This document shows positions 1 through 62,666 of a DNA stretch of 62,666 nt, piece after piece. A program made the position numbers and the translations under genes. Under the pieces are notes generated by a model. It ran no database searches and was not told the DNA's origin. It saw only the letters and a list, made by a program, of their open reading frames with translations. The stretch comes from Syntrophomonadaceae bacterium. Lineage in GTDB: Bacteria > Bacillota > Syntrophomonadia > Syntrophomonadales > Syntrophomonadaceae. The stretch is taken from NCBI GenBank assembly GCA_012522955.1, contig JAAYJK010000102.1, forward strand, positions 1 to 62,666. The letters are read 5' to 3'. Every line of letters starts with the position of its first letter. Within the stretch, counting starts at the first letter, position 1.

Positions 1-249
1 CAGTTCTTCAATCACCTTGCCCATATCTACAACCACACCATTAGCTATTATACATAGAGTATTAGGATACAAAATTCCTGATGGTATTAAGTGGAGCTTA
101 AATTGTTCATTGGCTACTTCAACTGTATGACCAGCATTGCTTCCTCCCTGGAATCTGACCACACAGTCGGCTTTTTCAGCCAGAAAATCTGTAATTTTCC
201 CTTTTCCTTCATCTCCCCACTGACTACCGATCAATACTGTGGCTGACAT
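1..249 (-). CDS. purA: Adenylosuccinate synthase, N-terminal part (runs off window)
   Basis: The minus-strand reading frame from ATG at 249 translates to a typical adenylosuccinate synthetase N-terminus. It contains the GTP-binding motif [11 protein letters not shown] near residues 8-18 and NAGHTV near 39-44. The enzyme condenses IMP and aspartate with GTP hydrolysis in AMP synthesis and is cytosolic. Only 83 codons lie in the window and the frame is still open at base 1. It is the last gene seen in the leftward run from rpsF. In many Bacillota the replicative helicase gene dnaC/dnaB sits between rplI and purA; here that place holds lonC and no helicase is seen. Confidence 0.95.
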
Positions 250-578
250 CAGTCCACCCCCTGCTCCACGTCGCCCATGGTTTTCACTCCAGTAAATTTC
301 CTATATATGCCTGTTACCGGCAAACTCATATTAGCAGAAGCCCCTGTCAGTGTCAATAAAGGTTATCATGTACACTGTATACCTGAAACCCGCCTTACTC
401 CAGCTCTTATTCTATATGAACTTGTGTCTTAATTAGGTATTTAGTCCTTGATCCAGGATTGGTATACCACATGGTATCGTTTACTCCAGGCTAATTCCCA
501 TAATAAGGGGCAAGGCTCTTCTGGTGCCCCTGCCAGGAACGGGTCTTTCCTGCCATCCTATCCACTTCCTCTTTAATA
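250..578. other. Intergenic region between lonC and purA
   Basis: No convincing gene is visible in this gap of about 330 bases. It holds a terminator-like hairpin (listed separately) and a smaller inverted repeat with arms CAGGAA/TTTCCTG near 536-554. A purA promoter should lie here on the minus strand, but I cannot assign -35 and -10 boxes with confidence. Confidence 0.5.
500..530 (-). terminator. Probable terminator after lonC
   Basis: An inverted repeat GGGGCA...TGCCCC spans 507-530. On the minus strand it is followed by a short T-rich stretch (TTATTA). It lies about 50 bases past the lonC stop, the right place to end that transcript. The U-tract is weak, so this is tentative. Confidence 0.45.
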
Positions 579-2507
579 TTAGGCTTGCTCGGGGCTTGCG
601 GCTGGTGTTTGCTCTAATACATGGGGATAGGCTTCTTGGATAGAGGCAATGGGTACTATTTCTATTCCCATATCCTTTGCTTTTATTTCTTCTCCATTAT
701 CATAAGGTATAAGTACTTTTTTGATACCCGCCTGACGGGCAGCATGAATCTTTTCATGCAGTCCTCCTACCGCTTTTACCCGACCCCGTATGGAAATTTC
801 ACCACTTACCGCAATATCCTGACGTATAGCTATTCCCTTGATGGCGCTTAATATGGCCAGGTATATGGCAGCTCCTGCCGATGGACCATCTACTTTGCCA
901 CCGCCAATAAAATTTATATGCAAATCATAATTATATATACTTTCCCCAAATTGGCCCCGGATTACCGAAGCTGCATTGAAAACCGAATCCCGAGCCATGG
1001 AACCTGCCGTATCATTAAAACGCACTCTACCTTCGCCCGGAGCATCGGAGGGAAAAGCTACCGCTTCAATTTCCAGCAGCCTTCCCCGGTATCCGTAGGC
1101 ACCCAGACCAAAAATTTTACCTATTTCTGAATACTCAGATGCTCTATTATCTACACTCAGAGCTATCCTGCTATTTTGAATGGCTTCGTAAACCTCATCC
1201 CGACTTACCGTAAGTCTTGGTCCCTGCTGGGTCCCGTATTGGTTTAGGGCTATAGAATAAGCCTCAACCAGCAATTTGTTGGCAGTTCTTCCATCATCAG
1301 CATAATAGCTGATTAGTTCCTTTACTTCCTCTTGAATTTGGATACTCAGTTTTTCCGCGGCCAGACCAACGATCTTTTGTATGTCTTCTGCCTTCAAAGC
1401 TTCAAAGAAGACTTCCATACAGCGAGATCTTAAAGCAGGGTTTATAGCTTCGGGTCCCCGGGTAGTAGCTCCAATCAGCACAAAATCAGCTGGTACCCCT
1501 TGCTCGAACATCTGCTTGATATACCTGGGTATACGCTCATTATGGGGATCATAATAAGCTGATTCAAAGGCTATTCTTTTGTCTTCTAAAACCTTTAACA
1601 GCTTATTTTGCAGGGCTGGATCCATTTCCCCAATTTCATCTATGAATAGTATGCCTCCATGAGCATCACAGACCAGTCCGGGTTTAGGTTCAGGTATACC
1701 TTCTTCCGCTAGATCTTTGCGTGCGCCCTGATATATGGGATCATGGACCGAACCCAGCAACGGATTGGTGGATTCTCGAGGATCCCAACGCAGGGTGGTT
1801 CCATCCACTTCTATAAAGGGGGCTTCTTTGCTGAAGCAGCTTGATTCTGTTTCTTTGGCCAATTCCAGGGCTAATCTGGCACAACTGGTTTTCCCCACTC
1901 CCGGGGGGCCGTACAATATCATATGCTGGGGGTAGGGGGTATTCAGCTTGGCTACTAAAGCATTAATGGCTTTCTCCTGTCCAATAATCTCGCTAAAAGC
2001 AGTAGGTCGCAATCGGTCCAGCACCGATTTACTTAAGCTTATACTCTCCATCTTCTCCAAGCGCCCCAGTTTTTTAAGAGTCTGGGCATTTTCAGGAGAA
2101 TTTTTCTGCTCTTTCAGTATTTGTAGTTTTATATCTTGAATATATTCATTATGCTTTTCATCCATTTTTTGCTGAATACTGTGGTGCAAGTCTTCTTCAA
2201 TCAGCCGCCGAGTATACATTTCAGAAAAAAGGTCTTCCAGAGCAGTTGTTTCCGCAGCCAGATCCTCTGAATGGGGTAAAAGGCTGATAGTTGGATCTTC
2301 CGACAGTATTCTCCGTAAAGCCAGAATTCTCTCGGGCAGAGATGTAGAGTTCATCAATTCAATAGCATCCAGTTTATTAGCTTTTAGCACCAATTCCTGG
2401 GTTCCATAAAATTGCTGCAGTTTATCATAAAGACTGTCTACTCTCCAAGCGAATACGTTGTGGTTGACTTCCGTACTGTTGCTATCTTCAACCTGGTAAT
2501 ATTTCAC
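579..2507 (-). CDS. lonC: Lon-family ATP-dependent protease, LonC type
   Basis: This 642-residue protein joins an AAA+ ATPase to a Lon serine protease domain. Walker A is GPPGVGKTS at about 200-208 and Walker B is ILFIDEIGE at about 286-294. The protease dyad is S543 in DGPSAGA and K586 in GGLHEKIHAA. The long N-terminal LAN domain of LonA is absent. It matches the LonB/LonC paralogues of endospore formers, which degrade regulatory proteins during sporulation. The charged N-terminal 150 residues and the rplI-lonC arrangement favour LonC over LonB. The start ATG at 2507 follows a GGGGGTCACGGTG-type ribosome site, 15 bases after rplI. Assignment to LonC rather than LonB rests on context. Confidence 0.85.
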   Translation of the reverse strand: MKYYQVEDSNSTEVNHNVFAWRVDSLYDKLQQFYGTQELVLKANKLDAIELMNSTSLPERILALRRILSEDPTISLLPHSEDLAAETTALEDLFSEMYTRRLIEEDLHHSIQQKMDEKHNEYIQDIKLQILKEQKNSPENAQTLKKLGRLEKMESISLSKSVLDRLRPTAFSEIIGQEKAINALVAKLNTPYPQHMILYGPPGVGKTSCARLALELAKETESSCFSKEAPFIEVDGTTLRWDPRESTNPLLGSVHDPIYQGARKDLAEEGIPEPKPGLVCDAHGGILFIDEIGEMDPALQNKLLKVLEDKRIAFESAYYDPHNERIPRYIKQMFEQGVPADFVLIGATTRGPEAINPALRSRCMEVFFEALKAEDIQKIVGLAAEKLSIQIQEEVKELISYYADDGRTANKLLVEAYSIALNQYGTQQGPRLTVSRDEVYEAIQNSRIALSVDNRASEYSEIGKIFGLGAYGYRGRLLEIEAVAFPSDAPGEGRVRFNDTAGSMARDSVFNAASVIRGQFGESIYNYDLHINFIGGGKVDGPSAGAAIYLAILSAIKGIAIRQDIAVSGEISIRGRVKAVGGLHEKIHAARQAGIKKVLIPYDNGEEIKAKDMGIEIVPIASIQEAYPHVLEQTPAASPEQA

Positions 2508-2522
2508 CGTGACCCCCCTATT

Positions 2523-2972
2523 TTATTCTGCTGCTACAACTATTATTTGTATCTGGGCTTGAATGGCAGGGTATATTTTTACTTTGGCTTCGTAAGTACC
2601 CAGGTGTTTAATGGGTTCTTTCAATTCGATTTTCTTCCGGTCGATTTTAGCCCCATATTCTTTCTGCAGTGCTTCAGCAATTTCTTTGGCGGTTATAGCT
2701 CCAAACAATTTATCACTTCCCCCGGTACGAGCCATCAATTTGACGGTTTTACCCTCCAGCTTTTCCTGCAAAATCCTTGCAGCAGCTTCTTCTTTGCCCT
2801 TTTGTTTTTGCTTTTTAAGATCCTTTTCCTGAGTTTCCTTAAGCCTGGTTGCGGTAGCCTCTAAAGCCAGACCCTGGGGTATCAAATAGTTTCTGGCATA
2901 GCCATCGGACACTTCTTTTATTTCTCCTATTGTGCCCAATTTCTTTACATCTTTGATCAAAATTACTTTCAT
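2523..2972 (-). CDS. rplI: 50S ribosomal protein L9
   Basis: This 149-residue protein has the full L9 layout: an N-terminal rRNA-binding domain starting [13 protein letters not shown] with the signature [13 protein letters not shown] (about 24-36), a long charged connecting helix (about 40-75), and a C-terminal domain with [13 protein letters not shown]. It binds 23S rRNA at the base of the L1 stalk. It lies 3 bases after the YybS-like gene and 15 before lonC, so the three are probably co-transcribed with the rpsF cluster. Confidence 0.97.
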
Positions 2973-2975
2973 TAT

Positions 2976-3935
2976 TCATTCCTCCTGCCCTGCACGCAGT
3001 TTCCGAAAATCAATCAGAGAATCAAATAGTCCAATAATGCTTAGAAATATAATAGCGGATAAGGGTAAGACAATAGTCAAGAAAATTATTCCCATTATAA
3101 TAAAAACCCGCGGGAATCTTCTCCTTCGTCCTATTTGATAGGCAATGGAAGCCAGTCCATAATATACCGCTATAGGGGCCCCGGTCCATAAAATATTAGA
3201 CCCCAGATAATATATGTAGTTTAACTCATCCCGGCCCCAGATCCAAAAGCCTAGCCCAGCTATTACTATCCAGACCAGCTGCCAGGGCATAATCTCTTCT
3301 TTAAAAGCTTTTTTCTTTAGACGCTCATTATTTGCCTTTTGGGCGGTATGCGCAGCTAAAAGCAACATGAAAAACACTGCTATGATTGCCTGAATGTAGT
3401 AAATGGCTGGCAAATGCCGGGCAAAAGCAGCTATAGTTCGCTTCAAGGAGCTCTCAAATTCCTCGGGACTTACCCCCATTTGCTCATAATTATCAAATAT
3501 GCCTAATTGTTCATAAACGCGAATGCTTTCTGCCGCCGAATTCTCCAGCTGGGCTTGAAATTCGTTAACCCCTACTCCGCCTGAGTAAAGATAGGACCAT
3601 AACAAAAAAATGCTTACTCCCAATACAGCAACACTCACTCCTGCGTTCTGTATCCGATAATAATCCCAGTTACGGCTGGTCAAAAGGGACATGGTAAGAG
3701 CCGCTATTCCAAAAAAAGCAAGATAAAACAACAGCTGGCCAGCTCCAGCCATAATGAACAATAAGACCAGGTTGAGAAAAAATATAGCCATGATTTTATT
3801 CTCATCCAAATACAGGGCCGCTGCAATTAAGAAAACTCCCCAGGCTGTAGCTGGTATCAGGGCTATTCCAGGCAGCAAAGCCATGGCCACACAGGCTAAC
3901 GATGTAGCCAGAAGAAAGAATAGTATTATTGGCAA
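2976..3935 (-). CDS. YybS-like multi-pass membrane protein (DUF2232)
   Basis: This 319-residue, strongly hydrophobic protein has about eight predicted membrane helices. The length and position (directly before rplI) match the YybS/DUF2232 family of Bacillota, which has no firmly established function. A TTG start at 3935 follows AGAGGGG, formed by the last codons of the preceding MazG-like gene, so translation is probably coupled. The soluble loop at about 125-165 is rich in Glu and Ser. Conserved synteny hints at a role near translation or the cell envelope, but the sequence does not reveal one. Confidence 0.8.
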   Translation of the reverse strand: MPIILFFLLATSLACVAMALLPGIALIPATAWGVFLIAAALYLDENKIMAIFFLNLVLLFIMAGAGQLLFYLAFFGIAALTMSLLTSRNWDYYRIQNAGVSVAVLGVSIFLLWSYLYSGGVGVNEFQAQLENSAAESIRVYEQLGIFDNYEQMGVSPEEFESSLKRTIAAFARHLPAIYYIQAIIAVFFMLLLAAHTAQKANNERLKKKAFKEEIMPWQLVWIVIAGLGFWIWGRDELNYIYYLGSNILWTGAPIAVYYGLASIAYQIGRRRRFPRVFIIMGIIFLTIVLPLSAIIFLSIIGLFDSLIDFRKLRAGQEE

Positions 3936-3936
3936 T

Positions 3937-4263
3937 TTATCCCCTCTTTCTGTCGTCCAGGTAGAGCATTAAATACCTCATATCCTCATACCATTGATCT
4001 TTTTCATCAGATTCCATTATGCCAGCTTGCAGTTTTTGATTAGCCAAGTAATCCACCGTAGTAAAATCAATTCCCAGTTTCCGGCCCAAGATATAAGCAA
4101 TGCTTATTATGGCAGCCAAAGAATCACAGGTTTTGGCATGGTCATTTTTAAGTGTAGCTTTAAACAGATCACTCAATGCCTCCACTAGTTGTGCTTTAAG
4201 AGATTCGCTGACTCTTAGATTACCGGCAAAGACCTCGCTGTTATTTTTCCTCAATCCTACCAC
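3937..4263 (-). CDS. MazG-like family protein
   Basis: This is a small, mostly helical 108-residue protein. It resembles the short MazG-like proteins of Bacillota found near rpsR and rplI. The middle section with SLAAIISIAYILGRKLGID looks like the packing core of an all-alpha NTP-pyrophosphatase fold. The metal-binding acidic EExxE motif of true MazG enzymes is not evident, so catalysis is uncertain. It ends one base before the TTG start of the YybS-like gene. A hairpin terminator lies between it and rpsR, so its expression may rely on read-through. Confidence 0.7.
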   Translation of the reverse strand: MVGLRKNNSEVFAGNLRVSESLKAQLVEALSDLFKATLKNDHAKTCDSLAAIISIAYILGRKLGIDFTTVDYLANQKLQAGIMESDEKDQWYEDMRYLMLYLDDRKRG

Positions 4264-4301
4264 CCCCCTATGTAATTCTATTTAGTTCCATAAATTTCCT
4301 G

Positions 4302-4342
4302 CCCAGAAAATAATAAGCTAAGCCCTCAGCTAGCTGAGGGCT
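4302..4342 (-). terminator. Terminator or attenuator after rpsR
   Basis: A perfect 22-base palindrome AGCCCTCAGC/GCTGAGGGCT lies at 4321-4342. On the minus strand it is followed by a T-rich tract (TAGCTTATTATTTTC), the form of a rho-independent terminator. It is 10 bases past the rpsR stop and would separate rpsF-ssb-rpsR from the MazG-like, YybS, rplI and lonC genes, at least partly. Confidence 0.8.
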
Positions 4343-4351
4343 CTATAAGCT

Positions 4352-4576
4352 TTATTCGGCTGTATATGGTAGTAAAGCCATGTTTCTGGCTCTTTTAATG
4401 GCTACTGTAATCTGTCGTTGATGCTGAGCACAGTTGCCAGTTATTCTTCGAGGCAGGATTTTTCCTCTTTCAGTAACATAGCGGCGTAATTTGGGAATAT
4501 CCTTATAGTTTATATGCTCGATCTTGTCCGCGCAAAAATTGCACTGACGCCTTTTTTTTCTTTTATCCCTTTTCAA
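4352..4576 (-). CDS. rpsR: 30S ribosomal protein S18
   Basis: This 74-residue basic protein is a typical S18, with the signature [21 protein letters not shown] at about residues 24-44. It starts [15 protein letters not shown]. The N-terminal CNFC pair, with a later Cys at about residue 49, suggests the zinc-binding form of S18. S18 pairs with S6 on the 30S platform. It is the third gene of rpsF-ssb-rpsR and is followed by a strong terminator. Confidence 0.96.
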
Positions 4577-4594
4577 TACTTTTTTCCCTCCTCA

Positions 4595-5035
4595 TCAGAA
4601 AGGTATTTCATCTTCATCCTGATGATCTACTATGTCTATATCGCTTAGGTTTACTTCTCGACCAAATTTTCCCCAATCATCAGTGTCACGGGCTGAACTG
4701 GTTGGCGTTGAACTTGCACTGCTCGTCCCAGCCCGGTCCAGAAACTTAACCTCATCGGCTACTACTTCAGTTACTCTCCGGCGCTGTCCATCCTGGGCTT
4801 CATAACTGCGTATTTGCAGTCTACCCTCAACAGCAACCAATCTACCCTTACCCAGGTAATTTGCACAATTTTCAGCCGCCTTGTTCCAGACTACAACTGG
4901 AATAAAATCAGCTTCGTCCCTTTTAAATTTGCGATTTACAGCTACGGTAAAAGAAGCAACTGCTGTTCCGTTTTGAGTGTATCTTAATTCTGGATCCTGA
5001 GTGAGACGCCCGATTAAAATTACTCTGTTATACAA
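4595..5035 (-). CDS. ssb: Single-stranded DNA-binding protein
   Basis: The protein has an OB-fold SSB domain ([18 protein letters not shown] at the start, [16 protein letters not shown] near 60) and a Ser/Thr-rich linker. The acidic tip DEDEIPF recruits replication and repair partners. The frame is open upstream to a GTG at 5068. I prefer TTG at 5035, giving 146 residues starting [17 protein letters not shown] lies about 10 bases before it, and SSBs normally start at this point. The longer form would add [11 protein letters not shown]. It lies in the classical rpsF-ssb-rpsR operon. Confidence 0.93.
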
Positions 5036-5067
5036 ATCCAGCTTACCTCCCATCCAGTTTATTTCCA

Positions 5068-5358
5068 CTATTCTTCCAATCGAATGATCATATGGCGCAA
5101 AAACTTATCTGATATTTTTATAACTCGGTCTAATTCATCAACAGTTCGAGTTTCTCCGTTAAAATGCCAGACAGCATATATTCCTTCGGAGTAATCCTGA
5201 ATGCTGTATGCCAACCTCTTTTTTCCCCAACCGTCAAGTTCTTTAACGAATTCGCCGCCAAAATCAGCAATTATCTTCTGCAATCTCTCTCTGGCTTCAA
5301 CGAGATCATCTTCTGATAAATCCGGCTTGAGAATGAACATCATCTCATACGTGCGCAT
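5068..5358 (-). CDS. rpsF: 30S ribosomal protein S6
   Basis: This 96-residue protein opens [17 protein letters not shown] and carries [20 protein letters not shown] at about 43-62, the recognisable S6 core. It forms the S6-S18 pair on the 30S platform. It is the first gene of rpsF-ssb-rpsR. The start ATG follows AGGAGGTGT. A hairpin upstream (5403-5421) could end the preceding small gene or form part of an S6/S18-responsive leader; I cannot distinguish these. Confidence 0.96.
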
Positions 5359-5389
5359 AGTTACACCTCCTCCCTATGGACTAGCCCTT

Positions 5390-5425
5390 TAAAAAGCATA
5401 AGGCTCCAGTATAACTGGAGCAGGG
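5390..5425 (-). terminator. Hairpin upstream of rpsF
   Basis: Inverted repeat GCTCCAGT/ACTGGAGC at 5403-5421, loop ATA, is followed on the minus strand by TTATGCTTTTTAAAG. It has the shape of a terminator for the 71-residue gene at 5472-5687. It also sits in the 5' leader of rpsF, where S6:S18-binding leaders occur in some bacteria. Confidence 0.55.
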
Positions 5426-5471
5426 ACTTCAAAATATTATACCAATATAATTATAGTCTGGCAAGCCTTAT

Positions 5472-5687
5472 CTAAAGTCTTCCTCTAATAAGCAAACTAT
5501 CCAGTTCGGATATGGGTTTCTCAATAATAAAAGTATGGTTGAATAAAGCTTTTAGTACCGCTCTGGGTTCCTGCTTTTCTTGATCCTTAATGGCAATAAT
5601 GCAGAATTTATGAGTACGAGGCATATTTTTGACCGTAACCAAGTCCCCGGTAGAAAATCCAGGTTTACCTGCTCTATTATTAATCAT
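5472..5687 (-). CDS. Small protein of unknown function (71 residues)
   Basis: I do not recognise this protein. It has a start ATG with AAAGGGGT about 9 bases upstream and ends just before a hairpin. The N-terminal FSTGDLVTVKNM resembles the opening strand of an SH3-like or KOW-like barrel, similar to the GDIV motif in the next gene. Cysteine occurs once and there is no signal peptide or membrane segment. With the DUF951 gene it may form a two-gene unit before the ribosomal cluster. Confidence 0.6.
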   Translation of the reverse strand: MINNRAGKPGFSTGDLVTVKNMPRTHKFCIIAIKDQEKQEPRAVLKALFNHTFIIEKPISELDSLLIRGRL

Positions 5688-5766
5688 TTCTTTCTACCCC
5701 TTTCAGCTTAGAATCCCCCTGCTAGCATGCTATGCAAAAGAGGCAGAATTTGTTAATCCTACTTTC

Positions 5767-5952
5767 TTAGTTTTCAACTCTCTGCATGCGTTTTTCAAAT
5801 TGCATCCGCGGTAGCATTACTATGCGTCCACAGCCCTGACACTTGATCTTTATATCCGCTCCCATACGAGTAATCTCCCAATGGTAACTGCCACAGGGAT
5901 GCTTTTTTTTCATACGCACTATATCTCCTAATTGGAATTCTTTCCTCTGCAT
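5767..5952 (-). CDS. DUF951 family protein
   Basis: This 61-residue protein matches the DUF951 family closely: GDIVRMKKKHPCGSYHWEI followed by CQGCGRIVMLPR. The three cysteines (CG near 20, CQGC near 39-42) suggest a small metal-binding or SH3-like nucleic-acid-binding domain, but no function is established. GGGAGGG precedes the ATG at good spacing. DUF951 genes commonly sit near the rpsF cluster in Bacillota. Confidence 0.85.
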   Translation of the reverse strand: MQRKEFQLGDIVRMKKKHPCGSYHWEITRMGADIKIKCQGCGRIVMLPRMQFEKRMQRVEN

Positions 5953-6080
5953 CTTACCCTCCCCAGCATATACCCAACTCTACCCATCTGCTAATTAATT
6001 AATATTTGATTCCCTGGGAAAACCCCAGCAAACCTGGTTTGGATGCATAAGGGGAATCATTATTTCTTAACACTGGATAC

Positions 6081-7121
6081 CTAATAGTTTCTGATCCGTA
6101 TGTCCTGAAAACCCGGGCTTAGAACCTTGCCCACCAGAAAATAGTTACACCGCAACTCTTCCATGGCCTGGCCAAGTTTATCGGCCTGATCGGCCCCAAC
6201 TGCAATTAATAACCCTCCGGCAGTTTCAGGGGAAAACAAGATATCCAATATGGCCAGGTCTACATCTTCCGTACTATGGTATTTATCCTGTAAATAGCTG
6301 CGATTCTTATAGGCACCGCCTGGTATTAATCCCATTTGTGCGTATTCCATGGCACCTTCCATCAATGGTACCCGATCCGCATATAACTCCACTGTTACCT
6401 GGCTGGCTGCTGCCATTTCGTAGAGGTGACCCACCAGGCCAAATCCAGTCACATCAGTAAGGGCATGAACCTCTACCTTTTTCAGCCCTTGGGCCGCAAC
6501 CTGGTTCAAGCTGCTCATCCATTTACTGGCTTCCTGATAGGAGGCTTCTGAAATCATCTCCGCTTTTATAGCGGTAGCCAAAATACCATTGCCAACAGGT
6601 TTGCTGAGATACAATAAGTCACCGGGCCGGGCACCGGCATTGTCCAATACCCGGTCCGGATGAACCAATCCAGTAACGGCCAGACCATACTTAGGCTCCA
6701 GGTCATCAATAGTATGGCCTCCTACCAATAGAGCGCCTGCTTCTACAACTTTAGATAATCCCCCTGCCAAGATGCTCTGCAGCACCTTAAGATCTTCACA
6801 GGCGGGAAAACATACTATATTCATAGCTAAGAGGGGGGTTCCACCCATGGCGTAAACATCATTCAGGGCATTGACTGCCGCAATCTGTCCAAACAAGTAT
6901 GGATCATCCACCATGGGAGTAAAAAAATCCAGGGTCTGAATAATAGCCTGTTCGGAGTTTAATCTAAATACTCCGGCATCATCCCTTGTATCAATCCCCA
7001 CTAATAAATCCGGGTGAGTTGGGGGCTTAAAGTCCCGCAATATTTGTTCCAGGGCCCCTGGATCGATTTTTGCAGCTCACCCAGCGGCCCTAACCATTTG
7101 AGTTAGTCTTTTGTTTTCCAT
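6081..7121 (-). CDS. selD: Selenide, water dikinase (selenoprotein with in-frame UGA)
   Basis: SelD makes selenophosphate from selenide and ATP, the selenium donor for Sec-tRNA. The frame from ATG at 7121 reads MENKRLTQMVRAAG, then TGA (7079-7077), then AAKIDPGALEQIL. In this family that position is the catalytic Cys or Sec, so the TGA is read as selenocysteine (Sec15). A short hairpin with arms TCCAGG/CCTGGA lies about 18 bases downstream, consistent with a bacterial SECIS. A strong GGAGGAGGGGAG ribosome site precedes ATG 7121. Total length is 346 residues, normal for SelD. Other motifs include VGIDTRDDAGVF (ATP/metal binding) and ALTDVTGFGLVGHL. A caller that stops at TGA would start it wrongly at about 7040. 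selA, selB and tRNA-Sec lie nearby. Confidence 0.95.
7036..7079 (-). promoter_or_regulatory. Candidate SECIS element with UGA codon of selD
   Basis: The UGA is at 7079-7077. A compact stem-loop follows on the minus strand with arms TCCAGG and CCTGGA and a three-base loop (about 7047-7061). Bacterial SECIS elements are small hairpins within the coding region a short distance after UGA and bind SelB. The position fits; the precise fold has not been computed. Confidence 0.65.
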
Positions 7122-7194
7122 AGGGTCTCCCCTCCTCCTACACCAGTGCTTTTTCATTGATGGATTAAACAAGTTCTGATCTCGTCTAGATCCA

Positions 7195-8577
7195 CTAAAA
7201 ATCTTGCATAAAGGCTCGATAAGCCTTAAAGGACATGTAAAGATCCGCTTTGCTAACTATTTCAAAAGGCGAATGCATTCCCATCACGGCTACTCCACAG
7301 TCCAGCACTTCCATACCATAGTAGGCCAGATACTGAGCTACCGTACCGCCTCCGCCGATATCTACTTTTCCTAATTCTCCCACCTGCCAACATACCCCGG
7401 CCTCTTCCAAGAGTTTCCTGATTCTGCCCAGAAACTCTGGATTGGCATCACTGGATTCTGCCTTACCCCGGGAACCTGTAAATTTGGTTAAGACTACTCC
7501 TCGGGATAAAAAGCTGCAATTTCTCTTTTCGAATACCTCGGGGTAATTTGGATCCACGGCGGCATTAACGTCGGCAGAGAGCGCAAAGGAGTTCGCCAGA
7601 CAGCGCCTGAGACCCAGATAGCTGGTAATACCGGCTCGATGCAAGATTTCTGTAAGCAAATTTTCAATCAGCAGCGAATGTAGACCGGTATTACCCACAC
7701 TTCCAATTTCTTCTTTGTCCGCAAAAAGACAAACTACGGTCCGATAAGGGTTAGCTACCTCCAATACTGCCTGCAGGGAAGCAAAGGCACTGACTCGATC
7801 ATCCTGCCCATAGCCCCCGATCAGGCTACGATCCAATCCTACCTCCCGGGCTGGAAATGCTGGCACCAGCTCCAGTTCAGCGCTGGTAAAGTCCTCTTCT
7901 TCGATGTCATAGCGGTCCCTTAACAACTGCATGATGTAATTTTTAACCGGACTCTTGCTTTCCCCATCCATAGGGATACTTCCCACCAAGGCATTTAATC
8001 CTTCCCCGCTAATGGCTTCAGACATTTTTTTCTCCATCTGTTCCTTGGCCAGATGCGGAAGCAGGTCAGCAATGGTTAGTACCGGTTCTTCCTCTTTTTC
8101 TCCTATGACTATACTTACTTTTTCCCCATTTTTCTTAATTACCACCCCATGCAAGGCTAAGGGAATGGCTAACCATTGATATTTCTTTATACCTCCATAA
8201 TAATGAGTTTTCAGCCAGGCTAGTCCCTCTTCTTCATAAAGAGGCCGGGCTTTTAAGTCCAAACGAGGCGAGTCAATGTGAGAAGCTACAATATTGATGC
8301 CCTCTTCCATGGAATCCTTTCCGATAATAATTAAGGTACAGACTTTCCCTTTATCCTGCATCACTACTTTCTGTCCCGGCTTCAGCTCGGTGCATTCTTG
8401 CAGAGGGATAAAACCCGCCTGGCAAGCTTGTTCATAAATATAGTCCACCGCTTCTCTTTCCGTTTTACTCGCATTCAGAAATTTTAGGTACTGCCCAGCA
8501 ATTTTATGTACTGCTACCTTTTCCTCCGGGCTCAGCACCGTCCAACAGTTTTGTTCCAACTGTTCAACTTTATCCAT
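7195..8577 (-). CDS. M18 family aminopeptidase
   Basis: This 460-residue protein is a zinc aminopeptidase of the M18 (aminopeptidase I) family. It shows SHIDSPRLDLKARP (metal-binding His and Asp), GGYGQDDRVSAF (bridging Asp), DKEEIGSVG (catalytic and zinc-binding Glu) and MGMHSPFEIVSKAD (C-terminal His ligand). It removes N-terminal residues from peptides in the cytosol. The frame extends to an ATG at 8601 with no ribosome site. ATG at 8577 has GGGGG 12 bases upstream, so I chose that start. It lies between selD and a CvpA-like gene; no functional link to selenium is evident. Confidence 0.88.
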   Translation of the reverse strand: MDKVEQLEQNCWTVLSPEEKVAVHKIAGQYLKFLNASKTEREAVDYIYEQACQAGFIPLQECTELKPGQKVVMQDKGKVCTLIIIGKDSMEEGINIVASHIDSPRLDLKARPLYEEEGLAWLKTHYYGGIKKYQWLAIPLALHGVVIKKNGEKVSIVIGEKEEEPVLTIADLLPHLAKEQMEKKMSEAISGEGLNALVGSIPMDGESKSPVKNYIMQLLRDRYDIEEEDFTSAELELVPAFPAREVGLDRSLIGGYGQDDRVSAFASLQAVLEVANPYRTVVCLFADKEEIGSVGNTGLHSLLIENLLTEILHRAGITSYLGLRRCLANSFALSADVNAAVDPNYPEVFEKRNCSFLSRGVVLTKFTGSRGKAESSDANPEFLGRIRKLLEEAGVCWQVGELGKVDIGGGGTVAQYLAYYGMEVLDCGVAVMGMHSPFEIVSKADLYMSFKAYRAFMQDF

Positions 8578-8693
8578 AAAGTTTGAAACCCCCTTTTTCA
8601 TAAATAATAAGAATCTTTCTATATCTTTCCCTGCTGCTTGCTTTTTAAATCTTCAGGCTATAATTGGCCTTACTCCTGGCAGGGTAATCTGGA

Positions 8694-9314
8694 TCAGCTT
8701 ATTCCGGCCCAATTTTTTAATATCTCATAAGTCTGCAACATATAGGAAGCACTTAATGATTTATCAATGGTCTCTACTAGCGCCAGCATTAGGTAAAATC
8801 CCATTTCTGAAGCTAATAACAGTGCCGGATATAATAAACCCAGAATTATACTTAGTATAATTAAATTTCTGCTTACCGCCAAGACTATTCCCAGCAAGCT
8901 ATTAATTGATGACAAGAAACCCCAGGTCAATAAATTCTCTATTCCTAACCATAATAACTGGGTTAACTTGCTGGCTACCAGGAAAATAACTATGAAGGAC
9001 AAGGCCATGATCAGCAGATAGGCCAGGTAGTTAGCTGCGTCACCTAAATTTAATCCATTGATGACCATCTCATTGTCAACCTTTAAGGCCGTCAGAGGTA
9101 TGTTACTTCGTATGCTTTCTGCTAATGCTCCAGTAAGCCCGTAATATTCCTGTAGATAAGTAGCCAGATCCCGATAATATATTACAGACAGGAAAATACC
9201 TGTTGCCAGACTAACAATGCTGCCGACCGCATGCAAAAAACCCTTGTGAAAACCAGACCACCCGCTGAGGGCAGCAATCGCCAAGATCATATAATCAAAG
9301 GAATTTAAAGACAT
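8694..9314 (-). CDS. CvpA-family membrane protein
   Basis: This 206-residue protein starts MSLNSFDYMILAIAALSGWSGFHKGF, the typical CvpA opening, and has four to five predicted membrane helices (about 5-45, 90-115, 125-165 and 165-185). CvpA proteins are needed for colicin V production in E. coli and have wider, poorly defined envelope roles. GGGGATC precedes the ATG. It stands alone, with a 660-base non-coding stretch upstream. Confidence 0.8.
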   Translation of the reverse strand: MSLNSFDYMILAIAALSGWSGFHKGFLHAVGSIVSLATGIFLSVIYYRDLATYLQEYYGLTGALAESIRSNIPLTALKVDNEMVINGLNLGDAANYLAYLLIMALSFIVIFLVASKLTQLLWLGIENLLTWGFLSSINSLLGIVLAVSRNLIILSIILGLLYPALLLASEMGFYLMLALVETIDKSLSASYMLQTYEILKNWAGIS

Positions 9315-9591
9315 AAACTGATCCCCGTTTACTTAAAATTATCATAATTATAACACAGTCCTATGCTGTGGGATTTTAATTAGTATTCCAGCTATCATCT
9401 TTGCTGGATGCGGGCTCTGATGACATATTTATGATGCTGGTTTATTTAACGATATGTTTTAGCCCGGTGCTTCTGATTCCATATCTTACTGATTAATTCA
9501 AGAGCGGATTGGCACTTGCCCTGGCACCCATTTTCTACAATAAATAAAATTATCTTGCTTTATTCCCCCTGCTTAGAGAAACCACTGTAGA

Positions 9592-9607
9592 TATTTCCCG
9601 GGAAATA
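9592..9607. promoter_or_regulatory. Noc-binding site (NBS), perfect palindrome
   Basis: TATTTCCCGGGAAATA at 9592-9607 is a perfect 16-base palindrome. It is identical to the NBS consensus known for the nucleoid occlusion protein Noc of Bacillus subtilis. A noc-like gene lies at 19486-20349. Bound Noc spreads from such sites and tethers DNA at the membrane to block division over the nucleoid. Location in a long intergenic gap near the origin fits. Confidence 0.75.
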
Positions 9608-9627
9608 AAATTTCTGGTCGTAAAAAA

Positions 9628-9657
9628 CCACCGGCACCTATCGCCGATGGTTGATGA
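9628..9657 (-). terminator. Hairpin terminator in the selC-cvpA gap
   Basis: Arms AACCACCGGC and GCCGATGGTT (one mismatch) lie at about 9629-9656. On the minus strand they are followed by a T-run (GGTTTTTTACG). This is a second terminator shape downstream of tRNA-Sec. Confidence 0.65.
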
Positions 9658-9926
9658 TGGAAACAGTAAATATATTAGATTACTCCAGTGAAGTAAATAG
9701 GTCTGCAAAAACTAGGTTCCACAATCGCTTCTGACGGCTTTTTCTCAACTCATTTGATGGCCGGGATGGGTAAGTGTGCCAAATAGCTCCCCGGGCCACA
9801 CAGGAGCTCTGAGGTTAAATTTTCATAATGGTGCGAACAAATGTTTTTATGAGAAAATCTGAGTCCTTTTTCTTAATTATTGTCATTTACAGAAAATATA
9901 AAACCTACTCTAATTATCTGAAATTA

Positions 9927-9965
9927 TATAAAAAATCGGCTGACTCCAGTCGCTGGAGCGCCGAT
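9927..9965 (-). terminator. Terminator of tRNA-Sec
   Basis: A nested inverted repeat with TCGGC/GCCGA enclosing CTCCAG/CTGGAG lies at 9936-9964. On the minus strand it is followed by a T-run (CGATTTTTTATA). It begins about 10 bases beyond the tRNA 3' CCA. Confidence 0.85.
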
Positions 9966-9974
9966 AATATATAC

Positions 9975-10072
9975 TGGCGGAAGCGTGTGAGAATCGAACT
10001 CACCCGTGACGGGACCACCGCCACACGACTGGATTTGAAGTCCAGGCGGCCCACCAGGACCGATCCGCCTCC
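9975..10072 (-). tRNA. selC: tRNA-Sec (anticodon TCA)
   Basis: This 98-base tRNA gene is read on the minus strand, starts GGAGGCGGATCGG and ends with an encoded CCA. The anticodon stem-loop CTGGACTTCAAATCCAG contains TCA, which reads UGA. The extra length comes from the long variable arm (around GTGTGGCGG...CCCGTCACGGG) and the extended acceptor stem typical of bacterial tRNA-Sec. With selA, selB and selD in the window, the Sec-decoding set is complete. It has its own candidate promoter and terminator. Confidence 0.96.
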
Positions 10073-10131
10073 TTGTTATTGATACGCTTCTGCCAAGGCA
10101 GCAGGGCTTCTCGAAAAGCTCTTTCTTAGTA

Positions 10132-10159
10132 ATTGTATATCTGCTTGAGGTTAAATCAA
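10132..10159 (-). promoter_or_regulatory. Candidate promoter of tRNA-Sec
   Basis: On the minus strand TTGATT (10159-10154) and TACAAT (10137-10132) are separated by 16 bases. They lie about 60 bases before the tRNA-Sec 5' end. Both boxes deviate from consensus, so confidence is moderate. Confidence 0.5.
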
Positions 10160-10333
10160 CACCTGGACTCGAACATCCCATGGGTTACGGTTGGATTTTA
10201 TTTAACCAAGCATGCCAACTAGGATTATAGATTCCCCCAAGCCATTTGTCAAATCATTATTGTGAGACCATTTTTGGCTTGCTTGATATTTTGAGCTTGG
10301 CGAAACCAAACTGTGATCCTTGTAGGGGCTTCC

Positions 10334-10996
10334 TTATTCTTCGGCTTCTACTACAATAACTGATTGAATTTCATAACCTTTTTTCTTAAGCTCTTCTGCT
10401 ATTTCTATACCATTTAATTCTTCTATGCGAATAATGGTTTTATAGCGGAATTTTTTCTCATCATAGTATACTACTGTATTGATAATATTGATCCCATGGG
10501 CAGCAATGATGCCCGTAATTTCAGCCAAGCTACCGGGGCCACTGGGTACATAAAGGTCAATCCTGCTATGGGGCTGTTTCACCCCTAGAATATCAATTAA
10601 AGCGTCAAAGATATCGGTTTCAGTAACTATGCCAACCAATTGTCCCTGGTCAACTACCGGCAACCCACTGATTCTATGTTGGCGCATGATTTTGGCTGCG
10701 GTTTCAATATAGTTTTTGCTATTAATTGTAATCACCTGTTGGTGGCGGGGAATTATGTCTTTAATCTTGGTCTTGGCCAGCAGATAATTCAGTTCATGAA
10801 TGCTTAGCGAAGTGGCGGCCGATGGCGAAGCCTGGTTCAAATCACTTAAAGTAACAATTCCGATCACGTCTTGTTCTTTGTTAATTACAGGCAACCTTCT
10901 TATATTGCTCTCTTTCATGATTCTGAAGGCTTCCGTTATGCTGGTGTCTAGACTTACAGTTTTCACATCCACCGTCATACGGTCTTTTACTTTCAT
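10334..10996 (-). CDS. CBS-pair and ACT domain protein (AcuB-like)
   Basis: This 220-residue protein has two CBS motifs (about 1-55 and 75-135) followed by an ACT-type ligand-binding domain (about 145-210, starting RIDLYVPSGPGSLAEITGII). This is the AcuB-like layout of Bacillota. CBS pairs sense adenine nucleotides and ACT domains commonly bind amino acids, so it is probably a regulator. It starts 3 bases after livF and is surely translated with it. In related Clostridia this gene type follows branched-chain amino acid transporter operons, which suggests a link to LivF. Confidence 0.82.
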   Translation of the reverse strand: MKVKDRMTVDVKTVSLDTSITEAFRIMKESNIRRLPVINKEQDVIGIVTLSDLNQASPSAATSLSIHELNYLLAKTKIKDIIPRHQQVITINSKNYIETAAKIMRQHRISGLPVVDQGQLVGIVTETDIFDALIDILGVKQPHSRIDLYVPSGPGSLAEITGIIAAHGINIINTVVYYDEKKFRYKTIIRIEELNGIEIAEELKKKGYEIQSVIVVEAEE

Positions 10997-10999
10997 TTT

Positions 11000-11704
11000 T
11001 TACCCTCCCAGGTAAGCCTTTTTTACTTCTTGGCTTGTCAATAATTCATCCGCACTTCCCTGCAGTACTATTTCGCCGGTTTCTATTACATAGGCCCAGT
11101 CTGCAATAGAAAGAGCCATATTGGCATTCTGTTCTATAAGCAGTATAGTCGTTCCCTTCCTGTTTATGTCTTTTATTATCTCAAAAATCTCCTTTACCAG
11201 CAATGGCGCCAAGCCCATAGAGGGCTCATCCATCAACATTAATTTGGGTCTGGCCATTAAGGCCCGCCCAATGGCCAGCATTTGCTGCTCTCCTCCGGAC
11301 AGGGTACCTGCCAGCTGTTTTCTTCTTTCCTGTAAACGAGGGAAGCGATCGAAAATTTCACTCAAGTCCTTTTGTATTTCTTTTTTGTCTTTGCGCAAAT
11401 AGGCCCCCATTTCAAGGTTTTCCAACACCGTCAGTCCTGGAAACACTCGCCTTCCCTCGGGCACTTGAGATATACCCAGTTCAACTATCTTATCCGGAGC
11501 CATTCGAGTGATTTCTCTATTTTGAAATTGGATCTCTCCCTGCTTGGGCTTTAATAATCCTGATATGCTCTTTAGCATGCTGGTTTTTCCAGCTCCATTG
11601 GCCCCTATTAGAGTAACTATACTCCCTTGCTCTACTTCTATACTTACGTTTTTTAAGGCCTGAATGGCTCCATAATATACATTGATTTCTTTTACCTGGA
11701 GCAA
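11000..11704 (-). CDS. livF: Branched-chain amino acid ABC transporter ATPase, LivF type (orphan)
   Basis: This 234-residue ABC ATPase has Walker A GANGAGKTS (about 34-42), signature LSGGEQQM (about 134), Walker B LMLMDEPSMGLAP (about 154-166) and the H-loop substitution LLIEQNA. The Q in the H-loop position is characteristic of LivF/LivG-type ATPases. LivF works with LivG, permeases LivH and LivM and a binding protein to import Leu, Ile and Val. None of those partners is in the window, so this gene looks separated from its operon. A TTG start at 11704 follows GGGGGAAACAG, just after selB. Confidence 0.85.
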   Translation of the reverse strand: MLQVKEINVYYGAIQALKNVSIEVEQGSIVTLIGANGAGKTSMLKSISGLLKPKQGEIQFQNREITRMAPDKIVELGISQVPEGRRVFPGLTVLENLEMGAYLRKDKKEIQKDLSEIFDRFPRLQERRKQLAGTLSGGEQQMLAIGRALMARPKLMLMDEPSMGLAPLLVKEIFEIIKDINRKGTTILLIEQNANMALSIADWAYVIETGEIVLQGSADELLTSQEVKKAYLGG

Positions 11705-11715
11705 ACTGTTTCCCC

Positions 11716-13629
11716 CTATCTCTGCTCTTGCTTGGTTTTTTTTCTGGCGTCTCCCACTCGATGAGTGAAGCGAATTTTGTCATAATACTCTATTAAAGGC
11801 AGGGCATATTTACGAGTAGTATCCAGCATATCCCTGAAGGTAGCTAGACTAAGCTCCTTCTCCTGTGCAAAATACTGGTTTAGCCGGTTTTTCCCTTCCT
11901 CCAGGGCTTCTTGCAAGAAATACATATCCGGGCTAATTTTTACCAAAACCTTTTCACTGGTTAAATAAGCCAGTATTTCCATAAAGGCACCTTCTTCTAT
12001 TGCCGCTGCCTCTCTTAATGCTTCTGCTGATGGGGGGGCAAATAGATTGTCCCCCATCTGGCGCTTAATCAGATGGATAGCTTTCAGCTCTTGCTCCCCT
12101 GGGGCCGGCACATGCCCGGGCAGTCTTATTTGCTGGTCCTGAATCTCGACTTTTTTATCCATTTCGAGTTCTTTCAGGATTAGGTTGAATGTCTTGGTAT
12201 TTACATTTTTCGAAAACCGGCTGCGTATATCTTCCCGGGAAGGTCCCTGCCGCAACGGGTATTTTGAGTGATATTCCTGCAAGGCGTTGATAATTTTGTC
12301 TGCTAATTGTTCCAGGCCAAAAGTACTCATGTATTCATCTTTCTTCAGTGCTACCACTTTATGATCTTGGGTCATTTGTTCCAATTCCTGCCTGATTCTA
12401 TCTTCGTCATTGCCGGTCCTTTTTGACAGTTCGTTTACACTGATTACATCTTGGGGATTGGCTTCTAATTCATATAAGAGCATTTCAGACAGATTCCCCT
12501 CTTCTTTTACAATCAGTTCGTTTAAGGTTTCTTCTTTAAAGCGCTTTTGTTTGCTGGCATTAGCATCGATAATAGTCCCACCGCCAATGGTGCTTATTGG
12601 GGAGTAATAGCGGATAACAAAAGGATCTCCTTTGTGCCCTACTACTGGTTTCTCCATGACGATCTGTACATAACCCTCCTGTCCAGGATGTAATTCATCC
12701 CCATCCAGCAGTACTATGCGGGCCATGGTTTCATCAGTTCCCAAATGAAACCGGATCCGATTCCAGTTCTTTAATACCCTGGTGCTGGAGCTTAGTAGGT
12801 GCAGGCGAGCATCCATGCGGTAAGTGGAAGAAAGGTAATCTGGGGTTGATAGCCAGTTGCCTCTTTCAATATCAGCTACATCGACTCCCTGCAGATTTAC
12901 TGCTACCCGCTGACCCGCATAAGCCCTATCAACTTTATCATTATGTACTTGCAGTGTTCTAATCTTGACTTTCTTTCCACTGGGTAGCAATTCCAGAGTT
13001 TCTCCAGTCTCTATCCCGCCTGACCAGAGGGTTCCGGTCACAACTGTTCCAAAACCGGCTTTGGTAAATACCCGATCTACTGGCAGCCGGGCTTTGCCAA
13101 AGGTCGGTTTTTCTTTTACGCCATCTGATACTCTCTGTATTTCCTGCAACAATTCGGCAATTCCTTCTCCAGTCACTGCTGATACTGCAATAATGGCGGC
13201 ATCAGCCAGAATGGTTGCGGACAAATATTCCCGGACCTCTTCCTCTACCAGCATCAGCCATTCTTCATCTACCATATCCTTCTTGGTAAGTGCTATGATG
13301 CCATTTTTTACTCCCAGCAACTCTATAATATCCATATGCTCTCTGGTCTGGGGCATAACCCCTTCATCAGCAGCAATCACTAGTATAACCAGGTCTATGC
13401 CAAAGGCGCCGGCCAACATATGCTTAATAAATCTTTCGTGCCCAGGGACATCAACGATGGCGGCCTTCTGCCCATCCGGCAGTACAAAAGGGGCAAAACC
13501 TAATTCAATAGAAATGCCCCGCTGCTTTTCTTCTTTCAAACGGTCAGTTTCAATTCCGGTAAGAGCCTTTACCAGGGTGGTTTTACCATGATCAATATGT
13601 CCTGCTGTTCCTAGTATTAACCTTTTCAT
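11716..13629 (-). CDS. selB: Selenocysteine-specific elongation factor SelB
   Basis: SelB delivers Sec-tRNA-Sec to ribosomes at UGA codons followed by a SECIS hairpin. The 637-residue protein has an EF-Tu-like GTPase domain with GTAGHIDHGKTT (about 6-17), DVPGHE and TKKD motifs. Beta-barrel domains follow, then a C-terminal section of winged-helix repeats (from about 400) that bind the SECIS. I chose ATG 13629 rather than 13635, because AGGAGG lies 7 bases before it and abuts the upstream ATG. It lies 37 bases after selA, forming selA-selB. Confidence 0.95.
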   Translation of the reverse strand: MKRLILGTAGHIDHGKTTLVKALTGIETDRLKEEKQRGISIELGFAPFVLPDGQKAAIVDVPGHERFIKHMLAGAFGIDLVILVIAADEGVMPQTREHMDIIELLGVKNGIIALTKKDMVDEEWLMLVEEEVREYLSATILADAAIIAVSAVTGEGIAELLQEIQRVSDGVKEKPTFGKARLPVDRVFTKAGFGTVVTGTLWSGGIETGETLELLPSGKKVKIRTLQVHNDKVDRAYAGQRVAVNLQGVDVADIERGNWLSTPDYLSSTYRMDARLHLLSSSTRVLKNWNRIRFHLGTDETMARIVLLDGDELHPGQEGYVQIVMEKPVVGHKGDPFVIRYYSPISTIGGGTIIDANASKQKRFKEETLNELIVKEEGNLSEMLLYELEANPQDVISVNELSKRTGNDEDRIRQELEQMTQDHKVVALKKDEYMSTFGLEQLADKIINALQEYHSKYPLRQGPSREDIRSRFSKNVNTKTFNLILKELEMDKKVEIQDQQIRLPGHVPAPGEQELKAIHLIKRQMGDNLFAPPSAEALREAAAIEEGAFMEILAYLTSEKVLVKISPDMYFLQEALEEGKNRLNQYFAQEKELSLATFRDMLDTTRKYALPLIEYYDKIRFTHRVGDARKKTKQEQR

Positions 13630-13666
13630 TGCCATCCTCCTCTTCTGCCCATTCCGGTCTCTAAGT

Positions 13667-15124
13667 CTATTTCCGGCTGGGGTTAAGCAACAACTCCCTT
13701 ATCATGGCTGCTATTTCCAGTTCATCTCCCGCTAATAGGGTTCTTACGCTAATCAGCATTTTATTGTCCTGTCTTCTCGCTACCAGGGCCAGCTTGCCTT
13801 GTCGCAGCTTAGCCGCTGCCTGCTCCAGGCTAATATGCTTGAATTCCAATTCCACTCCTGCTCCGGGCAGTTTATGGTTGGGATATGCGCCACCTCCTAC
13901 CATGTCTTCCAGGGCCACTTTTTGGAGCTCCAGCAGTAGTTCATTGGCGGAATAGGCCGGGCTTGTCTGATTATGCACCAATATGGGAATATCGCTTAAT
14001 TGCTCTTTTAATATACTTAAGAAGGCTTCCGCTTTGGCTTCCATATCCTCCTGGGTAGCCGCGAGCATTTTATTAATAGGTAGGTTTTCTTCCGGATAAG
14101 CAGACAGGTACTCCAACAAAGTGCCTTCCAGGCCCGCCAAAATCAATTTATCTACCCTTAAGGCCCTCAGCAGTTGGTTCTTTTTCATTTGCTCAATATA
14201 CTTTCGTTTTCCAACTATGATCCCAGCCTGGGGTCCGCCCAGCATCTTGTCTCCACTAAAACTTATTATATCGGCACCTGCTTGGACACATTCCTGTACC
14301 GTAGGCTCTTTCTTTAATCCATCGGGCAGCAGGGAACTGATTATCCCGCTGCCCAAATCCAGAAATACGGGAATCTCTTGCTTCTGGCCCAGGCTCACTA
14401 ATTCTGACATTGGTACTTCGGAGGTAAAGCCAATAATCTGATAATTGGAGGTATGAGCGGAAAAGAGCAGGGCGGTAGCTTCATTAATAGCCTGGGAAAA
14501 GTCTGATATATAGGTTTTATTGGTAGTACCTACCTCAACTAGTGTAGCCCCACTGAGCTTCATAACCTCCGGAATTCTGAAGGCTCCTCCTATTTCTACT
14601 AATTGTCCACGAGATACTATTACTTCCCGGCCTTCCGCTAAAGTAGTTAAAGCCAGCATTACCGCGGCAGCATTGTTATTGACTACCAAAGCGGCCTCAG
14701 CACCGGTAATCTTTTGCAATAAACCCTCTATATGAGAGTAGCGAGAACCCCGTTCGCCTGTTTCCAAGTCCATCTCCAGGTTGTTATAGTTCCTGCCTAT
14801 CTCTTGCATATGGCTAAGCGCCCTTGCACCTAAGGGCGCTCGCCCTAAATTGGTATGTAAGACTACTCCAGTTCCGTTAATTACTCTTTGCAGAGTTCCT
14901 TTATCATCATTTTCAGCCTTTAACTTAATGCTGTCTATAATCGAGGTCAGGATGGCCTTTTTCTCAATTTCGGTATTTATTTTCCGCAGGCTTTCTCTGA
15001 TTTCTTCTACTGCTGTTCTAGCGGTTTGAACCACATAATCTCTTTTATACCTAACCATTAGCTGTTTAATTTCTTCTTGTATCAATATTTCGTCCATGGA
15101 CGGAATTTTCTTTAGATTTATCAT
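13667..15124 (-). CDS. selA: L-seryl-tRNA(Sec) selenium transferase SelA
   Basis: SelA is a PLP enzyme that converts Ser-tRNA-Sec to Sec-tRNA-Sec with selenophosphate. The 485-residue protein has the family's N-terminal helical domain, RVINGTGVVLHTNLGRAPL (about 80-98), and FSGDKMLGGPQAG with the PLP lysine at K293 (K295 in E. coli). GGGGG precedes the ATG by 6 bases. It is the first gene of selA-selB, with livF and the CBS-ACT gene downstream in the same direction. Confidence 0.96.
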   Translation of the reverse strand: MINLKKIPSMDEILIQEEIKQLMVRYKRDYVVQTARTAVEEIRESLRKINTEIEKKAILTSIIDSIKLKAENDDKGTLQRVINGTGVVLHTNLGRAPLGARALSHMQEIGRNYNNLEMDLETGERGSRYSHIEGLLQKITGAEAALVVNNNAAAVMLALTTLAEGREVIVSRGQLVEIGGAFRIPEVMKLSGATLVEVGTTNKTYISDFSQAINEATALLFSAHTSNYQIIGFTSEVPMSELVSLGQKQEIPVFLDLGSGIISSLLPDGLKKEPTVQECVQAGADIISFSGDKMLGGPQAGIIVGKRKYIEQMKKNQLLRALRVDKLILAGLEGTLLEYLSAYPEENLPINKMLAATQEDMEAKAEAFLSILKEQLSDIPILVHNQTSPAYSANELLLELQKVALEDMVGGGAYPNHKLPGAGVELEFKHISLEQAAAKLRQGKLALVARRQDNKMLISVRTLLAGDELEIAAMIRELLLNPSRK

Positions 15125-15135
15125 CCAGATCCCCC

Positions 15136-16215
15136 TTAATCAACTTTGAAAAAGGCTGCCTTAATTTCCGCACCGATTTCTCTACCTGCCTTTGCTACTA
15201 ATACTAACAGTATAATTATACCCAGTAAACCAAACAAAGGGTACACCTTGCTTACCAGGACGGAAAAACTCTGCCAGGCTATGGGCAGAGCTAAAATTAG
15301 TGTAAGTACAAGACTTAAGCCATAGCTTATACCCGTAAAGTGGCAAAAGCGCTGAGCAAATCCATAAGCATTGGCAATAGCAGTGGTGAGAATCCCTACC
15401 CATAATACCAGGGTATAAACCACTTTACCTATAGGAGAGATAAACCCTGCTACATATAGCATGGGCACCTCATAGTGTAGCACCATCGGCATAAACTTAA
15501 TCAAGGCCAGATAATTAAATACTATCAAGATGCCTAGAATGGTCCCTCCCAAAATCCCTCCCCAGATGCCATCGCGTCGGCTGCCCAGGGACTGATATTC
15601 GGTTAGAATTACCATGGCTAAAGCAAAATTGTAGGCCACATACAAAATAGAAGCTATTATCCAGCCTCCCTCGGGCTGGGGAATTATCAATGCTGTATAT
15701 GCTGCTATGGGCTCGTTTTTTACCACCAGGGCCGCATACCCAGTTATTATCAGCAGGCATGCTAGTTTTACCGGTACCAGGATGTTAAAGGATTTAACCA
15801 ATCCATTTTTCCCTGAGCACAGAAATAAGGCTGCCAGTAGGGCTGCTATCAGAATTCCTGCTTCTTTGGGTTGGGATAAATGTTCAGAAAATATGGCTCC
15901 ACTGGCCGAAAGCATTATACTTAGGCCCAGAAACAAGAATACCGCTATTAGCAGGTCAAATATTTTTGAATGTTTTTCTCCCAGCAACTCTTTTAGCATA
16001 TCCTGGTAAGAGTTGATTTTATGCAGATGGGCAATATACATTAAGAGCGCTCCACAGCAAGCGAACAAAAACATAGCTAACAGGCAGCCTTTAATCCCCA
16101 GCTTTCCATGGGAAACAAAAAACTGGACTGTTTCCTGGCCGGATGCAAATCCGGCGCCCACTACTGCACCCAGATATCCCATGACTAGGCTAAATCTGCT
16201 TTTAATCCTATTCAT
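15136..16215 (-). CDS. YkvI-like membrane protein
   Basis: This 359-residue protein has about ten predicted membrane helices. It opens with SLVMGYLGAVVGAGFASGQE, a glycine-rich first helix typical of the YkvI family within the APC/LeuT-like transporters. The substrate is not known. The stop is 11 bases before the selA start, so it may be in one transcript with selA-selB, though no functional tie is obvious. It points away from the divergent yyaC gene. Confidence 0.8.
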   Translation of the reverse strand: MNRIKSRFSLVMGYLGAVVGAGFASGQETVQFFVSHGKLGIKGCLLAMFLFACCGALLMYIAHLHKINSYQDMLKELLGEKHSKIFDLLIAVFLFLGLSIMLSASGAIFSEHLSQPKEAGILIAALLAALFLCSGKNGLVKSFNILVPVKLACLLIITGYAALVVKNEPIAAYTALIIPQPEGGWIIASILYVAYNFALAMVILTEYQSLGSRRDGIWGGILGGTILGILIVFNYLALIKFMPMVLHYEVPMLYVAGFISPIGKVVYTLVLWVGILTTAIANAYGFAQRFCHFTGISYGLSLVLTLILALPIAWQSFSVLVSKVYPLFGLLGIIILLVLVAKAGREIGAEIKAAFFKVD

Positions 16216-16332
16216 CTCCAGATCCCTTAAATATATACTTCATAAATACGCTTCTTAAATCTAAAATACCGCATAAAAATATTACCAGAAGCACATGCTA
16301 ACCTTGACTAGGGAAGGGTGGTGGGGGGTCTT

Positions 16333-16950
16333 ATGCAAAACCACAGTAATCAAAGCTCCAATGTGTTTTCCCAGCATTTCACAAACCCCAGCTGTGTAAG
16401 CGGCCTTTCTAATGCCGCCTATAAGCTGTTACAGGAACTTGCTCAAACCTCTCGGCGAGATTTGGTTTACTTGTGTATTGGCACTGACCGGGCTACTGGA
16501 GATTGTCTAGGCCCCTTGGCAGGGAACAAGCTTAGTCTGCTCTTGCCTTCGGCTCATATATTCGGAACTCTGGAACAGCCTCTACATGCCCTGAACCTGG
16601 AGTCCACCTTGGATTCCATCTATCGAAGCTATTCACATCCTCTGCTCATTGCCATCGATGCTGGTTTGGGCAAATCGGATCGGGTAGGTTTTTTGACAAT
16701 GAGCAGAGGCTCTCTATCTCCGGGATTAGCCTTAAAGAAGCAACTCCCGCCGGTAGGTGATATAAATATAGTTGGAACAGTAAATGTTTCGGGTTTTTCC
16801 GAGCATCTGATTTTACAGAACACCCGTCTCTTCATTGTATATAAAATGGCGGAAGCAGCAGCTCGGGCCCTTTTCTCGGCCCACCATCGGCACTGTATAA
16901 ATAGGAGAGAGCGTAATTATTCTAAGACCATATCTGTTGAAACTCATTAA
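16333..16950 (+). CDS. yyaC: Spore protease YyaC family protein
   Basis: This approximately 205-residue protein matches the YyaC family, found only in endospore formers and related to the GPR spore protease fold. It contains LVYLCIGTDRATGDCLGPL (about 44-62), IAIDAGLGKSD, and PPVGDINIVGTVNVSGF. I chose ATG 16333: GGGGGG lies 6 bases before it, while the GTG at 16318 lacks such a site. It is the only left-arm gene transcribed toward the origin and probably has its own sporulation-specific control. The C-terminal tail HHRHCINRRERN is basic. Confidence 0.88.
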   Translation: MQNHSNQSSNVFSQHFTNPSCVSGLSNAAYKLLQELAQTSRRDLVYLCIGTDRATGDCLGPLAGNKLSLLLPSAHIFGTLEQPLHALNLESTLDSIYRSYSHPLLIAIDAGLGKSDRVGFLTMSRGSLSPGLALKKQLPPVGDINIVGTVNVSGFSEHLILQNTRLFIVYKMAEAAARALFSAHHRHCINRRERNYSKTISVETH

Positions 16951-17005
16951 ATGCCGGTTACGGCCCTAGGATCAAGGGTGCCCTTCTGGATCATAACTTC
17001 AGTAG

Positions 17006-17125
17006 TGTAGGGCGAGCCTTTAGCGTGTAGAGGCTCAGCTGGAGTATAGGGTTAACCCCTTGGAGTGTAGGGGCTCAGTTGGAGCATAGGGTTAACCCTT
17101 TAGAGTGTAGGGGGACCTGGTCGCC
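17006..17125. repeat. Tandem 40-base repeat in a GTAGGG-type repeat block
   Basis: Two 40-base units (17026-17065 and 17066-17105) begin TGTAG, contain GCTCAG and TATAGGGTTAACCC, and differ at only a few positions. Partial units flank them: TGTAGGGCGAGCC at 17006 and TGTAGGGGGACCTGGTCGCC at 17106. The flanks belong to the dispersed GTAGGGGCGACC family seen near 40.8 and 62.3 kb. There is no coding frame here. Confidence 0.8.
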
Positions 17126-17209
17126 ATTTCCCTGGCACTCCATCATTATTCGTTTACAACAATATTGAATTGCTAAAAATTTATATGCCAAATCATATGA
17201 TTATCTCAT

Positions 17210-17252
17210 TATCAGCCGGGCCCGAGCGGTCAAAGACCGCACCTACAATAGC
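17210..17252 (-). repeat. Inverted copy of the GTAGG-GCG-ACC repeat family
   Basis: On the minus strand this reads TGTAGGTGCGGTCTTTGACC followed by GCTCGGGC. It is a diverged, inverted copy of the same palindromic element. It lies between yyaC and its downstream terminator. Confidence 0.65.
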
Positions 17253-17276
17253 AGCGCTTTAGGCATCCCCTATACT

Positions 17277-17320
17277 AAAGGGCGGCCTTATCCTTACGGA
17301 TTTCGGCCGCCCTTTTAATT
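17277..17320. terminator. Bidirectional terminator between yyaC and parB
   Basis: Arms AAAGGGCGGCC (17277-17287) and GGCCGCCCTTT (17305-17315) form an 11-base-pair stem with T-rich flanks in both directions. It can end yyaC (plus) and parB (minus). Confidence 0.85.
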
Positions 17321-17337
17321 TCCGATATATTTATGAG

Positions 17338-17369
17338 GGCAGAAATGTTTCACGTGAAACATTTCTGCC
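17338..17369. promoter_or_regulatory. parS centromere site within a 32-base perfect palindrome
   Basis: The core TGTTTCACGTGAAACA (17346-17361) equals the consensus parS of Bacillota. It is the centre of a perfect palindrome extending over 17338-17369. ParB (gene ending at 17375) loads on parS, slides as a CTP clamp and recruits SMC. The site lies only 6 bases beyond the parB stop. Confidence 0.95.
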
Positions 17370-17374
17370 TGATC

Positions 17375-18226
17375 TTAAATACCAATGATATCGCATATCC
17401 TTTCAAGGTCGTCCAAGCTATAATACTCAATAATAATTTTTCCTCCGGGGCTACCGCCAGAAACCTGAGCCCTGGTGCCCAGGCACAACTGCAGTTTTTC
17501 TTCCAAGTCTTTGACTTCGGGAGAAACTTCTAAGGCCTGGTCCCTACCGGCATCGGTCCGGGACCGACTTTTTCTTACCTTCTTCTCCAACTGTCGGACT
17601 GAAACCTTGTCCTCAACTATAGCCTGTGCCATTTTGACCTGTTCCTTAGGTTTTCCTATGGCCAGAAGAGCCCGGGCATGTCCTGCAGAAAGCTTTCCCT
17701 GCTCCAGCAGCTTTATTACCTCTTCAGGTAAAGCAAGGATTCTTACCATATTGGCCACATGGGAGCGGCTTTTGCCTATTCGTTCCGCCAGGGATTCCTG
17801 GGTGTAATTATAGCGGCTCATCATCTTTTTATAGGCTCGAGCCTCCTCCACCGGGGTCAGGTCATCTCGTTGCAAATTCTCAATAAGAGATATTTCTGCT
17901 GCCTCAACCTCCCCGATTTCTTTGACAATTACCGGTATGGTTCGTAATCCCGCCATCTGGGCTGCTCTCCAGCGTCTCTCCCCAGCAATTATTTGATATC
18001 CTTCCCCATCTGGTTTAGCCAGTATGGGTTGCAGCAAACCATGCTCTTGGATGGATACCGCCAATTCCCGCAGGGATTCTTCCTGAAATGTAGTGCGGGG
18101 CTGATCCGAGCGGGCCTTAAGTTGCTCCACTTCTATTTCCTGCATATTCTCCCCATCATATATGTTAGGCCCGACAGAGAGGAGTGCTTCCAAGCCTCTA
18201 CCTAATCCTCTTTCCTTTTTAGGCAC
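17375..18226 (-). CDS. parB: Chromosome-partitioning protein ParB (Spo0J)
   Basis: ParB binds parS, hydrolyses CTP and organises the origin for segregation. The 283-residue protein starts MPKKERGLGRGLEALL. The CTP-binding motif GERRWRAAQMAG lies at about 75-86. The HTH region includes TQESLAERIGKSRSHVANM at about 135-153, and there is a C-terminal dimer domain. A GTG start at 18226 follows GGAGGTG, which lies inside the end of parA; the two genes overlap by 8 bases. A perfect parS site follows the stop. Confidence 0.96.
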   Translation of the reverse strand: MPKKERGLGRGLEALLSVGPNIYDGENMQEIEVEQLKARSDQPRTTFQEESLRELAVSIQEHGLLQPILAKPDGEGYQIIAGERRWRAAQMAGLRTIPVIVKEIGEVEAAEISLIENLQRDDLTPVEEARAYKKMMSRYNYTQESLAERIGKSRSHVANMVRILALPEEVIKLLEQGKLSAGHARALLAIGKPKEQVKMAQAIVEDKVSVRQLEKKVRKSRSRTDAGRDQALEVSPEVKDLEEKLQLCLGTRAQVSGGSPGGKIIIEYYSLDDLERICDIIGI

Positions 18227-18980
18227 GTCTTAACACCTCCAACGCCAAATCTTGATATACCTCAGCACCCTTGCATCTGGGATCATATATTACTATTGGT
18301 TGGCCATGGCTGGGTGCCTCGCTGAGACGAACATTTCTGGGAACAATGGTCCGATATACCTGGTTTTTGAAATGCTTTTTTACCTGATCCACCACCTGTA
18401 TAGAGAGATTGGTTCTGGCATCAAACATGGTAAAAACAATTCCCTCAATACCCAGACTTCTATTCATCCTCTTTTTCACCACTGAGATGGTGTTCATTAG
18501 CTGGCTTAATCCTTCCAATGCATAATACTCACATTGAAGCGGTATAATTACAGACTGGCTGGCATTCAGGGCATTCAAGGTTAATATGCCCAGAGATGGA
18601 GGGCAATCTATCAATATCCAGTCATATTCATTATATATGGGCCTTAATGCTTCTTTTAAATAATATTCCCGCTGTTCTCGCCCGGCCAGTTCCACTTCGG
18701 CCCCGGCCAATTGAATGGTAGCGGGGATGATATCCAGATTTTCAATCCTGGACCTGCGAATCACTTCGCTAACCCCTACTTGATTGATCAAAAGATCATA
18801 AATACAATATTTAAGCCGTTGCCGATTTATGCCCAGGCCACTGCTGGCATTACCCTGAGGATCGCTGTCTATCAATAAGGTTTTATATCCTTTTAAAGCA
18901 ATGCAGGCTGCCAGGTTAATAGCAGTAGTGGTTTTGCCCACTCCCCCTTTTTGGTTGGCCACCGCAACAATCTTTGCCAT
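18219..18980 (-). CDS. parA: Chromosome-partitioning ATPase ParA (Soj)
   Basis: This ParA/MinD-family ATPase has the deviant Walker A KGGVGKTTT (about residues 11-19), IDCPPSLGILT and DSDPQGNASSGLG. It acts with ParB in origin segregation and modulates DnaA. The frame is open to 19028, but ATG at 18980 (MAKIVAVANQKGG) is the normal family start and has GAGGTG upstream. The result is 253 residues. parA and parB form one operon, separated from noc by a terminator. Confidence 0.95.
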   Translation of the reverse strand: MAKIVAVANQKGGVGKTTTAINLAACIALKGYKTLLIDSDPQGNASSGLGINRQRLKYCIYDLLINQVGVSEVIRRSRIENLDIIPATIQLAGAEVELAGREQREYYLKEALRPIYNEYDWILIDCPPSLGILTLNALNASQSVIIPLQCEYYALEGLSQLMNTISVVKKRMNRSLGIEGIVFTMFDARTNLSIQVVDQVKKHFKNQVYRTIVPRNVRLSEAPSHGQPIVIYDPRCKGAEVYQDLALEVLRRA

Positions 18981-19485
18981 TTGCGTAAATTCACCTCTAT
19001 AAGCAGCAATGAAGCCATCCGCCAACACTCTGGGTCAGTAGGCTGGTCCATCCCGTGGGGGCTGAAACCGTCCTGGTGATAACTATAAGGCCAAGGCTAA
19101 AACCTGCTGTCAATATTCACTACCTGTTATTATATCAGAGATGCCTATTAATAGAGTAAAAACTAAAGCTTTCCCGGGTGAATTTTTTGCGTTGCTAATG
19201 CTCCAGCCTAAACCGAGATATTATCAGGCGTCTGGTAGTATCCTTTCCCTTCACCCCCACCCTGGCAAAACCTGGAAATGACAGGGGTTACTCCAGCGTA
19301 TATAACCCTAATGCCTTTACAACCAAGCAACAAGTTACTTAACATTCATCGGACGTTAAAAAGCCCTGAAAAAAGCGGCAATATTACCGTTTCCGGGGCT
19401 TTCGTTCTTTTCTCCTATTCAATCCAACTCATATAAACTCGTTGTATAAAAAAACTGCTAGTTAATTGTACTCTCGGTTTACACC
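18981..19485. other. Intergenic region between noc and parA
   Basis: These 505 bases contain no clear gene. They hold the noc terminator (19355-19404) and a degenerate Noc-site-like sequence, TTTCCCGGGTGAA, near 19171. The parAB promoter must be here on the minus strand but I cannot place it reliably. Confidence 0.5.
19355..19404 (-). terminator. Terminator after noc
   Basis: AAAGCCC (about 19359) and GGGGCTTT (about 19395-19402) enclose a longer imperfect stem. On the minus strand a T-run follows (GGGCTTTTTAACG). It lies about 85 bases after the noc stop. Confidence 0.75.
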
Positions 19486-20349
19486 TTAAATACCGGTTAT
19501 TCTTCGTAAGTTCTTTTTGCTCTTGCTAATCCTGATAATAATTTCGTATTGTTCTTCTCCTTCTCGATCTTCCATTGCTATATCAATTCCAGTCTGTCGG
19601 GCTCTCTTTACCGTTTCTTTAATGGTGTTAATAAATATCCTGGCGTCCCGGATAATCATTGAAACATTTTGCCTGTTGCTGTGGGCTTTGTTTTCGCCCG
19701 GAATATTATTGCGACTTAGCTTATCTACCAGTTCTTCTGTTTCTTTAACGGTTAAATCCTGTTCAACTATCTTGCTTAATATGGCCATCTGGGTCTCGGC
19801 ATTGTTGATCTTCAATAGGGCACGAGCATGTCTCTCGCTAACCATGGCTGGATTGATACTTCCCTTAACCACTTCCGGCAGTTTTAAAATCCGCAGTTTA
19901 TTGGCAATAGCGGACTGACTCCGGCCCACTTTGCGGGCTACTTCCTCTTGAGTCATCCCAAACTGGTTAATAAGGATATTATAGGCATGGGCCTCTTCAA
20001 AATAGTTCAATTCTTTACGTTGAATGTTTTCAATTAGTGATATGGCGGCGGCTTTTTCGTCGTTCATTTCCTGTACCATAGCTGGAATTTCCTTTAGTCC
20101 CAGCATTCTACAAGCCCTATATCTTCGCTCTCCTGCTACAATCTGATACCCATTGGGAATGGCTCTAACGATGATGGGTTGAATCAATCCATAGGCCTGG
20201 ATTGATTCGGCTAAATCCGACAGGTCCTCTTCATCAAATTCCTGCCGGGGTTGATAAGGATTGGTCTGTATCTTTTCCAGTGGGAGTTTAATTATTTGCA
20301 GCCTATTCTTGTTTTTATCTCCTCTCCAGGGCCACTTTTTTTTACTCAT
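19486..20349 (-). CDS. noc: Nucleoid occlusion protein (Noc, ParB-like)
   Basis: This second ParB-family protein (287 residues) has ParB/CTP motif GERRYRACRMLG (about 79-90) and HTH segment TQEEVARKVGRSQSAIANKL. It lies upstream of parAB and directly after rsmG, exactly where noc sits in Bacillota. Its divergent N-terminus (MSKKKWPWRGDKNKN) is basic and aromatic; the Noc N-terminus binds membrane, which fits, although no strong amphipathic helix is obvious. It should bind NBS rather than parS, and a perfect NBS occurs at 9592-9607. It prevents division over the nucleoid. Confidence 0.88.
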   Translation of the reverse strand: MSKKKWPWRGDKNKNRLQIIKLPLEKIQTNPYQPRQEFDEEDLSDLAESIQAYGLIQPIIVRAIPNGYQIVAGERRYRACRMLGLKEIPAMVQEMNDEKAAAISLIENIQRKELNYFEEAHAYNILINQFGMTQEEVARKVGRSQSAIANKLRILKLPEVVKGSINPAMVSERHARALLKINNAETQMAILSKIVEQDLTVKETEELVDKLSRNNIPGENKAHSNRQNVSMIIRDARIFINTIKETVKRARQTGIDIAMEDREGEEQYEIIIRISKSKKNLRRITGI

Positions 20350-20362
20350 CTATGATGCTCCT

Positions 20363-21010
20363 TCACAATGGCCGCTTAACCGGCAAACCTGGTCGCCGTG
20401 GGAATTTTTCCGGACTAGCCTGCTGCTTCCTTATCTGGATAATGGCTCTTTGACGATCTTCCCCTAGTGGATATAGAAAAACTTCCTCCACCACTCCCCC
20501 TAAGAGCTCAAGGATCTTTTCTGCTTCCTCTATTTCTTCCTGATACCGGGGCCCTTTCCACAGCCATACTATCCCACCTATTCGAGCCAAGGGCAAACAG
20601 TATTCCAAAACCACTCGCATACTGGCTACGGCTCGACTGCAAACCACATCAAAGCTTTCACGATAATCTTGGTGCTGACCAATCACCTCGGCTCTCTCCC
20701 TGATTACTTGAACGTGCTGAAGTTTTAGCAAATCAATGGCCTGTTTAAGAAAATGGCTCTTTTTTAAATCAACTTCCAGCAAAGTGTAGTGATTGTTTTT
20801 ATCCGCTATAGCCATTACCAGTCCTGGCATTCCGGCGCCGCTACCTATATCTATTACTCGATAATCTTGAAATTGCCAGCGTTCAAAAATCTTTAGACTA
20901 TCTTCAATATGCAAATCCAAATCCTCGCTGCTCATCCTTCTGCTAATCAGGTTGGTGTTTTGGTTGGCAGCCAACAAATAATTTTTGTATCTCTTAACAT
21001 TATTTTCCAT
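20363..21010 (-). CDS. rsmG: 16S rRNA (guanine-N7)-methyltransferase RsmG
   Basis: RsmG methylates G527 (E. coli numbering) of 16S rRNA using SAM. The 215-residue protein shows the SAM-binding motif VIDIGSGAGMPGL (about 53-65) and SFDVVCSRAVASM. Its N-terminus is slightly shorter than common homologues, and the frame stays open upstream past mnmG, so a start a few codons earlier is possible. It lies 8 bases after mnmG in mnmE-mnmG-rsmG-noc. Confidence 0.93.
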   Translation of the reverse strand: MENNVKRYKNYLLAANQNTNLISRRMSSEDLDLHIEDSLKIFERWQFQDYRVIDIGSGAGMPGLVMAIADKNNHYTLLEVDLKKSHFLKQAIDLLKLQHVQVIRERAEVIGQHQDYRESFDVVCSRAVASMRVVLEYCLPLARIGGIVWLWKGPRYQEEIEEAEKILELLGGVVEEVFLYPLGEDRQRAIIQIRKQQASPEKFPRRPGLPVKRPL

Positions 21011-21018
21011 GCCCTGCT

Positions 21019-22893
21019 CTAATTCCTTCTTTTCTTTTCCAAATAAATGTATAAAACATTTATATCGGCTGGATTTACTCCTGTAATTCGAGAAGCTTGT
21101 CCCATGGAAGTGGGTCTTACCTCTTTTAGCCGTTGTCTGGCCTCGTTGGCCAAACCATAAACTTCATCGTAATCTATTTCAACTGGGATCCTACGGTTTT
21201 CCATTTTTTCAAACTTTTTAACCTGCTCTTGCTGCTTGGCAATATATCCCTGGTATTTCGATTGAATTTGGATCTGTTCCGCTATATCCTCATCCAGGAC
21301 ATTGATCCAATTCATATTTTCAAAATCAGATACTCCTATTTCCGGTCTTTTTAATAAGTCCCACCAAGACAATCGGTCTTTTAAAGGAGCACTGCCTTTT
21401 TCCTTAAGAAAAGCCGTTGCTTCCAGGTCGGCTGGAGTAAAAGTATTTTGCTGAAACAATGTTTTGGTTTTTTCCAGGGTTTCCATTTTGCTGTTAAAAT
21501 CTTGCCATCGCCTATCGTCAACCAGACCGATTTCCCGGCCTTTAGCGGTCAACCTGATATCCGCATTATCCTGCCTCAATAGCAGCCGGTATTCAGCTCG
21601 GGAGGTTAATAAGCGATAAGGTTCGTCAATATCTTTGTTGACCAGGTCATCTATGAGCACCCCAATAAAGGCTTCATTTCTCTTTAAAACCAGAGCTTCC
21701 TTCTCCTGTACCTTTAATGCTGCATTGATACCGGCTACCAATCCCTGAGCGGCAGCTTCTTCGTAGCCGGAAGTACCGTTAATCTGTCCAGCCGTGAAAA
21801 GTCCTTCTATTGCCTTAGTTTCCAGGCTTAGCTTCAATTGAGCTGGAGGAACATAATCATATTCTATAGCATAACCAGTCCGCATAATGCGAACGTTTTC
21901 CAGCCCCGGTATGCTCTTTAATACCGCCATCTGCACATCCTCCGGCAGACTGGTGTTTAGTCCCTGCACATACATCTCATCCGTATGTCGGCCTTCCGGC
22001 TCCACAAACAGCTGATGAGCATCTTTGTGGGAAAACCGAACCACTTTATCTTCGAATGATGGGCAATATCGGGGACCTCGCCCCTTAATTACTCCAGTAA
22101 ACATGGGCGCTCTATCAATGTTATCCATTACGATCTGGTGGGTCTGAGCTGTACTGTGAGTCAACCAGCACGAGAGCTGGGGTCTGTTGATCCGGGGGCT
22201 TATAAAGGAAAACGTCAATGGACGCTCATCCCCTGGCTGTTCTGTCATTTTGGAAAAGTCTACGCTTCTTCTGTTTATACGAGGGGGGGTACCGGTTTTA
22301 AATCTCCCCAGTTCTATTCCATTATTTAATAAACTAGCCGACAATTTCTGGGCTGGGAATTGATTACCAGGGCCTCCATCATAAATTACATCCCCTATGA
22401 TAATACGTCCTTTTAAATAGGTCCCAGATGTTATTACTACCGCCTGGCATTTAAATCTGGCTCCGGTTTTAGTAATTACAGCGCCAACTCTATCCTGAGT
22501 GATTTCCAGGTCTTCTATTTCTGCCATTAAAACGTCTAGATTCGGCTGAGCTAGCAGAATTTTAAGCATTTCCCGGTAGTATTCCTGTTTATCGGCTTGA
22601 GCCCTTAGGGCTTGAACCGCTGGACCCTTACCGGTGTTAATTATCCGCATTTGTATTTGGGCTTTGTCAATATTGATAGCCATTTCCCCGCCCAGGGCAT
22701 CAATCTCCCGGACCAGCTGGGCTTTGGCCGGACCGCCAATAGAAGGATTACAAGGCATTAATGCAATATGCTCCATACTCAGGGTGCACAGTAGTGTCTT
22801 ACACCCCATTCGGGCTGAAGCTAAAGCTGCTTCGCAGCCAGCATGTCCAGCGCCTATTACCACTACTTCATAATTACCTGCCTGGTAAATCAT
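21019..22893 (-). CDS. mnmG: tRNA uridine-5-carboxymethylaminomethyl modification enzyme MnmG (GidA)
   Basis: MnmG with MnmE modifies the wobble uridine of several tRNAs, using FAD and methylene-THF. The 624-residue protein has the FAD motif [15 protein letters not shown] (about 11-25), [20 protein letters not shown] (about 47-66), GTYLKG and the C-terminal YxGY-type helical domain ([12 protein letters not shown]). Length is normal. It lies between mnmE and rsmG, 37 bases after mnmE. Confidence 0.96.
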
Positions 22894-22930
22894 TTTTGTC
22901 CTCCACTCCTAATTAATTAACCCCGTTTAT

Positions 22931-24313
22931 CTATTTGCCAATACAAAATTCTCTAAATATTCTATCAATACTCTCTTCCTTTAAATCCCTTCCGGTAAGC
23001 TGACCTAGGCTTATCAAAGCATTCTGCATATCCACTCCCAGGCAATCCATGGGCACCAGTTCCAAAGCTTCCAGTACTTCCTGAATATATTGCCGAGCTT
23101 CTTTTAACAATTCCTTTTGTCTCAAGCTCACCGTAAATTCCAGCTGCTCATTATCGGCTAAACCAGCTGTAACCTTTTTTTCAATCATTTCCGCCAAGGA
23201 TTGGATGCCTATGTCGTCTTTGGTGGAAGCCCATATTACATCCAGACTGGAAAAGTGACGCTCAATATCCTTCTGTTTGATGTTCTTTGCCATCAAGTCA
23301 TCCTTATTAATAAGCAGAATAATACGCTCCTGCTTTTCCAGACTGCGGTAAATGTTCATATCTTCCTCTGTCATGCCCGCTTCCACATCCAGCACCAATA
23401 CTACCAGATCAGCTTCGCTTATAGCCTGCCTAGCCTTATCGATTCCTATTTTTTCAACTAAATCGCTGGTGTCTCTTATCCCGGCGGTGTCAATAATTTT
23501 GACAGGAATACCTTGGATATTAACATACTCTTCTATCACATCCCTGGTAGTACCCGGGACATCAGTAACTATCGCCCTTTCCTTCCTCAACAAAGCATTT
23601 AGCAGGCTGGATTTGCCTACATTGGGCTTTCCACATATGGCTACACTGATACCCTCTTTGTAAACATCTCCCAATTCTCCAGCTCTCAACATTTTATCAA
23701 TCCCATCCCGGCTGCTCTCCATTAACTCCCTTACCCGCCGGTAATCTAAATCACCTATGTCTTCCGAAAAATCCAGGCTGGCTTCAAGCAACATATTAGC
23801 CTCCAGCAGCAAGTCTTCCAAGCTTTTAATATACTGGCTGTTTTTCCCTTCCATTTGTTTTAAGGCCAGCTTAAGCCCCCGCTCAGTTTTTGCCCTGATT
23901 ATATCTATAACTGCCTCCGCTTGAACTGCATCCATTTTGCCATTCAGAAAAGCCCGTTGGGTAAATTCCCCGGGCTGGGCCAGTCTAATTCCCAGACTCA
24001 ATACCCGCTGCAAACATCTTTTGGCCGCCAGGGCTCCTCCATGGCAGTTTATTTCCACCATTTCTTCTCCGGTATAACTTCGAGGCGACTTCATAATAGA
24101 CACCAATACTTCATCCAAAATACCCTGCTCTTCGTCCTTTATATAACCCAAAGTTAGGGTAAATGGCTTTCGAGATCGCAAGTCCTTGCCCGGAGCTCTT
24201 GGCTGAAACACCTTATTGATTTTTTCTATAGCACCTTCCCCACTTACCCTGACTATGGCAATTCCCCCTTCACCTAGGGGAGTGGAGATAGCTCCTATAA
24301 TATCATCATACAT
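22931..24313 (-). CDS. mnmE: tRNA modification GTPase MnmE (TrmE)
   Basis: MnmE partners MnmG at tRNA wobble uridine. The 460-residue protein has an N-terminal formyl-THF-binding domain (DDIIGAISTPLGEGGIAIVR), then a GTPase domain inserted in a helical domain: GKPNVGKSSLLNAL (about 229), DTAGIRDT and INKDD. It ends with the essential FCIGK motif, whose Cys is conserved. A terminator of jag lies upstream, so mnmE probably starts a transcript. Confidence 0.96.
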   Translation of the reverse strand: MYDDIIGAISTPLGEGGIAIVRVSGEGAIEKINKVFQPRAPGKDLRSRKPFTLTLGYIKDEEQGILDEVLVSIMKSPRSYTGEEMVEINCHGGALAAKRCLQRVLSLGIRLAQPGEFTQRAFLNGKMDAVQAEAVIDIIRAKTERGLKLALKQMEGKNSQYIKSLEDLLLEANMLLEASLDFSEDIGDLDYRRVRELMESSRDGIDKMLRAGELGDVYKEGISVAICGKPNVGKSSLLNALLRKERAIVTDVPGTTRDVIEEYVNIQGIPVKIIDTAGIRDTSDLVEKIGIDKARQAISEADLVVLVLDVEAGMTEEDMNIYRSLEKQERIILLINKDDLMAKNIKQKDIERHFSSLDVIWASTKDDIGIQSLAEMIEKKVTAGLADNEQLEFTVSLRQKELLKEARQYIQEVLEALELVPMDCLGVDMQNALISLGQLTGRDLKEESIDRIFREFCIGK

Positions 24314-24382
24314 GGCCTTTCTCCATTTCTTTTTACTCTATTAACTTGGATTTATAGATGGTTTTATAGTACTTTATATCAT

Positions 24383-24407
24383 AAAAAAAGGCCCTCGCAA
24401 GGGCCTC
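24383..24407 (-). terminator. Terminator after jag
   Basis: AGGCCC (24389-24394) and GGGCCT (24401-24406) form a hairpin. On the minus strand seven T residues follow. It lies 13 bases after the jag stop and closes the rpmH-rnpA-yidD-yidC-jag transcript. Confidence 0.9.
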
Positions 24408-24419
24408 TTCTTTTATCTT

Positions 24420-25049
24420 TTACTTTTTCACGGTAATAACTACCTTGCGATTGGGTTCATCCCCGGTGGAATATGTGGTTACCTGGGGGTCTCCTTGCAA
24501 GACGGTATGGATGATCCTTCTTTCCTGGGGACTCATGGGCCTCATAACCACATTCCTTTGGGTAGTCTTTACTTTATCAGATAGTTTAATAGCCAGCTTT
24601 TCCAGGGATTTTTCTTTTTTTCTCCTATAATCTTCTACATCCAGTACGATCCTGATTTTTTCTTCTCTATCTTTATTAACGATCAAACTGGTCATATACT
24701 GTAAGGCATTAAGAGTTTCCCCTTTTCTGCCTATTACTAATCCCATATCTTTGCCGATAATATTTATTCTTACTTTCTCTTGGTCCCGTTCTACTCTATC
24801 TATCTTGTAGTCGATTTTCATTTTGTTGAGTAATTCAACCAGGGTCTTTTTCACTTCTTCTTCTGGCTTTTCTCTTACAGTTACCTTCACTATCGCCGGC
24901 TTTTTACCTACTATTCCTAATATTCCTTTATTAGCCTCTTCTATTACTTCTATTATCACATCATCAATTTCGCAACCCAATTCATCTAATGCTGCTTTAA
25001 TAGCTTCATCAACGCTTTTTCCTCTTTTTTCTATCGCGTGATCTTCCAT
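24420..25049 (-). CDS. jag: Jag/KhpB RNA-binding protein (SpoIIIJ-associated)
   Basis: This 209-residue protein has the Jag N-terminal domain (1-50, KSVDEAIKAALDELG), a KH domain with GRKGETLNALQYMTS (about 112-126) and a C-terminal R3H domain with MSPQERRIIHTVLQ. It binds RNA, and homologues influence cell elongation and sporulation. AAAGGAGGAAAG precedes ATG 25049. The gene therefore overlaps the 3' end of yidC by 41 bases, which suggests tight translational coupling. Confidence 0.94.
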   Translation of the reverse strand: MEDHAIEKRGKSVDEAIKAALDELGCEIDDVIIEVIEEANKGILGIVGKKPAIVKVTVREKPEEEVKKTLVELLNKMKIDYKIDRVERDQEKVRINIIGKDMGLVIGRKGETLNALQYMTSLIVNKDREEKIRIVLDVEDYRRKKEKSLEKLAIKLSDKVKTTQRNVVMRPMSPQERRIIHTVLQGDPQVTTYSTGDEPNRKVVITVKK

Positions 25050-25848
25050 TATTATTCTTTCCTCCTTTGTCCCTCCCTGTTTGGTCTGTATTATCCGAGA
25101 CCTTCGGTTCTTCAGAGCTCACAGTTCCTTCTTTGGTAGAAAACTCCCCTTCGATAGCCAAACCTGGATTAGTTAAGACTTTATTTTGTTTGCTGTGCCA
25201 GTTAACATACAATTGCTGTAGTATACCCAGGATATTAAACATTACCCAGTAAATAGGAAGTCCGGCCGGCATTTTCAAAACAATCCAGGCCATAAAAAGC
25301 GGCATTATATATAACATTGATTTCTGGGTCGGATCTTTTGTATCGACCATAGAAATTCTTTGCTGCAGATAGGTAGTAAGTGCAGCTAAAATAGGGAGAT
25401 AAATCGGAATTATATTCCCTTGCTCAATATAATAAGATACTGATTGCCCAATATTCGAGATTCCAAAAAAGGAGGCATGTTCTACCACTACAAATTCAAA
25501 ATTAATCAGTGATTGATAAAATGCTATAAAAATGGGCATTTGTATTAAGAGAGGAAGGCATCCACCAAAGGGACTTACACCTTTCTCCTTGTACAATTCC
25601 ATGGTTTTTTTCTGTAGTATTTCGGGTTCATCTTTAAATTTTTCTTGAATGTATTTTACTTCGGGTTGTATTTCCTGCATACCCCGCATGGATTTCATTT
25701 GTTTTTGAGTAAGCGGGAACAAAGCTATCTTTATTAATATGGTAATCAGTATTATCGCTAACCCATAATTTGGTACACCGAAAAAAACTGTGATCTCATA
25801 CATGACCTGAATAAATTCAGAAAACCAGTGTACAATAGCCTGCCACAA
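25009..25848 (-). CDS. yidC: Membrane protein insertase YidC (SpoIIIJ/OxaA)
   Basis: This 279-residue protein is the short Bacillota form of YidC. Its transmembrane core starts at about residue 25 (GLAIILITILIKIALFPLT, with the conserved hydrophilic-groove Lys). A coiled hairpin with KFKDEPEILQKK follows, then GCLPLLIQMPIFIAFY. The C-terminal tail is long and basic (NNNGRSRDRKKRKKR), as in ribosome-interacting forms. The likely start is TTG at 25848 with AGGGA as ribosome site. That site lies at the 3' arm of a hairpin, so initiation may be regulated. yidC follows yidD and precedes jag. Confidence 0.93.
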   Translation of the reverse strand: MWQAIVHWFSEFIQVMYEITVFFGVPNYGLAIILITILIKIALFPLTQKQMKSMRGMQEIQPEVKYIQEKFKDEPEILQKKTMELYKEKGVSPFGGCLPLLIQMPIFIAFYQSLINFEFVVVEHASFFGISNIGQSVSYYIEQGNIIPIYLPILAALTTYLQQRISMVDTKDPTQKSMLYIMPLFMAWIVLKMPAGLPIYWVMFNILGILQQLYVNWHSKQNKVLTNPGLAIEGEFSTKEGTVSSEEPKVSDNTDQTGRDKGGKNNNGRSRDRKKRKKR

Positions 25849-25855
25849 ATTAGTC

Positions 25856-25882
25856 CCTGCTATTTAGCATTTAAATAGCAGG
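25856..25882 (-). promoter_or_regulatory. Hairpin overlapping the yidC ribosome site
   Basis: Arms CCTGCTATTTA and TAAATAGCAGG are an 11-base perfect inverted repeat. On the minus strand the distal arm runs into AGGGA just before the yidC TTG start. A strong GGAGGTGAAG lies on the other side of the hairpin, as does a six-codon frame MLNSRD. It could be an attenuator, a terminator without a good U-tract, or a translational control element. Confidence 0.5.
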
Positions 25883-25965
25883 CTTCACCTCCTTACTAAC
25901 TGGAGAAGCTCTAGCTTCTTATATAGATGTCAATGGATAATTATCCCACCTAGCCGTAATGTTGG

Positions 25966-26178
25966 CTATGGAACCGGATCATATCCTCCTGGATGAAATG
26001 GATGACATCTTAAAATTCTCCTGACTGATAACCATCCCCCTTTAAAAATGCCATATTTTTCAATTGCCTCAATAGAATACATGGAACAGGAAGGATAATA
26101 TATACATGTAGGTGATTTTATAAGGAATTTAACTTGTTGATATATTTTGATTAAGCCAATCAGCATGTTTTTCAGCAC
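25966..26178 (-). CDS. yidD: Membrane protein insertion efficiency factor YidD
   Basis: This 70-residue protein carries the YidD hallmark cysteines and order: [19 protein letters not shown] followed by [19 protein letters not shown]. YidD assists YidC-dependent insertion at the membrane. A GTG start at 26178 overlaps the rnpA stop region by a few bases, so translation is coupled to rnpA. Position between rnpA and yidC is classical. Confidence 0.93.
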
Positions 26179-26507
26179 AGTCCTGCTCTCCTCATGACTT
26201 TTCGATAATCACTATTCACTTGATCCCAGCTGGCTTGTTTAATAGTTGGGCGAGCAATGACTACCACATCTACTTTTTCCTTAATTTCACCTATATTTTG
26301 ATATATAACTGTTCTAAGTCTGCGTTTGGCCTGGTTCCTATACACCGCATTGCCTACTTTTTTGCTGGTTACAATACCATAGCGGCTATTTTTAGCTTCA
26401 GAGCCAATAATAAAAACCACTATATATTTTCCTGGTATTTTTTTCCCTTTTTAATATATATTATCATATTCTTTTTTCTTGTTGATTCGGTACTCTTTAT
26501 TTAACAT
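26172..26507 (-). pseudogene. rnpA: Ribonuclease P protein component with an in-frame stop at codon 19
   Basis: RnpA is the protein subunit of RNase P, which matures tRNA 5' ends. From ATG 26507 (GGGAAGG upstream) the frame reads MLNKEYRINKKKEYDNIY, then TAA at 26453-26451, then KGKKIPGKYIVVFIIG and the rest in the same frame. RnpA homologues normally have Lys or Arg here, so one substitution (AAA to TAA) explains it. The remainder looks intact, including SKKVGNAVYRNQAKRRLR (the RNR signature region). Re-initiation at GTG 26420 would give 82 residues, losing the N-terminal substrate-binding strand. Since rnpA is normally essential, a sequencing error or a functional shortened protein are both possible. 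I label it broken, not dead. Confidence 0.7.
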
Positions 26508-26563
26508 GGCAACCTTCCCAAAAACGCAGCTATCCAATAAATCAAAAGGTCGCTTGTTACGAC

Positions 26564-26698
26564 CTATGCAGAAATAACTTTTCTTCCTTTTTTCCTTCTA
26601 TTAGCTAATACCCTTCTTCCTTCTGCCGTTGACATTCTCTTTCTAAACCCATGTACTTTTTTTCTCTGTCTATTCTTTGGCTGGTATGTTCTTTTCAT
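26564..26698 (-). CDS. rpmH: 50S ribosomal protein L34
   Basis: The 44-residue protein reads [18 protein letters not shown], then [20 protein letters not shown] and RKVISA: a complete and typical L34. It is very basic and binds 23S rRNA. It is the first gene of the leftward rpmH-rnpA-yidD-yidC-jag operon and faces dnaA across the origin. A strong promoter lies 35-64 bases upstream. Confidence 0.97.
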
Positions 26699-26942
26699 TA
26701 TCCACTATCCTCCTCTATATCAACACTTTCTAATTATATTTATATGTGACCCTAGATGTCAAGAATTCTACAGTCTTGGCAACCCTTCTAAATTAATACC
26801 CAATCTGTTATGATTATACTATATTTTTACCTATATCTAAATTAGATTATTCCTGGGTTTTATAGATATTCTATCGAGATATCCACAAATATCTCTCTAT
26901 CTAAAAATGCTTTTTGCACAAATTAACAGGAGGGTCACCTTA
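26699..26942. other. Origin region upstream of dnaA
   Basis: This AT-rich gap between the divergent rpmH and dnaA genes contains near-consensus DnaA boxes TTATCCACT (26698-26706) and ATATCCACA (26879-26887), each one mismatch from TTATCCACA. These would serve origin function and dnaA autoregulation. A TATACT -10-like box occurs at 26815-26820 without a clear -35. Confidence 0.75.
26733..26762 (-). promoter_or_regulatory. Sigma-A type promoter of rpmH
   Basis: On the minus strand TTGACA (26762-26757) and TATAAT (26738-26733) are both perfect consensus boxes with an 18-base spacer. They lie about 35 bases before the rpmH start codon. Confidence 0.85.
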
Positions 26943-28247
26943 ATGTCAATAGACTATGCTTTGATATGGAATAAAGTCATGGCTGCCATGCGAGAGGAAA
27001 CAGACCCCACTAGCTTTGATATCTGGTTTTCCATGGTGAAGTTTCACAGTTGGAAAAATGACAATATATATGTCATAGTACCCAATTCCTTGACTAAAGA
27101 CTGGATAGAATCCAGGTACCTGGATTGCATTCAAGCTAAATTTAAAGAATTAACCAATCGGGATATTAACCTATTTCTAACTACCGAACCATTCGTGGAT
27201 AATGGATCCTCTAACTCTTCATTAAATATGAAGTATAACTTTGATTCCTTCGTGGTGGGCAACAGTAATCGATTTGCTCATGCTGCTTGTTATGCAGTGG
27301 CCGAATCTCCTTCCAAGGCTTACAATCCATTATTCATTTATGGGGGAGTAGGTTTGGGTAAAACCCATTTAATGCAGGCTATAGGGCATCAAATACTTAG
27401 AAAACATCCTCATTATACGGTAATGTATGTTTCTTCAGAAAAATTTACCAATGATCTTATCAGCTCCATAAAGGACGATAATACTCCTGGATTCAGAAAC
27501 CGTTACCGCAGCATGGATGTGCTATTGATAGATGACATCCAGTTTTTAGCCGGTAAAGAAAGGACACAGGAGGAATTCTTCCATACTTTCAATACCCTGC
27601 ATGAATCTAACAAGCAGTTAGTAATTTCCAGTGATCGACCTCCACGCAATATACCAACCCTGGAAGATCGCTTGCGCAGCCGTTTTGAATGGGGCTTAAT
27701 TACAGATATACAGCCCCCGGACTTGGAAACCAGAATAGCTATTCTAAGAAAAAAAGCACAATCAGAAAATTTAAATGTTCCTTATGATATATTGGACTAT
27801 ATAGCCAATTCTATAGATTCCAATATTAGAGAATTGGAAGGTGCATTAATTCGCCTGGTTGCTTACGCTACCATTAGTAATAAGCCTTTGAATATGAGTA
27901 CGGTGATGGAGGCATTGAAAGATATACTTCCTCCTCCCAGTCCTAAAAAAATTACCATTGAGTCCATTCAGAAAGAGGTTTCCTCTTATTATGGTTTAGG
28001 TTTACGAGAATTAGTTTCTAAAAAGAGAAATAAACATATTTCTTATCCGAGACAGATAGCCATGTACCTCTGTCGAAAACTAACTGATGCTTCCTATCCT
28101 CAGATCGGCGAACAATTTGGAGGTAGAGATCACACTACGGTAATGCACGCTAATGATAAAATTGAGAAAGAAATAGCCAACGACCAGGAAGTATTACAGC
28201 TTATTAATACTTTTTGTAAGAAAATTGATCCCAGTTTTCCCATCTAA
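26943..28247 (+). CDS. dnaA: Chromosomal replication initiator DnaA
   Basis: DnaA is the ATP-dependent initiator that binds DnaA boxes and melts oriC. The 434-residue protein has domain I (1-80), a short linker, and an AAA+ domain with Walker A GGVGLGKTHL (about 137-146) and Walker B LLIDDIQFL. The C-terminal HTH has the signature GGRDHTTVMHA (about 393-403). The frame is open to 26907, but ATG 26943 has AGGAGG 9 bases upstream and gives the normal N-terminus. Genes on both sides diverge from here, marking the origin. Confidence 0.97.
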   Translation: MSIDYALIWNKVMAAMREETDPTSFDIWFSMVKFHSWKNDNIYVIVPNSLTKDWIESRYLDCIQAKFKELTNRDINLFLTTEPFVDNGSSNSSLNMKYNFDSFVVGNSNRFAHAACYAVAESPSKAYNPLFIYGGVGLGKTHLMQAIGHQILRKHPHYTVMYVSSEKFTNDLISSIKDDNTPGFRNRYRSMDVLLIDDIQFLAGKERTQEEFFHTFNTLHESNKQLVISSDRPPRNIPTLEDRLRSRFEWGLITDIQPPDLETRIAILRKKAQSENLNVPYDILDYIANSIDSNIRELEGALIRLVAYATISNKPLNMSTVMEALKDILPPPSPKKITIESIQKEVSSYYGLGLRELVSKKRNKHISYPRQIAMYLCRKLTDASYPQIGEQFGGRDHTTVMHANDKIEKEIANDQEVLQLINTFCKKIDPSFPI

Positions 28248-28418
28248 ACCGAAGCACTTATACACAGGTTTTCAAAGGCTTATATCACCTAAAAGCAGGC
28301 CTTAGCGTTATGTATTAACATATCCACCGCTACTACTACTACAACTACTAGTTGTTAATAAATAATAAATAAGATCCGGATCCAAAGACAAAAAAATGAT
28401 TTCTTGGAGGTATTAGAG
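28248..28418. other. oriC unwinding region between dnaA and dnaN
   Basis: This gap contains a DnaA box TTATACACA (28258-28266) and a box-like ATATCCACC (28320-28328). After a short GC step come seven consecutive trinucleotides CTA CTA CTA CTA CAA CTA CTA (28330-28350), then an AT-rich stretch GTTGTTAATAAATAATAAAT. Read 3' to 5' on the minus strand the triplets are the GAT-type DnaA-trios known from the B. subtilis unwinding element. The order box, GC, trio, AT-rich is the same as there. Confidence 0.8.
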
Positions 28419-29561
28419 ATGAAATTTATCATTGAAAAAAAAGAGTTGTCTTCTCTCTCCAGTTTGGTTTATCGAGCTGCTTCCAGCAAGAACACTATTC
28501 CCATCCTATCCGGCATGTTGATACAGGTTAATCCGACCCAAGGATTAACCTTGACTGCGACTGATATGGATATCGGAATTGTAGCTTCCACCCAGGAGGT
28601 AGAAGTGTTGACCGATGGGCAGGTTCTAGTAAATGCTCATTATTTTAACGATTTTATCAAACTGCTGCCAGATGGCATAATTACCATTGAGTTAAACCAG
28701 GAGGCTTCCAAGTTAAGTATTAATTACGGACGCTCTTCTGGATTTATTAATATTTACCGTGATTTTGAGTATCCTAACCTACCATTGGAGAAAATGGAAA
28801 AAAGGATGGAGTTGCCTCAATCGATTTTAAGGGAAGCCTTGCGAAAAACTTCTTTTGCCGCTGCCTTTAACCATTTTCGGCCTGTTTTTACGGGAGTTTT
28901 GTTTGATTTCTTAGCCGATCATCAATTGCGAATAGTAGCCTCTGATACCCATAGATTAGCCTATTATGCTTATGAATTAAAAGAAGAACAAGATAGAGAG
29001 CCCTTTAATTTTATAATTCCTATCCGGACCGTAAACGAACTGATGCGGGTTCTCAACGAAGAAGAGGAGAATATAAACATCTCTTTTGGTGAAAACAATG
29101 TCATATTCCATAAAGAGAATTTTACTTTGCTGTCTCGTTTGATAGAAGGGAGTTATCCCAATTATAGGCAGGTAATTCCCTTAAACTCCAGCTCCCAGGT
29201 ATTAATTAATAGCAATGCCATATTAAATGCTTTGGAGCGTGCCAAAACCATGCCTACTGATGATAAATTAAAGATACAGAATGTGCAGTTTAAATTCAAA
29301 GAAAATGAAGTGCTCATCAATGCTTTTTCAGAAATCATGGGGGAATTGGAAGAATTTATTGAAGAAATTCAGATAGATGGAGAAAAAGAAGTGAATATTG
29401 CTTTTAACACTAACTATTTTTTGGATATTGCCAAAATTATGCAGGCAGAATGCCAAAATATGCAAATAGATTTGTCTGGATCCATTGGACCTGCTATAAT
29501 TAAGAATCCTGAGAAAGATAATTATCTTTATGTACTGGTTCCCTTGCGATCTAGTAATTAA
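28419..29561 (+). CDS. dnaN: DNA polymerase III beta subunit (sliding clamp)
   Basis: This 380-residue protein is the ring clamp that tethers the replicase. It opens MKFIIEKKELSSL, contains the motif FRPVFTGVLFDF near 150, SDTHRLAYY near 175 and the usual ending NYLYVLVPLRSSN. ATG 28419 is preceded by TTGGAGGT at the right spacing. An upstream TTG at 28404 would add five residues and include the ribosome site, so it is unlikely. It precedes recF by 20 bases. Confidence 0.96.
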   Translation: MKFIIEKKELSSLSSLVYRAASSKNTIPILSGMLIQVNPTQGLTLTATDMDIGIVASTQEVEVLTDGQVLVNAHYFNDFIKLLPDGIITIELNQEASKLSINYGRSSGFINIYRDFEYPNLPLEKMEKRMELPQSILREALRKTSFAAAFNHFRPVFTGVLFDFLADHQLRIVASDTHRLAYYAYELKEEQDREPFNFIIPIRTVNELMRVLNEEEENINISFGENNVIFHKENFTLLSRLIEGSYPNYRQVIPLNSSSQVLINSNAILNALERAKTMPTDDKLKIQNVQFKFKENEVLINAFSEIMGELEEFIEEIQIDGEKEVNIAFNTNYFLDIAKIMQAECQNMQIDLSGSIGPAIIKNPEKDNYLYVLVPLRSSN

Positions 29562-29581
29562 AGGAGAGTAGGATTTGAGGT

Positions 29582-30673
29582 TTGAAACTCCAAAAAATAA
29601 GCATCTCAAATTTTAGAAATATCAATGAGCTGGAATATCAGCCTAAACCAGGATTGAATATTCTAATGGGAGATAACGCCCAAGGAAAAACCAATATACT
29701 GGAAGCTATATTTGTAGTTGCTACCGCAAGTTCTTTTCGTACCAACAATGATCGTTTATTAGTGCAGCAGGGAAAAGAAAAATATGGACTTAAGGCAACT
29801 CATATGGTAGATAAGCGAGCTGTTAATACAGAGATAGAATACCATTGGGAGAGGGGAAAACAGCTTAGGATTAATTCAAAAAAGAGCAGCCAAAATAATC
29901 CCAATCGTCTGCGAGTGGTAGATTTTACTCCAGACGATTTATATTTGGTGAAAGGAAGTCCCTCCCGCAGAAGAAAATATATTGATTATATTTTAAAAGA
30001 AGTAACAACAGAGTACAGGCTTTTGTTAGATAATTATTATAAAATATTAAGAAGAAGAAATGAGGCTTTAAGAAAGAATGAAGTTAACGGTAAGTCTTAT
30101 CGTGTAATAAGCGAATTATTTGCTGAATATGCTGCCAAAATAATCAAAAACAGAATTAATTTGGTCAAGCTCTTGGATAAGATTACTTCACATACTTACT
30201 TGCAATTAAGTCAGGACCAGGAAGAGATAAAAATCAAGTATGCTTTATCTTTTCCCTTTCAAGAAGATAAGATTAATTATATAACTCTTAATGAAAATCT
30301 AAGTAAATATTTAGAAGAGAACCGGGAAAATGAATTAAGAAGAAAAAGCACACTGGTAGGCCCACACTTGGATGATATTAATATTTACCTGCAAAACCAG
30401 CATGCTCGCCTTTTCGCATCTCAGGGTCAGCAGAGAAATATAGCGGTTAGTTTAAAAATAGCTCAGGTTTTAGCCTTTAAAGAAATAATTGGATTCTACC
30501 CGCTTTTATTGTTGGATGAAGTACTGGCAGAGTTCGATGACCCAAGAAAAGCCAGGTTATTGGATTATATTAATAGGGCCGAATATCAGAGTATACTTAC
30601 TTCAGTAGTTAATGACTTGCTTTATCCTTATCAGGAGAGAATATCCCTGGTTAAATCAGGTCATATATTATGA
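29582..30673 (+). CDS. recF: DNA replication and repair protein RecF
   Basis: RecF loads RecA at gaps and is an SMC-like ABC ATPase. The 363-residue protein has Walker A GDNAQGKTNILEAI (about 31-44), the signature region FASQGQQRNIAVSLK and Walker B PLLLLDEVLAEFDD. The start is a TTG at 29582 with AAGGAGAG about 15 bases before it and GAGGT closer, which is weak. Its 3' end overlaps a few bases with the open frame of remB. Confidence 0.95.
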   Translation: MKLQKISISNFRNINELEYQPKPGLNILMGDNAQGKTNILEAIFVVATASSFRTNNDRLLVQQGKEKYGLKATHMVDKRAVNTEIEYHWERGKQLRINSKKSSQNNPNRLRVVDFTPDDLYLVKGSPSRRRKYIDYILKEVTTEYRLLLDNYYKILRRRNEALRKNEVNGKSYRVISELFAEYAAKIIKNRINLVKLLDKITSHTYLQLSQDQEEIKIKYALSFPFQEDKINYITLNENLSKYLEENRENELRRKSTLVGPHLDDINIYLQNQHARLFASQGQQRNIAVSLKIAQVLAFKEIIGFYPLLLLDEVLAEFDDPRKARLLDYINRAEYQSILTSVVNDLLYPYQERISLVKSGHIL

Positions 30674-30756
30674 ATGGTGAAAAAAGCGCTTTAATCGGGT
30701 TAAAAAAAGCAGGTCTAAGCTGGCCTAATAGAAAAAAAGGAGATGGAGGTAGCTGC

Positions 30757-30999
30757 ATGTATGTTCATCTAGGGAATAATTTCATTATAGCCGGAGAAAA
30801 GATTATAGCTGTACTCAATTATGGCGCACCAGTTTCGCCGGATTTGCAGGAAATAGTAGAAATTGCCCGCTTGGAAAACAAGCTAAGCAATATCAGCAAT
30901 AATGGCAAAGAAAAAGCAGTTGTGGTATGTGATGATAGGGTATATCTGTCTCCTATTTCCTCAACTACTTTATTCAAAAGAGCGTTCAATTATTATTAA
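30757..30999 (+). CDS. remB: Extracellular matrix regulator RemB family protein (YaaB)
   Basis: This 80-residue DUF370-type protein starts MYVHLGNNFIIAGEKIIAVL and ends STTLFKRAFNYY. RemB/YaaB sits between recF and gyrB in many Bacillota. In B. subtilis it influences biofilm matrix expression, while its direct role is unclear. The frame extends back to 30670, but ATG 30757 has GGAGG seven bases before it and gives the family-standard N-terminus. Confidence 0.9.
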   Translation: MYVHLGNNFIIAGEKIIAVLNYGAPVSPDLQEIVEIARLENKLSNISNNGKEKAVVVCDDRVYLSPISSTTLFKRAFNYY

Positions 31000-31009
31000 G
31001 GAGGGTTAA

Positions 31010-32920
<1,911 letters not shown>

Positions 32921-32933
32921 GGGTGAATGATAG

Positions 32934-35372
32934 GTGGGAGAAAAGAACTTGTTTGAAAAAATTATACCGATTGATATAGAAAAAGAAGTAAAAAAATCTT
33001 TTCTGGAATACTCCATGAGCGTTATCGTATCCCGAGCTATCCCTGATTTTCGCGATGGTTTGAAACCGGTACATCGGCGTATACTATACGCTTTGCATGA
33101 TCAGGGCATGACCCATGATAAACCCCATAGAAAATCAGCTACCATAGTCGGGGAAGTAATGGGAAAATACCACCCTCATGGGGATGCAGCTATATATCAA
33201 ACCATGGTAAAAATGGCCCAAGAGTTTTCTATGCGTTATCCTCTGGTGGATGGACATGGCAATTTTGGTTCAATAGATGGTGATTCAGCTGCGGCTATGA
33301 GATATACCGAAAGCCGGATGGCCAAAATAGCCTCCGAATTATTGAAGGATATCGACAAGGATACCATAGACTGGAGAGCCAACTATGATGACAGCCGACA
33401 GGAACCAGTCGTACTGCCGGCACGAATTCCCAATCTGTTAATAAATGGGTCATCGGGAATAGCAGTAGGAATGGCTACCAACATACCGCCGCATAATTTA
33501 GGTGAAGTAGTAGAGGCCCTTAATATGCTCATAGATAACCCCCAGGCGGATCTGGATGAATTGATGCAGGTTATACCTGGGCCAGATTTTCCTACCGCAG
33601 GAATAATTATGGGCAGTGAGGGTATTTACAAGGCTTTTAAAACCGGGCGAGGCAGTATTAAGATACGGGCCAGGTACGAGATTGAAGAGCGAAAAGGCGG
33701 GAGAAATGCCATTGTAGTAACAGAAATTCCCTATCAGGTTAATAAAGCCCGGCTGGTAGAAAAAATTGCCCAATTGGCCCGGGACAAAAAGATTGAAGGC
33801 ATCGTAGATTTAAGAGATGAGTCCAGTCGCAAAGGCATTCGAGTAGTTATCGAAGTTAAAAAAGATGTCAATGTAAATGTAGTGGTCAATAAACTCTTTA
33901 AGCACACTCAGATGCAGGACAGTTTTGGCATTATAATGCTGGGCTTGGTCAAGGGGCAGCCGCGGACCTTAAGCCTGAAGGAGATATTGGAAAATTATCT
34001 GGAGCACCGGCAGGAAGTAATCAGGCGGGGCACGGAATATGATTTGAAGATTGCCCGGGAGCGCATGCATATAGTAGAGGGCTTGAAGATAGCCCTGGAC
34101 AACCTGGATGATATAGTTAATCTGATAAGAAGCAGCAAGGACCGGGAAACAGCAAGGAAGGCATTAATAAGCCGATTCGCACTTAGTGAAAAACAGGCCA
34201 ATGCTATTTTGGATATGAGATTGGTTCAGCTAACCGGATTGGAAAGAATTCGCTTGGAAGAAGAATATGAGGAACTATTAGCCAGAATAGATGAGTACTT
34301 GGATATTCTGGCCCGGCCGGAGAGAGTTCTGGCCATTATTAAAGAGGATTTAGCCGATATCAAAAAGCGTTATGGAGACGAAAGAAGAACCGAAATAGCC
34401 GCAGATGATTCTGATAGCGATATAGAAGATTTTATCGAGGATCATGAAGTTATGATTACATTAAGCAATCGAGGATATGTAAAAAGACAGCCCATAGACG
34501 CATATAAATCCCAACGTCGGGGCGGCAAAGGGGTAATAGCCAGTAAAATCCGAACCGAAGATGCTGCCGATAGTGTAGTAGTTACCAGTGTTCTGGCTAA
34601 CCTGCTTTTCTTTACCAATCAGGGTCGAGTATTTAGCATGAAAGCCTATAAAATTCCTGAATCAACCCGGCAGGCTAAAGGGTTGCCCATAATCAACCTG
34701 ATTGAGTTAAGGCCAGGGGAGATGGTTACTACCTTAGTGGCAGCCCGGGCTTTTGACAACACTAAGCATCTGATTATGGTGACCAGACAGGGAGTAACTA
34801 AAAAAGTGGCTTTATCGGCCTTTTCCAATATCAGAAAAACCGGCTTGATAGCAGTAAACTTGCATGAAAAAGATGAATTGGTAGGGGTTCGAAGAGTCGA
34901 AAGCGGAGATCGAATTATGATTGCTAGTTCCTATGGTTATTCGATAACCTTCGATGAAAAGCAGGTAAGACCTATGGGCCGAACTGCAGCCGGAGTGAGA
35001 GGGATACGCCTGAGGCCGGGTGATTACGTGGTTGGTATCGATAAATATCGGGAGGAAGCCGATGTGTTGTTGGTGACCGAAAAAGGCTATGGAAAACGGA
35101 CCCACCTGGAGGAGTTCAGGGAACAAAATCGGGGTGGTAAAGGGTTAAAGACCATTGATGTAACCGATAAAAATGGCCCCCTGGTGTCTTTTAAAGTAGT
35201 AACCGAGGATGAAGAGCTGGTTATTTTAACCGGAGAAGGTCATGTTATAAGGTTGCTAGTGCAGGATATATCAGTACAGAAAAGGTATTCACGGGGAGTA
35301 ATGATGATCAAACTTTCTGCTAATGACAAAATCGTCGGACTGGCTCGGTTTAAAGCCGAGAAAGAAGAGTAA
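32934..35372 (+). CDS. gyrA: DNA gyrase subunit A
   Basis: The DNA-cleaving subunit. The catalytic Tyr is Y124 in [10 protein letters not shown]. The C-terminal beta-pinwheel carries the GyrA box QRRGGKG (about 523-529), which separates gyrase from ParC. Total 812 residues. The quinolone-determining stretch reads [11 protein letters not shown], so the usual Ser (E. coli 83) is Ala85 and the usual acidic residue (E. coli 87) is Gln89. That pair normally anchors the drug's metal-water bridge. The start is GTG at 32934. Confidence 0.97.
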
Positions 35373-35391
35373 ATAAGGGAAGGGAATTATT

Positions 35392-36267
35392 ATGAGCACG
35401 CCGGTGAAAAGAGTAGCAGCTATTCACGATTTGTCGGGATTTGGCCGAGCTTCATTATCGGCTATTATACCTATCATATCAGCCATGGGGATTCAGGTTT
35501 GTCCTGTGCCTACGGCTATATTGTCCACTCATACCGGAGGTTTTGACGATTACAAGTTTATCGATTTGAGTGAACATCTGGAAGCTTACCTGGAACATTG
35601 GAAAAAACTAAACATTTCCTTTGATTGTATATACAGCGGATTTCTGGGTTCACCTCAACAGATAGACATAATAAGTCAATTCCACCAGGATTGTAACCAT
35701 AATCAACCCTTGATTGTAATTGATCCGGTTATGGGGGACAATGGGCAACTGTACCAAACCATGAGCATGGAAATGGTAGTAAAAATGCGTTCTTTTATTG
35801 AGCCGGCGGATATTATAACCCCTAATTTTACCGAAGCAGCTTTTTTATTAAATGAGGAATATCGGGAAAACATCAGCGAGGAAGAGGCCAAAAAATGGCT
35901 GTGCCGCTTAGCCCAGATGGGGCCAAAAACAGTAATAATTACCAGTGTGCCCGATATCCCAGGCCGGCGCAACACGGAAGTAATAGCATTTGACAGTAAA
36001 GATGGCCGTTTCTGGAAGGTGAAATGTGATTATATTCCGGCTTTTTTTCCCGGAACTGGAGACGGCTTTACCAGCGTAATAGTGGGAAGCATGTTGCAGG
36101 GCGACAGCCTGCCCATAGCCCTGGATAGAGCGGTACAATTCATATCCATGGCTATAAGAGCCAGTTATGGCTATAATTATCCTCACCGGGAAGGGGTATT
36201 GCTGGAGCGAGTGCTGGATAATCTAAAGGCTCCGGTAATGGTAAGCAGTTATGAAATACTGGAATAG
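35392..36267 (+). CDS. Pyridoxal/pyridoxamine kinase family protein
   Basis: This 291-residue protein belongs to the PdxK/PdxY branch of the ribokinase superfamily. It opens VAAIHDLSGFGRASL and includes IVIDPVMGDNGQLY (about 108-121), TPNFTEAAFL (about 143) and a C-terminal FFPGTGDGFTSV, where GTGD holds the catalytic Asp. It should phosphorylate B6 vitamers to feed PLP formation. PLP enzymes (SelA, the aminotransferase downstream) are nearby. It lies 20 bases after gyrA but before the T-box, so it is controlled separately from the serine genes. Confidence 0.85.
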   Translation: MSTPVKRVAAIHDLSGFGRASLSAIIPIISAMGIQVCPVPTAILSTHTGGFDDYKFIDLSEHLEAYLEHWKKLNISFDCIYSGFLGSPQQIDIISQFHQDCNHNQPLIVIDPVMGDNGQLYQTMSMEMVVKMRSFIEPADIITPNFTEAAFLLNEEYRENISEEEAKKWLCRLAQMGPKTVIITSVPDIPGRRNTEVIAFDSKDGRFWKVKCDYIPAFFPGTGDGFTSVIVGSMLQGDSLPIALDRAVQFISMAIRASYGYNYPHREGVLLERVLDNLKAPVMVSSYEILE

Positions 36268-36306
36268 CCAGTCGAAAAAATATTATCAGGTACTTATAGC
36301 ATTTCC

Positions 36307-36335
36307 TTGTCAAGTAGGAAAGAATATAATATAAT
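36307..36335 (+). promoter_or_regulatory. Promoter of the serine T-box transcript
   Basis: TTGTCA (36307-36312) and TATAAT (36330-36335) are separated by 17 bases. They lie just before the T-box leader. Confidence 0.75.
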
Positions 36336-36344
36336 TAACAGCAA

Positions 36345-36572
36345 TCTTTAAGAAAGTGTTGGCGATGAAGGGGATTAGTAAATACTTGAGGCAGTCAAGA
36401 GAGCAGGCGGATGGTGCGAGCCTGCCTGTAAAAGGTATTGAATCCACCCCGGATGCTGTCTGTGAAAGCAGATCGGTAGTACCGTTATAACTGGTTGAGC
36501 GGGTGTTTTAACACCAATAAGGGTGGCAACGCGGGATATACCTCTCGTCCCTATAGGGGCGAGGGTTTTTTA
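36345..36572 (+). promoter_or_regulatory. T-box riboswitch, serine specifier (UCC)
   Basis: The leader shows the T-box sequence AAGGGTGGCAACGCGGG at 36519-36535. Stem I landmarks are AGAGAGC and GATGGTGCGAG. The specifier loop GAATCCACC places the codon TCC (Ser) at 36443-36445. A terminator with arms around CTCGTCCC/GGGGCGAG and six T residues ends at about 36571. Uncharged tRNA-Ser(GGA), encoded at 42170-42264, would pair with UCC and stabilise the antiterminator. The downstream genes are an aminotransferase, serA and serS. Confidence 0.93.
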
Positions 36573-36617
36573 TATTCTGGGACCTTATTTTAAGTATTTA
36601 TCCAAGGAGGATTATTG

Positions 36618-37775
36618 ATGATAGGACAACAGTATTTGCTGCTGCCAGGCCCTACTCCTATTCCTGAGCGGGTACAGCAGGCTATGAATAGGCCCATGAT
36701 CAACCATCGGGGACCCGAATTCAGGGATATACTCCTGGAAGTAAACCGGGGAGTTAAAAGCATCTATGGTACAGATCATAATCTCTTGATTTATCCATCA
36801 TCCGGTACTGGGGCGCTGGAAGCTTCAATAGTGAATTTCATATCTCCGGGAGATAAAGTCCTGGCCATATCTATAGGAGTTTTTGGCGATAGGTTCGCTA
36901 GCATCGCCCAAAATTTTGGGGCCCAGGTGGAAAAGCTCAGCTTTAAGTGGGGGCAAGGGGCAGATCCCAACGTGGTTCGAGAAGCAATAAGCAAGGACAA
37001 AGAAAAAAGGATTAAAGCGGTAGTAGTAACTCATAATGAGACTTCTACCGGGACCTATAATGATATAAAAGCCATCAAAGAAGCTATGCAGGATCATCCA
37101 GCCCTATTGATGGTGGACTGTGTAAGCGGCCTGGGAGCGCTGGAGTTCCAGATGGATGCTTGGGGGGTTGATGTAGCCTTAAGCGGTTCACAAAAGGCTT
37201 TTATGATTCCACCTGGATTGGGCTTTATGGCCTTTAGTGACCGAGCCCTTAAGATTCACGGCCAGAATAACAATCATAGATTCTACTGGGATGTTACCGA
37301 AGGATTAAAGTATTTGGAAAAAGGACAAACTGCTTTTACACCAGCAATTTCCCTTTTTTATGGACTGCAGGAAGCGCTGTCCATGATGCTGGCAGAGGGA
37401 GTGGATAATATAATTAAGCGGCATCTCCGTTATCGGAATATGGTCAGATCTGCCATTAGAGCCATGGGCATGGATTTGCTGGCTGCAGAGGAGCAGGCCT
37501 CTACGGCAGTGACGGCAGTGCTGGCTCCGGGAGGGGCAGGAGCCAACCAGATTAGAAGCCGCATGCTAAATCGATTTAATATCGTGGTAGCCGGAGGACA
37601 ACAGGAATTAGATGATGTTATGTTTAGGCTTGGACATCTGGGGTATGTGAGAGAATTGGATCTTTTAGCGGTAATTGCCGCCCTGGAGATTGTTATGCTA
37701 GAGAGTGGCTTTAAGGTTGAGTTGGGGGCAGGTGTTAACCAAGCCCAGAAATTTATGTTGAGAGCTGAAGATTAA
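36618..37775 (+). CDS. Class V aminotransferase (serine/alanine-glyoxylate type)
   Basis: This 385-residue PLP enzyme opens with LLPGPTPIPERVQQAM and has SGTGALEASIVNF (about 57) and the PLP-lysine motif ALSGSQKAFMIPPGLGF (about 186-202). It belongs to the alanine-glyoxylate/serine-pyruvate aminotransferase group. Being first under a serine T-box and followed by serA and serS, it probably acts as the serine-pathway transaminase (phosphohydroxypyruvate to phosphoserine). The true substrate cannot be read from sequence. ATG 36618 is chosen, with AGGAGG 7 bases upstream. Confidence 0.88.
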   Translation: MIGQQYLLLPGPTPIPERVQQAMNRPMINHRGPEFRDILLEVNRGVKSIYGTDHNLLIYPSSGTGALEASIVNFISPGDKVLAISIGVFGDRFASIAQNFGAQVEKLSFKWGQGADPNVVREAISKDKEKRIKAVVVTHNETSTGTYNDIKAIKEAMQDHPALLMVDCVSGLGALEFQMDAWGVDVALSGSQKAFMIPPGLGFMAFSDRALKIHGQNNNHRFYWDVTEGLKYLEKGQTAFTPAISLFYGLQEALSMMLAEGVDNIIKRHLRYRNMVRSAIRAMGMDLLAAEEQASTAVTAVLAPGGAGANQIRSRMLNRFNIVVAGGQQELDDVMFRLGHLGYVRELDLLAVIAALEIVMLESGFKVELGAGVNQAQKFMLRAED

Positions 37776-37795
37776 AAGAGAAAGGAGCATAACTG

Positions 37796-39397
37796 ATGGA
37801 AAGCTTAAAAAAAGTTTTAATAACAGAGAAGATAGCTGAAGAAGGACTGGCCCTTTTAGAAAAGGAACTGGAACTGGAAGTGGATAATAGAGACGGAATA
37901 TCCAGAGAAGAATTATTGGAAATTATTGATCAATATGATGCCCTCATCGTAAGAAGTGTAACCAAAGTCAACGAAGAACTGATCAAGAGGGGCAGCCGAT
38001 TGAAAGTGGTAGGTCGAGCCGGTAACGGGATTGATAATATCGATGTGGAGGCATGTACCCGTTATGGAGTAATTGTAGCTAATACTCCGGACAGCAATAC
38101 CATCTCGGCGGCAGAACAGACCATAAGTCTTTTGCTTTCTTCTATCAGGAATACGGCCTGGGCCAATAACTTCTTAAAAGGCGGTACCTGGGATCGCAAG
38201 CCCTTTAGAGGAGTAGAACTTTATGGCAAAACCTTGGGAATAGTGGGATTGGGAAGAATAGGGTCTATGGTTGCTACCCGGTTAAAGGCTTTTAATATGA
38301 AAGTTATTGCTTATGATCCATATATATCTGAGGAGAGATTTGATCGTTATGGAGCAGAGAAGAAAAATACTTTGGAAGAATTGGTTAAAGAAGCTGATTT
38401 TATAACCGTGCATACTCCTCGCAACGAAGAAACCATGCATATGATTGATGAAAGGATTATAGAGCTGGCTAAAGATGGAGTTAGGCTAGTAAACTGTGCC
38501 CGGGGTGGAATAATCAAAGAGGAAGCTATATTAAAGGGACTTGAATCTGGTAAAATTGCTTCCGCCGGATTAGACGTGTTTGAAATAGAACCCGCCCAAG
38601 ACAATGCTTTGTTTAGGCACAATAAGGTGGTAGTAACACCCCATTTAGGAGCCGATACTTTTGAGGCTCAGAAGCGAGTAGGGGAAAACATTGCCGAACA
38701 GGTAATAATGGCTTTAAGAGGTGAAATAGTTCCCAATGTGGTCAATTTACCCACTATGCTGGGAGAAGAGTTGGAATATCTTAAACCATACATTATGCTG
38801 TCTGAGAAAATGGGCAGTGTCTATTATCAATTGACCCGCAACCCCATTAGCCGGGTGGAACTAACCTATAGTGGACCCATGACCCGTAACGAGACCGAGA
38901 TGCTGACGGTGGCCTTTTTGAAGGGTTTATTGCATCCGGTTATGGAAGACAAGGTTAATTACGTTAATGCCAAATTGATTGCGGAAGAGAGAGGAATAAA
39001 GGTTTTCGAGCGCAAGGAAGAAACCAGCAGAAGGAGATATAAAAACACGGTAGAAGCCCGGGTGTTTAACCACAGTTTCAATCTTACTTTAGTAGGAACC
39101 CTGTCCCGGGCCCGGCAGCCGCTGCTGGTGGAGATAAATGATTATGAAACCGAAAACAACCTGGAAGGCTACATTCTACTGGTGGAAAACGAAGATCGTC
39201 CCCGCATTATAGGTCCCTTTGCCACCGCCCTAGGAGATAATGGGGTAAATATTGCATCTATGAAAGTAGCCCGTAAAACCAAAGGAGATATTTCCATAAT
39301 GTTGATTAATGTTGATAATAAAGTAGAAGAAGAGGTGCTGGTAGAACTGGAAAAAATGGATGGGATAACGGCCAGGCCCAAATTACTATATTTTTAG
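37796..39397 (+). CDS. serA: D-3-phosphoglycerate dehydrogenase
   Basis: First step of serine synthesis. The 533-residue protein is the long form: a D-isomer hydroxyacid dehydrogenase core with NAD motif GIVGLGRIGSMVA (about 145-157), active site AGLDVFEIEPA, then the intervening ASB domain and a C-terminal ACT domain (from about 460, PRIIGPFATALGDNGVNIA), where serine feedback usually acts. It lies 20 bases after the aminotransferase in the serine T-box operon. Confidence 0.95.
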   Translation: MESLKKVLITEKIAEEGLALLEKELELEVDNRDGISREELLEIIDQYDALIVRSVTKVNEELIKRGSRLKVVGRAGNGIDNIDVEACTRYGVIVANTPDSNTISAAEQTISLLLSSIRNTAWANNFLKGGTWDRKPFRGVELYGKTLGIVGLGRIGSMVATRLKAFNMKVIAYDPYISEERFDRYGAEKKNTLEELVKEADFITVHTPRNEETMHMIDERIIELAKDGVRLVNCARGGIIKEEAILKGLESGKIASAGLDVFEIEPAQDNALFRHNKVVVTPHLGADTFEAQKRVGENIAEQVIMALRGEIVPNVVNLPTMLGEELEYLKPYIMLSEKMGSVYYQLTRNPISRVELTYSGPMTRNETEMLTVAFLKGLLHPVMEDKVNYVNAKLIAEERGIKVFERKEETSRRRYKNTVEARVFNHSFNLTLVGTLSRARQPLLVEINDYETENNLEGYILLVENEDRPRIIGPFATALGDNGVNIASMKVARKTKGDISIMLINVDNKVEEEVLVELEKMDGITARPKLLYF

Positions 39398-39403
39398 GAC
39401 TAG

Positions 39404-40732
<1,329 letters not shown>

Positions 40733-40793
40733 ACCCAGTTTATGTGTAATAAAAGCCAAGCTGTTAAAAGAGAACCTTTGAATTGGTGAACAA

Positions 40794-40960
40794 TGTAGGG
40801 GCGACCTGTGGTCGCCCGGTTCAGGGGTATAATACCACATTATATGTATATGTTTGGGTAGATAGATAGTTAGAATGATTACCTTTCACAAACAGAATCA
40901 GTTCTATTCAGTTTTGCACGAAGGTGACTTTTGAAGCTGGCGACTAGGTCGCCCCTACGG
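40794..40960. repeat. Pair of inverted GTAGGGGCGACC palindromic repeats
   Basis: A direct copy (TGTAGGGGCGACCTGTGG followed by TCGCCCG, 40794-40818) and an inverted copy (GGCGACTAGGTCGCCCCTAC, about 40939-40958) face each other over about 120 bases. Each copy can form its own hairpin. The same family occurs near 17.1 and 62.3 kb. There is no transposase frame, so it may be a MITE-like or REP-like element. Confidence 0.75.
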
Positions 40961-41009
40961 AGCAGACAATATCGCGGTCCCAAAGGGGCTAAAAACAAGA
41001 CTTTGTTTA

Positions 41010-41038
41010 TTGACATAAAAAAAGGCGTATGCTATACT
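41010..41038 (+). promoter_or_regulatory. Strong promoter of the tRNA cluster
   Basis: TTGACA (41010-41015) and TATACT (41033-41038) with a 17-base spacer lie 40 bases before the first tRNA-Ser. This is almost full consensus, as expected for stable RNA. Confidence 0.88.
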
Positions 41039-41077
41039 TTCATTTGCATTGAATCTCAAAAATGCATCCTTCTCGAT

Positions 41078-41167
41078 GGAGGGGTGTCCGAGCGGTTGAA
41101 GGAGGCGGTCTTGAAAACCGTTGAACCTTTGCGGGTTCCGTGGGTTCGAATCCCACCTCCTCCGCCA
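41078..41167 (+). tRNA. tRNA-Ser (anticodon TGA)
   Basis: GGAGGGG acceptor 5' arm, loop CTTGAAA with anticodon TGA, a long variable arm typical of class II tRNAs, TGGGTTCGAATCCCA T-arm, and encoded CCA. First gene of the cluster. Confidence 0.96.
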
Positions 41168-41184
41168 TTATAGTAAAAAGTTAC

Positions 41185-41278
41185 GGAGAGATGGCCGAGT
41201 AGGCTGAAGGCGCTCGCCTGCTAAGCGAGTAAGCGGCTAATACCTGCTTCGAGGGTTCGAATCCCTCTCTCTCCGCCA
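41185..41278 (+). tRNA. tRNA-Ser (anticodon GCT)
   Basis: Starts GGAGAGATGGCCGAG, loop CTGCTAA with anticodon GCT, long variable arm, GGGTTCGAATCCC T-arm and encoded CCA. It reads AGC/AGU codons. Confidence 0.96.
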
Positions 41279-41339
41279 TATTTGCAGTAAGAGAGCAAAA
41301 CCCGAACAGATGGGTTTGGATGCATAAATGGATCAATAG

Positions 41340-41416
41340 GCGCCCGTAGCTCAGCTGGATAGAGTGACAGGCTACGAACCTGGAGGTCGGGGGTTCGAAT
41401 CCCTCCGGGCGTGCCA
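41340..41416 (+). tRNA. tRNA-Arg (anticodon ACG)
   Basis: GCGCCCGTAGCTCAGCTGG start, loop CTACGAA with anticodon ACG, short variable loop, encoded CCA. Its wobble A34 is the standard substrate of TadA, whose gene is 156 bases downstream. Confidence 0.96.
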
Positions 41417-41495
41417 TATTTTCATTGCTGATTAAAAAGCAATAAAGGAAAACCGTTGGGTTTTCCTAATTTACTGTAAAAACCCCAGAGAACAT

Positions 41496-41571
41496 GCGCC
41501 CGTAGCTCAGCGGATAGAGCAACGGTTTCCTAAACCGTGTGCCAGGGGTTCGATTCCCTTCGGGCGCACCA
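41496..41571 (+). tRNA. tRNA-Arg (anticodon CCT)
   Basis: GCGCCCGTAGCTCAGCGG start, loop TTCCTAA with anticodon CCT, encoded CCA. The tadA frame begins one or two bases after its CCA. Confidence 0.95.
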
Positions 41572-41572
41572 T

Positions 41573-42088
41573 ATGGTGGTGATTCCCATTAACAGGGATG
41601 AAGAATATATGAGAGCCGCGCTGAAATTGGCTTATCAGGCTGGACAAAAGGGTGAAATTCCGGTAGGCGCAGTGGTAGTTGTTGAGGATACAATAATTGC
41701 CCGAGCCTGCAATGAGAAAGAACTGCGCCAGGATGCCACTGCTCATGCAGAATTACTGGCTTTGCAGCAGGCAGCGGAATATATCGGCGGTTGGCGTTTA
41801 AGCCATGCCACCTTGTATACTACATTGGAACCCTGTCCCATGTGTGCCGGAGCTATGGTTAACGCCCGGCTTGGCAGTTTGGTGTATGCGGTGCGGGACC
41901 TTAAGGCAGGAGCGGCTGGAACCTTATTGGATATTGTCAGAACTCCCGGCTTGAATCATCAGGTTCAAGTTAAAGAGGGGGTATTGCAGGAAGAGGCTTC
42001 CCAGCTGTTAAAAGAGTTTTTCGATAATTTACGGAGAGATGGCCGAGCTGGCCGAAGGCGCTCGACTCGAAATCGAGTAGGCGGCTAA
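41573..42088 (+). CDS. tadA: tRNA adenosine deaminase TadA (3' end inside a tRNA gene)
   Basis: TadA converts A34 of tRNA-Arg(ACG) to inosine. It has the deaminase motifs HAELLAL (zinc His plus catalytic Glu) and PCPMCAGAM (two zinc Cys). The start is ATG 41573 or a GTG at 41576 or 41579, immediately after tRNA-Arg(CCT); no clear ribosome site is visible, since the region is tRNA. The last 19 codons (RRDGRAGRRRSTRNRVGG and stop, from about 42032) are encoded by the tRNA-Ser(CGA) gene, overlapping it by 56 bases. The protein is 171 residues, longer than usual by this basic tail. Confidence 0.93.
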   Translation: MVVIPINRDEEYMRAALKLAYQAGQKGEIPVGAVVVVEDTIIARACNEKELRQDATAHAELLALQQAAEYIGGWRLSHATLYTTLEPCPMCAGAMVNARLGSLVYAVRDLKAGAAGTLLDIVRTPGLNHQVQVKEGVLQEEASQLLKEFFDNLRRDGRAGRRRSTRNRVGG

Positions 42089-42126
42089 TCACCGTCTCGT
42101 GAGTTCGAATCTCACTCTCTCCGCCA
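42033..42126 (+). tRNA. tRNA-Ser (anticodon CGA), overlaps tadA
   Basis: GGAGAGATGGCCGAGC start, loop CTCGAAA with anticodon CGA, long variable arm, GAGTTCGAATCTC T-arm, encoded CCA. Its 5' 56 bases also encode the TadA C-terminus and stop. Confidence 0.95.
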
Positions 42127-42169
42127 GAAAACAAGCAATATCAAGCATAAATACAATTGAATAGCGTAT

Positions 42170-42264
42170 GGAGAGGTGGCTGAGTTCGGCTGAAGGCGCT
42201 CGATTGGAAATCGAGTAGACGGCTAATACCTGTCTCGCGGGTTCGAATCCCGCCCTCTCCGCCA
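42170..42264 (+). tRNA. tRNA-Ser (anticodon GGA)
   Basis: GGAGAGGTGGCTGAG start, loop TTGGAAA with anticodon GGA, long variable arm, CGGGTTCGAATCCCG T-arm, encoded CCA. Its anticodon reads UCC, the specifier of the serine T-box upstream. Confidence 0.96.
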
Positions 42265-42277
42265 TTAACGAATTACC

Positions 42278-42312
42278 AAGGGGTTTCAGACGTTGTGCTG
42301 AAACCCCTTGTG
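42278..42312 (+). terminator. Hairpin after the tRNA cluster
   Basis: AAGGGGTTTCA (42278-42288) and TGAAACCCCTT (42299-42309) form an 11-base-pair stem. The following sequence is only mildly T-rich (GTGTCT), so it may act as a weak terminator or processing signal. Confidence 0.6.
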
Positions 42313-42388
42313 TCTGGGGGTAAATTCTAGGACAAATGGATATTATGGTATTATTAGATAAGAGAAAAGTCTTAAGGGGTGATATAGA

Positions 42389-44284
42389 ATGAGTCGATGT
42401 GAAAAAAGCAGCATAATGGATTATCTTAAGGAGCATTATCCAGAAAAATTCACTACAGCAGATATGGCGTTTAAGAAAATTCAACGGGGGAACAAGATAT
42501 ATATTGGGACCGCAGCCGGAGAGCCAAAATATCTGGTTAGATCGTTGATGGAGTACCTGAACCAAAATCCCTCGGCTTTCTTTGATGTTGACATTTATCA
42601 TGTATGGACATTGTTTGATGACAGAGAATTCCTGTTCGAAAAATATAAACGGAATTTCAGAGTTAAATCCTTTTTTATTGGAGATAGCAATAGAGATGCC
42701 ATTAATAAGGGAGATGCTGATTACACCCCGGTTTTCACCTCCAGGATACCACAATTATTCAATCGTAAATCTTTTCCGATTGATATTGCCCTGGTTCAGG
42801 TATCTTTGCCAGATGAGCATGGCTATTTTAATTTAGGGGTTGGGGTTGATATTACTAAAGCTGCCGTAGAGAATGCAGGAGTGATTATAGCACAGGTCAA
42901 TGCCCATATGCCCAGAGTTCATGGAGATGGCTTCATCCATATAAAGGATATACACTATATTATTCCCTATGATGAACCCTTAACTCAATACGAGTTTGAC
43001 AAAGAAAACGAGATTGCATTACAGGTCGGCCGGCATGTGGCCAGTTTGGTCCGGGACGGGGATACTATTCAAATCGGGTATGGAAATATACCCTTTGGGG
43101 TTTTATCCTGCCTGGGCCAGAAAAAAAACCTGGGTGTGCATACAGATCTAATAACCGATGCCATTGTTAACTTAATGAAAACAGGGGTTGTTGATAACAG
43201 CAAAAAAAGCATAAACAAGGGGAAAACCATCGGAACATACTGTTTGGGCAGTAAGGGGACCTATGCCTTTGTTAATAACAATCCATCGGTTGAGCTAAGA
43301 AGAATTGATTATGTAGACAATCTTTTGACGATTGCTCAGCATGACAATATGACGGCCATTAATACTGTTATGCAAATGGATCTTACTGGGCAAGCTTCAA
43401 CTGATTCACTGGGAAATGTCTTTTATAGCGGCATAAGTGGATTTGCCAATTTTATCCGGGCTACTCTGCTGGCTAAAAAAGGGAAAATCATTATCGCCAT
43501 GAAATCTACGGCCAGGAAGGGAGAGGTTTCCAAAATAGTGCCCACTCTGGACGAAGGCTCAGGGGTAAGTCTGCATAGGGGTGATGTGCAATATGTAGTA
43601 ACAGAATACGGAATAGCCTACCTGCAAGGTAAGAACTTGAGGGAGCGAGCCCTGGAATTGATAGCTATCGCCCACCCCAAGTTTAGACCCTGGCTCATTG
43701 AGGAAGCAAAAAGGCGAAACCTTATTGACCGAGATAAAAAGTTCGTTCCAGGGCACAGAGGTAAATACATGGAAGAATATGTAGCTCATAGGACTACTAA
43801 AACCGGCTTGGAGATACTATTAAGGCCTATCAGAATCAGCGATGAAACCCGGGTGAGGGAGTTCTTCAACTCTCTTTCTGATAAAAGTCTTTACTTAAGA
43901 TTTTTTACCCACCGGGCTTATGTTCCCCACGAAAGCTTACAAGATATTATTACCGTTGATAATGCCAGAGGGGTATCGATTCTGGCCATAATTCAACAGG
44001 AAGCAGAAAAACAGGAACAAGTTGTAGGGCTGGGACAATACTTTATAAACGAGGCCGATTATTCAGCCGAGGTCGGTTTTGCCACTAGTGATAATTATCA
44101 AAACAATGGTATAGCCTCGATATTATTGGCTCATTTGACTTACTTAGCCAAGAAAAATGGATTGCTAAGCTTTACCGCCTCGGTGCTGTCAGAAAATAGA
44201 GCCATGGTTCGGGTACTAAAAAACATAGGCTTTGATCACAAAAGCTCAGAAGATGGAATTATCGAACTGGAAAAAATGTTTTAA
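42389..44284 (+). CDS. Acetyl-CoA hydrolase/CoA-transferase fused to a GNAT acetyltransferase domain
   Basis: This 631-residue protein has an N-terminal class I CoA-transferase/acetyl-CoA hydrolase region (about 15-460) with GTAAGEPKYLV, HDNMTAINTVMQMDLTGQ, SGISGFANFIRATLLAKKGK and VVTEYGIAYLQGK, where the Glu could be catalytic. A C-terminal GNAT domain (about 470-631) follows, with VGFATSDNYQNNGIASILL as acetyl-CoA loop. Such fusions are known; the transferase part resembles 4-hydroxybutyrate CoA-transferases. It could activate or deactivate acyl-CoAs and acetylate a partner protein. GGGGTGATATAG precedes the ATG. It stands alone between the tRNAs and the structured RNA. Confidence 0.85.
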   Translation: MSRCEKSSIMDYLKEHYPEKFTTADMAFKKIQRGNKIYIGTAAGEPKYLVRSLMEYLNQNPSAFFDVDIYHVWTLFDDREFLFEKYKRNFRVKSFFIGDSNRDAINKGDADYTPVFTSRIPQLFNRKSFPIDIALVQVSLPDEHGYFNLGVGVDITKAAVENAGVIIAQVNAHMPRVHGDGFIHIKDIHYIIPYDEPLTQYEFDKENEIALQVGRHVASLVRDGDTIQIGYGNIPFGVLSCLGQKKNLGVHTDLITDAIVNLMKTGVVDNSKKSINKGKTIGTYCLGSKGTYAFVNNNPSVELRRIDYVDNLLTIAQHDNMTAINTVMQMDLTGQASTDSLGNVFYSGISGFANFIRATLLAKKGKIIIAMKSTARKGEVSKIVPTLDEGSGVSLHRGDVQYVVTEYGIAYLQGKNLRERALELIAIAHPKFRPWLIEEAKRRNLIDRDKKFVPGHRGKYMEEYVAHRTTKTGLEILLRPIRISDETRVREFFNSLSDKSLYLRFFTHRAYVPHESLQDIITVDNARGVSILAIIQQEAEKQEQVVGLGQYFINEADYSAEVGFATSDNYQNNGIASILLAHLTYLAKKNGLLSFTASVLSENRAMVRVLKNIGFDHKSSEDGIIELEKMF

Positions 44285-44369
44285 AATATAAACACGACAC
44301 TTATTCACATTTAGAGGCCCAGGAGAGCAATCAGCAGCTCCGTATAAGCGGCCAGAAATAAGAGGATAT

Positions 44370-44375
44370 TTGACA
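44370..44375 (+). promoter_or_regulatory. Possible -35 box for the structured leader
   Basis: A perfect TTGACA is followed at 15-17 bases only by weak -10 candidates (TAGAAC/GAACAA). It is noted as the best promoter hint before the leader RNA. Confidence 0.35.
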
Positions 44376-44394
44376 TTAAGTGTAGAAAGATAGA

Positions 44395-44697
44395 ACAAGG
44401 TTTCAACAGCCAGAGGGATAAGATACCTGGGTATCTTCGTTGTAAGAGAGTAGAGTTAGCAGTTGTTGAGCAAGGGAAAGTATCCTAAGGGCTCAGTTAA
44501 GGAAGAGACAATTTAATAAGCACACTCCGAGTTATAATACCTAAGGACTTAAAGTCTAAGGAATTATAGCCTGGGTCAAGTACCCAAAGGGTAGCGCAAG
44601 AAATGGTGCTACCTCCTGTAATTGGAAAGGAGAGCAAGCTAATAGCAATGTATTCTCCTGCCTGTTCATTTACGGCAGGATATTTTATTTTGGATAT
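44395..44697 (+). ncRNA. Structured leader RNA ending in a terminator; possible riboswitch
   Basis: About 300 non-coding bases precede the molybdopterin-fold lipoprotein genes. Visible stems: GATACC/GGTATC near 44422-44435, TGAGC/GCTCA around 44467-44496, TATAAT/ATTATA around 44533-44568, GGGT/ACCC around 44575-44587, GGTAGC/GCTACC around 44590-44613, CTCCT/AGGAG. A clear rho-independent terminator CCTGCC/GGCAGG with ATATTTTATTTT follows at about 44660-44694. A terminator 70 bases before the first start codon suggests transcriptional control. Because downstream genes look Mo/W- and flavin-linked, a molybdenum or tungsten cofactor riboswitch is the leading guess. I cannot confirm any known family by eye. 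Confidence 0.5.
44660..44697 (+). terminator. Terminator of the structured leader
   Basis: Arms CCTGCC and GGCAGG around an 11-base loop, followed by ATATTTTATTTT. It lies upstream of the lipoprotein start at 44767. Confidence 0.8.
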
Positions 44698-44766
44698 ATA
44701 ATCTTAACACGGAATTGGTCCTGGGAGATGGAGCCAAGACCAGCTTTAATAGAGGTGGTATTAAAT

Positions 44767-45717
44767 ATGAAAAAGCAGTATAAGGTCCTGGCGGGTTTAT
44801 TATTTTTAATCATTTTAGCTGGATTATGCACTTTGGGATGTTATCCCCCAGCAGATAGCAAAGAATTTGATAATAAAGGTATTGCAGTCGAAAAGAGCCA
44901 GGATGGAGAAGCTGTGAAAGCTACTGGATCAAGTAGTATTGAAGCTCCAACAGATTTAGCCCTGTTGATCAGAGGGGACGGCATTGAGGCAGAGCAATTA
45001 ATTAACCTACGGGAACTGGGATCTAAGCCGGGAGCCAGCTTTCAGCATATATATTCTACTGTTAACAATTGGCCCCTTCCTCGGTTTTATGCAGCCCATG
45101 GCATCAATCTGCACAGTATTCTGGAGCAGGCTGGGGTGCTTAATACAGCCCAAGTAATTAGCTTTGTCTCCAGTGACGGATACCAAGCTTCTTTTACCCG
45201 GGAACAATTGTTGGATACCCAGCGCTATTATTACCCTCAGGTAGCCCAGGGCAGCGAAAAGGGGGCGGAGCCGGTAGAGCCGATTATAGCTTATGCATAT
45301 AGGGAAGCTTCTACTGAGCTGGAAGAAGCAGAGCTCAATGTTCCTTGCTTGATCTTCGGACAGAAGAACCCTTCCGAATACACCAACCCGGCTTTTGTGG
45401 TTAAGGTTAAAGAAATAGTTGTATCCAGCCAGGAGGCCCTGACCTGGGAAAGAGCAAGTACTTTTCCGCTTCCAGGTAAAATTGCTAGGGGAGAGTCGGT
45501 TAAATTAGAGCACAAGTATTTGGGTCGGGTTAAGCTTTATTATACTTTAGACGGCACCGATCCTACTGAACTATCAAGCTTATATAATGTCAGCACCTAT
45601 CAGCCGGAGCTCAATGTACCCATTAGCATTAACGAAGATACTCTAATCAAGGTTTTGGTAACCGGCTATGGACAAAAGGATAGCCCTATCAGCAGCTTCT
45701 TTTTCCAGGTGCAATAA
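44767..45717 (+). CDS. Lipoprotein with molybdopterin-domain-like fold and C-terminal chitobiase-like module
   Basis: The 316-residue protein has a lipoprotein signal ending LCTLGC (lipid Cys at about 25), so it sits outside the cell membrane. The middle (about 60-210) resembles the oxidoreductase molybdopterin-binding domain: LPRFYAAHGINLHSILEQAG and FVSSDGYQASFTREQLL. The catalytic Cys of sulfite-oxidase enzymes is not evident, so it may bind rather than react. The C-terminus (about 245-316, KLYYTLDGTDPTE) is a chitobiase/FN3-like module. ATG 44767 (AGAGGTG upstream) is the start; the longer frame from 44728 would bury the signal peptide. First gene after the structured leader. Confidence 0.7.
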   Translation: MKKQYKVLAGLLFLIILAGLCTLGCYPPADSKEFDNKGIAVEKSQDGEAVKATGSSSIEAPTDLALLIRGDGIEAEQLINLRELGSKPGASFQHIYSTVNNWPLPRFYAAHGINLHSILEQAGVLNTAQVISFVSSDGYQASFTREQLLDTQRYYYPQVAQGSEKGAEPVEPIIAYAYREASTELEEAELNVPCLIFGQKNPSEYTNPAFVVKVKEIVVSSQEALTWERASTFPLPGKIARGESVKLEHKYLGRVKLYYTLDGTDPTELSSLYNVSTYQPELNVPISINEDTLIKVLVTGYGQKDSPISSFFFQVQ

Positions 45718-45741
45718 ATGTGAAAATAGGAGGATGTATTG

Positions 45742-46893
45742 ATGTACCAGCTGTCAATTAAACCAGGAGTCGCCACTATAATGCTGGTAGCTTTTTTGTT
45801 GTTCAGTGGTTCGTCATGTACCGGCACTGTGCCTAAAGACAGTGGAGATCAAGAATACGAATCCCAGCTTATTTCTATCGAAGGATTAAAGCCAGCGGGA
45901 GAAGCCGATATATCTATTAGTCAGGTTTCCATAGCCGATCTGCGTCAGCAGCCCCAGTATGATTTGGATGCCAGCTATAGTCGTACTACCGGATTAGAGG
46001 AGCAATACAAGATGTCAGGACCATATTTGAGAGAAGTCATCCAAGAACTAGGGGGTAAACTGGAGGATTACGCCGGCATCGGGGTAGTAGGAAGGGATGG
46101 TTATTATTGTCTGCTGCCCCAAGAAGTTATTGCCGCTACCCCAGATCTGATGCTGGCTTTGATAATTGACGGAGAAGCTAAATTGGATGAAGAGAAGGCC
46201 CCAGCCCAATTAGCAGTACAGGGACAGTTTGGTCCTTATTGGGTCAAGCAGGTAGACAAGATTATCCTTTACAGGCAAATTCCCGAGAAGAGTATTAGAT
46301 CGGTTTGGATTTTTAATAATCTAGCACAGGGGATTGAGCCTTATGAATACGAGTATTATGGAAGCAAAGACCAGGCTATTGATTTGGAACAGATTTTTTC
46401 TCGCCTAGATCAAGTAGATGAGAGGGCTTTTTTCACCATAAAATCCTCGGATGGATTCAAGAAAAATGAAGTTATTAGCCTGGTAAAATCTGGGCACTAC
46501 ATAAAAATAGAGGGGGAAGATGCTCCCACCAACGTGTCTCCCCATATTAAATTGGGTATGAATGTGCATAACATTGCCTGGTTTTCCACCAATGCCGATG
46601 CAGTGGTTTTCCCTGCTAAATTGAAGGAATATATGGATTTAGTGGAGATAGAGGGAGAGAAGGGCATCCCTCTGCAGGAGTTGCTATATGAGACCGAAGT
46701 AAAAGCTGTAAAAACAGAAACTTTTGATATTCTGGGTACTCAGGGAGAGAAGATCACGGTGGATGGCAGCCATTTGAGCCAGGGCCTCCTGGTGATGCAG
46801 GACCAGGGTCAGGCCAGCGTGATTTGGGCTAAAGAAACCGGTTATGAAAACATTGATAATCTGCTGCGCATCCGCCGGGTAGAACGAAAGTGA
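45742..46893 (+). CDS. Lipoprotein with two molybdopterin-domain-like repeats
   Basis: This 383-residue protein has a hydrophobic N-terminal segment and a lipobox FSGSSC (Cys at about 26). Two tandem domains are visible. In the first (about 50-195), YLREVIQELGGKL, VVGRDGYYCLLPQEVI and LAVQGQFGPYWVKQVDKI match the pattern of the PF00174-type fold. The second (about 205-380) has IKSSDGFKKNEVISL and VSPHIKLGMNVHNIAWF. Neither shows an obvious Mo-ligand Cys. A ligand-binding or structural surface role is likely. ATG 45742 has AGGAGG at good spacing. Confidence 0.65.
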   Translation: MYQLSIKPGVATIMLVAFLLFSGSSCTGTVPKDSGDQEYESQLISIEGLKPAGEADISISQVSIADLRQQPQYDLDASYSRTTGLEEQYKMSGPYLREVIQELGGKLEDYAGIGVVGRDGYYCLLPQEVIAATPDLMLALIIDGEAKLDEEKAPAQLAVQGQFGPYWVKQVDKIILYRQIPEKSIRSVWIFNNLAQGIEPYEYEYYGSKDQAIDLEQIFSRLDQVDERAFFTIKSSDGFKKNEVISLVKSGHYIKIEGEDAPTNVSPHIKLGMNVHNIAWFSTNADAVVFPAKLKEYMDLVEIEGEKGIPLQELLYETEVKAVKTETFDILGTQGEKITVDGSHLSQGLLVMQDQGQASVIWAKETGYENIDNLLRIRRVERK

Positions 46894-46945
46894 TGGGCTG
46901 ACAAGCTGTAAAAGCCAAGCTATAAGCAGAGCGAGGGTATGGATT

Positions 46946-47962
46946 ATGTTGTTTAGAAAAATAGCATTAGTGCTGGGGCTGAGTTTGATATTCCTTACTG
47001 GCTGCGCTGGGACTTCTCAGCCCAATGAGGCTGAATTAAGAGCCTTTAATAAAATCTTGGCCCAGGATTATTCCCGAGAAGACTATGGGGTCATTACCCG
47101 GGAAGTTATGAATGGGGAGAGAGAAAAAAAGTTTAAAGCAGTGCAAAAGGTTTTTGCTACCCCTTCAGGAGACTATGCTTTTATTACCTGTCCCGTGGGC
47201 TATAATGGCCCCATAGAGCTGGCCGTAGTCATAGATGGAAAGAGCCATACTACTCTAGGTATGCGCATTGTAGAACATATGGAATCCGAAGATTATGTTA
47301 GAGATATGCATAATAGCTGGTTTACCGATCGTTTTAAGGGTAAATCTATAGCCCGCTATTTGGAGCAAGTTCATTTGGAAGCCCAAAGGGATAATGAAAT
47401 TATTATAATAACCGGAGCTACGGTCAGTACCGAGGCTATAGTCAACGGTGTCAACGCTTGCCTGGGAGTTTTGCAGGAATATGAGTGGGGGAAAACAGCC
47501 CCTGCAGTATCCTATATGGTTAAATTTGAAAAGGCTGAGGGGGACGGCCCGCAAGAAAATGGTACCCTTGCTATCCGGGCCTATGGTAGTATATTGGGAG
47601 AAATCACCCTGGATGAAATTCGGCAGCTGCCAAGGGTAAAGAGGACTATGAGCATACACTCCAGTACGGGTACTACTACTCATCAATTTACCGGAACCTT
47701 GCTGGCCCATGCAATATCCTTGCTGGATCCTGATCTGCTCACCCAATACAGCCAGGTTATGCCGGTGGGAGTAGATGATTATATTTCCAATATATCCATG
47801 GAAGAAGTGCTGGCAGAGAATTCAGTGTTTTTAATGTATGAGGATAATGGCCAACCACTGCTGACCAAAGAGGGCCAAGCTGGTGCTATGCGGGTAGTAG
47901 TTATAGATGATGTTTTTGGTCAGCGATTTACCAATTATATGATTGAAATTGTACTGGAGTAA
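46946..47962 (+). CDS. FMN-binding lipoprotein fused to a molybdopterin-like domain
   Basis: The 338-residue protein has lipobox LTGC (Cys20). An FMN-binding domain (about 60-180) contains TGATVST at 156-162; in this motif the Thr (T159) receives covalent FMN from ApbE. A C-terminal molybdopterin-like domain (about 205-338) has SIHSSTGTTTHQFTGTLLAH and a final GQRFTNYMIEIVLE. An ApbE gene lies two genes downstream, which supports flavinylation. It would be a membrane-anchored extracytoplasmic electron carrier whose second domain may bind the same type of ligand as its neighbours. Confidence 0.8.
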   Translation: MLFRKIALVLGLSLIFLTGCAGTSQPNEAELRAFNKILAQDYSREDYGVITREVMNGEREKKFKAVQKVFATPSGDYAFITCPVGYNGPIELAVVIDGKSHTTLGMRIVEHMESEDYVRDMHNSWFTDRFKGKSIARYLEQVHLEAQRDNEIIIITGATVSTEAIVNGVNACLGVLQEYEWGKTAPAVSYMVKFEKAEGDGPQENGTLAIRAYGSILGEITLDEIRQLPRVKRTMSIHSSTGTTTHQFTGTLLAHAISLLDPDLLTQYSQVMPVGVDDYISNISMEEVLAENSVFLMYEDNGQPLLTKEGQAGAMRVVVIDDVFGQRFTNYMIEIVLE

Positions 47963-47965
47963 GCT

Positions 47966-48292
47966 ATGGACAGGAATAAGATAAAGGCAAGCGTCTCTAC
48001 CCTATTAATTATATGTGGATTAATGTCTATTCTGACCGGTACCGTCTTGTATTTTCTGAACTACGGTATGTGGCTGTGCTTTACCCGTAAATATCTAAAC
48101 AATATTCATGTTATTAGTGGTTTCATAATGGGTGTTACGCTTATTATACATTTTGGGATGAATTATCAGGTTTACCGGGCTGAGCTGAAGGCCGCACTGA
48201 AAAAAGACGAAGAGGTTGCAAGGGGTAATGTTTACCGCCAGGTGAAGGATAAAGAGCGAGGTATGAAAAAAAAGAAGGACAGCTATGACTAA
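47966..48292 (+). CDS. DUF4405-like small membrane protein
   Basis: This 108-residue protein has two predicted membrane helices (about 10-32 and 46-66). His residues lie in NNIHVISGF and LIIHFGMNY, compatible with heme b binding as proposed for DUF4405/cytochrome-b-like proteins. The C-terminus is highly charged and cytoplasmic. It starts 3 bases after the FMN-binding gene and overlaps apbE by 8 bases. It could carry electrons across the membrane to the flavinylated lipoprotein, but this is inference. Confidence 0.65.
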   Translation: MDRNKIKASVSTLLIICGLMSILTGTVLYFLNYGMWLCFTRKYLNNIHVISGFIMGVTLIIHFGMNYQVYRAELKAALKKDEEVARGNVYRQVKDKERGMKKKKDSYD

Positions 48293-49301
48293 TAAGGACA
48301 GCAGAAGGGCCTGGTTGGCCTGGATTCTAATATGCTTCCTGGTCTTAGCGGGCTGTGTCCAAAAGCAAGCAAGGTTTTATCAACGAGATTTTTTGGCTAT
48401 GGATACTTACATAAGCTGCGGTATATGGGCCGAGAATCAAGAGCAGGCTGAATTAGCTTTAGACCAAGTGGAAAGGGTTTTTATAGAAATGGAGACCCTA
48501 AGCAACCGTTTTGATGCAAAGTCTCAAGTTTATCAGCTTAACCAAAAGGCAGGCAAAGGCCCAGTAGTAGTTAACCCGGATTTAATAGAGATGGTAAATA
48601 TAGCCCTGCAGTGGACAGAAAGGACCCAGGGAGCATTTAACATATTAATTGGCAGTGCTATGGATTTGTGGGGTGTGGGGGCTGAAAATCCTAGGGTACC
48701 GGAAGAAGAAGAAATAGCAGCAGTTCTCCCCCTAATGGACTGCAGCAAGATTATAGTGGATGTGGGCAACTCTACCCTGTTTTTAAGCCAAGCCGGTATG
48801 GTTATGGATTTGGGAGGAGTAGCAAAAGGATATGCTGTAGACCAGGCGGTGCTAATATTGCAAAGCATGGGGATAAAAGATCTGGTAATTGATGCCGGTA
48901 GTAACGTCTATACCCTAGGCAGGAGGGGCGATGACAGCCCCTGGAAGATCGGGGTCCAGGATCCTCGCCACCCGGAGGAGGTAGTCGCTTTGTTGGAAGT
49001 AAGTAACGCCGCTCTGGCCTCTTCGGGAGATTATCAAAGGTATTTTGAGCGGGCAGGAATTCTTTATCACCACATTCTTGATCCTGCCACTGGCTATCCA
49101 GCTCGAGGCAGCACTGGCACTACTGTTATTATGCAATCGGCTGTGGAAGCAGATATTTTATCTACCGCCCTTTTTGTCCTGGGCCCGGAGCAGGGCATAG
49201 CTCTGGCGGATAATTTGACTCAGGTCCAAGCAGCTTTGATTATTGGTGCCGACGGTGAATTATATGGAAATGATTCTTTAAGCCGGTTTAGGCTGGAATA
49301 A
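48285..49301 (+). CDS. apbE: FAD:protein FMN transferase ApbE (lipoprotein)
   Basis: ApbE moves FMN from FAD onto Thr of target proteins using Mg2+. The 338-residue protein has lipobox LAGC (Cys24), DTYISCGIW, the FAD/metal region MDLGGVAKGYAVDQAV (about 175-190) and DLVIDAGSNVYTLG, then HHILDPATGYPAR (about 262-274). It is anchored outside the membrane, where its likely substrate, the FMN-domain lipoprotein at 46946-47962, is also placed. It overlaps the DUF4405 gene. Confidence 0.93.
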   Translation: MTNKDSRRAWLAWILICFLVLAGCVQKQARFYQRDFLAMDTYISCGIWAENQEQAELALDQVERVFIEMETLSNRFDAKSQVYQLNQKAGKGPVVVNPDLIEMVNIALQWTERTQGAFNILIGSAMDLWGVGAENPRVPEEEEIAAVLPLMDCSKIIVDVGNSTLFLSQAGMVMDLGGVAKGYAVDQAVLILQSMGIKDLVIDAGSNVYTLGRRGDDSPWKIGVQDPRHPEEVVALLEVSNAALASSGDYQRYFERAGILYHHILDPATGYPARGSTGTTVIMQSAVEADILSTALFVLGPEQGIALADNLTQVQAALIIGADGELYGNDSLSRFRLE

Positions 49302-49314
49302 GGGATAACAAGCC

Positions 49315-49370
49315 GGTAAGTCCGAGATTCTTTAAAAACCGGAGGCTGCTATGACTTACCTAGTCTCGGA
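49315..49370 (+). promoter_or_regulatory. Candidate pseudoknot RNA before the ECF S gene
   Basis: Two interleaved complementary pairs exist: GGTAAGT (49315-49321) with ACTTACC (49354-49360), and CCGAGA (49322-49327) with TCTCGG (49364-49369). This a-b-a'-b' order is that of an H-type pseudoknot, as used by several compact riboswitches. It lies about 160 bases before the S-component start. Known classes such as preQ1 cannot be recognised by eye. Confidence 0.4.
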
Positions 49371-49531
49371 AGGATCTGGGACCGGGAAGAGGCTAAATAG
49401 AAGTTCATTTAAGCTAGAGTTATGGCCCCCCATGGCCAAGCCCCCAGGGAGTTATGCTGTTATTAACAGAACTCGGGATAGCCTGGCCCAAACTACAACA
49501 GGCAGAATAGAATAGGAGTTAGCAAACCTCT

Positions 49532-50071
49532 ATGAAAGCTTTTTTAAACCAATTCACGGTATTCGATCTGGTTCTTATAGCTATGATGGCTGCTCTGGGC
49601 GTAGCAGTAAAGCCAATTGTAGTGGGACTAGTACATATTTTGACCGGACCTTTGTTTATTCCTGGCGGTTCTTTAGCCGGAGGCTTTTATATGATGTGGC
49701 TGGTACTGGGGGCAGCCTTAATTAAAAAAAGGGGAAGCGCCAGCCTGATCGGTATGGTACAGGCTATCATGGTTCTGGCCGCCGGTATCTATGGCTCACA
49801 CGGTATGCTCAGCCTGTTAACCTATACTCTGCCTGGGATTGCCGTAGATCTGTTGCTGTGGCTAAGCCGCTGGCAGGCGGATGCCAAGCAGGCCATGTTC
49901 ATGGGAGGAATAGGAGCTAATCTCTGTGGAGTAATCTTATCTAATCTGATCTTTTTCCGACTGCCCCTACTTCCCTTGGTCTTTTCCATGAGTGCAGGGG
50001 CGCTGTCGGGAGCGGTGGGAGGATTGTTAGCGTGGTTCTTAGCTCAGCGCTTGAGTAAATTCAATATATAG
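49532..50071 (+). CDS. ECF transporter substrate-binding (S) component
   Basis: This 179-residue protein has about six predicted membrane helices and the small-residue-rich, Ala/Gly-motif style of ECF S components (FDLVLIAMMAALGVAVKPIV at the start). The pattern resembles YkoE-like members, but I cannot name a substrate. S components capture a vitamin or metal and toggle through EcfT. It is encoded with two ATPases and EcfT (50649-52706), so a complete transporter is present. Neighbours suggest a cofactor-linked substrate, such as a flavin, pterin or Mo/W species. Confidence 0.8.
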   Translation: MKAFLNQFTVFDLVLIAMMAALGVAVKPIVVGLVHILTGPLFIPGGSLAGGFYMMWLVLGAALIKKRGSASLIGMVQAIMVLAAGIYGSHGMLSLLTYTLPGIAVDLLLWLSRWQADAKQAMFMGGIGANLCGVILSNLIFFRLPLLPLVFSMSAGALSGAVGGLLAWFLAQRLSKFNI

Positions 50072-50101
50072 AAGCAATGGGAGTAAGGAGATAAAAAGGA
50101 T

Positions 50102-50629
50102 ATGGGAAAAGGTGAACGCTCTATTATTATAATATTGGCCATACTGTTGTTGTTGACCAGTCTGGGGATCTGGTATAACAGGCAGTATGCCAGGGAACAA
50201 GCCGCCCTACTGGAAGCAGCCGAAATTTTGGTCATGGAAAATGGTCAGGAGCGGACTCGGCTGAATCTGGAAATCATTAATAATCTTAAGGTGGTTGAAT
50301 TTACCGGACAATTGAAGAGTAGTGTGATGAAAAAGCCGGAGGAGCATATTTACACTGGCGTTCCTTTAGCTGAACTATTAGAATCAGCAGGAATCAGCTG
50401 GCAGGGAAAGCAAAGAGTGGTGGTGCGCTCGATAGACGGCTATGCAGTAGCCCTAAAAGTTAAGGAAATTAAAGGGCGGGATAATATCTATCTGATTTTT
50501 AAGGACCAGGGTAAATATCTGAGTTCTTACGGTACTAAAGATGGACAAGGACCCTACATGATAGTGATCCGGGGTGATAGCTTCAGCCAGCGCTGGGCCA
50601 AGTATGTCTGTGAACTGGACGTCCAATGA
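50102..50629 (+). CDS. Membrane-anchored small molybdopterin-like domain protein
   Basis: The 175-residue protein has one N-terminal membrane helix (about 6-24) and a single domain (about 40-175) with IYTGVPLAELLESAGISW, VVVRSIDGYAVALKVKEIKG and DGQGPYMIVIRGDSFSQRWA. The layout matches the domain repeated in the three lipoproteins upstream. It sits inside the ECF gene set, between the S component and the ATPases. This suggests it presents substrate to the transporter from outside. Confidence 0.65.
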   Translation: MGKGERSIIIILAILLLLTSLGIWYNRQYAREQAALLEAAEILVMENGQERTRLNLEIINNLKVVEFTGQLKSSVMKKPEEHIYTGVPLAELLESAGISWQGKQRVVVRSIDGYAVALKVKEIKGRDNIYLIFKDQGKYLSSYGTKDGQGPYMIVIRGDSFSQRWAKYVCELDVQ

Positions 50630-50648
50630 TACTGTGGGGGATTAGATT

Positions 50649-51305
50649 ATGATAGCAGTGGAAGCCAAAGCCATCCATTTCAGGTATCCGGAACAGATTA
50701 CACCGGTTTTAGACGGGCTTGATTTTCAACTGAAGTCCGGGCAGACGGCGGCTATTACGGGAGCTTCTGGGTGCGGCAAAAGCACCTTGGGATACTGCCT
50801 GTGCGGAGTTATCCCCAGGTTAATAAAGGGGGAATTCCGGGGAGAGGTAAGGATGCAGGGCAGGGTAGGTATAGTTTTTCAGGATCCGGACAGCCAGATC
50901 TTCCTGCCTACGGTGGAGGATGAACTGGCTTTTGGGCCAGAAAACCTCTGCCTTTCCCGTCTGGAAATAGGGGATAGAGTGCAGAGAACCCTGGATCTGA
51001 TGGGAATCAAAAACCTGCGCCAGGAGAACCCGGCTACCCTCTCCGGTGGACAGAAGCAGCTGGTAGTTTTGGGTGCAGTGCTGACCCTGGAACCAGACAT
51101 CTTGGTGCTGGACGAGCCTTTGGCTCAATTGGATGGAGCTGCTACAGATAGGGTGAAGTCTATATTATTGGCCTTGAAAAAGCAAGGAAAGACCTTGATT
51201 ATTATTGAGCATGACCAAAGGAATCTGCATCTGGCTGATGAGATTTGGCGCCTGGAACGAGGCCAGCTGTTTCAAGTATCCGGTAGGGGAGGTAATCAGG
51301 AGTGA
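50649..51305 (+). CDS. ECF transporter ATPase (EcfA/CbiO type), first
   Basis: A 218-residue ABC ATPase with Walker A GASGCGKSTLG (about 37-47), Q-loop VFQDPDSQIF, signature LSGGQKQLV, Walker B LVLDEPLAQLD and H-loop IIIEHDQ. It resembles the ECF/CbiO group (QDPDSQIF is typical). It overlaps the second ATPase by 4 bases, so the two are coupled. Confidence 0.9.
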   Translation: MIAVEAKAIHFRYPEQITPVLDGLDFQLKSGQTAAITGASGCGKSTLGYCLCGVIPRLIKGEFRGEVRMQGRVGIVFQDPDSQIFLPTVEDELAFGPENLCLSRLEIGDRVQRTLDLMGIKNLRQENPATLSGGQKQLVVLGAVLTLEPDILVLDEPLAQLDGAATDRVKSILLALKKQGKTLIIIEHDQRNLHLADEIWRLERGQLFQVSGRGGNQE

Positions 51306-51976
51306 ATAAAGAAACTGCCATTGAAACCAGGAATTTATTCTTTTCCTACCGGCCCCCCTGCCCGCTAATCGAAGCCCTTAATTTAACTGTATTCCAGGGA
51401 GAAGCGGTGGCTCTATTAGGACCCAATGGAGCGGGTAAAAGTACCCTGGGGCTACTATTAACCGGAATACTTAAGCCATCTTCGGGACAGCTTTTTGTTT
51501 TTGGGGAAGAGAGGCGGGACCTGCCCCTGTGCCGCATAGCCCAAAGGATAGGATATTGCTTTCAAAATCCAGATCATCAACTGCTAGCGGTTTCCGTAGA
51601 GGAGGAAATTGGCTTCGGATTAAAGTATAGTTTTAGGACCCCGGAATATATTGCAGCGGTGAGCAAAAAACTCTTAAACTTGTTTGAAATTGAACATTTG
51701 AGCCAGGTTTTCCCCCTGCACCTGAGTTGGGGAGAAAAGCGGCGAGTAGTTATAGCCGCCTGCCTAGCTTTAGAGCCGGATTTTTTGATATTGGATGAGC
51801 CCACCAATGGACTGGATGAAAAACAGATAGTAATTCTCAGCCGGGTGCTGGGCAGCTTACGTGAACAAGGTATAGGTATGCTGCTAATCAGCCATGACCA
51901 TAGATTTGCCCATAGCAATGCGGAAAGGATTCTATTGATGGAAGAGGGAAAGATTAGTCGTGACTACTATCTCTAG
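51302..51976 (+). CDS. ECF transporter ATPase (EcfA'/CbiO type), second
   Basis: A 224-residue ABC ATPase with Walker A GPNGAGKSTLG, Q-loop CFQNPDHQLLA, Walker B LILDEPTNGLD and H-loop LLISHDH. The signature motif reads LSWGEKRRV, with W and E replacing the usual Gly and Gln, so the composite ATP sites of this heterodimer may be asymmetric. The GTG start at 51302 overlaps the first ATPase, and its end overlaps EcfT by 17 bases. Confidence 0.9.
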   Translation: MNKETAIETRNLFFSYRPPCPLIEALNLTVFQGEAVALLGPNGAGKSTLGLLLTGILKPSSGQLFVFGEERRDLPLCRIAQRIGYCFQNPDHQLLAVSVEEEIGFGLKYSFRTPEYIAAVSKKLLNLFEIEHLSQVFPLHLSWGEKRRVVIAACLALEPDFLILDEPTNGLDEKQIVILSRVLGSLREQGIGMLLISHDHRFAHSNAERILLMEEGKISRDYYL

Positions 51977-52706
51977 CCTGGATCCCAGAACCAAACTGTT
52001 TTTAGTAGCTTGTCTTTCCTCAGCTGCTGTAATTATTAGTCATTGGGCTTTTCTCAGCGGGCTTCTGCTGGTATCGATTCTTTTTATGCTGCTTTTTGGA
52101 GTAAATCTGGGGGCTATGATGAAAAAAGCCCGCCTACTGCTCTATATGGTGATAGTTATTGCCTTTATGCAAAGTATTTTTGCCGCTTCCGGGCCCGCCT
52201 TAATCAGCCTTGGGCCAATAAAAGTGATTAGCAGCGGTGGTTTGCTTATGGCCTTGGAATTTATACTGCGAATGGGGATTATCTTGTGTTCGGCCGGGAT
52301 TATCTCTACTTCCAATAGCCGGGAATTAATTCAGGGCTTGGTGCAATTGAAGTTGCCTTATGAGCTTGCCTTTATGGCCTCTATGGGCCTTCGCTTTATT
52401 CCGGTTTTTGCTGAAGAATTCCAAAATACCTCCATTGCGATACAGCTTCGAGGCATAGATTTAAGGATGTTGCCCTGGCGGCAAAAGATTGAAGTAATAA
52501 TTGCTTTGTTCCAGCCGGTAGTAGTAGGAGCTATCATAAAATCTAGAGCTGTGTCTATGTCCATTGAGATGAGGGCATTTAGGGCTTACCCCGATCGCAG
52601 TAGCTACCGCTTGCTTCAATACAGCAAGCAAGACTATATGTTTATGATTGGTAGCCTAATAGTAATCAGCCTGGTTTTTGGGGTGTATTACTTGGCATTT
52701 AAGTAA
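51960..52706 (+). CDS. ECF transporter transmembrane component EcfT
   Basis: This 248-residue CbiQ/EcfT-family protein has about six membrane helices and the coupling-helix motifs with Ala-Arg-Gly type sequence (IQLRGIDLRMLP near 162 and EMRAFRAYPDRS near 203). It opens SSLDPRTKLFLVACL, a typical EcfT start. It couples the two ATPases to the S component. The GTG start at 51960 overlaps the second ATPase; no other S component is seen nearby. Confidence 0.9.
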   Translation: MTTISSLDPRTKLFLVACLSSAAVIISHWAFLSGLLLVSILFMLLFGVNLGAMMKKARLLLYMVIVIAFMQSIFAASGPALISLGPIKVISSGGLLMALEFILRMGIILCSAGIISTSNSRELIQGLVQLKLPYELAFMASMGLRFIPVFAEEFQNTSIAIQLRGIDLRMLPWRQKIEVIIALFQPVVVGAIIKSRAVSMSIEMRAFRAYPDRSSYRLLQYSKQDYMFMIGSLIVISLVFGVYYLAFK

Positions 52707-52814
52707 AAGCCTTATAGTTGGGGGGTCTTCATTGGGGACTAACAGGTTGTAAACAAGACTGGTATATACAAAACAAAGCATAGAGGTTGAGTTCAAATAG
52801 TAAGGATGGTAAGG

Positions 52815-53336
52815 ATGAAAGTGTTTTCTATCATAGGAATCTCCAAATCAGGCAAGACCACCACGGCAGAGGCCATAATATCGGAACTATGCCGTCGGGG
52901 ATATACTGTAGGTTCAGTTAAGGATATTCATTTTACAGGATTTGCCTTGGATCAGGAAGGAACCAATACCCATCGTCACAAGCAGGCCGGTGCCCAACCC
53001 GTAACCGCCCGTGGCCTATATGAAACGGATGTAATGTTTCCCCAGCGCCTTTCTCTGAGTGCTATACTGGCTTTTTACCATCAGGATTTCGTAGTATTGG
53101 AAGGAGCTTTGGATTTTCGGGGACCAGGAATTATAGCCGCTTGTACTGAGGGGGAAATAGAGGATAGAAAGCGGGATAATATTTTTGCTATAGCAGGACA
53201 AATATCCAATCGCTTGACCGAATACCTGGGTTTGCCGGTAATTGATGCCAGAAGCCAGGCCGGGAAACTGGTTGATTTAATTGAAAAGCTACCGGCCTGG
53301 ACGGGAAAGGAAGAGTGGATAGATAAGGAGAGCTGA
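52815..53336 (+). CDS. MobB-like molybdopterin-guanine dinucleotide biosynthesis protein
   Basis: This approximately 173-residue P-loop GTPase-like protein has Walker A GISKSGKTTTAEAII (about 8-22), VGSVKDIHF, and NTHRHKQAGAQ. These are typical of MobB, which helps make the guanine dinucleotide form of Mo/W cofactor. ATG at 52815 or 52806 could start it. It follows the ECF genes after a gap of about 110 bases and precedes a kinase-fold gene by 5 bases. Its presence is the main support for a Mo/W cofactor theme in this locus. Confidence 0.8.
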   Translation: MKVFSIIGISKSGKTTTAEAIISELCRRGYTVGSVKDIHFTGFALDQEGTNTHRHKQAGAQPVTARGLYETDVMFPQRLSLSAILAFYHQDFVVLEGALDFRGPGIIAACTEGEIEDRKRDNIFAIAGQISNRLTEYLGLPVIDARSQAGKLVDLIEKLPAWTGKEEWIDKES

Positions 53337-53341
53337 TAATA

Positions 53342-53989
53342 ATGGAAAACAAGCAACGGGAAGCCCTGCCCAGCAAAAAGAATTATGTATATCGGGAGCA
53401 GAGGGAAGAGCAAGACGTGGTGGTTAAAATATTTTCTGATCCCCAAAGGTTTCAAAGAGAGAAGGAGATTGGGGGTCTACTGCAGGGTTTTAATATAGCT
53501 ATTCCAGCTCGATTGGAGGTAGACCAGTACCGTAGCACCATAGTTTACCAGTATATTAAAGCCCAGGCGGTAGCAGAGCTGTTGGAAAGCTTGGATTTTC
53601 CTAAAGTTGAGGAAATCATAAAAAAGCTTTGTGCCTGGCTTAAAGAGTTCTATTCCATTATGGATGAGCAAAAAGAGAGCCCCTATATTTTGGGGGATAT
53701 TCATTTACGTAATTTCATCTTTGAGACAAGTTCTGGACAGGTGTATGGATTGGATTTTGAAGAATGCCGCCCAGGTCGAGTCGAAAGTGATGTGGCCCGT
53801 TTGTATGTGTTTATTTTGCATTATGATCCTCCTTTTACCCCCCGCAAAAAAGCCCTGGCTGCTCTATTCTGGGAAACCATGGCGTCTGCTCTGCCTATGG
53901 ATAAGAGCTTCCTTCGGCAGGAAGTGAAACGGGAATCTCTGGAGCTCATAAACCGGCGAGCCAGGAAAAACATGGCTATAAATGCTTAG
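53342..53989 (+). CDS. Small kinase-fold (phosphotransferase-like) protein
   Basis: This 215-residue protein shows a reduced protein-kinase-like fold. GDIHLRNFIF (about 118-127) is the catalytic loop (HxxN type) and YGLDFEECRPG (about 136-146) is the metal-binding Asp segment. This pattern occurs in aminoglycoside-phosphotransferase/Bud32-like kinases. The Gly-rich loop is not obvious. The substrate is unknown. It is 5 bases after the MobB-like gene and probably co-expressed with it. Confidence 0.65.
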   Translation: MENKQREALPSKKNYVYREQREEQDVVVKIFSDPQRFQREKEIGGLLQGFNIAIPARLEVDQYRSTIVYQYIKAQAVAELLESLDFPKVEEIIKKLCAWLKEFYSIMDEQKESPYILGDIHLRNFIFETSSGQVYGLDFEECRPGRVESDVARLYVFILHYDPPFTPRKKALAALFWETMASALPMDKSFLRQEVKRESLELINRRARKNMAINA

Positions 53990-54147
53990 CTCATAAGGAA
54001 TGGTCCTGGCTGGGTTTAAAGGAGGCAATCCCCCCTTGTTTTTTATAAGAAACTGGCTTGTCTAAGGCTGGTTGAGAGATTATGATAAGGTAGGAAGCTA
54101 AATACTGCAAAAAAGCAGTGAATTAATTTTGTGGATAAGGGGACAGT

Positions 54148-54720
54148 ATGCAAACACTAAAAGAAAAAATATTACAAGAAGGCATAGTACCCGGCAACAA
54201 TATGCTCAAGGTGGATAACTTCCTCAACCATCAATTGGATGTTGGTTTTATCAATGAAATTGGGCGGGAGTTTGCTCGAAGATTCCAAGAGCAGCAGATA
54301 AGCAAAATATTAACCATAGAAGCTTCGGGAATTGCAGTAGCAGCCATTAGCGCCCAGTACTTCAAAGTACCAGTGGTATTTGCCAAGAAGACCGAATCCA
54401 AGAACTTGGATGACGATGTTTATAAGAGTGAGGTGTTCTCCTTTACCAAAGATAAGACTTATTCCGTCATGGTTTCCAAAAAATATCTGAGCTCAGAGGA
54501 TCGGATATTGATAATTGATGATTTTCTGGCCAATGGCCGAGCCGCTCTGGGACTGAAGGATATAGTTGAACAGGCAGGAGCCCAGCTGGTTGGAATCGGC
54601 ATTGTGATAGAAAAAGGATTTCAATCCGGGGGAAAGATTCTGCGAGAAGCAGGGATCCAGGTGGAATCCCTGGCGATAATCAAAAGGATGTCACCTGGAC
54701 ATATTGTATTTCAGGATTAA
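54148..54720 (+). CDS. xpt: Xanthine phosphoribosyltransferase
   Basis: This 190-residue protein matches Xpt in length and motifs: [12 protein letters not shown] start, [12 protein letters not shown] (about 52) and the PRPP-binding loop [16 protein letters not shown] (about 114-129). It salvages xanthine to XMP in the cytosol. No purine riboswitch is visible upstream, although Bacillus xpt carries one. GGGGACAGT precedes the ATG. It stands alone before the SRP RNA. Confidence 0.93.
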
Positions 54721-54790
54721 TGCCTATTGCCAAGGGAAATTATTCATTTGCGTACAGCTCATTTTCGTGTTAAAATTGCCCTCTAGGAGT

Positions 54791-54818
54791 TTGAAAGAAA
54801 GCCGAGTCATAGTAAAAT
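54791..54818 (+). promoter_or_regulatory. Promoter of SRP RNA
   Basis: TTGAAA (54791-54796) and TAAAAT (54813-54818) with a 16-base spacer lie about 20 bases before the SRP RNA 5' end. Confidence 0.7.
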
Positions 54819-54837
54819 ATATTTAGAGTCATTAGAA

Positions 54838-55109
54838 TTGCCGTGCTAGACGGGGAATTAGCGGTGCCTTGTAACCTGCAACCCGCTGCAGCAGGGTCGA
54901 ATTCCTGGGCTGAGGGTATACTTTGTAAGGTCTGGCTTGAATAAGTGGCGTTGATACTTGGGTCCTTCGCAATGAGACATCTCGAACCGTGTCAGATCCG
55001 GAAGGAAGCAGCACTAAGTGATCCATCTTATGTGACGAAGGGGAGCCTGGGTGGAGTTAACTGTTCAGGTAACGCTTGGAAGGTATATTCGAAGCCAGGT
55101 GCACGGCAA
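54838..55109 (+). ncRNA. ffs: Signal recognition particle RNA, large bacterial type (scRNA/ffs)
   Basis: Ends TTGCCGTGC and GCACGGCAA are complementary and enclose 272 bases. The Alu domain is visible in CTAGACGGGGAATTAG and GGTGCCTTGTAACC. The S-domain helix 8 shows the near-universal GTGTCAGATCCGGAAGGAAG and CAGCACTAAG, where Ffh binds. Length and the Alu domain match the Bacillota large form. It directs membrane targeting with Ffh and FtsY. Its location before dnaX-recR is the same as in B. subtilis. Confidence 0.97.
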
Positions 55110-55120
55110 TATATTATAAC

Positions 55121-55166
55121 AAATAGTAGAGGATAAGCAGGTGTACCGGGTATAGCTGCTATTTTT
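55121..55166 (+). terminator. Terminator after SRP RNA
   Basis: AAATAG/CTATTT and GCAG/CTGC arms bracket 55121-55164, ending CTATTTTTG. It is 12 bases beyond the SRP RNA 3' end. Confidence 0.55.
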
Positions 55167-55308
55167 GTATTTATACTTGATTCCCCTGCGAGAAGTTATA
55201 TTTCGCGCCATTCCAGTTATGGAATCTATACTTGATTCTTATGCAGGAAAAGCCTTTCACCAAACGGAATAAGATAATGAATGCTAATTAAGAGAAAGGA
55301 AGTTCGAT

Positions 55309-56814
55309 ATGGCATATTTGGCATTATACAGAGCATGGAGACCGCAAATGTTTCAAGATGTAGTGGGGCAGGAACAAATCGTGACTGCTTTGAAAAATGC
55401 CATAGCTCAGGGCCGGCTGAGCCACGCCTATCTGTTCTCAGGGCCCAGGGGCACTGGTAAAACCAGTGTTGCTAAAATAATTGCCAAAGCCGTTAACTGT
55501 CTTGAACTAACGGAAGGTGAACCCTGCAATAAATGCAGTTCCTGCCTTGATATAAACCAGGGTAATTTTATGGATGTGGTAGAGATCGACGCTGCCTCCA
55601 ACCGGGGTATTGATGAAATACGGGAATTAAGGGAAAAAGTAAGAATCATGCCCGCTCAGGGAAACAAAAAAGTGTATATTATTGATGAAGTACATATGCT
55701 GACTACCGAAGCATTTAATGCCCTATTAAAAACTTTGGAAGAGCCTCCGGAATCAGTTATATTTATTCTGGCTACCACTGAATTACAGAAAATACCGGCT
55801 ACCATCGTATCACGCTGCCAAACCTACCAATTTAGACGGATCACTTTAACTGAGATAAGCAAGCGACAGGAGCAAGTAGCCACTGCCATTGGCATTCAAA
55901 TTAGCCCCGACGCGCTGGCCCTTATAGCTCGCCGCTCCAATGGAGGGCTAAGAGATGCCTTGAGCATCCTGGACCAAATATATTCTTACCAAGGTTTGGT
56001 AATCAACAAAGAACATGTGCTAGATGTGCTGGGCTTGGTGGATGATGTTTTTATGGCCGAGTTGGTGGATGCTTTACAAGCTAATGATACAGGAAAGCTG
56101 ATAAGATTAATCAATACGGCACTGGAGCAGGGTAAAGAAACCGGGCAAATAGCCCGGGAATCTGTGGTATATCTGAGAGAACTGCTTTTGTATATAGTCC
56201 TGGGAGAGAAGGCAGAAGCCATTTCTGCCTATCAAATTCCCCGGGATGTTTTAGAGCATCAAAAAGAAAAGGCCCAAACAGCAACTCTGTTGCAAGCTCT
56301 GCGAAGAATGATGGATACTGCCGATCGCTTAAGATTTAGTGAGGGCAATCGCTTTCAATTGGAGCTGGGCTTGTTAGAGGTAGCTCAGATACTGGGTGAG
56401 GTAAAGAGCTCAATCCAGTCTCCGGTCCAGATCGGGTCAGAGCCCGAATTGGACACTAATGAAGCCAGAAAAAATAATTCCAGGAAAAAAGAAGCCCGGG
56501 AAGGACTTTGGAAACAGATTCTATTCAAAGTGAAAGAAAGACGAATACCTACCCATGCCTTATTGTCCCAGGGCAATCTGTTGGGAATAAGAGAGAATAC
56601 CGTCTTGATTGGATACAAAAAGGCATATAAGTTTCATAAGGAAAGAATGGAAGAGCCGGCCAACCGGGAAATACTAGAAACAGTCATAAAAGAGATTCTA
56701 CAGCAAGACATGCAAATAAAGTTTATTTTTATGGAAGATGAACAGTATAATGATATTGTTGTAAAAAAGGCCATAGAAATATTTGGAGAAGAAGTAATTG
56801 AGTTAAAAGATTAA
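55309..56814 (+). CDS. dnaX: DNA polymerase III gamma/tau subunit
   Basis: Clamp-loader ATPase, 501 residues. It opens YLALYRAWRPQMFQDVVGQE; Walker A GPRGTGKTSVAK (about 45-56); zinc module with NCLELTEGEPCNKCSSC (about 64-80); Walker B VYIIDEVHML (about 117-126); arginine-finger region ATIVSRCQTY. The C-terminal tau-like section is shorter than in B. subtilis. No frameshift slippery run is obvious. AAAGGAAG precedes ATG 55309. It leads dnaX-ybaB-recR. Confidence 0.95.
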   Translation: MAYLALYRAWRPQMFQDVVGQEQIVTALKNAIAQGRLSHAYLFSGPRGTGKTSVAKIIAKAVNCLELTEGEPCNKCSSCLDINQGNFMDVVEIDAASNRGIDEIRELREKVRIMPAQGNKKVYIIDEVHMLTTEAFNALLKTLEEPPESVIFILATTELQKIPATIVSRCQTYQFRRITLTEISKRQEQVATAIGIQISPDALALIARRSNGGLRDALSILDQIYSYQGLVINKEHVLDVLGLVDDVFMAELVDALQANDTGKLIRLINTALEQGKETGQIARESVVYLRELLLYIVLGEKAEAISAYQIPRDVLEHQKEKAQTATLLQALRRMMDTADRLRFSEGNRFQLELGLLEVAQILGEVKSSIQSPVQIGSEPELDTNEARKNNSRKKEAREGLWKQILFKVKERRIPTHALLSQGNLLGIRENTVLIGYKKAYKFHKERMEEPANREILETVIKEILQQDMQIKFIFMEDEQYNDIVVKKAIEIFGEEVIELKD

Positions 56815-56826
56815 GGGGGAATTATT

Positions 56827-57156
56827 ATGCGCTTTAATCCTGGAGGAGGAGCCAATATTAACAAAATGATGAAAGAAGCTAAAAAAATTCAGGCTCGCAT
56901 TGCGGAAATGCAGCAGGAATTAGAAAGCCGCGAGTTCGAGGCATCTTCGGGTGGAGGAGCTGTTGTCGTTAGAGTTACCGGAAAGCAACAGATAGTGTCT
57001 TTGAAAATTCTTCCGGAAGCCGTAGATGTAGATGATCTTGAAATGTTAGAGGATATGATTCTGGCTGCGATTAATGAAGCAATTAAAGTATCTCAGGACA
57101 CAGTTTCCCAAGAAATGGCCAAAATAACTGGGGGCTTAAACATACCGGGCATGTAA
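56827..57156 (+). CDS. ybaB: YbaB/EbfC family nucleoid-associated protein
   Basis: This 109-residue protein has INKMMKEAKKIQARIAEMQQ (coiled helix, about 9-28) and EFEASSGGGAVVVRVTGKQQ, then DLEMLEDMILAAINEA, as in YbaB. It is a DNA-binding dimer of uncertain role, encoded between dnaX and recR as usual. Confidence 0.95.
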   Translation: MRFNPGGGANINKMMKEAKKIQARIAEMQQELESREFEASSGGGAVVVRVTGKQQIVSLKILPEAVDVDDLEMLEDMILAAINEAIKVSQDTVSQEMAKITGGLNIPGM

Positions 57157-57210
57157 GGCTGTGGGGAGATTGGGGTATTAAAGAGTTCACGCTTACAGGA
57201 GGGTATTAAT

Positions 57211-57804
57211 TTGAAACTGGCCCAACCCCTTCAAGTTTTAATAGATGAATTATTGAAACTACCAACCATAGGACCGAAATCAGCTCAAAGGCTGGCTATG
57301 TTTATATTGAAATTATCCGATGATGAGGCCAGACAGCTGGCCTTTTCCATAATAGATGCTAAGAGAAAAGTATTTCCCTGTCCGATTTGCGGATACTTAA
57401 CCGAGCTTAGCCCCTGCCTCATATGTACCGACCCCCATCGAGATGATACCCTTTTGTGTATAACCGAAGGGGTAAGCGATGTTATGGCCATAGAAAGAAC
57501 TGGCTTTAATGGGCGCTATTTTGTACTCAATAAAGAGTTCACTTTGTTAAAAGGGAGCGATATTGAACAAATAGACGTGAAAACCTTGCAGGAGCAAATT
57601 GCCAAAGGAGCGGTACAGGAAGTACTGTTGGCTCTAAATCCAGATATTGATGGAGAAGTGCTGGCCCGTTACCTGGCGCGGGTAATAGCTCCTTATGGAG
57701 TTAAAGTGACTCGTCTGGCCCATGGGCTTCCAGTGGGTGGAGATATCGAATATACTGACGAAATAACCCTTAAAAAAGCTATAGAAGGAAGAAAGGAATT
57801 CTAA
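57211..57804 (+). CDS. recR: Recombination mediator RecR
   Basis: RecR, with RecO and RecF, loads RecA at gaps. The 197-residue protein has an HhH segment (LPTIGPKSAQRLAMFIL), zinc motif CPICGYLTELSPCLIC (about 57-72) and a TOPRIM domain (LCITEGVSDVMAIERTG), then LNPDIDGEVLARYLAR. A TTG start at 57211 follows GGAGGG. The partner RecF is encoded at 29582-30673. Confidence 0.96.
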   Translation: MKLAQPLQVLIDELLKLPTIGPKSAQRLAMFILKLSDDEARQLAFSIIDAKRKVFPCPICGYLTELSPCLICTDPHRDDTLLCITEGVSDVMAIERTGFNGRYFVLNKEFTLLKGSDIEQIDVKTLQEQIAKGAVQEVLLALNPDIDGEVLARYLARVIAPYGVKVTRLAHGLPVGGDIEYTDEITLKKAIEGRKEF

Positions 57805-57875
57805 CATAAAACCTGCCTGCCTGGCATAGATTTTAACGTGAACTAGAAATTGCTTAAGCCAGGGAGGAAGAATAT

Positions 57876-58154
57876 ATGGTTTTGGGTTCTAATATATGGA
57901 ACAAGGCCTACAGCTTATTAAACTTAAAGGATAGTGAACTCCGGCCAGAGCAAGAAAGGTCGGACGAACATTTATTACAGCAAGCCCATGAGGAACTGCG
58001 TCAAGCTCAAAATTGGTTTGCTCATCTGGAGGAACCGGATATGGTGGACTATGCTATTTATAAAATGAAGGCCGCCGAAAAGCACTATGATTATCTATTA
58101 AAGAAGATTAAGCAACGGGAGAATCAGAGGACAGAAGAAAGCCCATCATTTTAA
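57876..58154 (+). CDS. YaaL-like DUF2508 family protein
   Basis: This 92-residue, mostly helical protein with HEELRQAQNWFAHLEEPDMV matches the YaaL/DUF2508 family, which lies between recR and bofA in spore formers. Function is unknown. A strong GGGAGGAAG precedes ATG 57876. It is probably in one unit with the bofA gene 12 bases downstream. Confidence 0.88.
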   Translation: MVLGSNIWNKAYSLLNLKDSELRPEQERSDEHLLQQAHEELRQAQNWFAHLEEPDMVDYAIYKMKAAEKHYDYLLKKIKQRENQRTEESPSF

Positions 58155-58166
58155 GGAGAGATAGTC

Positions 58167-58433
58167 ATGGAAGTTATTAATGTGGTAATTGCAGCCTTAT
58201 TCACGTTGGTAATACTATACTTTATAGCACAATTGTTTTTTAAACCGATAAAGCTGCTATGGAAATTAATATTCAATTCAGCAGTGGGATTAATCATACT
58301 GTTGTTGATCAATGTCATTGGGACATCTTTTGCTTTTATGATTCCAGTTAACCTTATTACCATTTTAATCGCGGGTTTTCTAGGCATACCGGGGGTATTA
58401 CTCTTAGTTTGTTTCCAATTGCTCATGGCGTAG
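58167..58433 (+). CDS. bofA: BofA-family sporulation membrane protein
   Basis: This 88-residue protein has two to three membrane helices and the BofA pattern (AQLFFKPIKLLWKLIFNSAV, GFLGIPGVLLLV). BofA holds the SpoIVFB protease inactive and so delays sigma-K activation in the mother cell. Presence here agrees with spore formation. It follows yaaL and ends with a clear terminator. Confidence 0.88.
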   Translation: MEVINVVIAALFTLVILYFIAQLFFKPIKLLWKLIFNSAVGLIILLLINVIGTSFAFMIPVNLITILIAGFLGIPGVLLLVCFQLLMA

Positions 58434-58463
58434 GCAGAGACTGATTGTCATTTAATACCAGAG

Positions 58464-58495
58464 AAAGAAAGGCCCGAAAGGCCTTTCTTTTGTTA
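58464..58495 (+). terminator. Terminator after bofA
   Basis: AAAGAAAGGCC (58464-58474) and GGCCTTTCTTT (58480-58490) with loop CGAAA, then TGTTATATTTTTTT. It is a strong rho-independent signal. Confidence 0.93.
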
Positions 58496-58630
58496 TATTT
58501 TTTTAACGGACAGGCATCATAAAAATATGTACTGAACATGGGCAACCCTTAAAGCACAGTGGAACCATGCCATAGTATGATATATCACAAATTTTAAATG
58601 TGAGTAATATTTCTATAAATAAGATAAATA

Positions 58631-58659
58631 TTGACGCATAATTGAGTGCGGCATTATAC
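58631..58659 (+). promoter_or_regulatory. Promoter of the P-loop ATPase/kor operon
   Basis: TTGACG (58631-58636) and TTATAC (58654-58659) with a 17-base spacer lie about 55 bases before the P-loop ATPase start. Confidence 0.75.
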
Positions 58660-58715
58660 TATATATAATCATTAGGTCACAAGATATTTGACCAGGGAGG
58701 TGGAATAAAGTTGTA

Positions 58716-59381
58716 GTGGACCAAGAAAAAAGAGTACTGGAAGCGTATGTGGGAGAGTATGCCAGCGGCAAAAGCGAGATTGCCATTAACCGGGCATTGG
58801 AATTAAAGAAACTCCAACGCCAAGTAACCCTGGTAGACTTAGATATTGTAGAACCCTTCTATACGTTAAGGCCAATAAAAGAAAAACTGGAAGGGCAAGG
58901 ATTAAACATAATTGCATATTCCAGAAAGGATAGTTTTGGTTTAGGGGAAACCGGAGCTATGTTACATCCTCAAGCACGGTGGGCCTTGAGATTAGAAGGA
59001 GATGTAATTTTTGATGTGGGTTATGGTGTACATGGTGCTAAAACACTGAATATGGTGGAGGGAGTAAAAGAAACCGGGTTAAAGGTTCTAGCTGTAATAA
59101 ACTACATGCGCCCAATGACCAACTCTCTTGATAGAATAAGAGATTATATTAAAGAGTTGGGTACCGTGCATGCCATAGTAGCCAATACCCACTTGGGAGA
59201 TGAGACTACTTTGGATATAATAATAAAAGGCAACCTGGAAATATTTGCAGCAGCCAGAGAGATGGATATACCTATTGCGTATATTGCCGTAGAAGAAAAG
59301 CATAGGGAATTTATTAATAGGGAGGAGTTTTTAGTGCCGGTTAAATTTATAAACAGATATATGCCGGCTGCCATATGGTAG
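58716..59381 (+). CDS. P-loop ATPase of unknown function at the head of the kor operon
   Basis: This 221-residue protein has Walker A GEYASGKSEIAI (about 13-24), VDLDIVEPFYTLRPIKE (about 39-55), and GDVIFDVGYGVHGA. It resembles MinD/CobQ-like nucleotide-binding proteins. The operon position suggests assembly or regulation of the 2-oxoacid oxidoreductase, but no function is proven. GTG 58716 follows GGGAGGTGG. It is 90 bases before korA. Confidence 0.7.
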   Translation: MDQEKRVLEAYVGEYASGKSEIAINRALELKKLQRQVTLVDLDIVEPFYTLRPIKEKLEGQGLNIIAYSRKDSFGLGETGAMLHPQARWALRLEGDVIFDVGYGVHGAKTLNMVEGVKETGLKVLAVINYMRPMTNSLDRIRDYIKELGTVHAIVANTHLGDETTLDIIIKGNLEIFAAAREMDIPIAYIAVEEKHREFINREEFLVPVKFINRYMPAAIW

Positions 59382-59471
59382 CTATTGCTTTTCACTAACA
59401 TCGGCCATGAGTCATAATCTGATTGCCCCAAAGAGTTTCTTGGTTTTTAGAATGGGAGGTGCGCAAATTAA

Positions 59472-60560
59472 ATGGATAAGATAATAGGCGAACCAAAAAA
59501 GGCATTTATGACAGGAAATGAGACAGTTGCCTGGGCTTGTTTGGCTGCAGGCGCTGATATTATGTTTGGATATCCTATTACCCCTCAAAACGAGGTTATG
59601 CATTATTGGACTCGTCTGGCTCCTAAATATAATAGAGGATTTTTGCAAACAGAAGATGAATTATCAGCTGGGTTTACTACCTGTGGGGCGGTACAAGTCG
59701 GTAAAAAGGCATTTACTGCTACAGCAGGACCAGGAAACGTATTAATGCAGGAACCCTTTGGTATGGCGGAAGCAATGAGATTACCCTTGTTAACAGTAAT
59801 ACAGCAGCGCGGAGGGCCCTCTTCGGGTACGGTAGTGTATTCGCAGCAGGAAGTGACTCTCACCACCTATGGGGGTAATGGGGAAGGGCATAGAATAGTT
59901 TATTCCACTGCCACCCATCAGGAAATCTACGATTATGTAATTAAGGGTTTTAATATCGCATGGAAATACCGTTTCCCCACTTTTATATTAGGAGACGGTT
60001 ATCAAGCCAAAATGCGAGAACCGCTGGAAATGTATGATCCCCAGGACAAGGGAATAGAAATGGTTAAGCCCTACTCGCTTATCGGTGTTCCAGGTCAAAT
60101 AGGGGTAGACCGGGAACCTCAGCATTTATGTAATATTTACAGTCTGGAAGAAGAATTATATGATGTAGTAATGGAGGTTGCGGCCGAATATGAAACAATT
60201 ACTCCTGAGCTGGTGGAGTTTGATTCCAAATACTGTGAAGATGCTGAAGTAATCATAGTCTCACATGGAGTGGTCTCCAGGGCTGCCGACGATGCGGTAA
60301 AAATATTGCGGAATCAGGGAATAAAAGCCGGATACTTTAGGCCCATCACCTTAAGACCCTTTCCCCAACAGCAATTGCGGGAGTGCATTGCCAAGAGCGA
60401 CGCTAAACAATTGTTGGTAGCTGAATCTGCCTATGGACAGCTGGAAAGGCTGATCAAACAAGAAATATATGGAGAAACCATTAAAATAAACAATTTGTTT
60501 ATGCCCGGAGTAGGAATAATTGACTTTGACATCATTAATAAAGTCAAGAGCATTATATAG
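59472..60560 (+). CDS. korA: 2-oxoacid:ferredoxin oxidoreductase, alpha subunit
   Basis: This 362-residue protein is the alpha (KorA/VorB-type) subunit. It contains MFGYPITPQNEVMHYW (about 35-50) and ATAGPGNVLMQEPFGMAEAM (about 78-97), the substrate-channel/TPP half typical of this family. With beta, gamma and ferredoxin-like subunits it decarboxylates a 2-oxoacid to its acyl-CoA while reducing ferredoxin, under strict anoxia. 2-Oxoglutarate and branched-chain 2-oxoacids are both possible substrates. GGGAGGTG precedes the ATG. Confidence 0.88.
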   Translation: MDKIIGEPKKAFMTGNETVAWACLAAGADIMFGYPITPQNEVMHYWTRLAPKYNRGFLQTEDELSAGFTTCGAVQVGKKAFTATAGPGNVLMQEPFGMAEAMRLPLLTVIQQRGGPSSGTVVYSQQEVTLTTYGGNGEGHRIVYSTATHQEIYDYVIKGFNIAWKYRFPTFILGDGYQAKMREPLEMYDPQDKGIEMVKPYSLIGVPGQIGVDREPQHLCNIYSLEEELYDVVMEVAAEYETITPELVEFDSKYCEDAEVIIVSHGVVSRAADDAVKILRNQGIKAGYFRPITLRPFPQQQLRECIAKSDAKQLLVAESAYGQLERLIKQEIYGETIKINNLFMPGVGIIDFDIINKVKSII

Positions 60561-60582
60561 GGCAGGAAAGGAGGTCACAACA

Positions 60583-61338
60583 ATGGCAATGCTTGCCCCA
60601 GCAACACCAAAATCATGGTATTTACCGACCAAACCACATAAATTCTGTCCCGGTTGTGGGCATGGAATAACCTTAAAAGCCTTGGGAGAAGCTATCGATG
60701 AATTAGGCATACAGCAGAATACGATTTTTGGCTGTGATATAGGTTGCTCCCTGTTGGCCTGGAATTTTTTTGCTTGCGATAGTACCCAAACCCATCACGG
60801 CAGGACTACTCCAGTTATGGTTGGAATAAAGCGAGCCCGTCCGGAATTGATAACCATAGGATATATGGGAGATGGCGGAGGATATTCCATTGGATCCCAA
60901 CACCTTTTAAATTCAGCGGTGCGCAACGAAAAGGTTACCCTGATATTAGTTAATAACACTAATTACGGAATGACGGGGGGACAGATGGCTCCAACTACCC
61001 TGCCGGGTCAGATTACAGAGACCAGTCCTTACGGAAGAGATGCAGAGGCTACCGGATATCCCACTCGGGGTCCTGAATTTATCGCAGAGTTAACTCCGGA
61101 GGGAGCTTATGTAGCTAGAGCTACCGTTTCCAAATATAAACAACTGCGCAGGTTTATCCGTAATGCTATAAGAAATCAGATGGAAGGAAACGGTTTCTCC
61201 TTTGTGGAGGTACTATCAACTTGTCCCACCAATTGGAGAACCAATGCACAACAGACTTGGAGCTTCCTGGAAGACAAAATGGAAGGTTATTTCCCGGTGG
61301 GCGAATTAAAAAACCCCTTAGGAAAGGGGGATAAATAA
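60583..61338 (+). CDS. korB: 2-oxoacid:ferredoxin oxidoreductase, beta subunit (TPP-binding)
   Basis: The 251-residue protein has KFCPGCGHGITLKAL (Fe-S cysteines at about 20-23) and the TPP motif GYMGDGGGYSIG (about 92-103), then NNTNYGMTGGQ. The frame extends back to 60520, but ATG 60583 has AAAGGAGG upstream and gives the standard length. It overlaps the gamma gene by one base. Confidence 0.9.
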   Translation: MAMLAPATPKSWYLPTKPHKFCPGCGHGITLKALGEAIDELGIQQNTIFGCDIGCSLLAWNFFACDSTQTHHGRTTPVMVGIKRARPELITIGYMGDGGGYSIGSQHLLNSAVRNEKVTLILVNNTNYGMTGGQMAPTTLPGQITETSPYGRDAEATGYPTRGPEFIAELTPEGAYVARATVSKYKQLRRFIRNAIRNQMEGNGFSFVEVLSTCPTNWRTNAQQTWSFLEDKMEGYFPVGELKNPLGKGDK

Positions 61339-61925
61339 TGTCCTTAATTAGAATAGCCCTAGCTGGAGAAGGTGGACAGGGAGTTCAATCAGTTGCCGAG
61401 ATACTAACTGAAGCTGCCTATAATGAAAATCAGCAAACCATATATATTCCCAACTTTGGTCTAGAGCAGAGAGGCGGAGTATCCATAGCCTTTATCCAAT
61501 TTAGTGATAAACGTATTGGCGCTCCTAAATTCAATAAAGCTGATGCGGTTATTGCCTTGAGCGGCAGAGCCATTGGGCGGACAGCAGGATATTCAGATGA
61601 AAACACCTTGTTTGTATATGACAGTGGATTTGAATTTGATAAAGAAGACCTACCCAAGAAGGCAAAAAAAATTATCGCGATACCAGCAGTAGATACTGCC
61701 AACAAGGTTCTTCACCCTAAGGTATTCAATATAATTATTATGGGTGCAGTAATAGGATTAACCAAGGTGGTGTCTTTTGACGCAGCCAAGGAAGCCTTGG
61801 AGCATAAACTTGGTCATAAATTTGAAAGCAATCCGGATCTTAGAGAATTGAATTATAGAGCATTGGAAATAGGAAAAGAAATGGCAGAAAAATCTTTGCA
61901 GGAAGAGGTGGATAATAATGGTTAA
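61338..61925 (+). CDS. korC: 2-oxoacid:ferredoxin oxidoreductase, gamma subunit
   Basis: This 195-residue protein begins LIRIALAGEGGQGVQSVAEI and has FGLEQRGGVSIAFIQFSD, the hallmark of the gamma (CoA-binding) subunits. It overlaps both neighbours (one base with korB, eight with korD), so the complex is translated in a coupled way. Confidence 0.92.
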   Translation: MSLIRIALAGEGGQGVQSVAEILTEAAYNENQQTIYIPNFGLEQRGGVSIAFIQFSDKRIGAPKFNKADAVIALSGRAIGRTAGYSDENTLFVYDSGFEFDKEDLPKKAKKIIAIPAVDTANKVLHPKVFNIIIMGAVIGLTKVVSFDAAKEALEHKLGHKFESNPDLRELNYRALEIGKEMAEKSLQEEVDNNG

Positions 61926-62187
61926 AGAATTCAAGGCATTATCCATCCCCATGGAAAAAGCTATATTTCACATATTCCCGGAGTATTGTAAAGGTTGCGG
62001 TTTATGTAAAGAGAAATGTCCCAATGACGTTCTGCGCTGGTCCGACCGATTGGGCCTATATGGAACCCCGGCCGTAGAACCCAAAGATGAAGAGAGCTGT
62101 ATAGCCTGTATGATATGTGAAATGGTTTGCCCCGATTGTGCTATATATATAGAAAGAAAACCAAAAAGGAAAGCAAAAGGCTTGTAG
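61918..62187 (+). CDS. korD: 2-oxoacid:ferredoxin oxidoreductase, delta (ferredoxin-like) subunit
   Basis: This 89-residue protein has two 4Fe-4S motifs, CKGCGLCKEKCP (about 24-35) and CIACMICEMVCP (about 62-73). It passes electrons from the enzyme to ferredoxin. The C-terminus is basic (KPKRKAKG). It is the last gene of the operon; a terminator follows. Confidence 0.92.
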   Translation: MVKEFKALSIPMEKAIFHIFPEYCKGCGLCKEKCPNDVLRWSDRLGLYGTPAVEPKDEESCIACMICEMVCPDCAIYIERKPKRKAKGL

Positions 62188-62220
62188 GCAAAACAACTGC
62201 GGTTTGGCATCTTAGCTGTA

Positions 62221-62255
62221 AAACCCTCTATGATTATATTATAGGGGGTTTATTG
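62221..62255 (+). terminator. Terminator after korD
   Basis: AAACCCTCTAT (62221-62231) and ATAGGGGGTTT (62241-62251), one wobble pair, are followed by ATTGG. It is a plausible operon end 34 bases past korD. Confidence 0.7.
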
Positions 62256-62273
62256 GCGCATAAGGGAACCTAG

Positions 62274-62356
62274 TGTAGGGCGACCTGTGGTCGCCGCCCG
62301 TGATTGCCAGAATAACGTTGAGCGTATGTAGGGGCGACCTGTGGTCGCCCGCCCTT
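62274..62356 (+). repeat. Two direct copies of the GTAGGGGCGACC palindromic repeat
   Basis: Copy A (62274-62300, TGTAGGGCGACCTGTGGTCG then CCGCCCG) and copy B (62327-62354, TGTAGGGGCGACCTGTGG then TCGCCCGCCC) are each self-complementary around CGACC...GGTCG. They are the same family as at 17.1 and 40.8 kb. Confidence 0.8.
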
Positions 62357-62666
62357 CTATAATATTTATTATGGATGTATCAAGAGTTCAGAGTATTGAA
62401 TAAGCAGTTGTCAAAAGGAAGGGCACAATTTATAATAAATATCCTCACCAAAAACAGTATTAGTCATCCCGATAAAAATCAAATAGTTCTTCTTGACAAT
62501 TACTCTGGTGGATGATAATATAAGTTTTGCGCGCGGTAAGAAGCCAAAGCGCAAAGGATCTGATAAAACTGAACAGCAAGACTAAAGTGCGAAGAAGACT
62601 GGAACTGATATTTTAGCAATAAGATAAGAAGCCAGTCGGCTCAAACGGACAAAGAGAAACAAGCCA
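62357..62666. other. Non-coding tail of the window
   Basis: About 310 bases without a convincing gene, containing the strong promoter listed separately. No part of 16S rRNA is reached. Confidence 0.55.
62493..62521 (+). promoter_or_regulatory. Strong promoter at window end, possible rRNA operon leader
   Basis: A perfect TTGACA (62493-62498), 17-base spacer and TAATAT (62516-62521). The following 145 bases are non-coding and contain TGATAAAACTGAACAG, reminiscent of rRNA leader sequence in Bacillota. The gene it serves lies beyond the window. Promoter good, rRNA interpretation weak. Confidence 0.6.

Follow-up and report, generated by a model that had tools for sequence, protein, structure and literature searches.

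The 3′ end of tadA lies within an overlapping tRNA-Ser(CGA) gene in a Syntrophomonadaceae bacterium and its relatives

Introduction

In animal mitochondria, tRNAs punctuate the transcripts and can overlap the neighbouring mRNAs (for example PMC4624183 and PMC3471875). A protein frame there abuts or overlaps a tRNA, and processing of the tRNA sets the 3′ end of the message. The locus described here, in which the tadA gene of a Syntrophomonadaceae bacterium runs into a tRNA-Ser(CGA) gene, is alike in this anatomy; however, mitochondrial stop codons that are incomplete are completed by polyadenylation after cutting, whereas tadA has a full TAA inside the tRNA that would be lost by cutting. It also differs from mitochondrial punctuation in lying in a bacterial, nuclear-type genome and in having a conserved Arg codon shared between the two genes.

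The tyrT operon of Escherichia coli contains tpr, a small separate frame on tRNA-derived repeats that encodes a basic peptide. Both cases yield a basic peptide from sequence that includes parts of tRNA genes within a tRNA operon, but at the present locus it is an enzyme's own conserved end that lies in a functional tRNA. That enzyme belongs to the TadA family of tRNA adenosine-34 deaminases, which convert A34 of tRNA-Arg(ACG) to inosine. Ordinary bacterial loci with tadA and tRNA-Ser(CGA) share the gene neighbours, the protein family, the fold and the LR end with this one, but their stop precedes the tRNA with a gap of at least 3 bases, whereas here the stop is inside it. Mitochondria thus offer familiar examples of frames ending at or inside a tRNA; for the bacterial tadA case we found no published description, and a search of mainly open literature did not turn up any bacterial gene for an enzyme that is completed by a tRNA in this conserved manner.

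Results

We analysed a window of 62,666 nucleotides (the whole stretch of DNA under study, contig JAAYJK010000102.1 of assembly GCA_012522955.1), whose nearest named relatives are Syntrophomonadaceae and Syntrophomonas. The protein encoded between two tRNA genes of its tRNA cluster (Table 1) is identified as TadA by family model, active-site residues and predicted fold: it scores 183.8 bits against NF008113 (cut-off 150), its HAE and PCxxC motifs are present with H58, A59, E60, P87, C88 and C91 invariant across 60 sequences, and its predicted model (pLDDT 90.7) has 7cph and 2b3j as best PDB matches and agrees with the TadA of B. subtilis and S. aureus at 0.6-0.9 Å rmsd. In this model a long C-terminal helix spans residues 139-155. 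The overlapping tRNA was recognized by ARAGORN as a foldable class II tRNA-Ser with a long variable arm, a CGA anticodon and an encoded CCA; it reaches 55.8 bits with Infernal (cut-off 29), has a fold z-score of -2.9 and is the single tRNA-Ser(CGA) copy found in the genome. Elsewhere in the window, at 9975-10072 on the minus strand, lies a tRNA-SeC(TCA) gene, so the genome may use selenocysteine.

Table 1. Features of the tadA-tRNA cluster, in window coordinates
Feature	Position	Strand	Remark
tRNA-Arg(ACG), predicted TadA substrate, same cluster	41340..41416	+	only copy found in genome
Terminator-like hairpin between the two tRNA-Arg genes	41446..41467	+	weak: shuffled sequence gives about as many
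tRNA-Arg(CCT), directly 5′ of tadA	41496..41571	+	same place in most relatives
tadA open frame	41573..42088	+	start ATG 41573, GTG 41579 or ATT 41588; stop TAA 42086-42088
GGTGGTGA, likely tadA ribosome-binding site	41575..41582	+	GGYGGTGA in most relatives
Shared codon 154 (CGG, Arg)	42032..42034	+	one tRNA leader base plus tRNA bases G1 and G2
tRNA-Ser(CGA)	42033..42126	+	bases 1-56 double as tadA coding sequence and stop
tRNA bases 12-14	42044..42046	+	CGA (Arg158) in window; TGA stop in short-form relatives
tRNA-Ser(GGA), next cluster gene	42170..42264	+	from tRNA search

The tadA frame is open on the plus strand from 41573 to a TAA formed by bases 54-56 of tRNA-Ser(CGA), and the tRNA gene thereby contributes the last two bases of codon 154, all of codons 155-171 (17 codons) and the stop. 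The first-pass annotation of this DNA had proposed that the TadA frame has no stop before tRNA-Ser(CGA), which our recomputed coordinates and the presence of the same junction and frame in relatives bear out. Its derivation of the tadA end and stop from tRNA bases 1-56 likewise stands, while its count of 19 whole codons has to be replaced by the two bases and 17 codons given above. An alignment of tadA ends in relatives, which it had suggested as a check, confirms that the tRNA gene encodes the 3′ end of tadA. The first-pass annotation had not noticed that the two genes share the Arg154 codon, that the stop has two positions, or that the overlap was gained and lost repeatedly.

To follow the junction among relatives we used a pattern that joins FFxxL to an Arg codon ending in tRNA bases G1 and G2 and continues into the 5′ end of tRNA-Ser. 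It hit 40 of the order's 63 genomes, against none for a reversed-pattern control, and 20 of 398 genomes drawn from the whole phylum, among them members of the distant families f16 and f114. The f16 cluster is identical, with the order Ser(TGA)-Ser(GCT)-Arg(ACG)-Arg(CCT)-tadA-Ser(CGA)-Ser(GGA), and the overlap occurs in the same frame in another Bacillota genome (L084). The overlap between the protein gene and the tRNA gene is true and old, and the same DNA is used for an RNA as well as for a protein. Four genomes (G001, G006, G013 and G033) lacked a match to either tadA or tRNA-Ser at our thresholds, probably due to the tRNA cluster breaking assemblies.

The Arg codon spans the border between the two genes, and the frame then runs on to whichever in-frame stop the tRNA offers. 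In TadAs that do not overlap a tRNA, drawn from many phyla, the border position is Arg in 83 of 84, and 11 of the 84 end exactly there; in our model Arg154 lies at the end of the predicted RNA-binding C-terminal helix. The sole free base of codon 154 in an overlap is tRNA base -1, which is A in 25 and C in 21 of 46 overlaps and never G or T, so that codon 154 encodes Arg in every case. At other tRNAs of the same loci base -1 is T 216, C 87, A 33 and G 28 times, a contrast with a Fisher P of about 1e-20 that is too strong since the genomes are related and simple counts overstate their independence. On the TadA tree base -1 changes at least 5 times, always between A and C. A search of the 398 genomes for G or T at this base returned one match, a tRNA-Ser(TGA) outside tadA. 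The free base is thus held to the two letters that keep Arg, which indicates that selection at the protein level reaches the tRNA border, and codon 154 is the one place where the constraints of the two genes can be separated.

Beyond the border, two main forms were observed. In the short form, T at tRNA base 12 creates a TGA at bases 12-14 and the tail reads LRRDG; in the long form, C at base 12 leaves the frame open to a TAA, TAG or TGA at bases 54-56 and the tail reads LRRDGR.GRRRSTRNRV.G. Two further genomes, L084 and L187, stop at bases 45-47. As we read the cloverleaf, the D stem pairs base 12 with G23; a single T-to-C change would then strengthen a tRNA pair and add 14 residues to the protein. 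Structure prediction gives low confidence to the tail after helix 139-155, with residues 163-171 below 50, and the TadA C-terminal helix is described as essential for binding of the anticodon stem-loop (PMC8216470). The tRNA thus supplies the last residues of a functional helix, Arg154 and Arg155, followed by a segment that is probably just tolerated. At L046:3440-3465, a Coriobacteriia TadA ends in LRRDGGGFRP with no tRNA at that place, and its DNA (CGGCGCGATGGCGGAG) resembles a tRNA-Ser 5′ end, which could be a relic or chance.

The overlap is present in the Syntrophomonas order, f16, L084 and L187, and on the TadA tree, a short one with poor resolution, 17 state changes are required. The overlap seems to have been lost in several lines (such as L025, L029, L031 and the group L028/L037/L141), which suggests that it is not required. 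Among non-overlapping loci, 51 of 86 have tRNA-Ser(CGA) within 300 bases 3′ of tadA, and in some relatives the gap is only 3-8 bases, so that a small deletion would be enough to create an overlap. We infer that the overlap arose by deletion of such a short gap. This would be viable because tRNA-Ser begins with GG and a preceding C or A restores an Arg codon; only one of the three frames then keeps the Arg codon across the border, which would explain the repeated use of the same frame, and the remaining tail would be a tolerated by-product of the deletion.

The order tadA then tRNA-Ser(CGA) is common to Bacillota, Chloroflexota, Nitrospirae and others. At one locus (L202, G120 C59:45500-49053) tRNA-Ser(CGA) carries an insertion of about 2.2 kb, with a complete tadA and the tRNA 5′ half up to the anticodon stem on the left, a second tadA 3′ piece and a tRNA-Ser on the right, and an HxlR-like regulator and a broken integrase-like start in the middle; the insert resembles the decayed remains of an element whose attachment site was the anticodon arm. 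At a second locus (L175, G072 C62:26800-28800) the break in the tRNA-Ser that follows tadA falls at this same point of the anticodon stem; the first part of that tRNA is intact and carries the tadA end LRRDG with a stop, and 165 bases further downstream there is a different tRNA-Ser(CGA).

At the other end of the gene, ATG 41573 lies one base beyond the terminal CCA of tRNA-Arg(CCT), and the earlier proposal that TadA starts directly after this tRNA is doubtful: most relatives have the ribosome-binding-site-like GGYGGTGA at this place, and in six of them an in-frame stop falls within that stretch, so their start must lie about 14-21 bases after tRNA-Arg. At the matching place the window and three relatives have no ATG, GTG or TTG, and ATT or ATA stands there; a start of the window's tadA at ATT 41588 is possible, with GTG 41579 and ATG 41573 as alternative candidates. 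A conserved hairpin around the start was considered and set aside, having three invariant pairs and no covariation.

From established RNase P biology, the 5′ end of tRNA-Ser(CGA), 42032/42033, is presumably where RNase P cuts. A weak scan from 41039 to 42400, including the interval between tRNA-Arg and tRNA-Ser, found no promoter-like site, though a promoter inside tadA could have escaped it. tRNA-Arg(CCT), tadA and the two tRNA-Ser genes may share one transcript; if they do, RNase P has to cut at this position to release tRNA-Ser. With that cut tadA would lose its stop together with two of the three bases of codon 154, leaving a stopless message that ends after the first base of that codon; ribosomes stalled on it would be cleared by tmRNA, which is present in the genome. 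Conversely, a ribosome reading into the tRNA would have to unfold its 5′ half. Once co-transcription is granted, the gene anatomy itself implies that each transcript would yield a complete TadA or a mature tRNA-Ser(CGA) but not the two together, and TadA levels should stay low as a result. The idea that tRNA 5′-end processing takes away the tadA 3′ end is accordingly upheld for the case in which both genes lie on one transcript, where the cut necessarily takes the stop. A slow RNase P leader was also considered, since C(-1) could pair with G73, but this reading was dropped: one pair falls short of the threshold of two, other tRNA-Ser genes often have C(-1) as well, and A(-2)C(-1) is reported as one of the best leaders for the E. 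coli enzyme (PMC9433436).

Discussion

We put the probability of the whole explanation, an old overlap with Arg154 selected at the border and with an inferred deletion origin and shared transcript, at roughly 0.8. A sequence error or a wrong tRNA call is a negligible prospect. The window is part of a draft assembly in 137 contigs, and the first-pass annotation had itself named a sequence error that deleted an earlier stop as the finding that would undo its reading; such an error is ruled out by the same junction in relatives, since it recurs in dozens of separately assembled genomes, within one long contig in some (G007, G025 and G038), and a wrong tRNA call fits poorly with a score so far above the Infernal cut-off. 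It is also very improbable that residues 155-171 of the long form act as an added RNA-binding segment selected as protein, even though this tail is strongly basic, occurs in 25 long-form loci and comes after the RNA-binding helix. Its letters are fixed by the tRNA, its variable sites show silent as well as amino-acid changes, it is predicted to be disordered, sister lines end after LRRDG or lack the overlap, and the 11 non-overlapping TadAs noted above end at the Arg itself. With its varied length and repeated loss, the basic tail, which had been singled out as a meaningful feature of the protein, is probably tolerated and not selected: its sequence is dictated by the tRNA, and many relatives end after LRRDG or even at the Arg154 position.

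The competition between TadA translation and tRNA maturation that the first-pass annotation had proposed may or may not amount to regulation. The overlap may be purely passive, a costless accident of compaction in which neither product limits the other, tRNA-Ser having its own promoter or being cut only after enough translation, with the Arg codon still selected; we consider this a serious contender, at a little under even odds. The repeated losses of the overlap, the short gaps in relatives that make the deletion route easy and the tolerance of two tail lengths all agree with it, but the weak scan found no promoter-like site in the last part of tadA, and any transcript with both genes loses the stop on cutting, whatever its purpose. 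That the overlap is instead a working switch, by which each transcript is spent on tRNA-Ser(CGA) or TadA and RNase P activity sets the TadA level, seems unlikely. Within such a switch the long-form loop could sense TadA itself: the long-form tail has four CGA codons and one CGC codon, tRNA-Arg(TCG) was not found in the genome, and these codons appear to be read here solely by tRNA-Arg(ACG), the tRNA that TadA edits.

When a protein gene runs into a tRNA gene, a mistake in the annotation is usually assumed; in the present case the arrangement is conserved, and the overlap carries protein-level selection at its border codon. It illustrates how a gene that has lost its own stop codon can persist by using stops inside a tRNA. 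It also provides a natural system for testing how a single RNA is divided between translation and tRNA processing in bacteria, for an enzyme that has its substrate tRNA in the same cluster.
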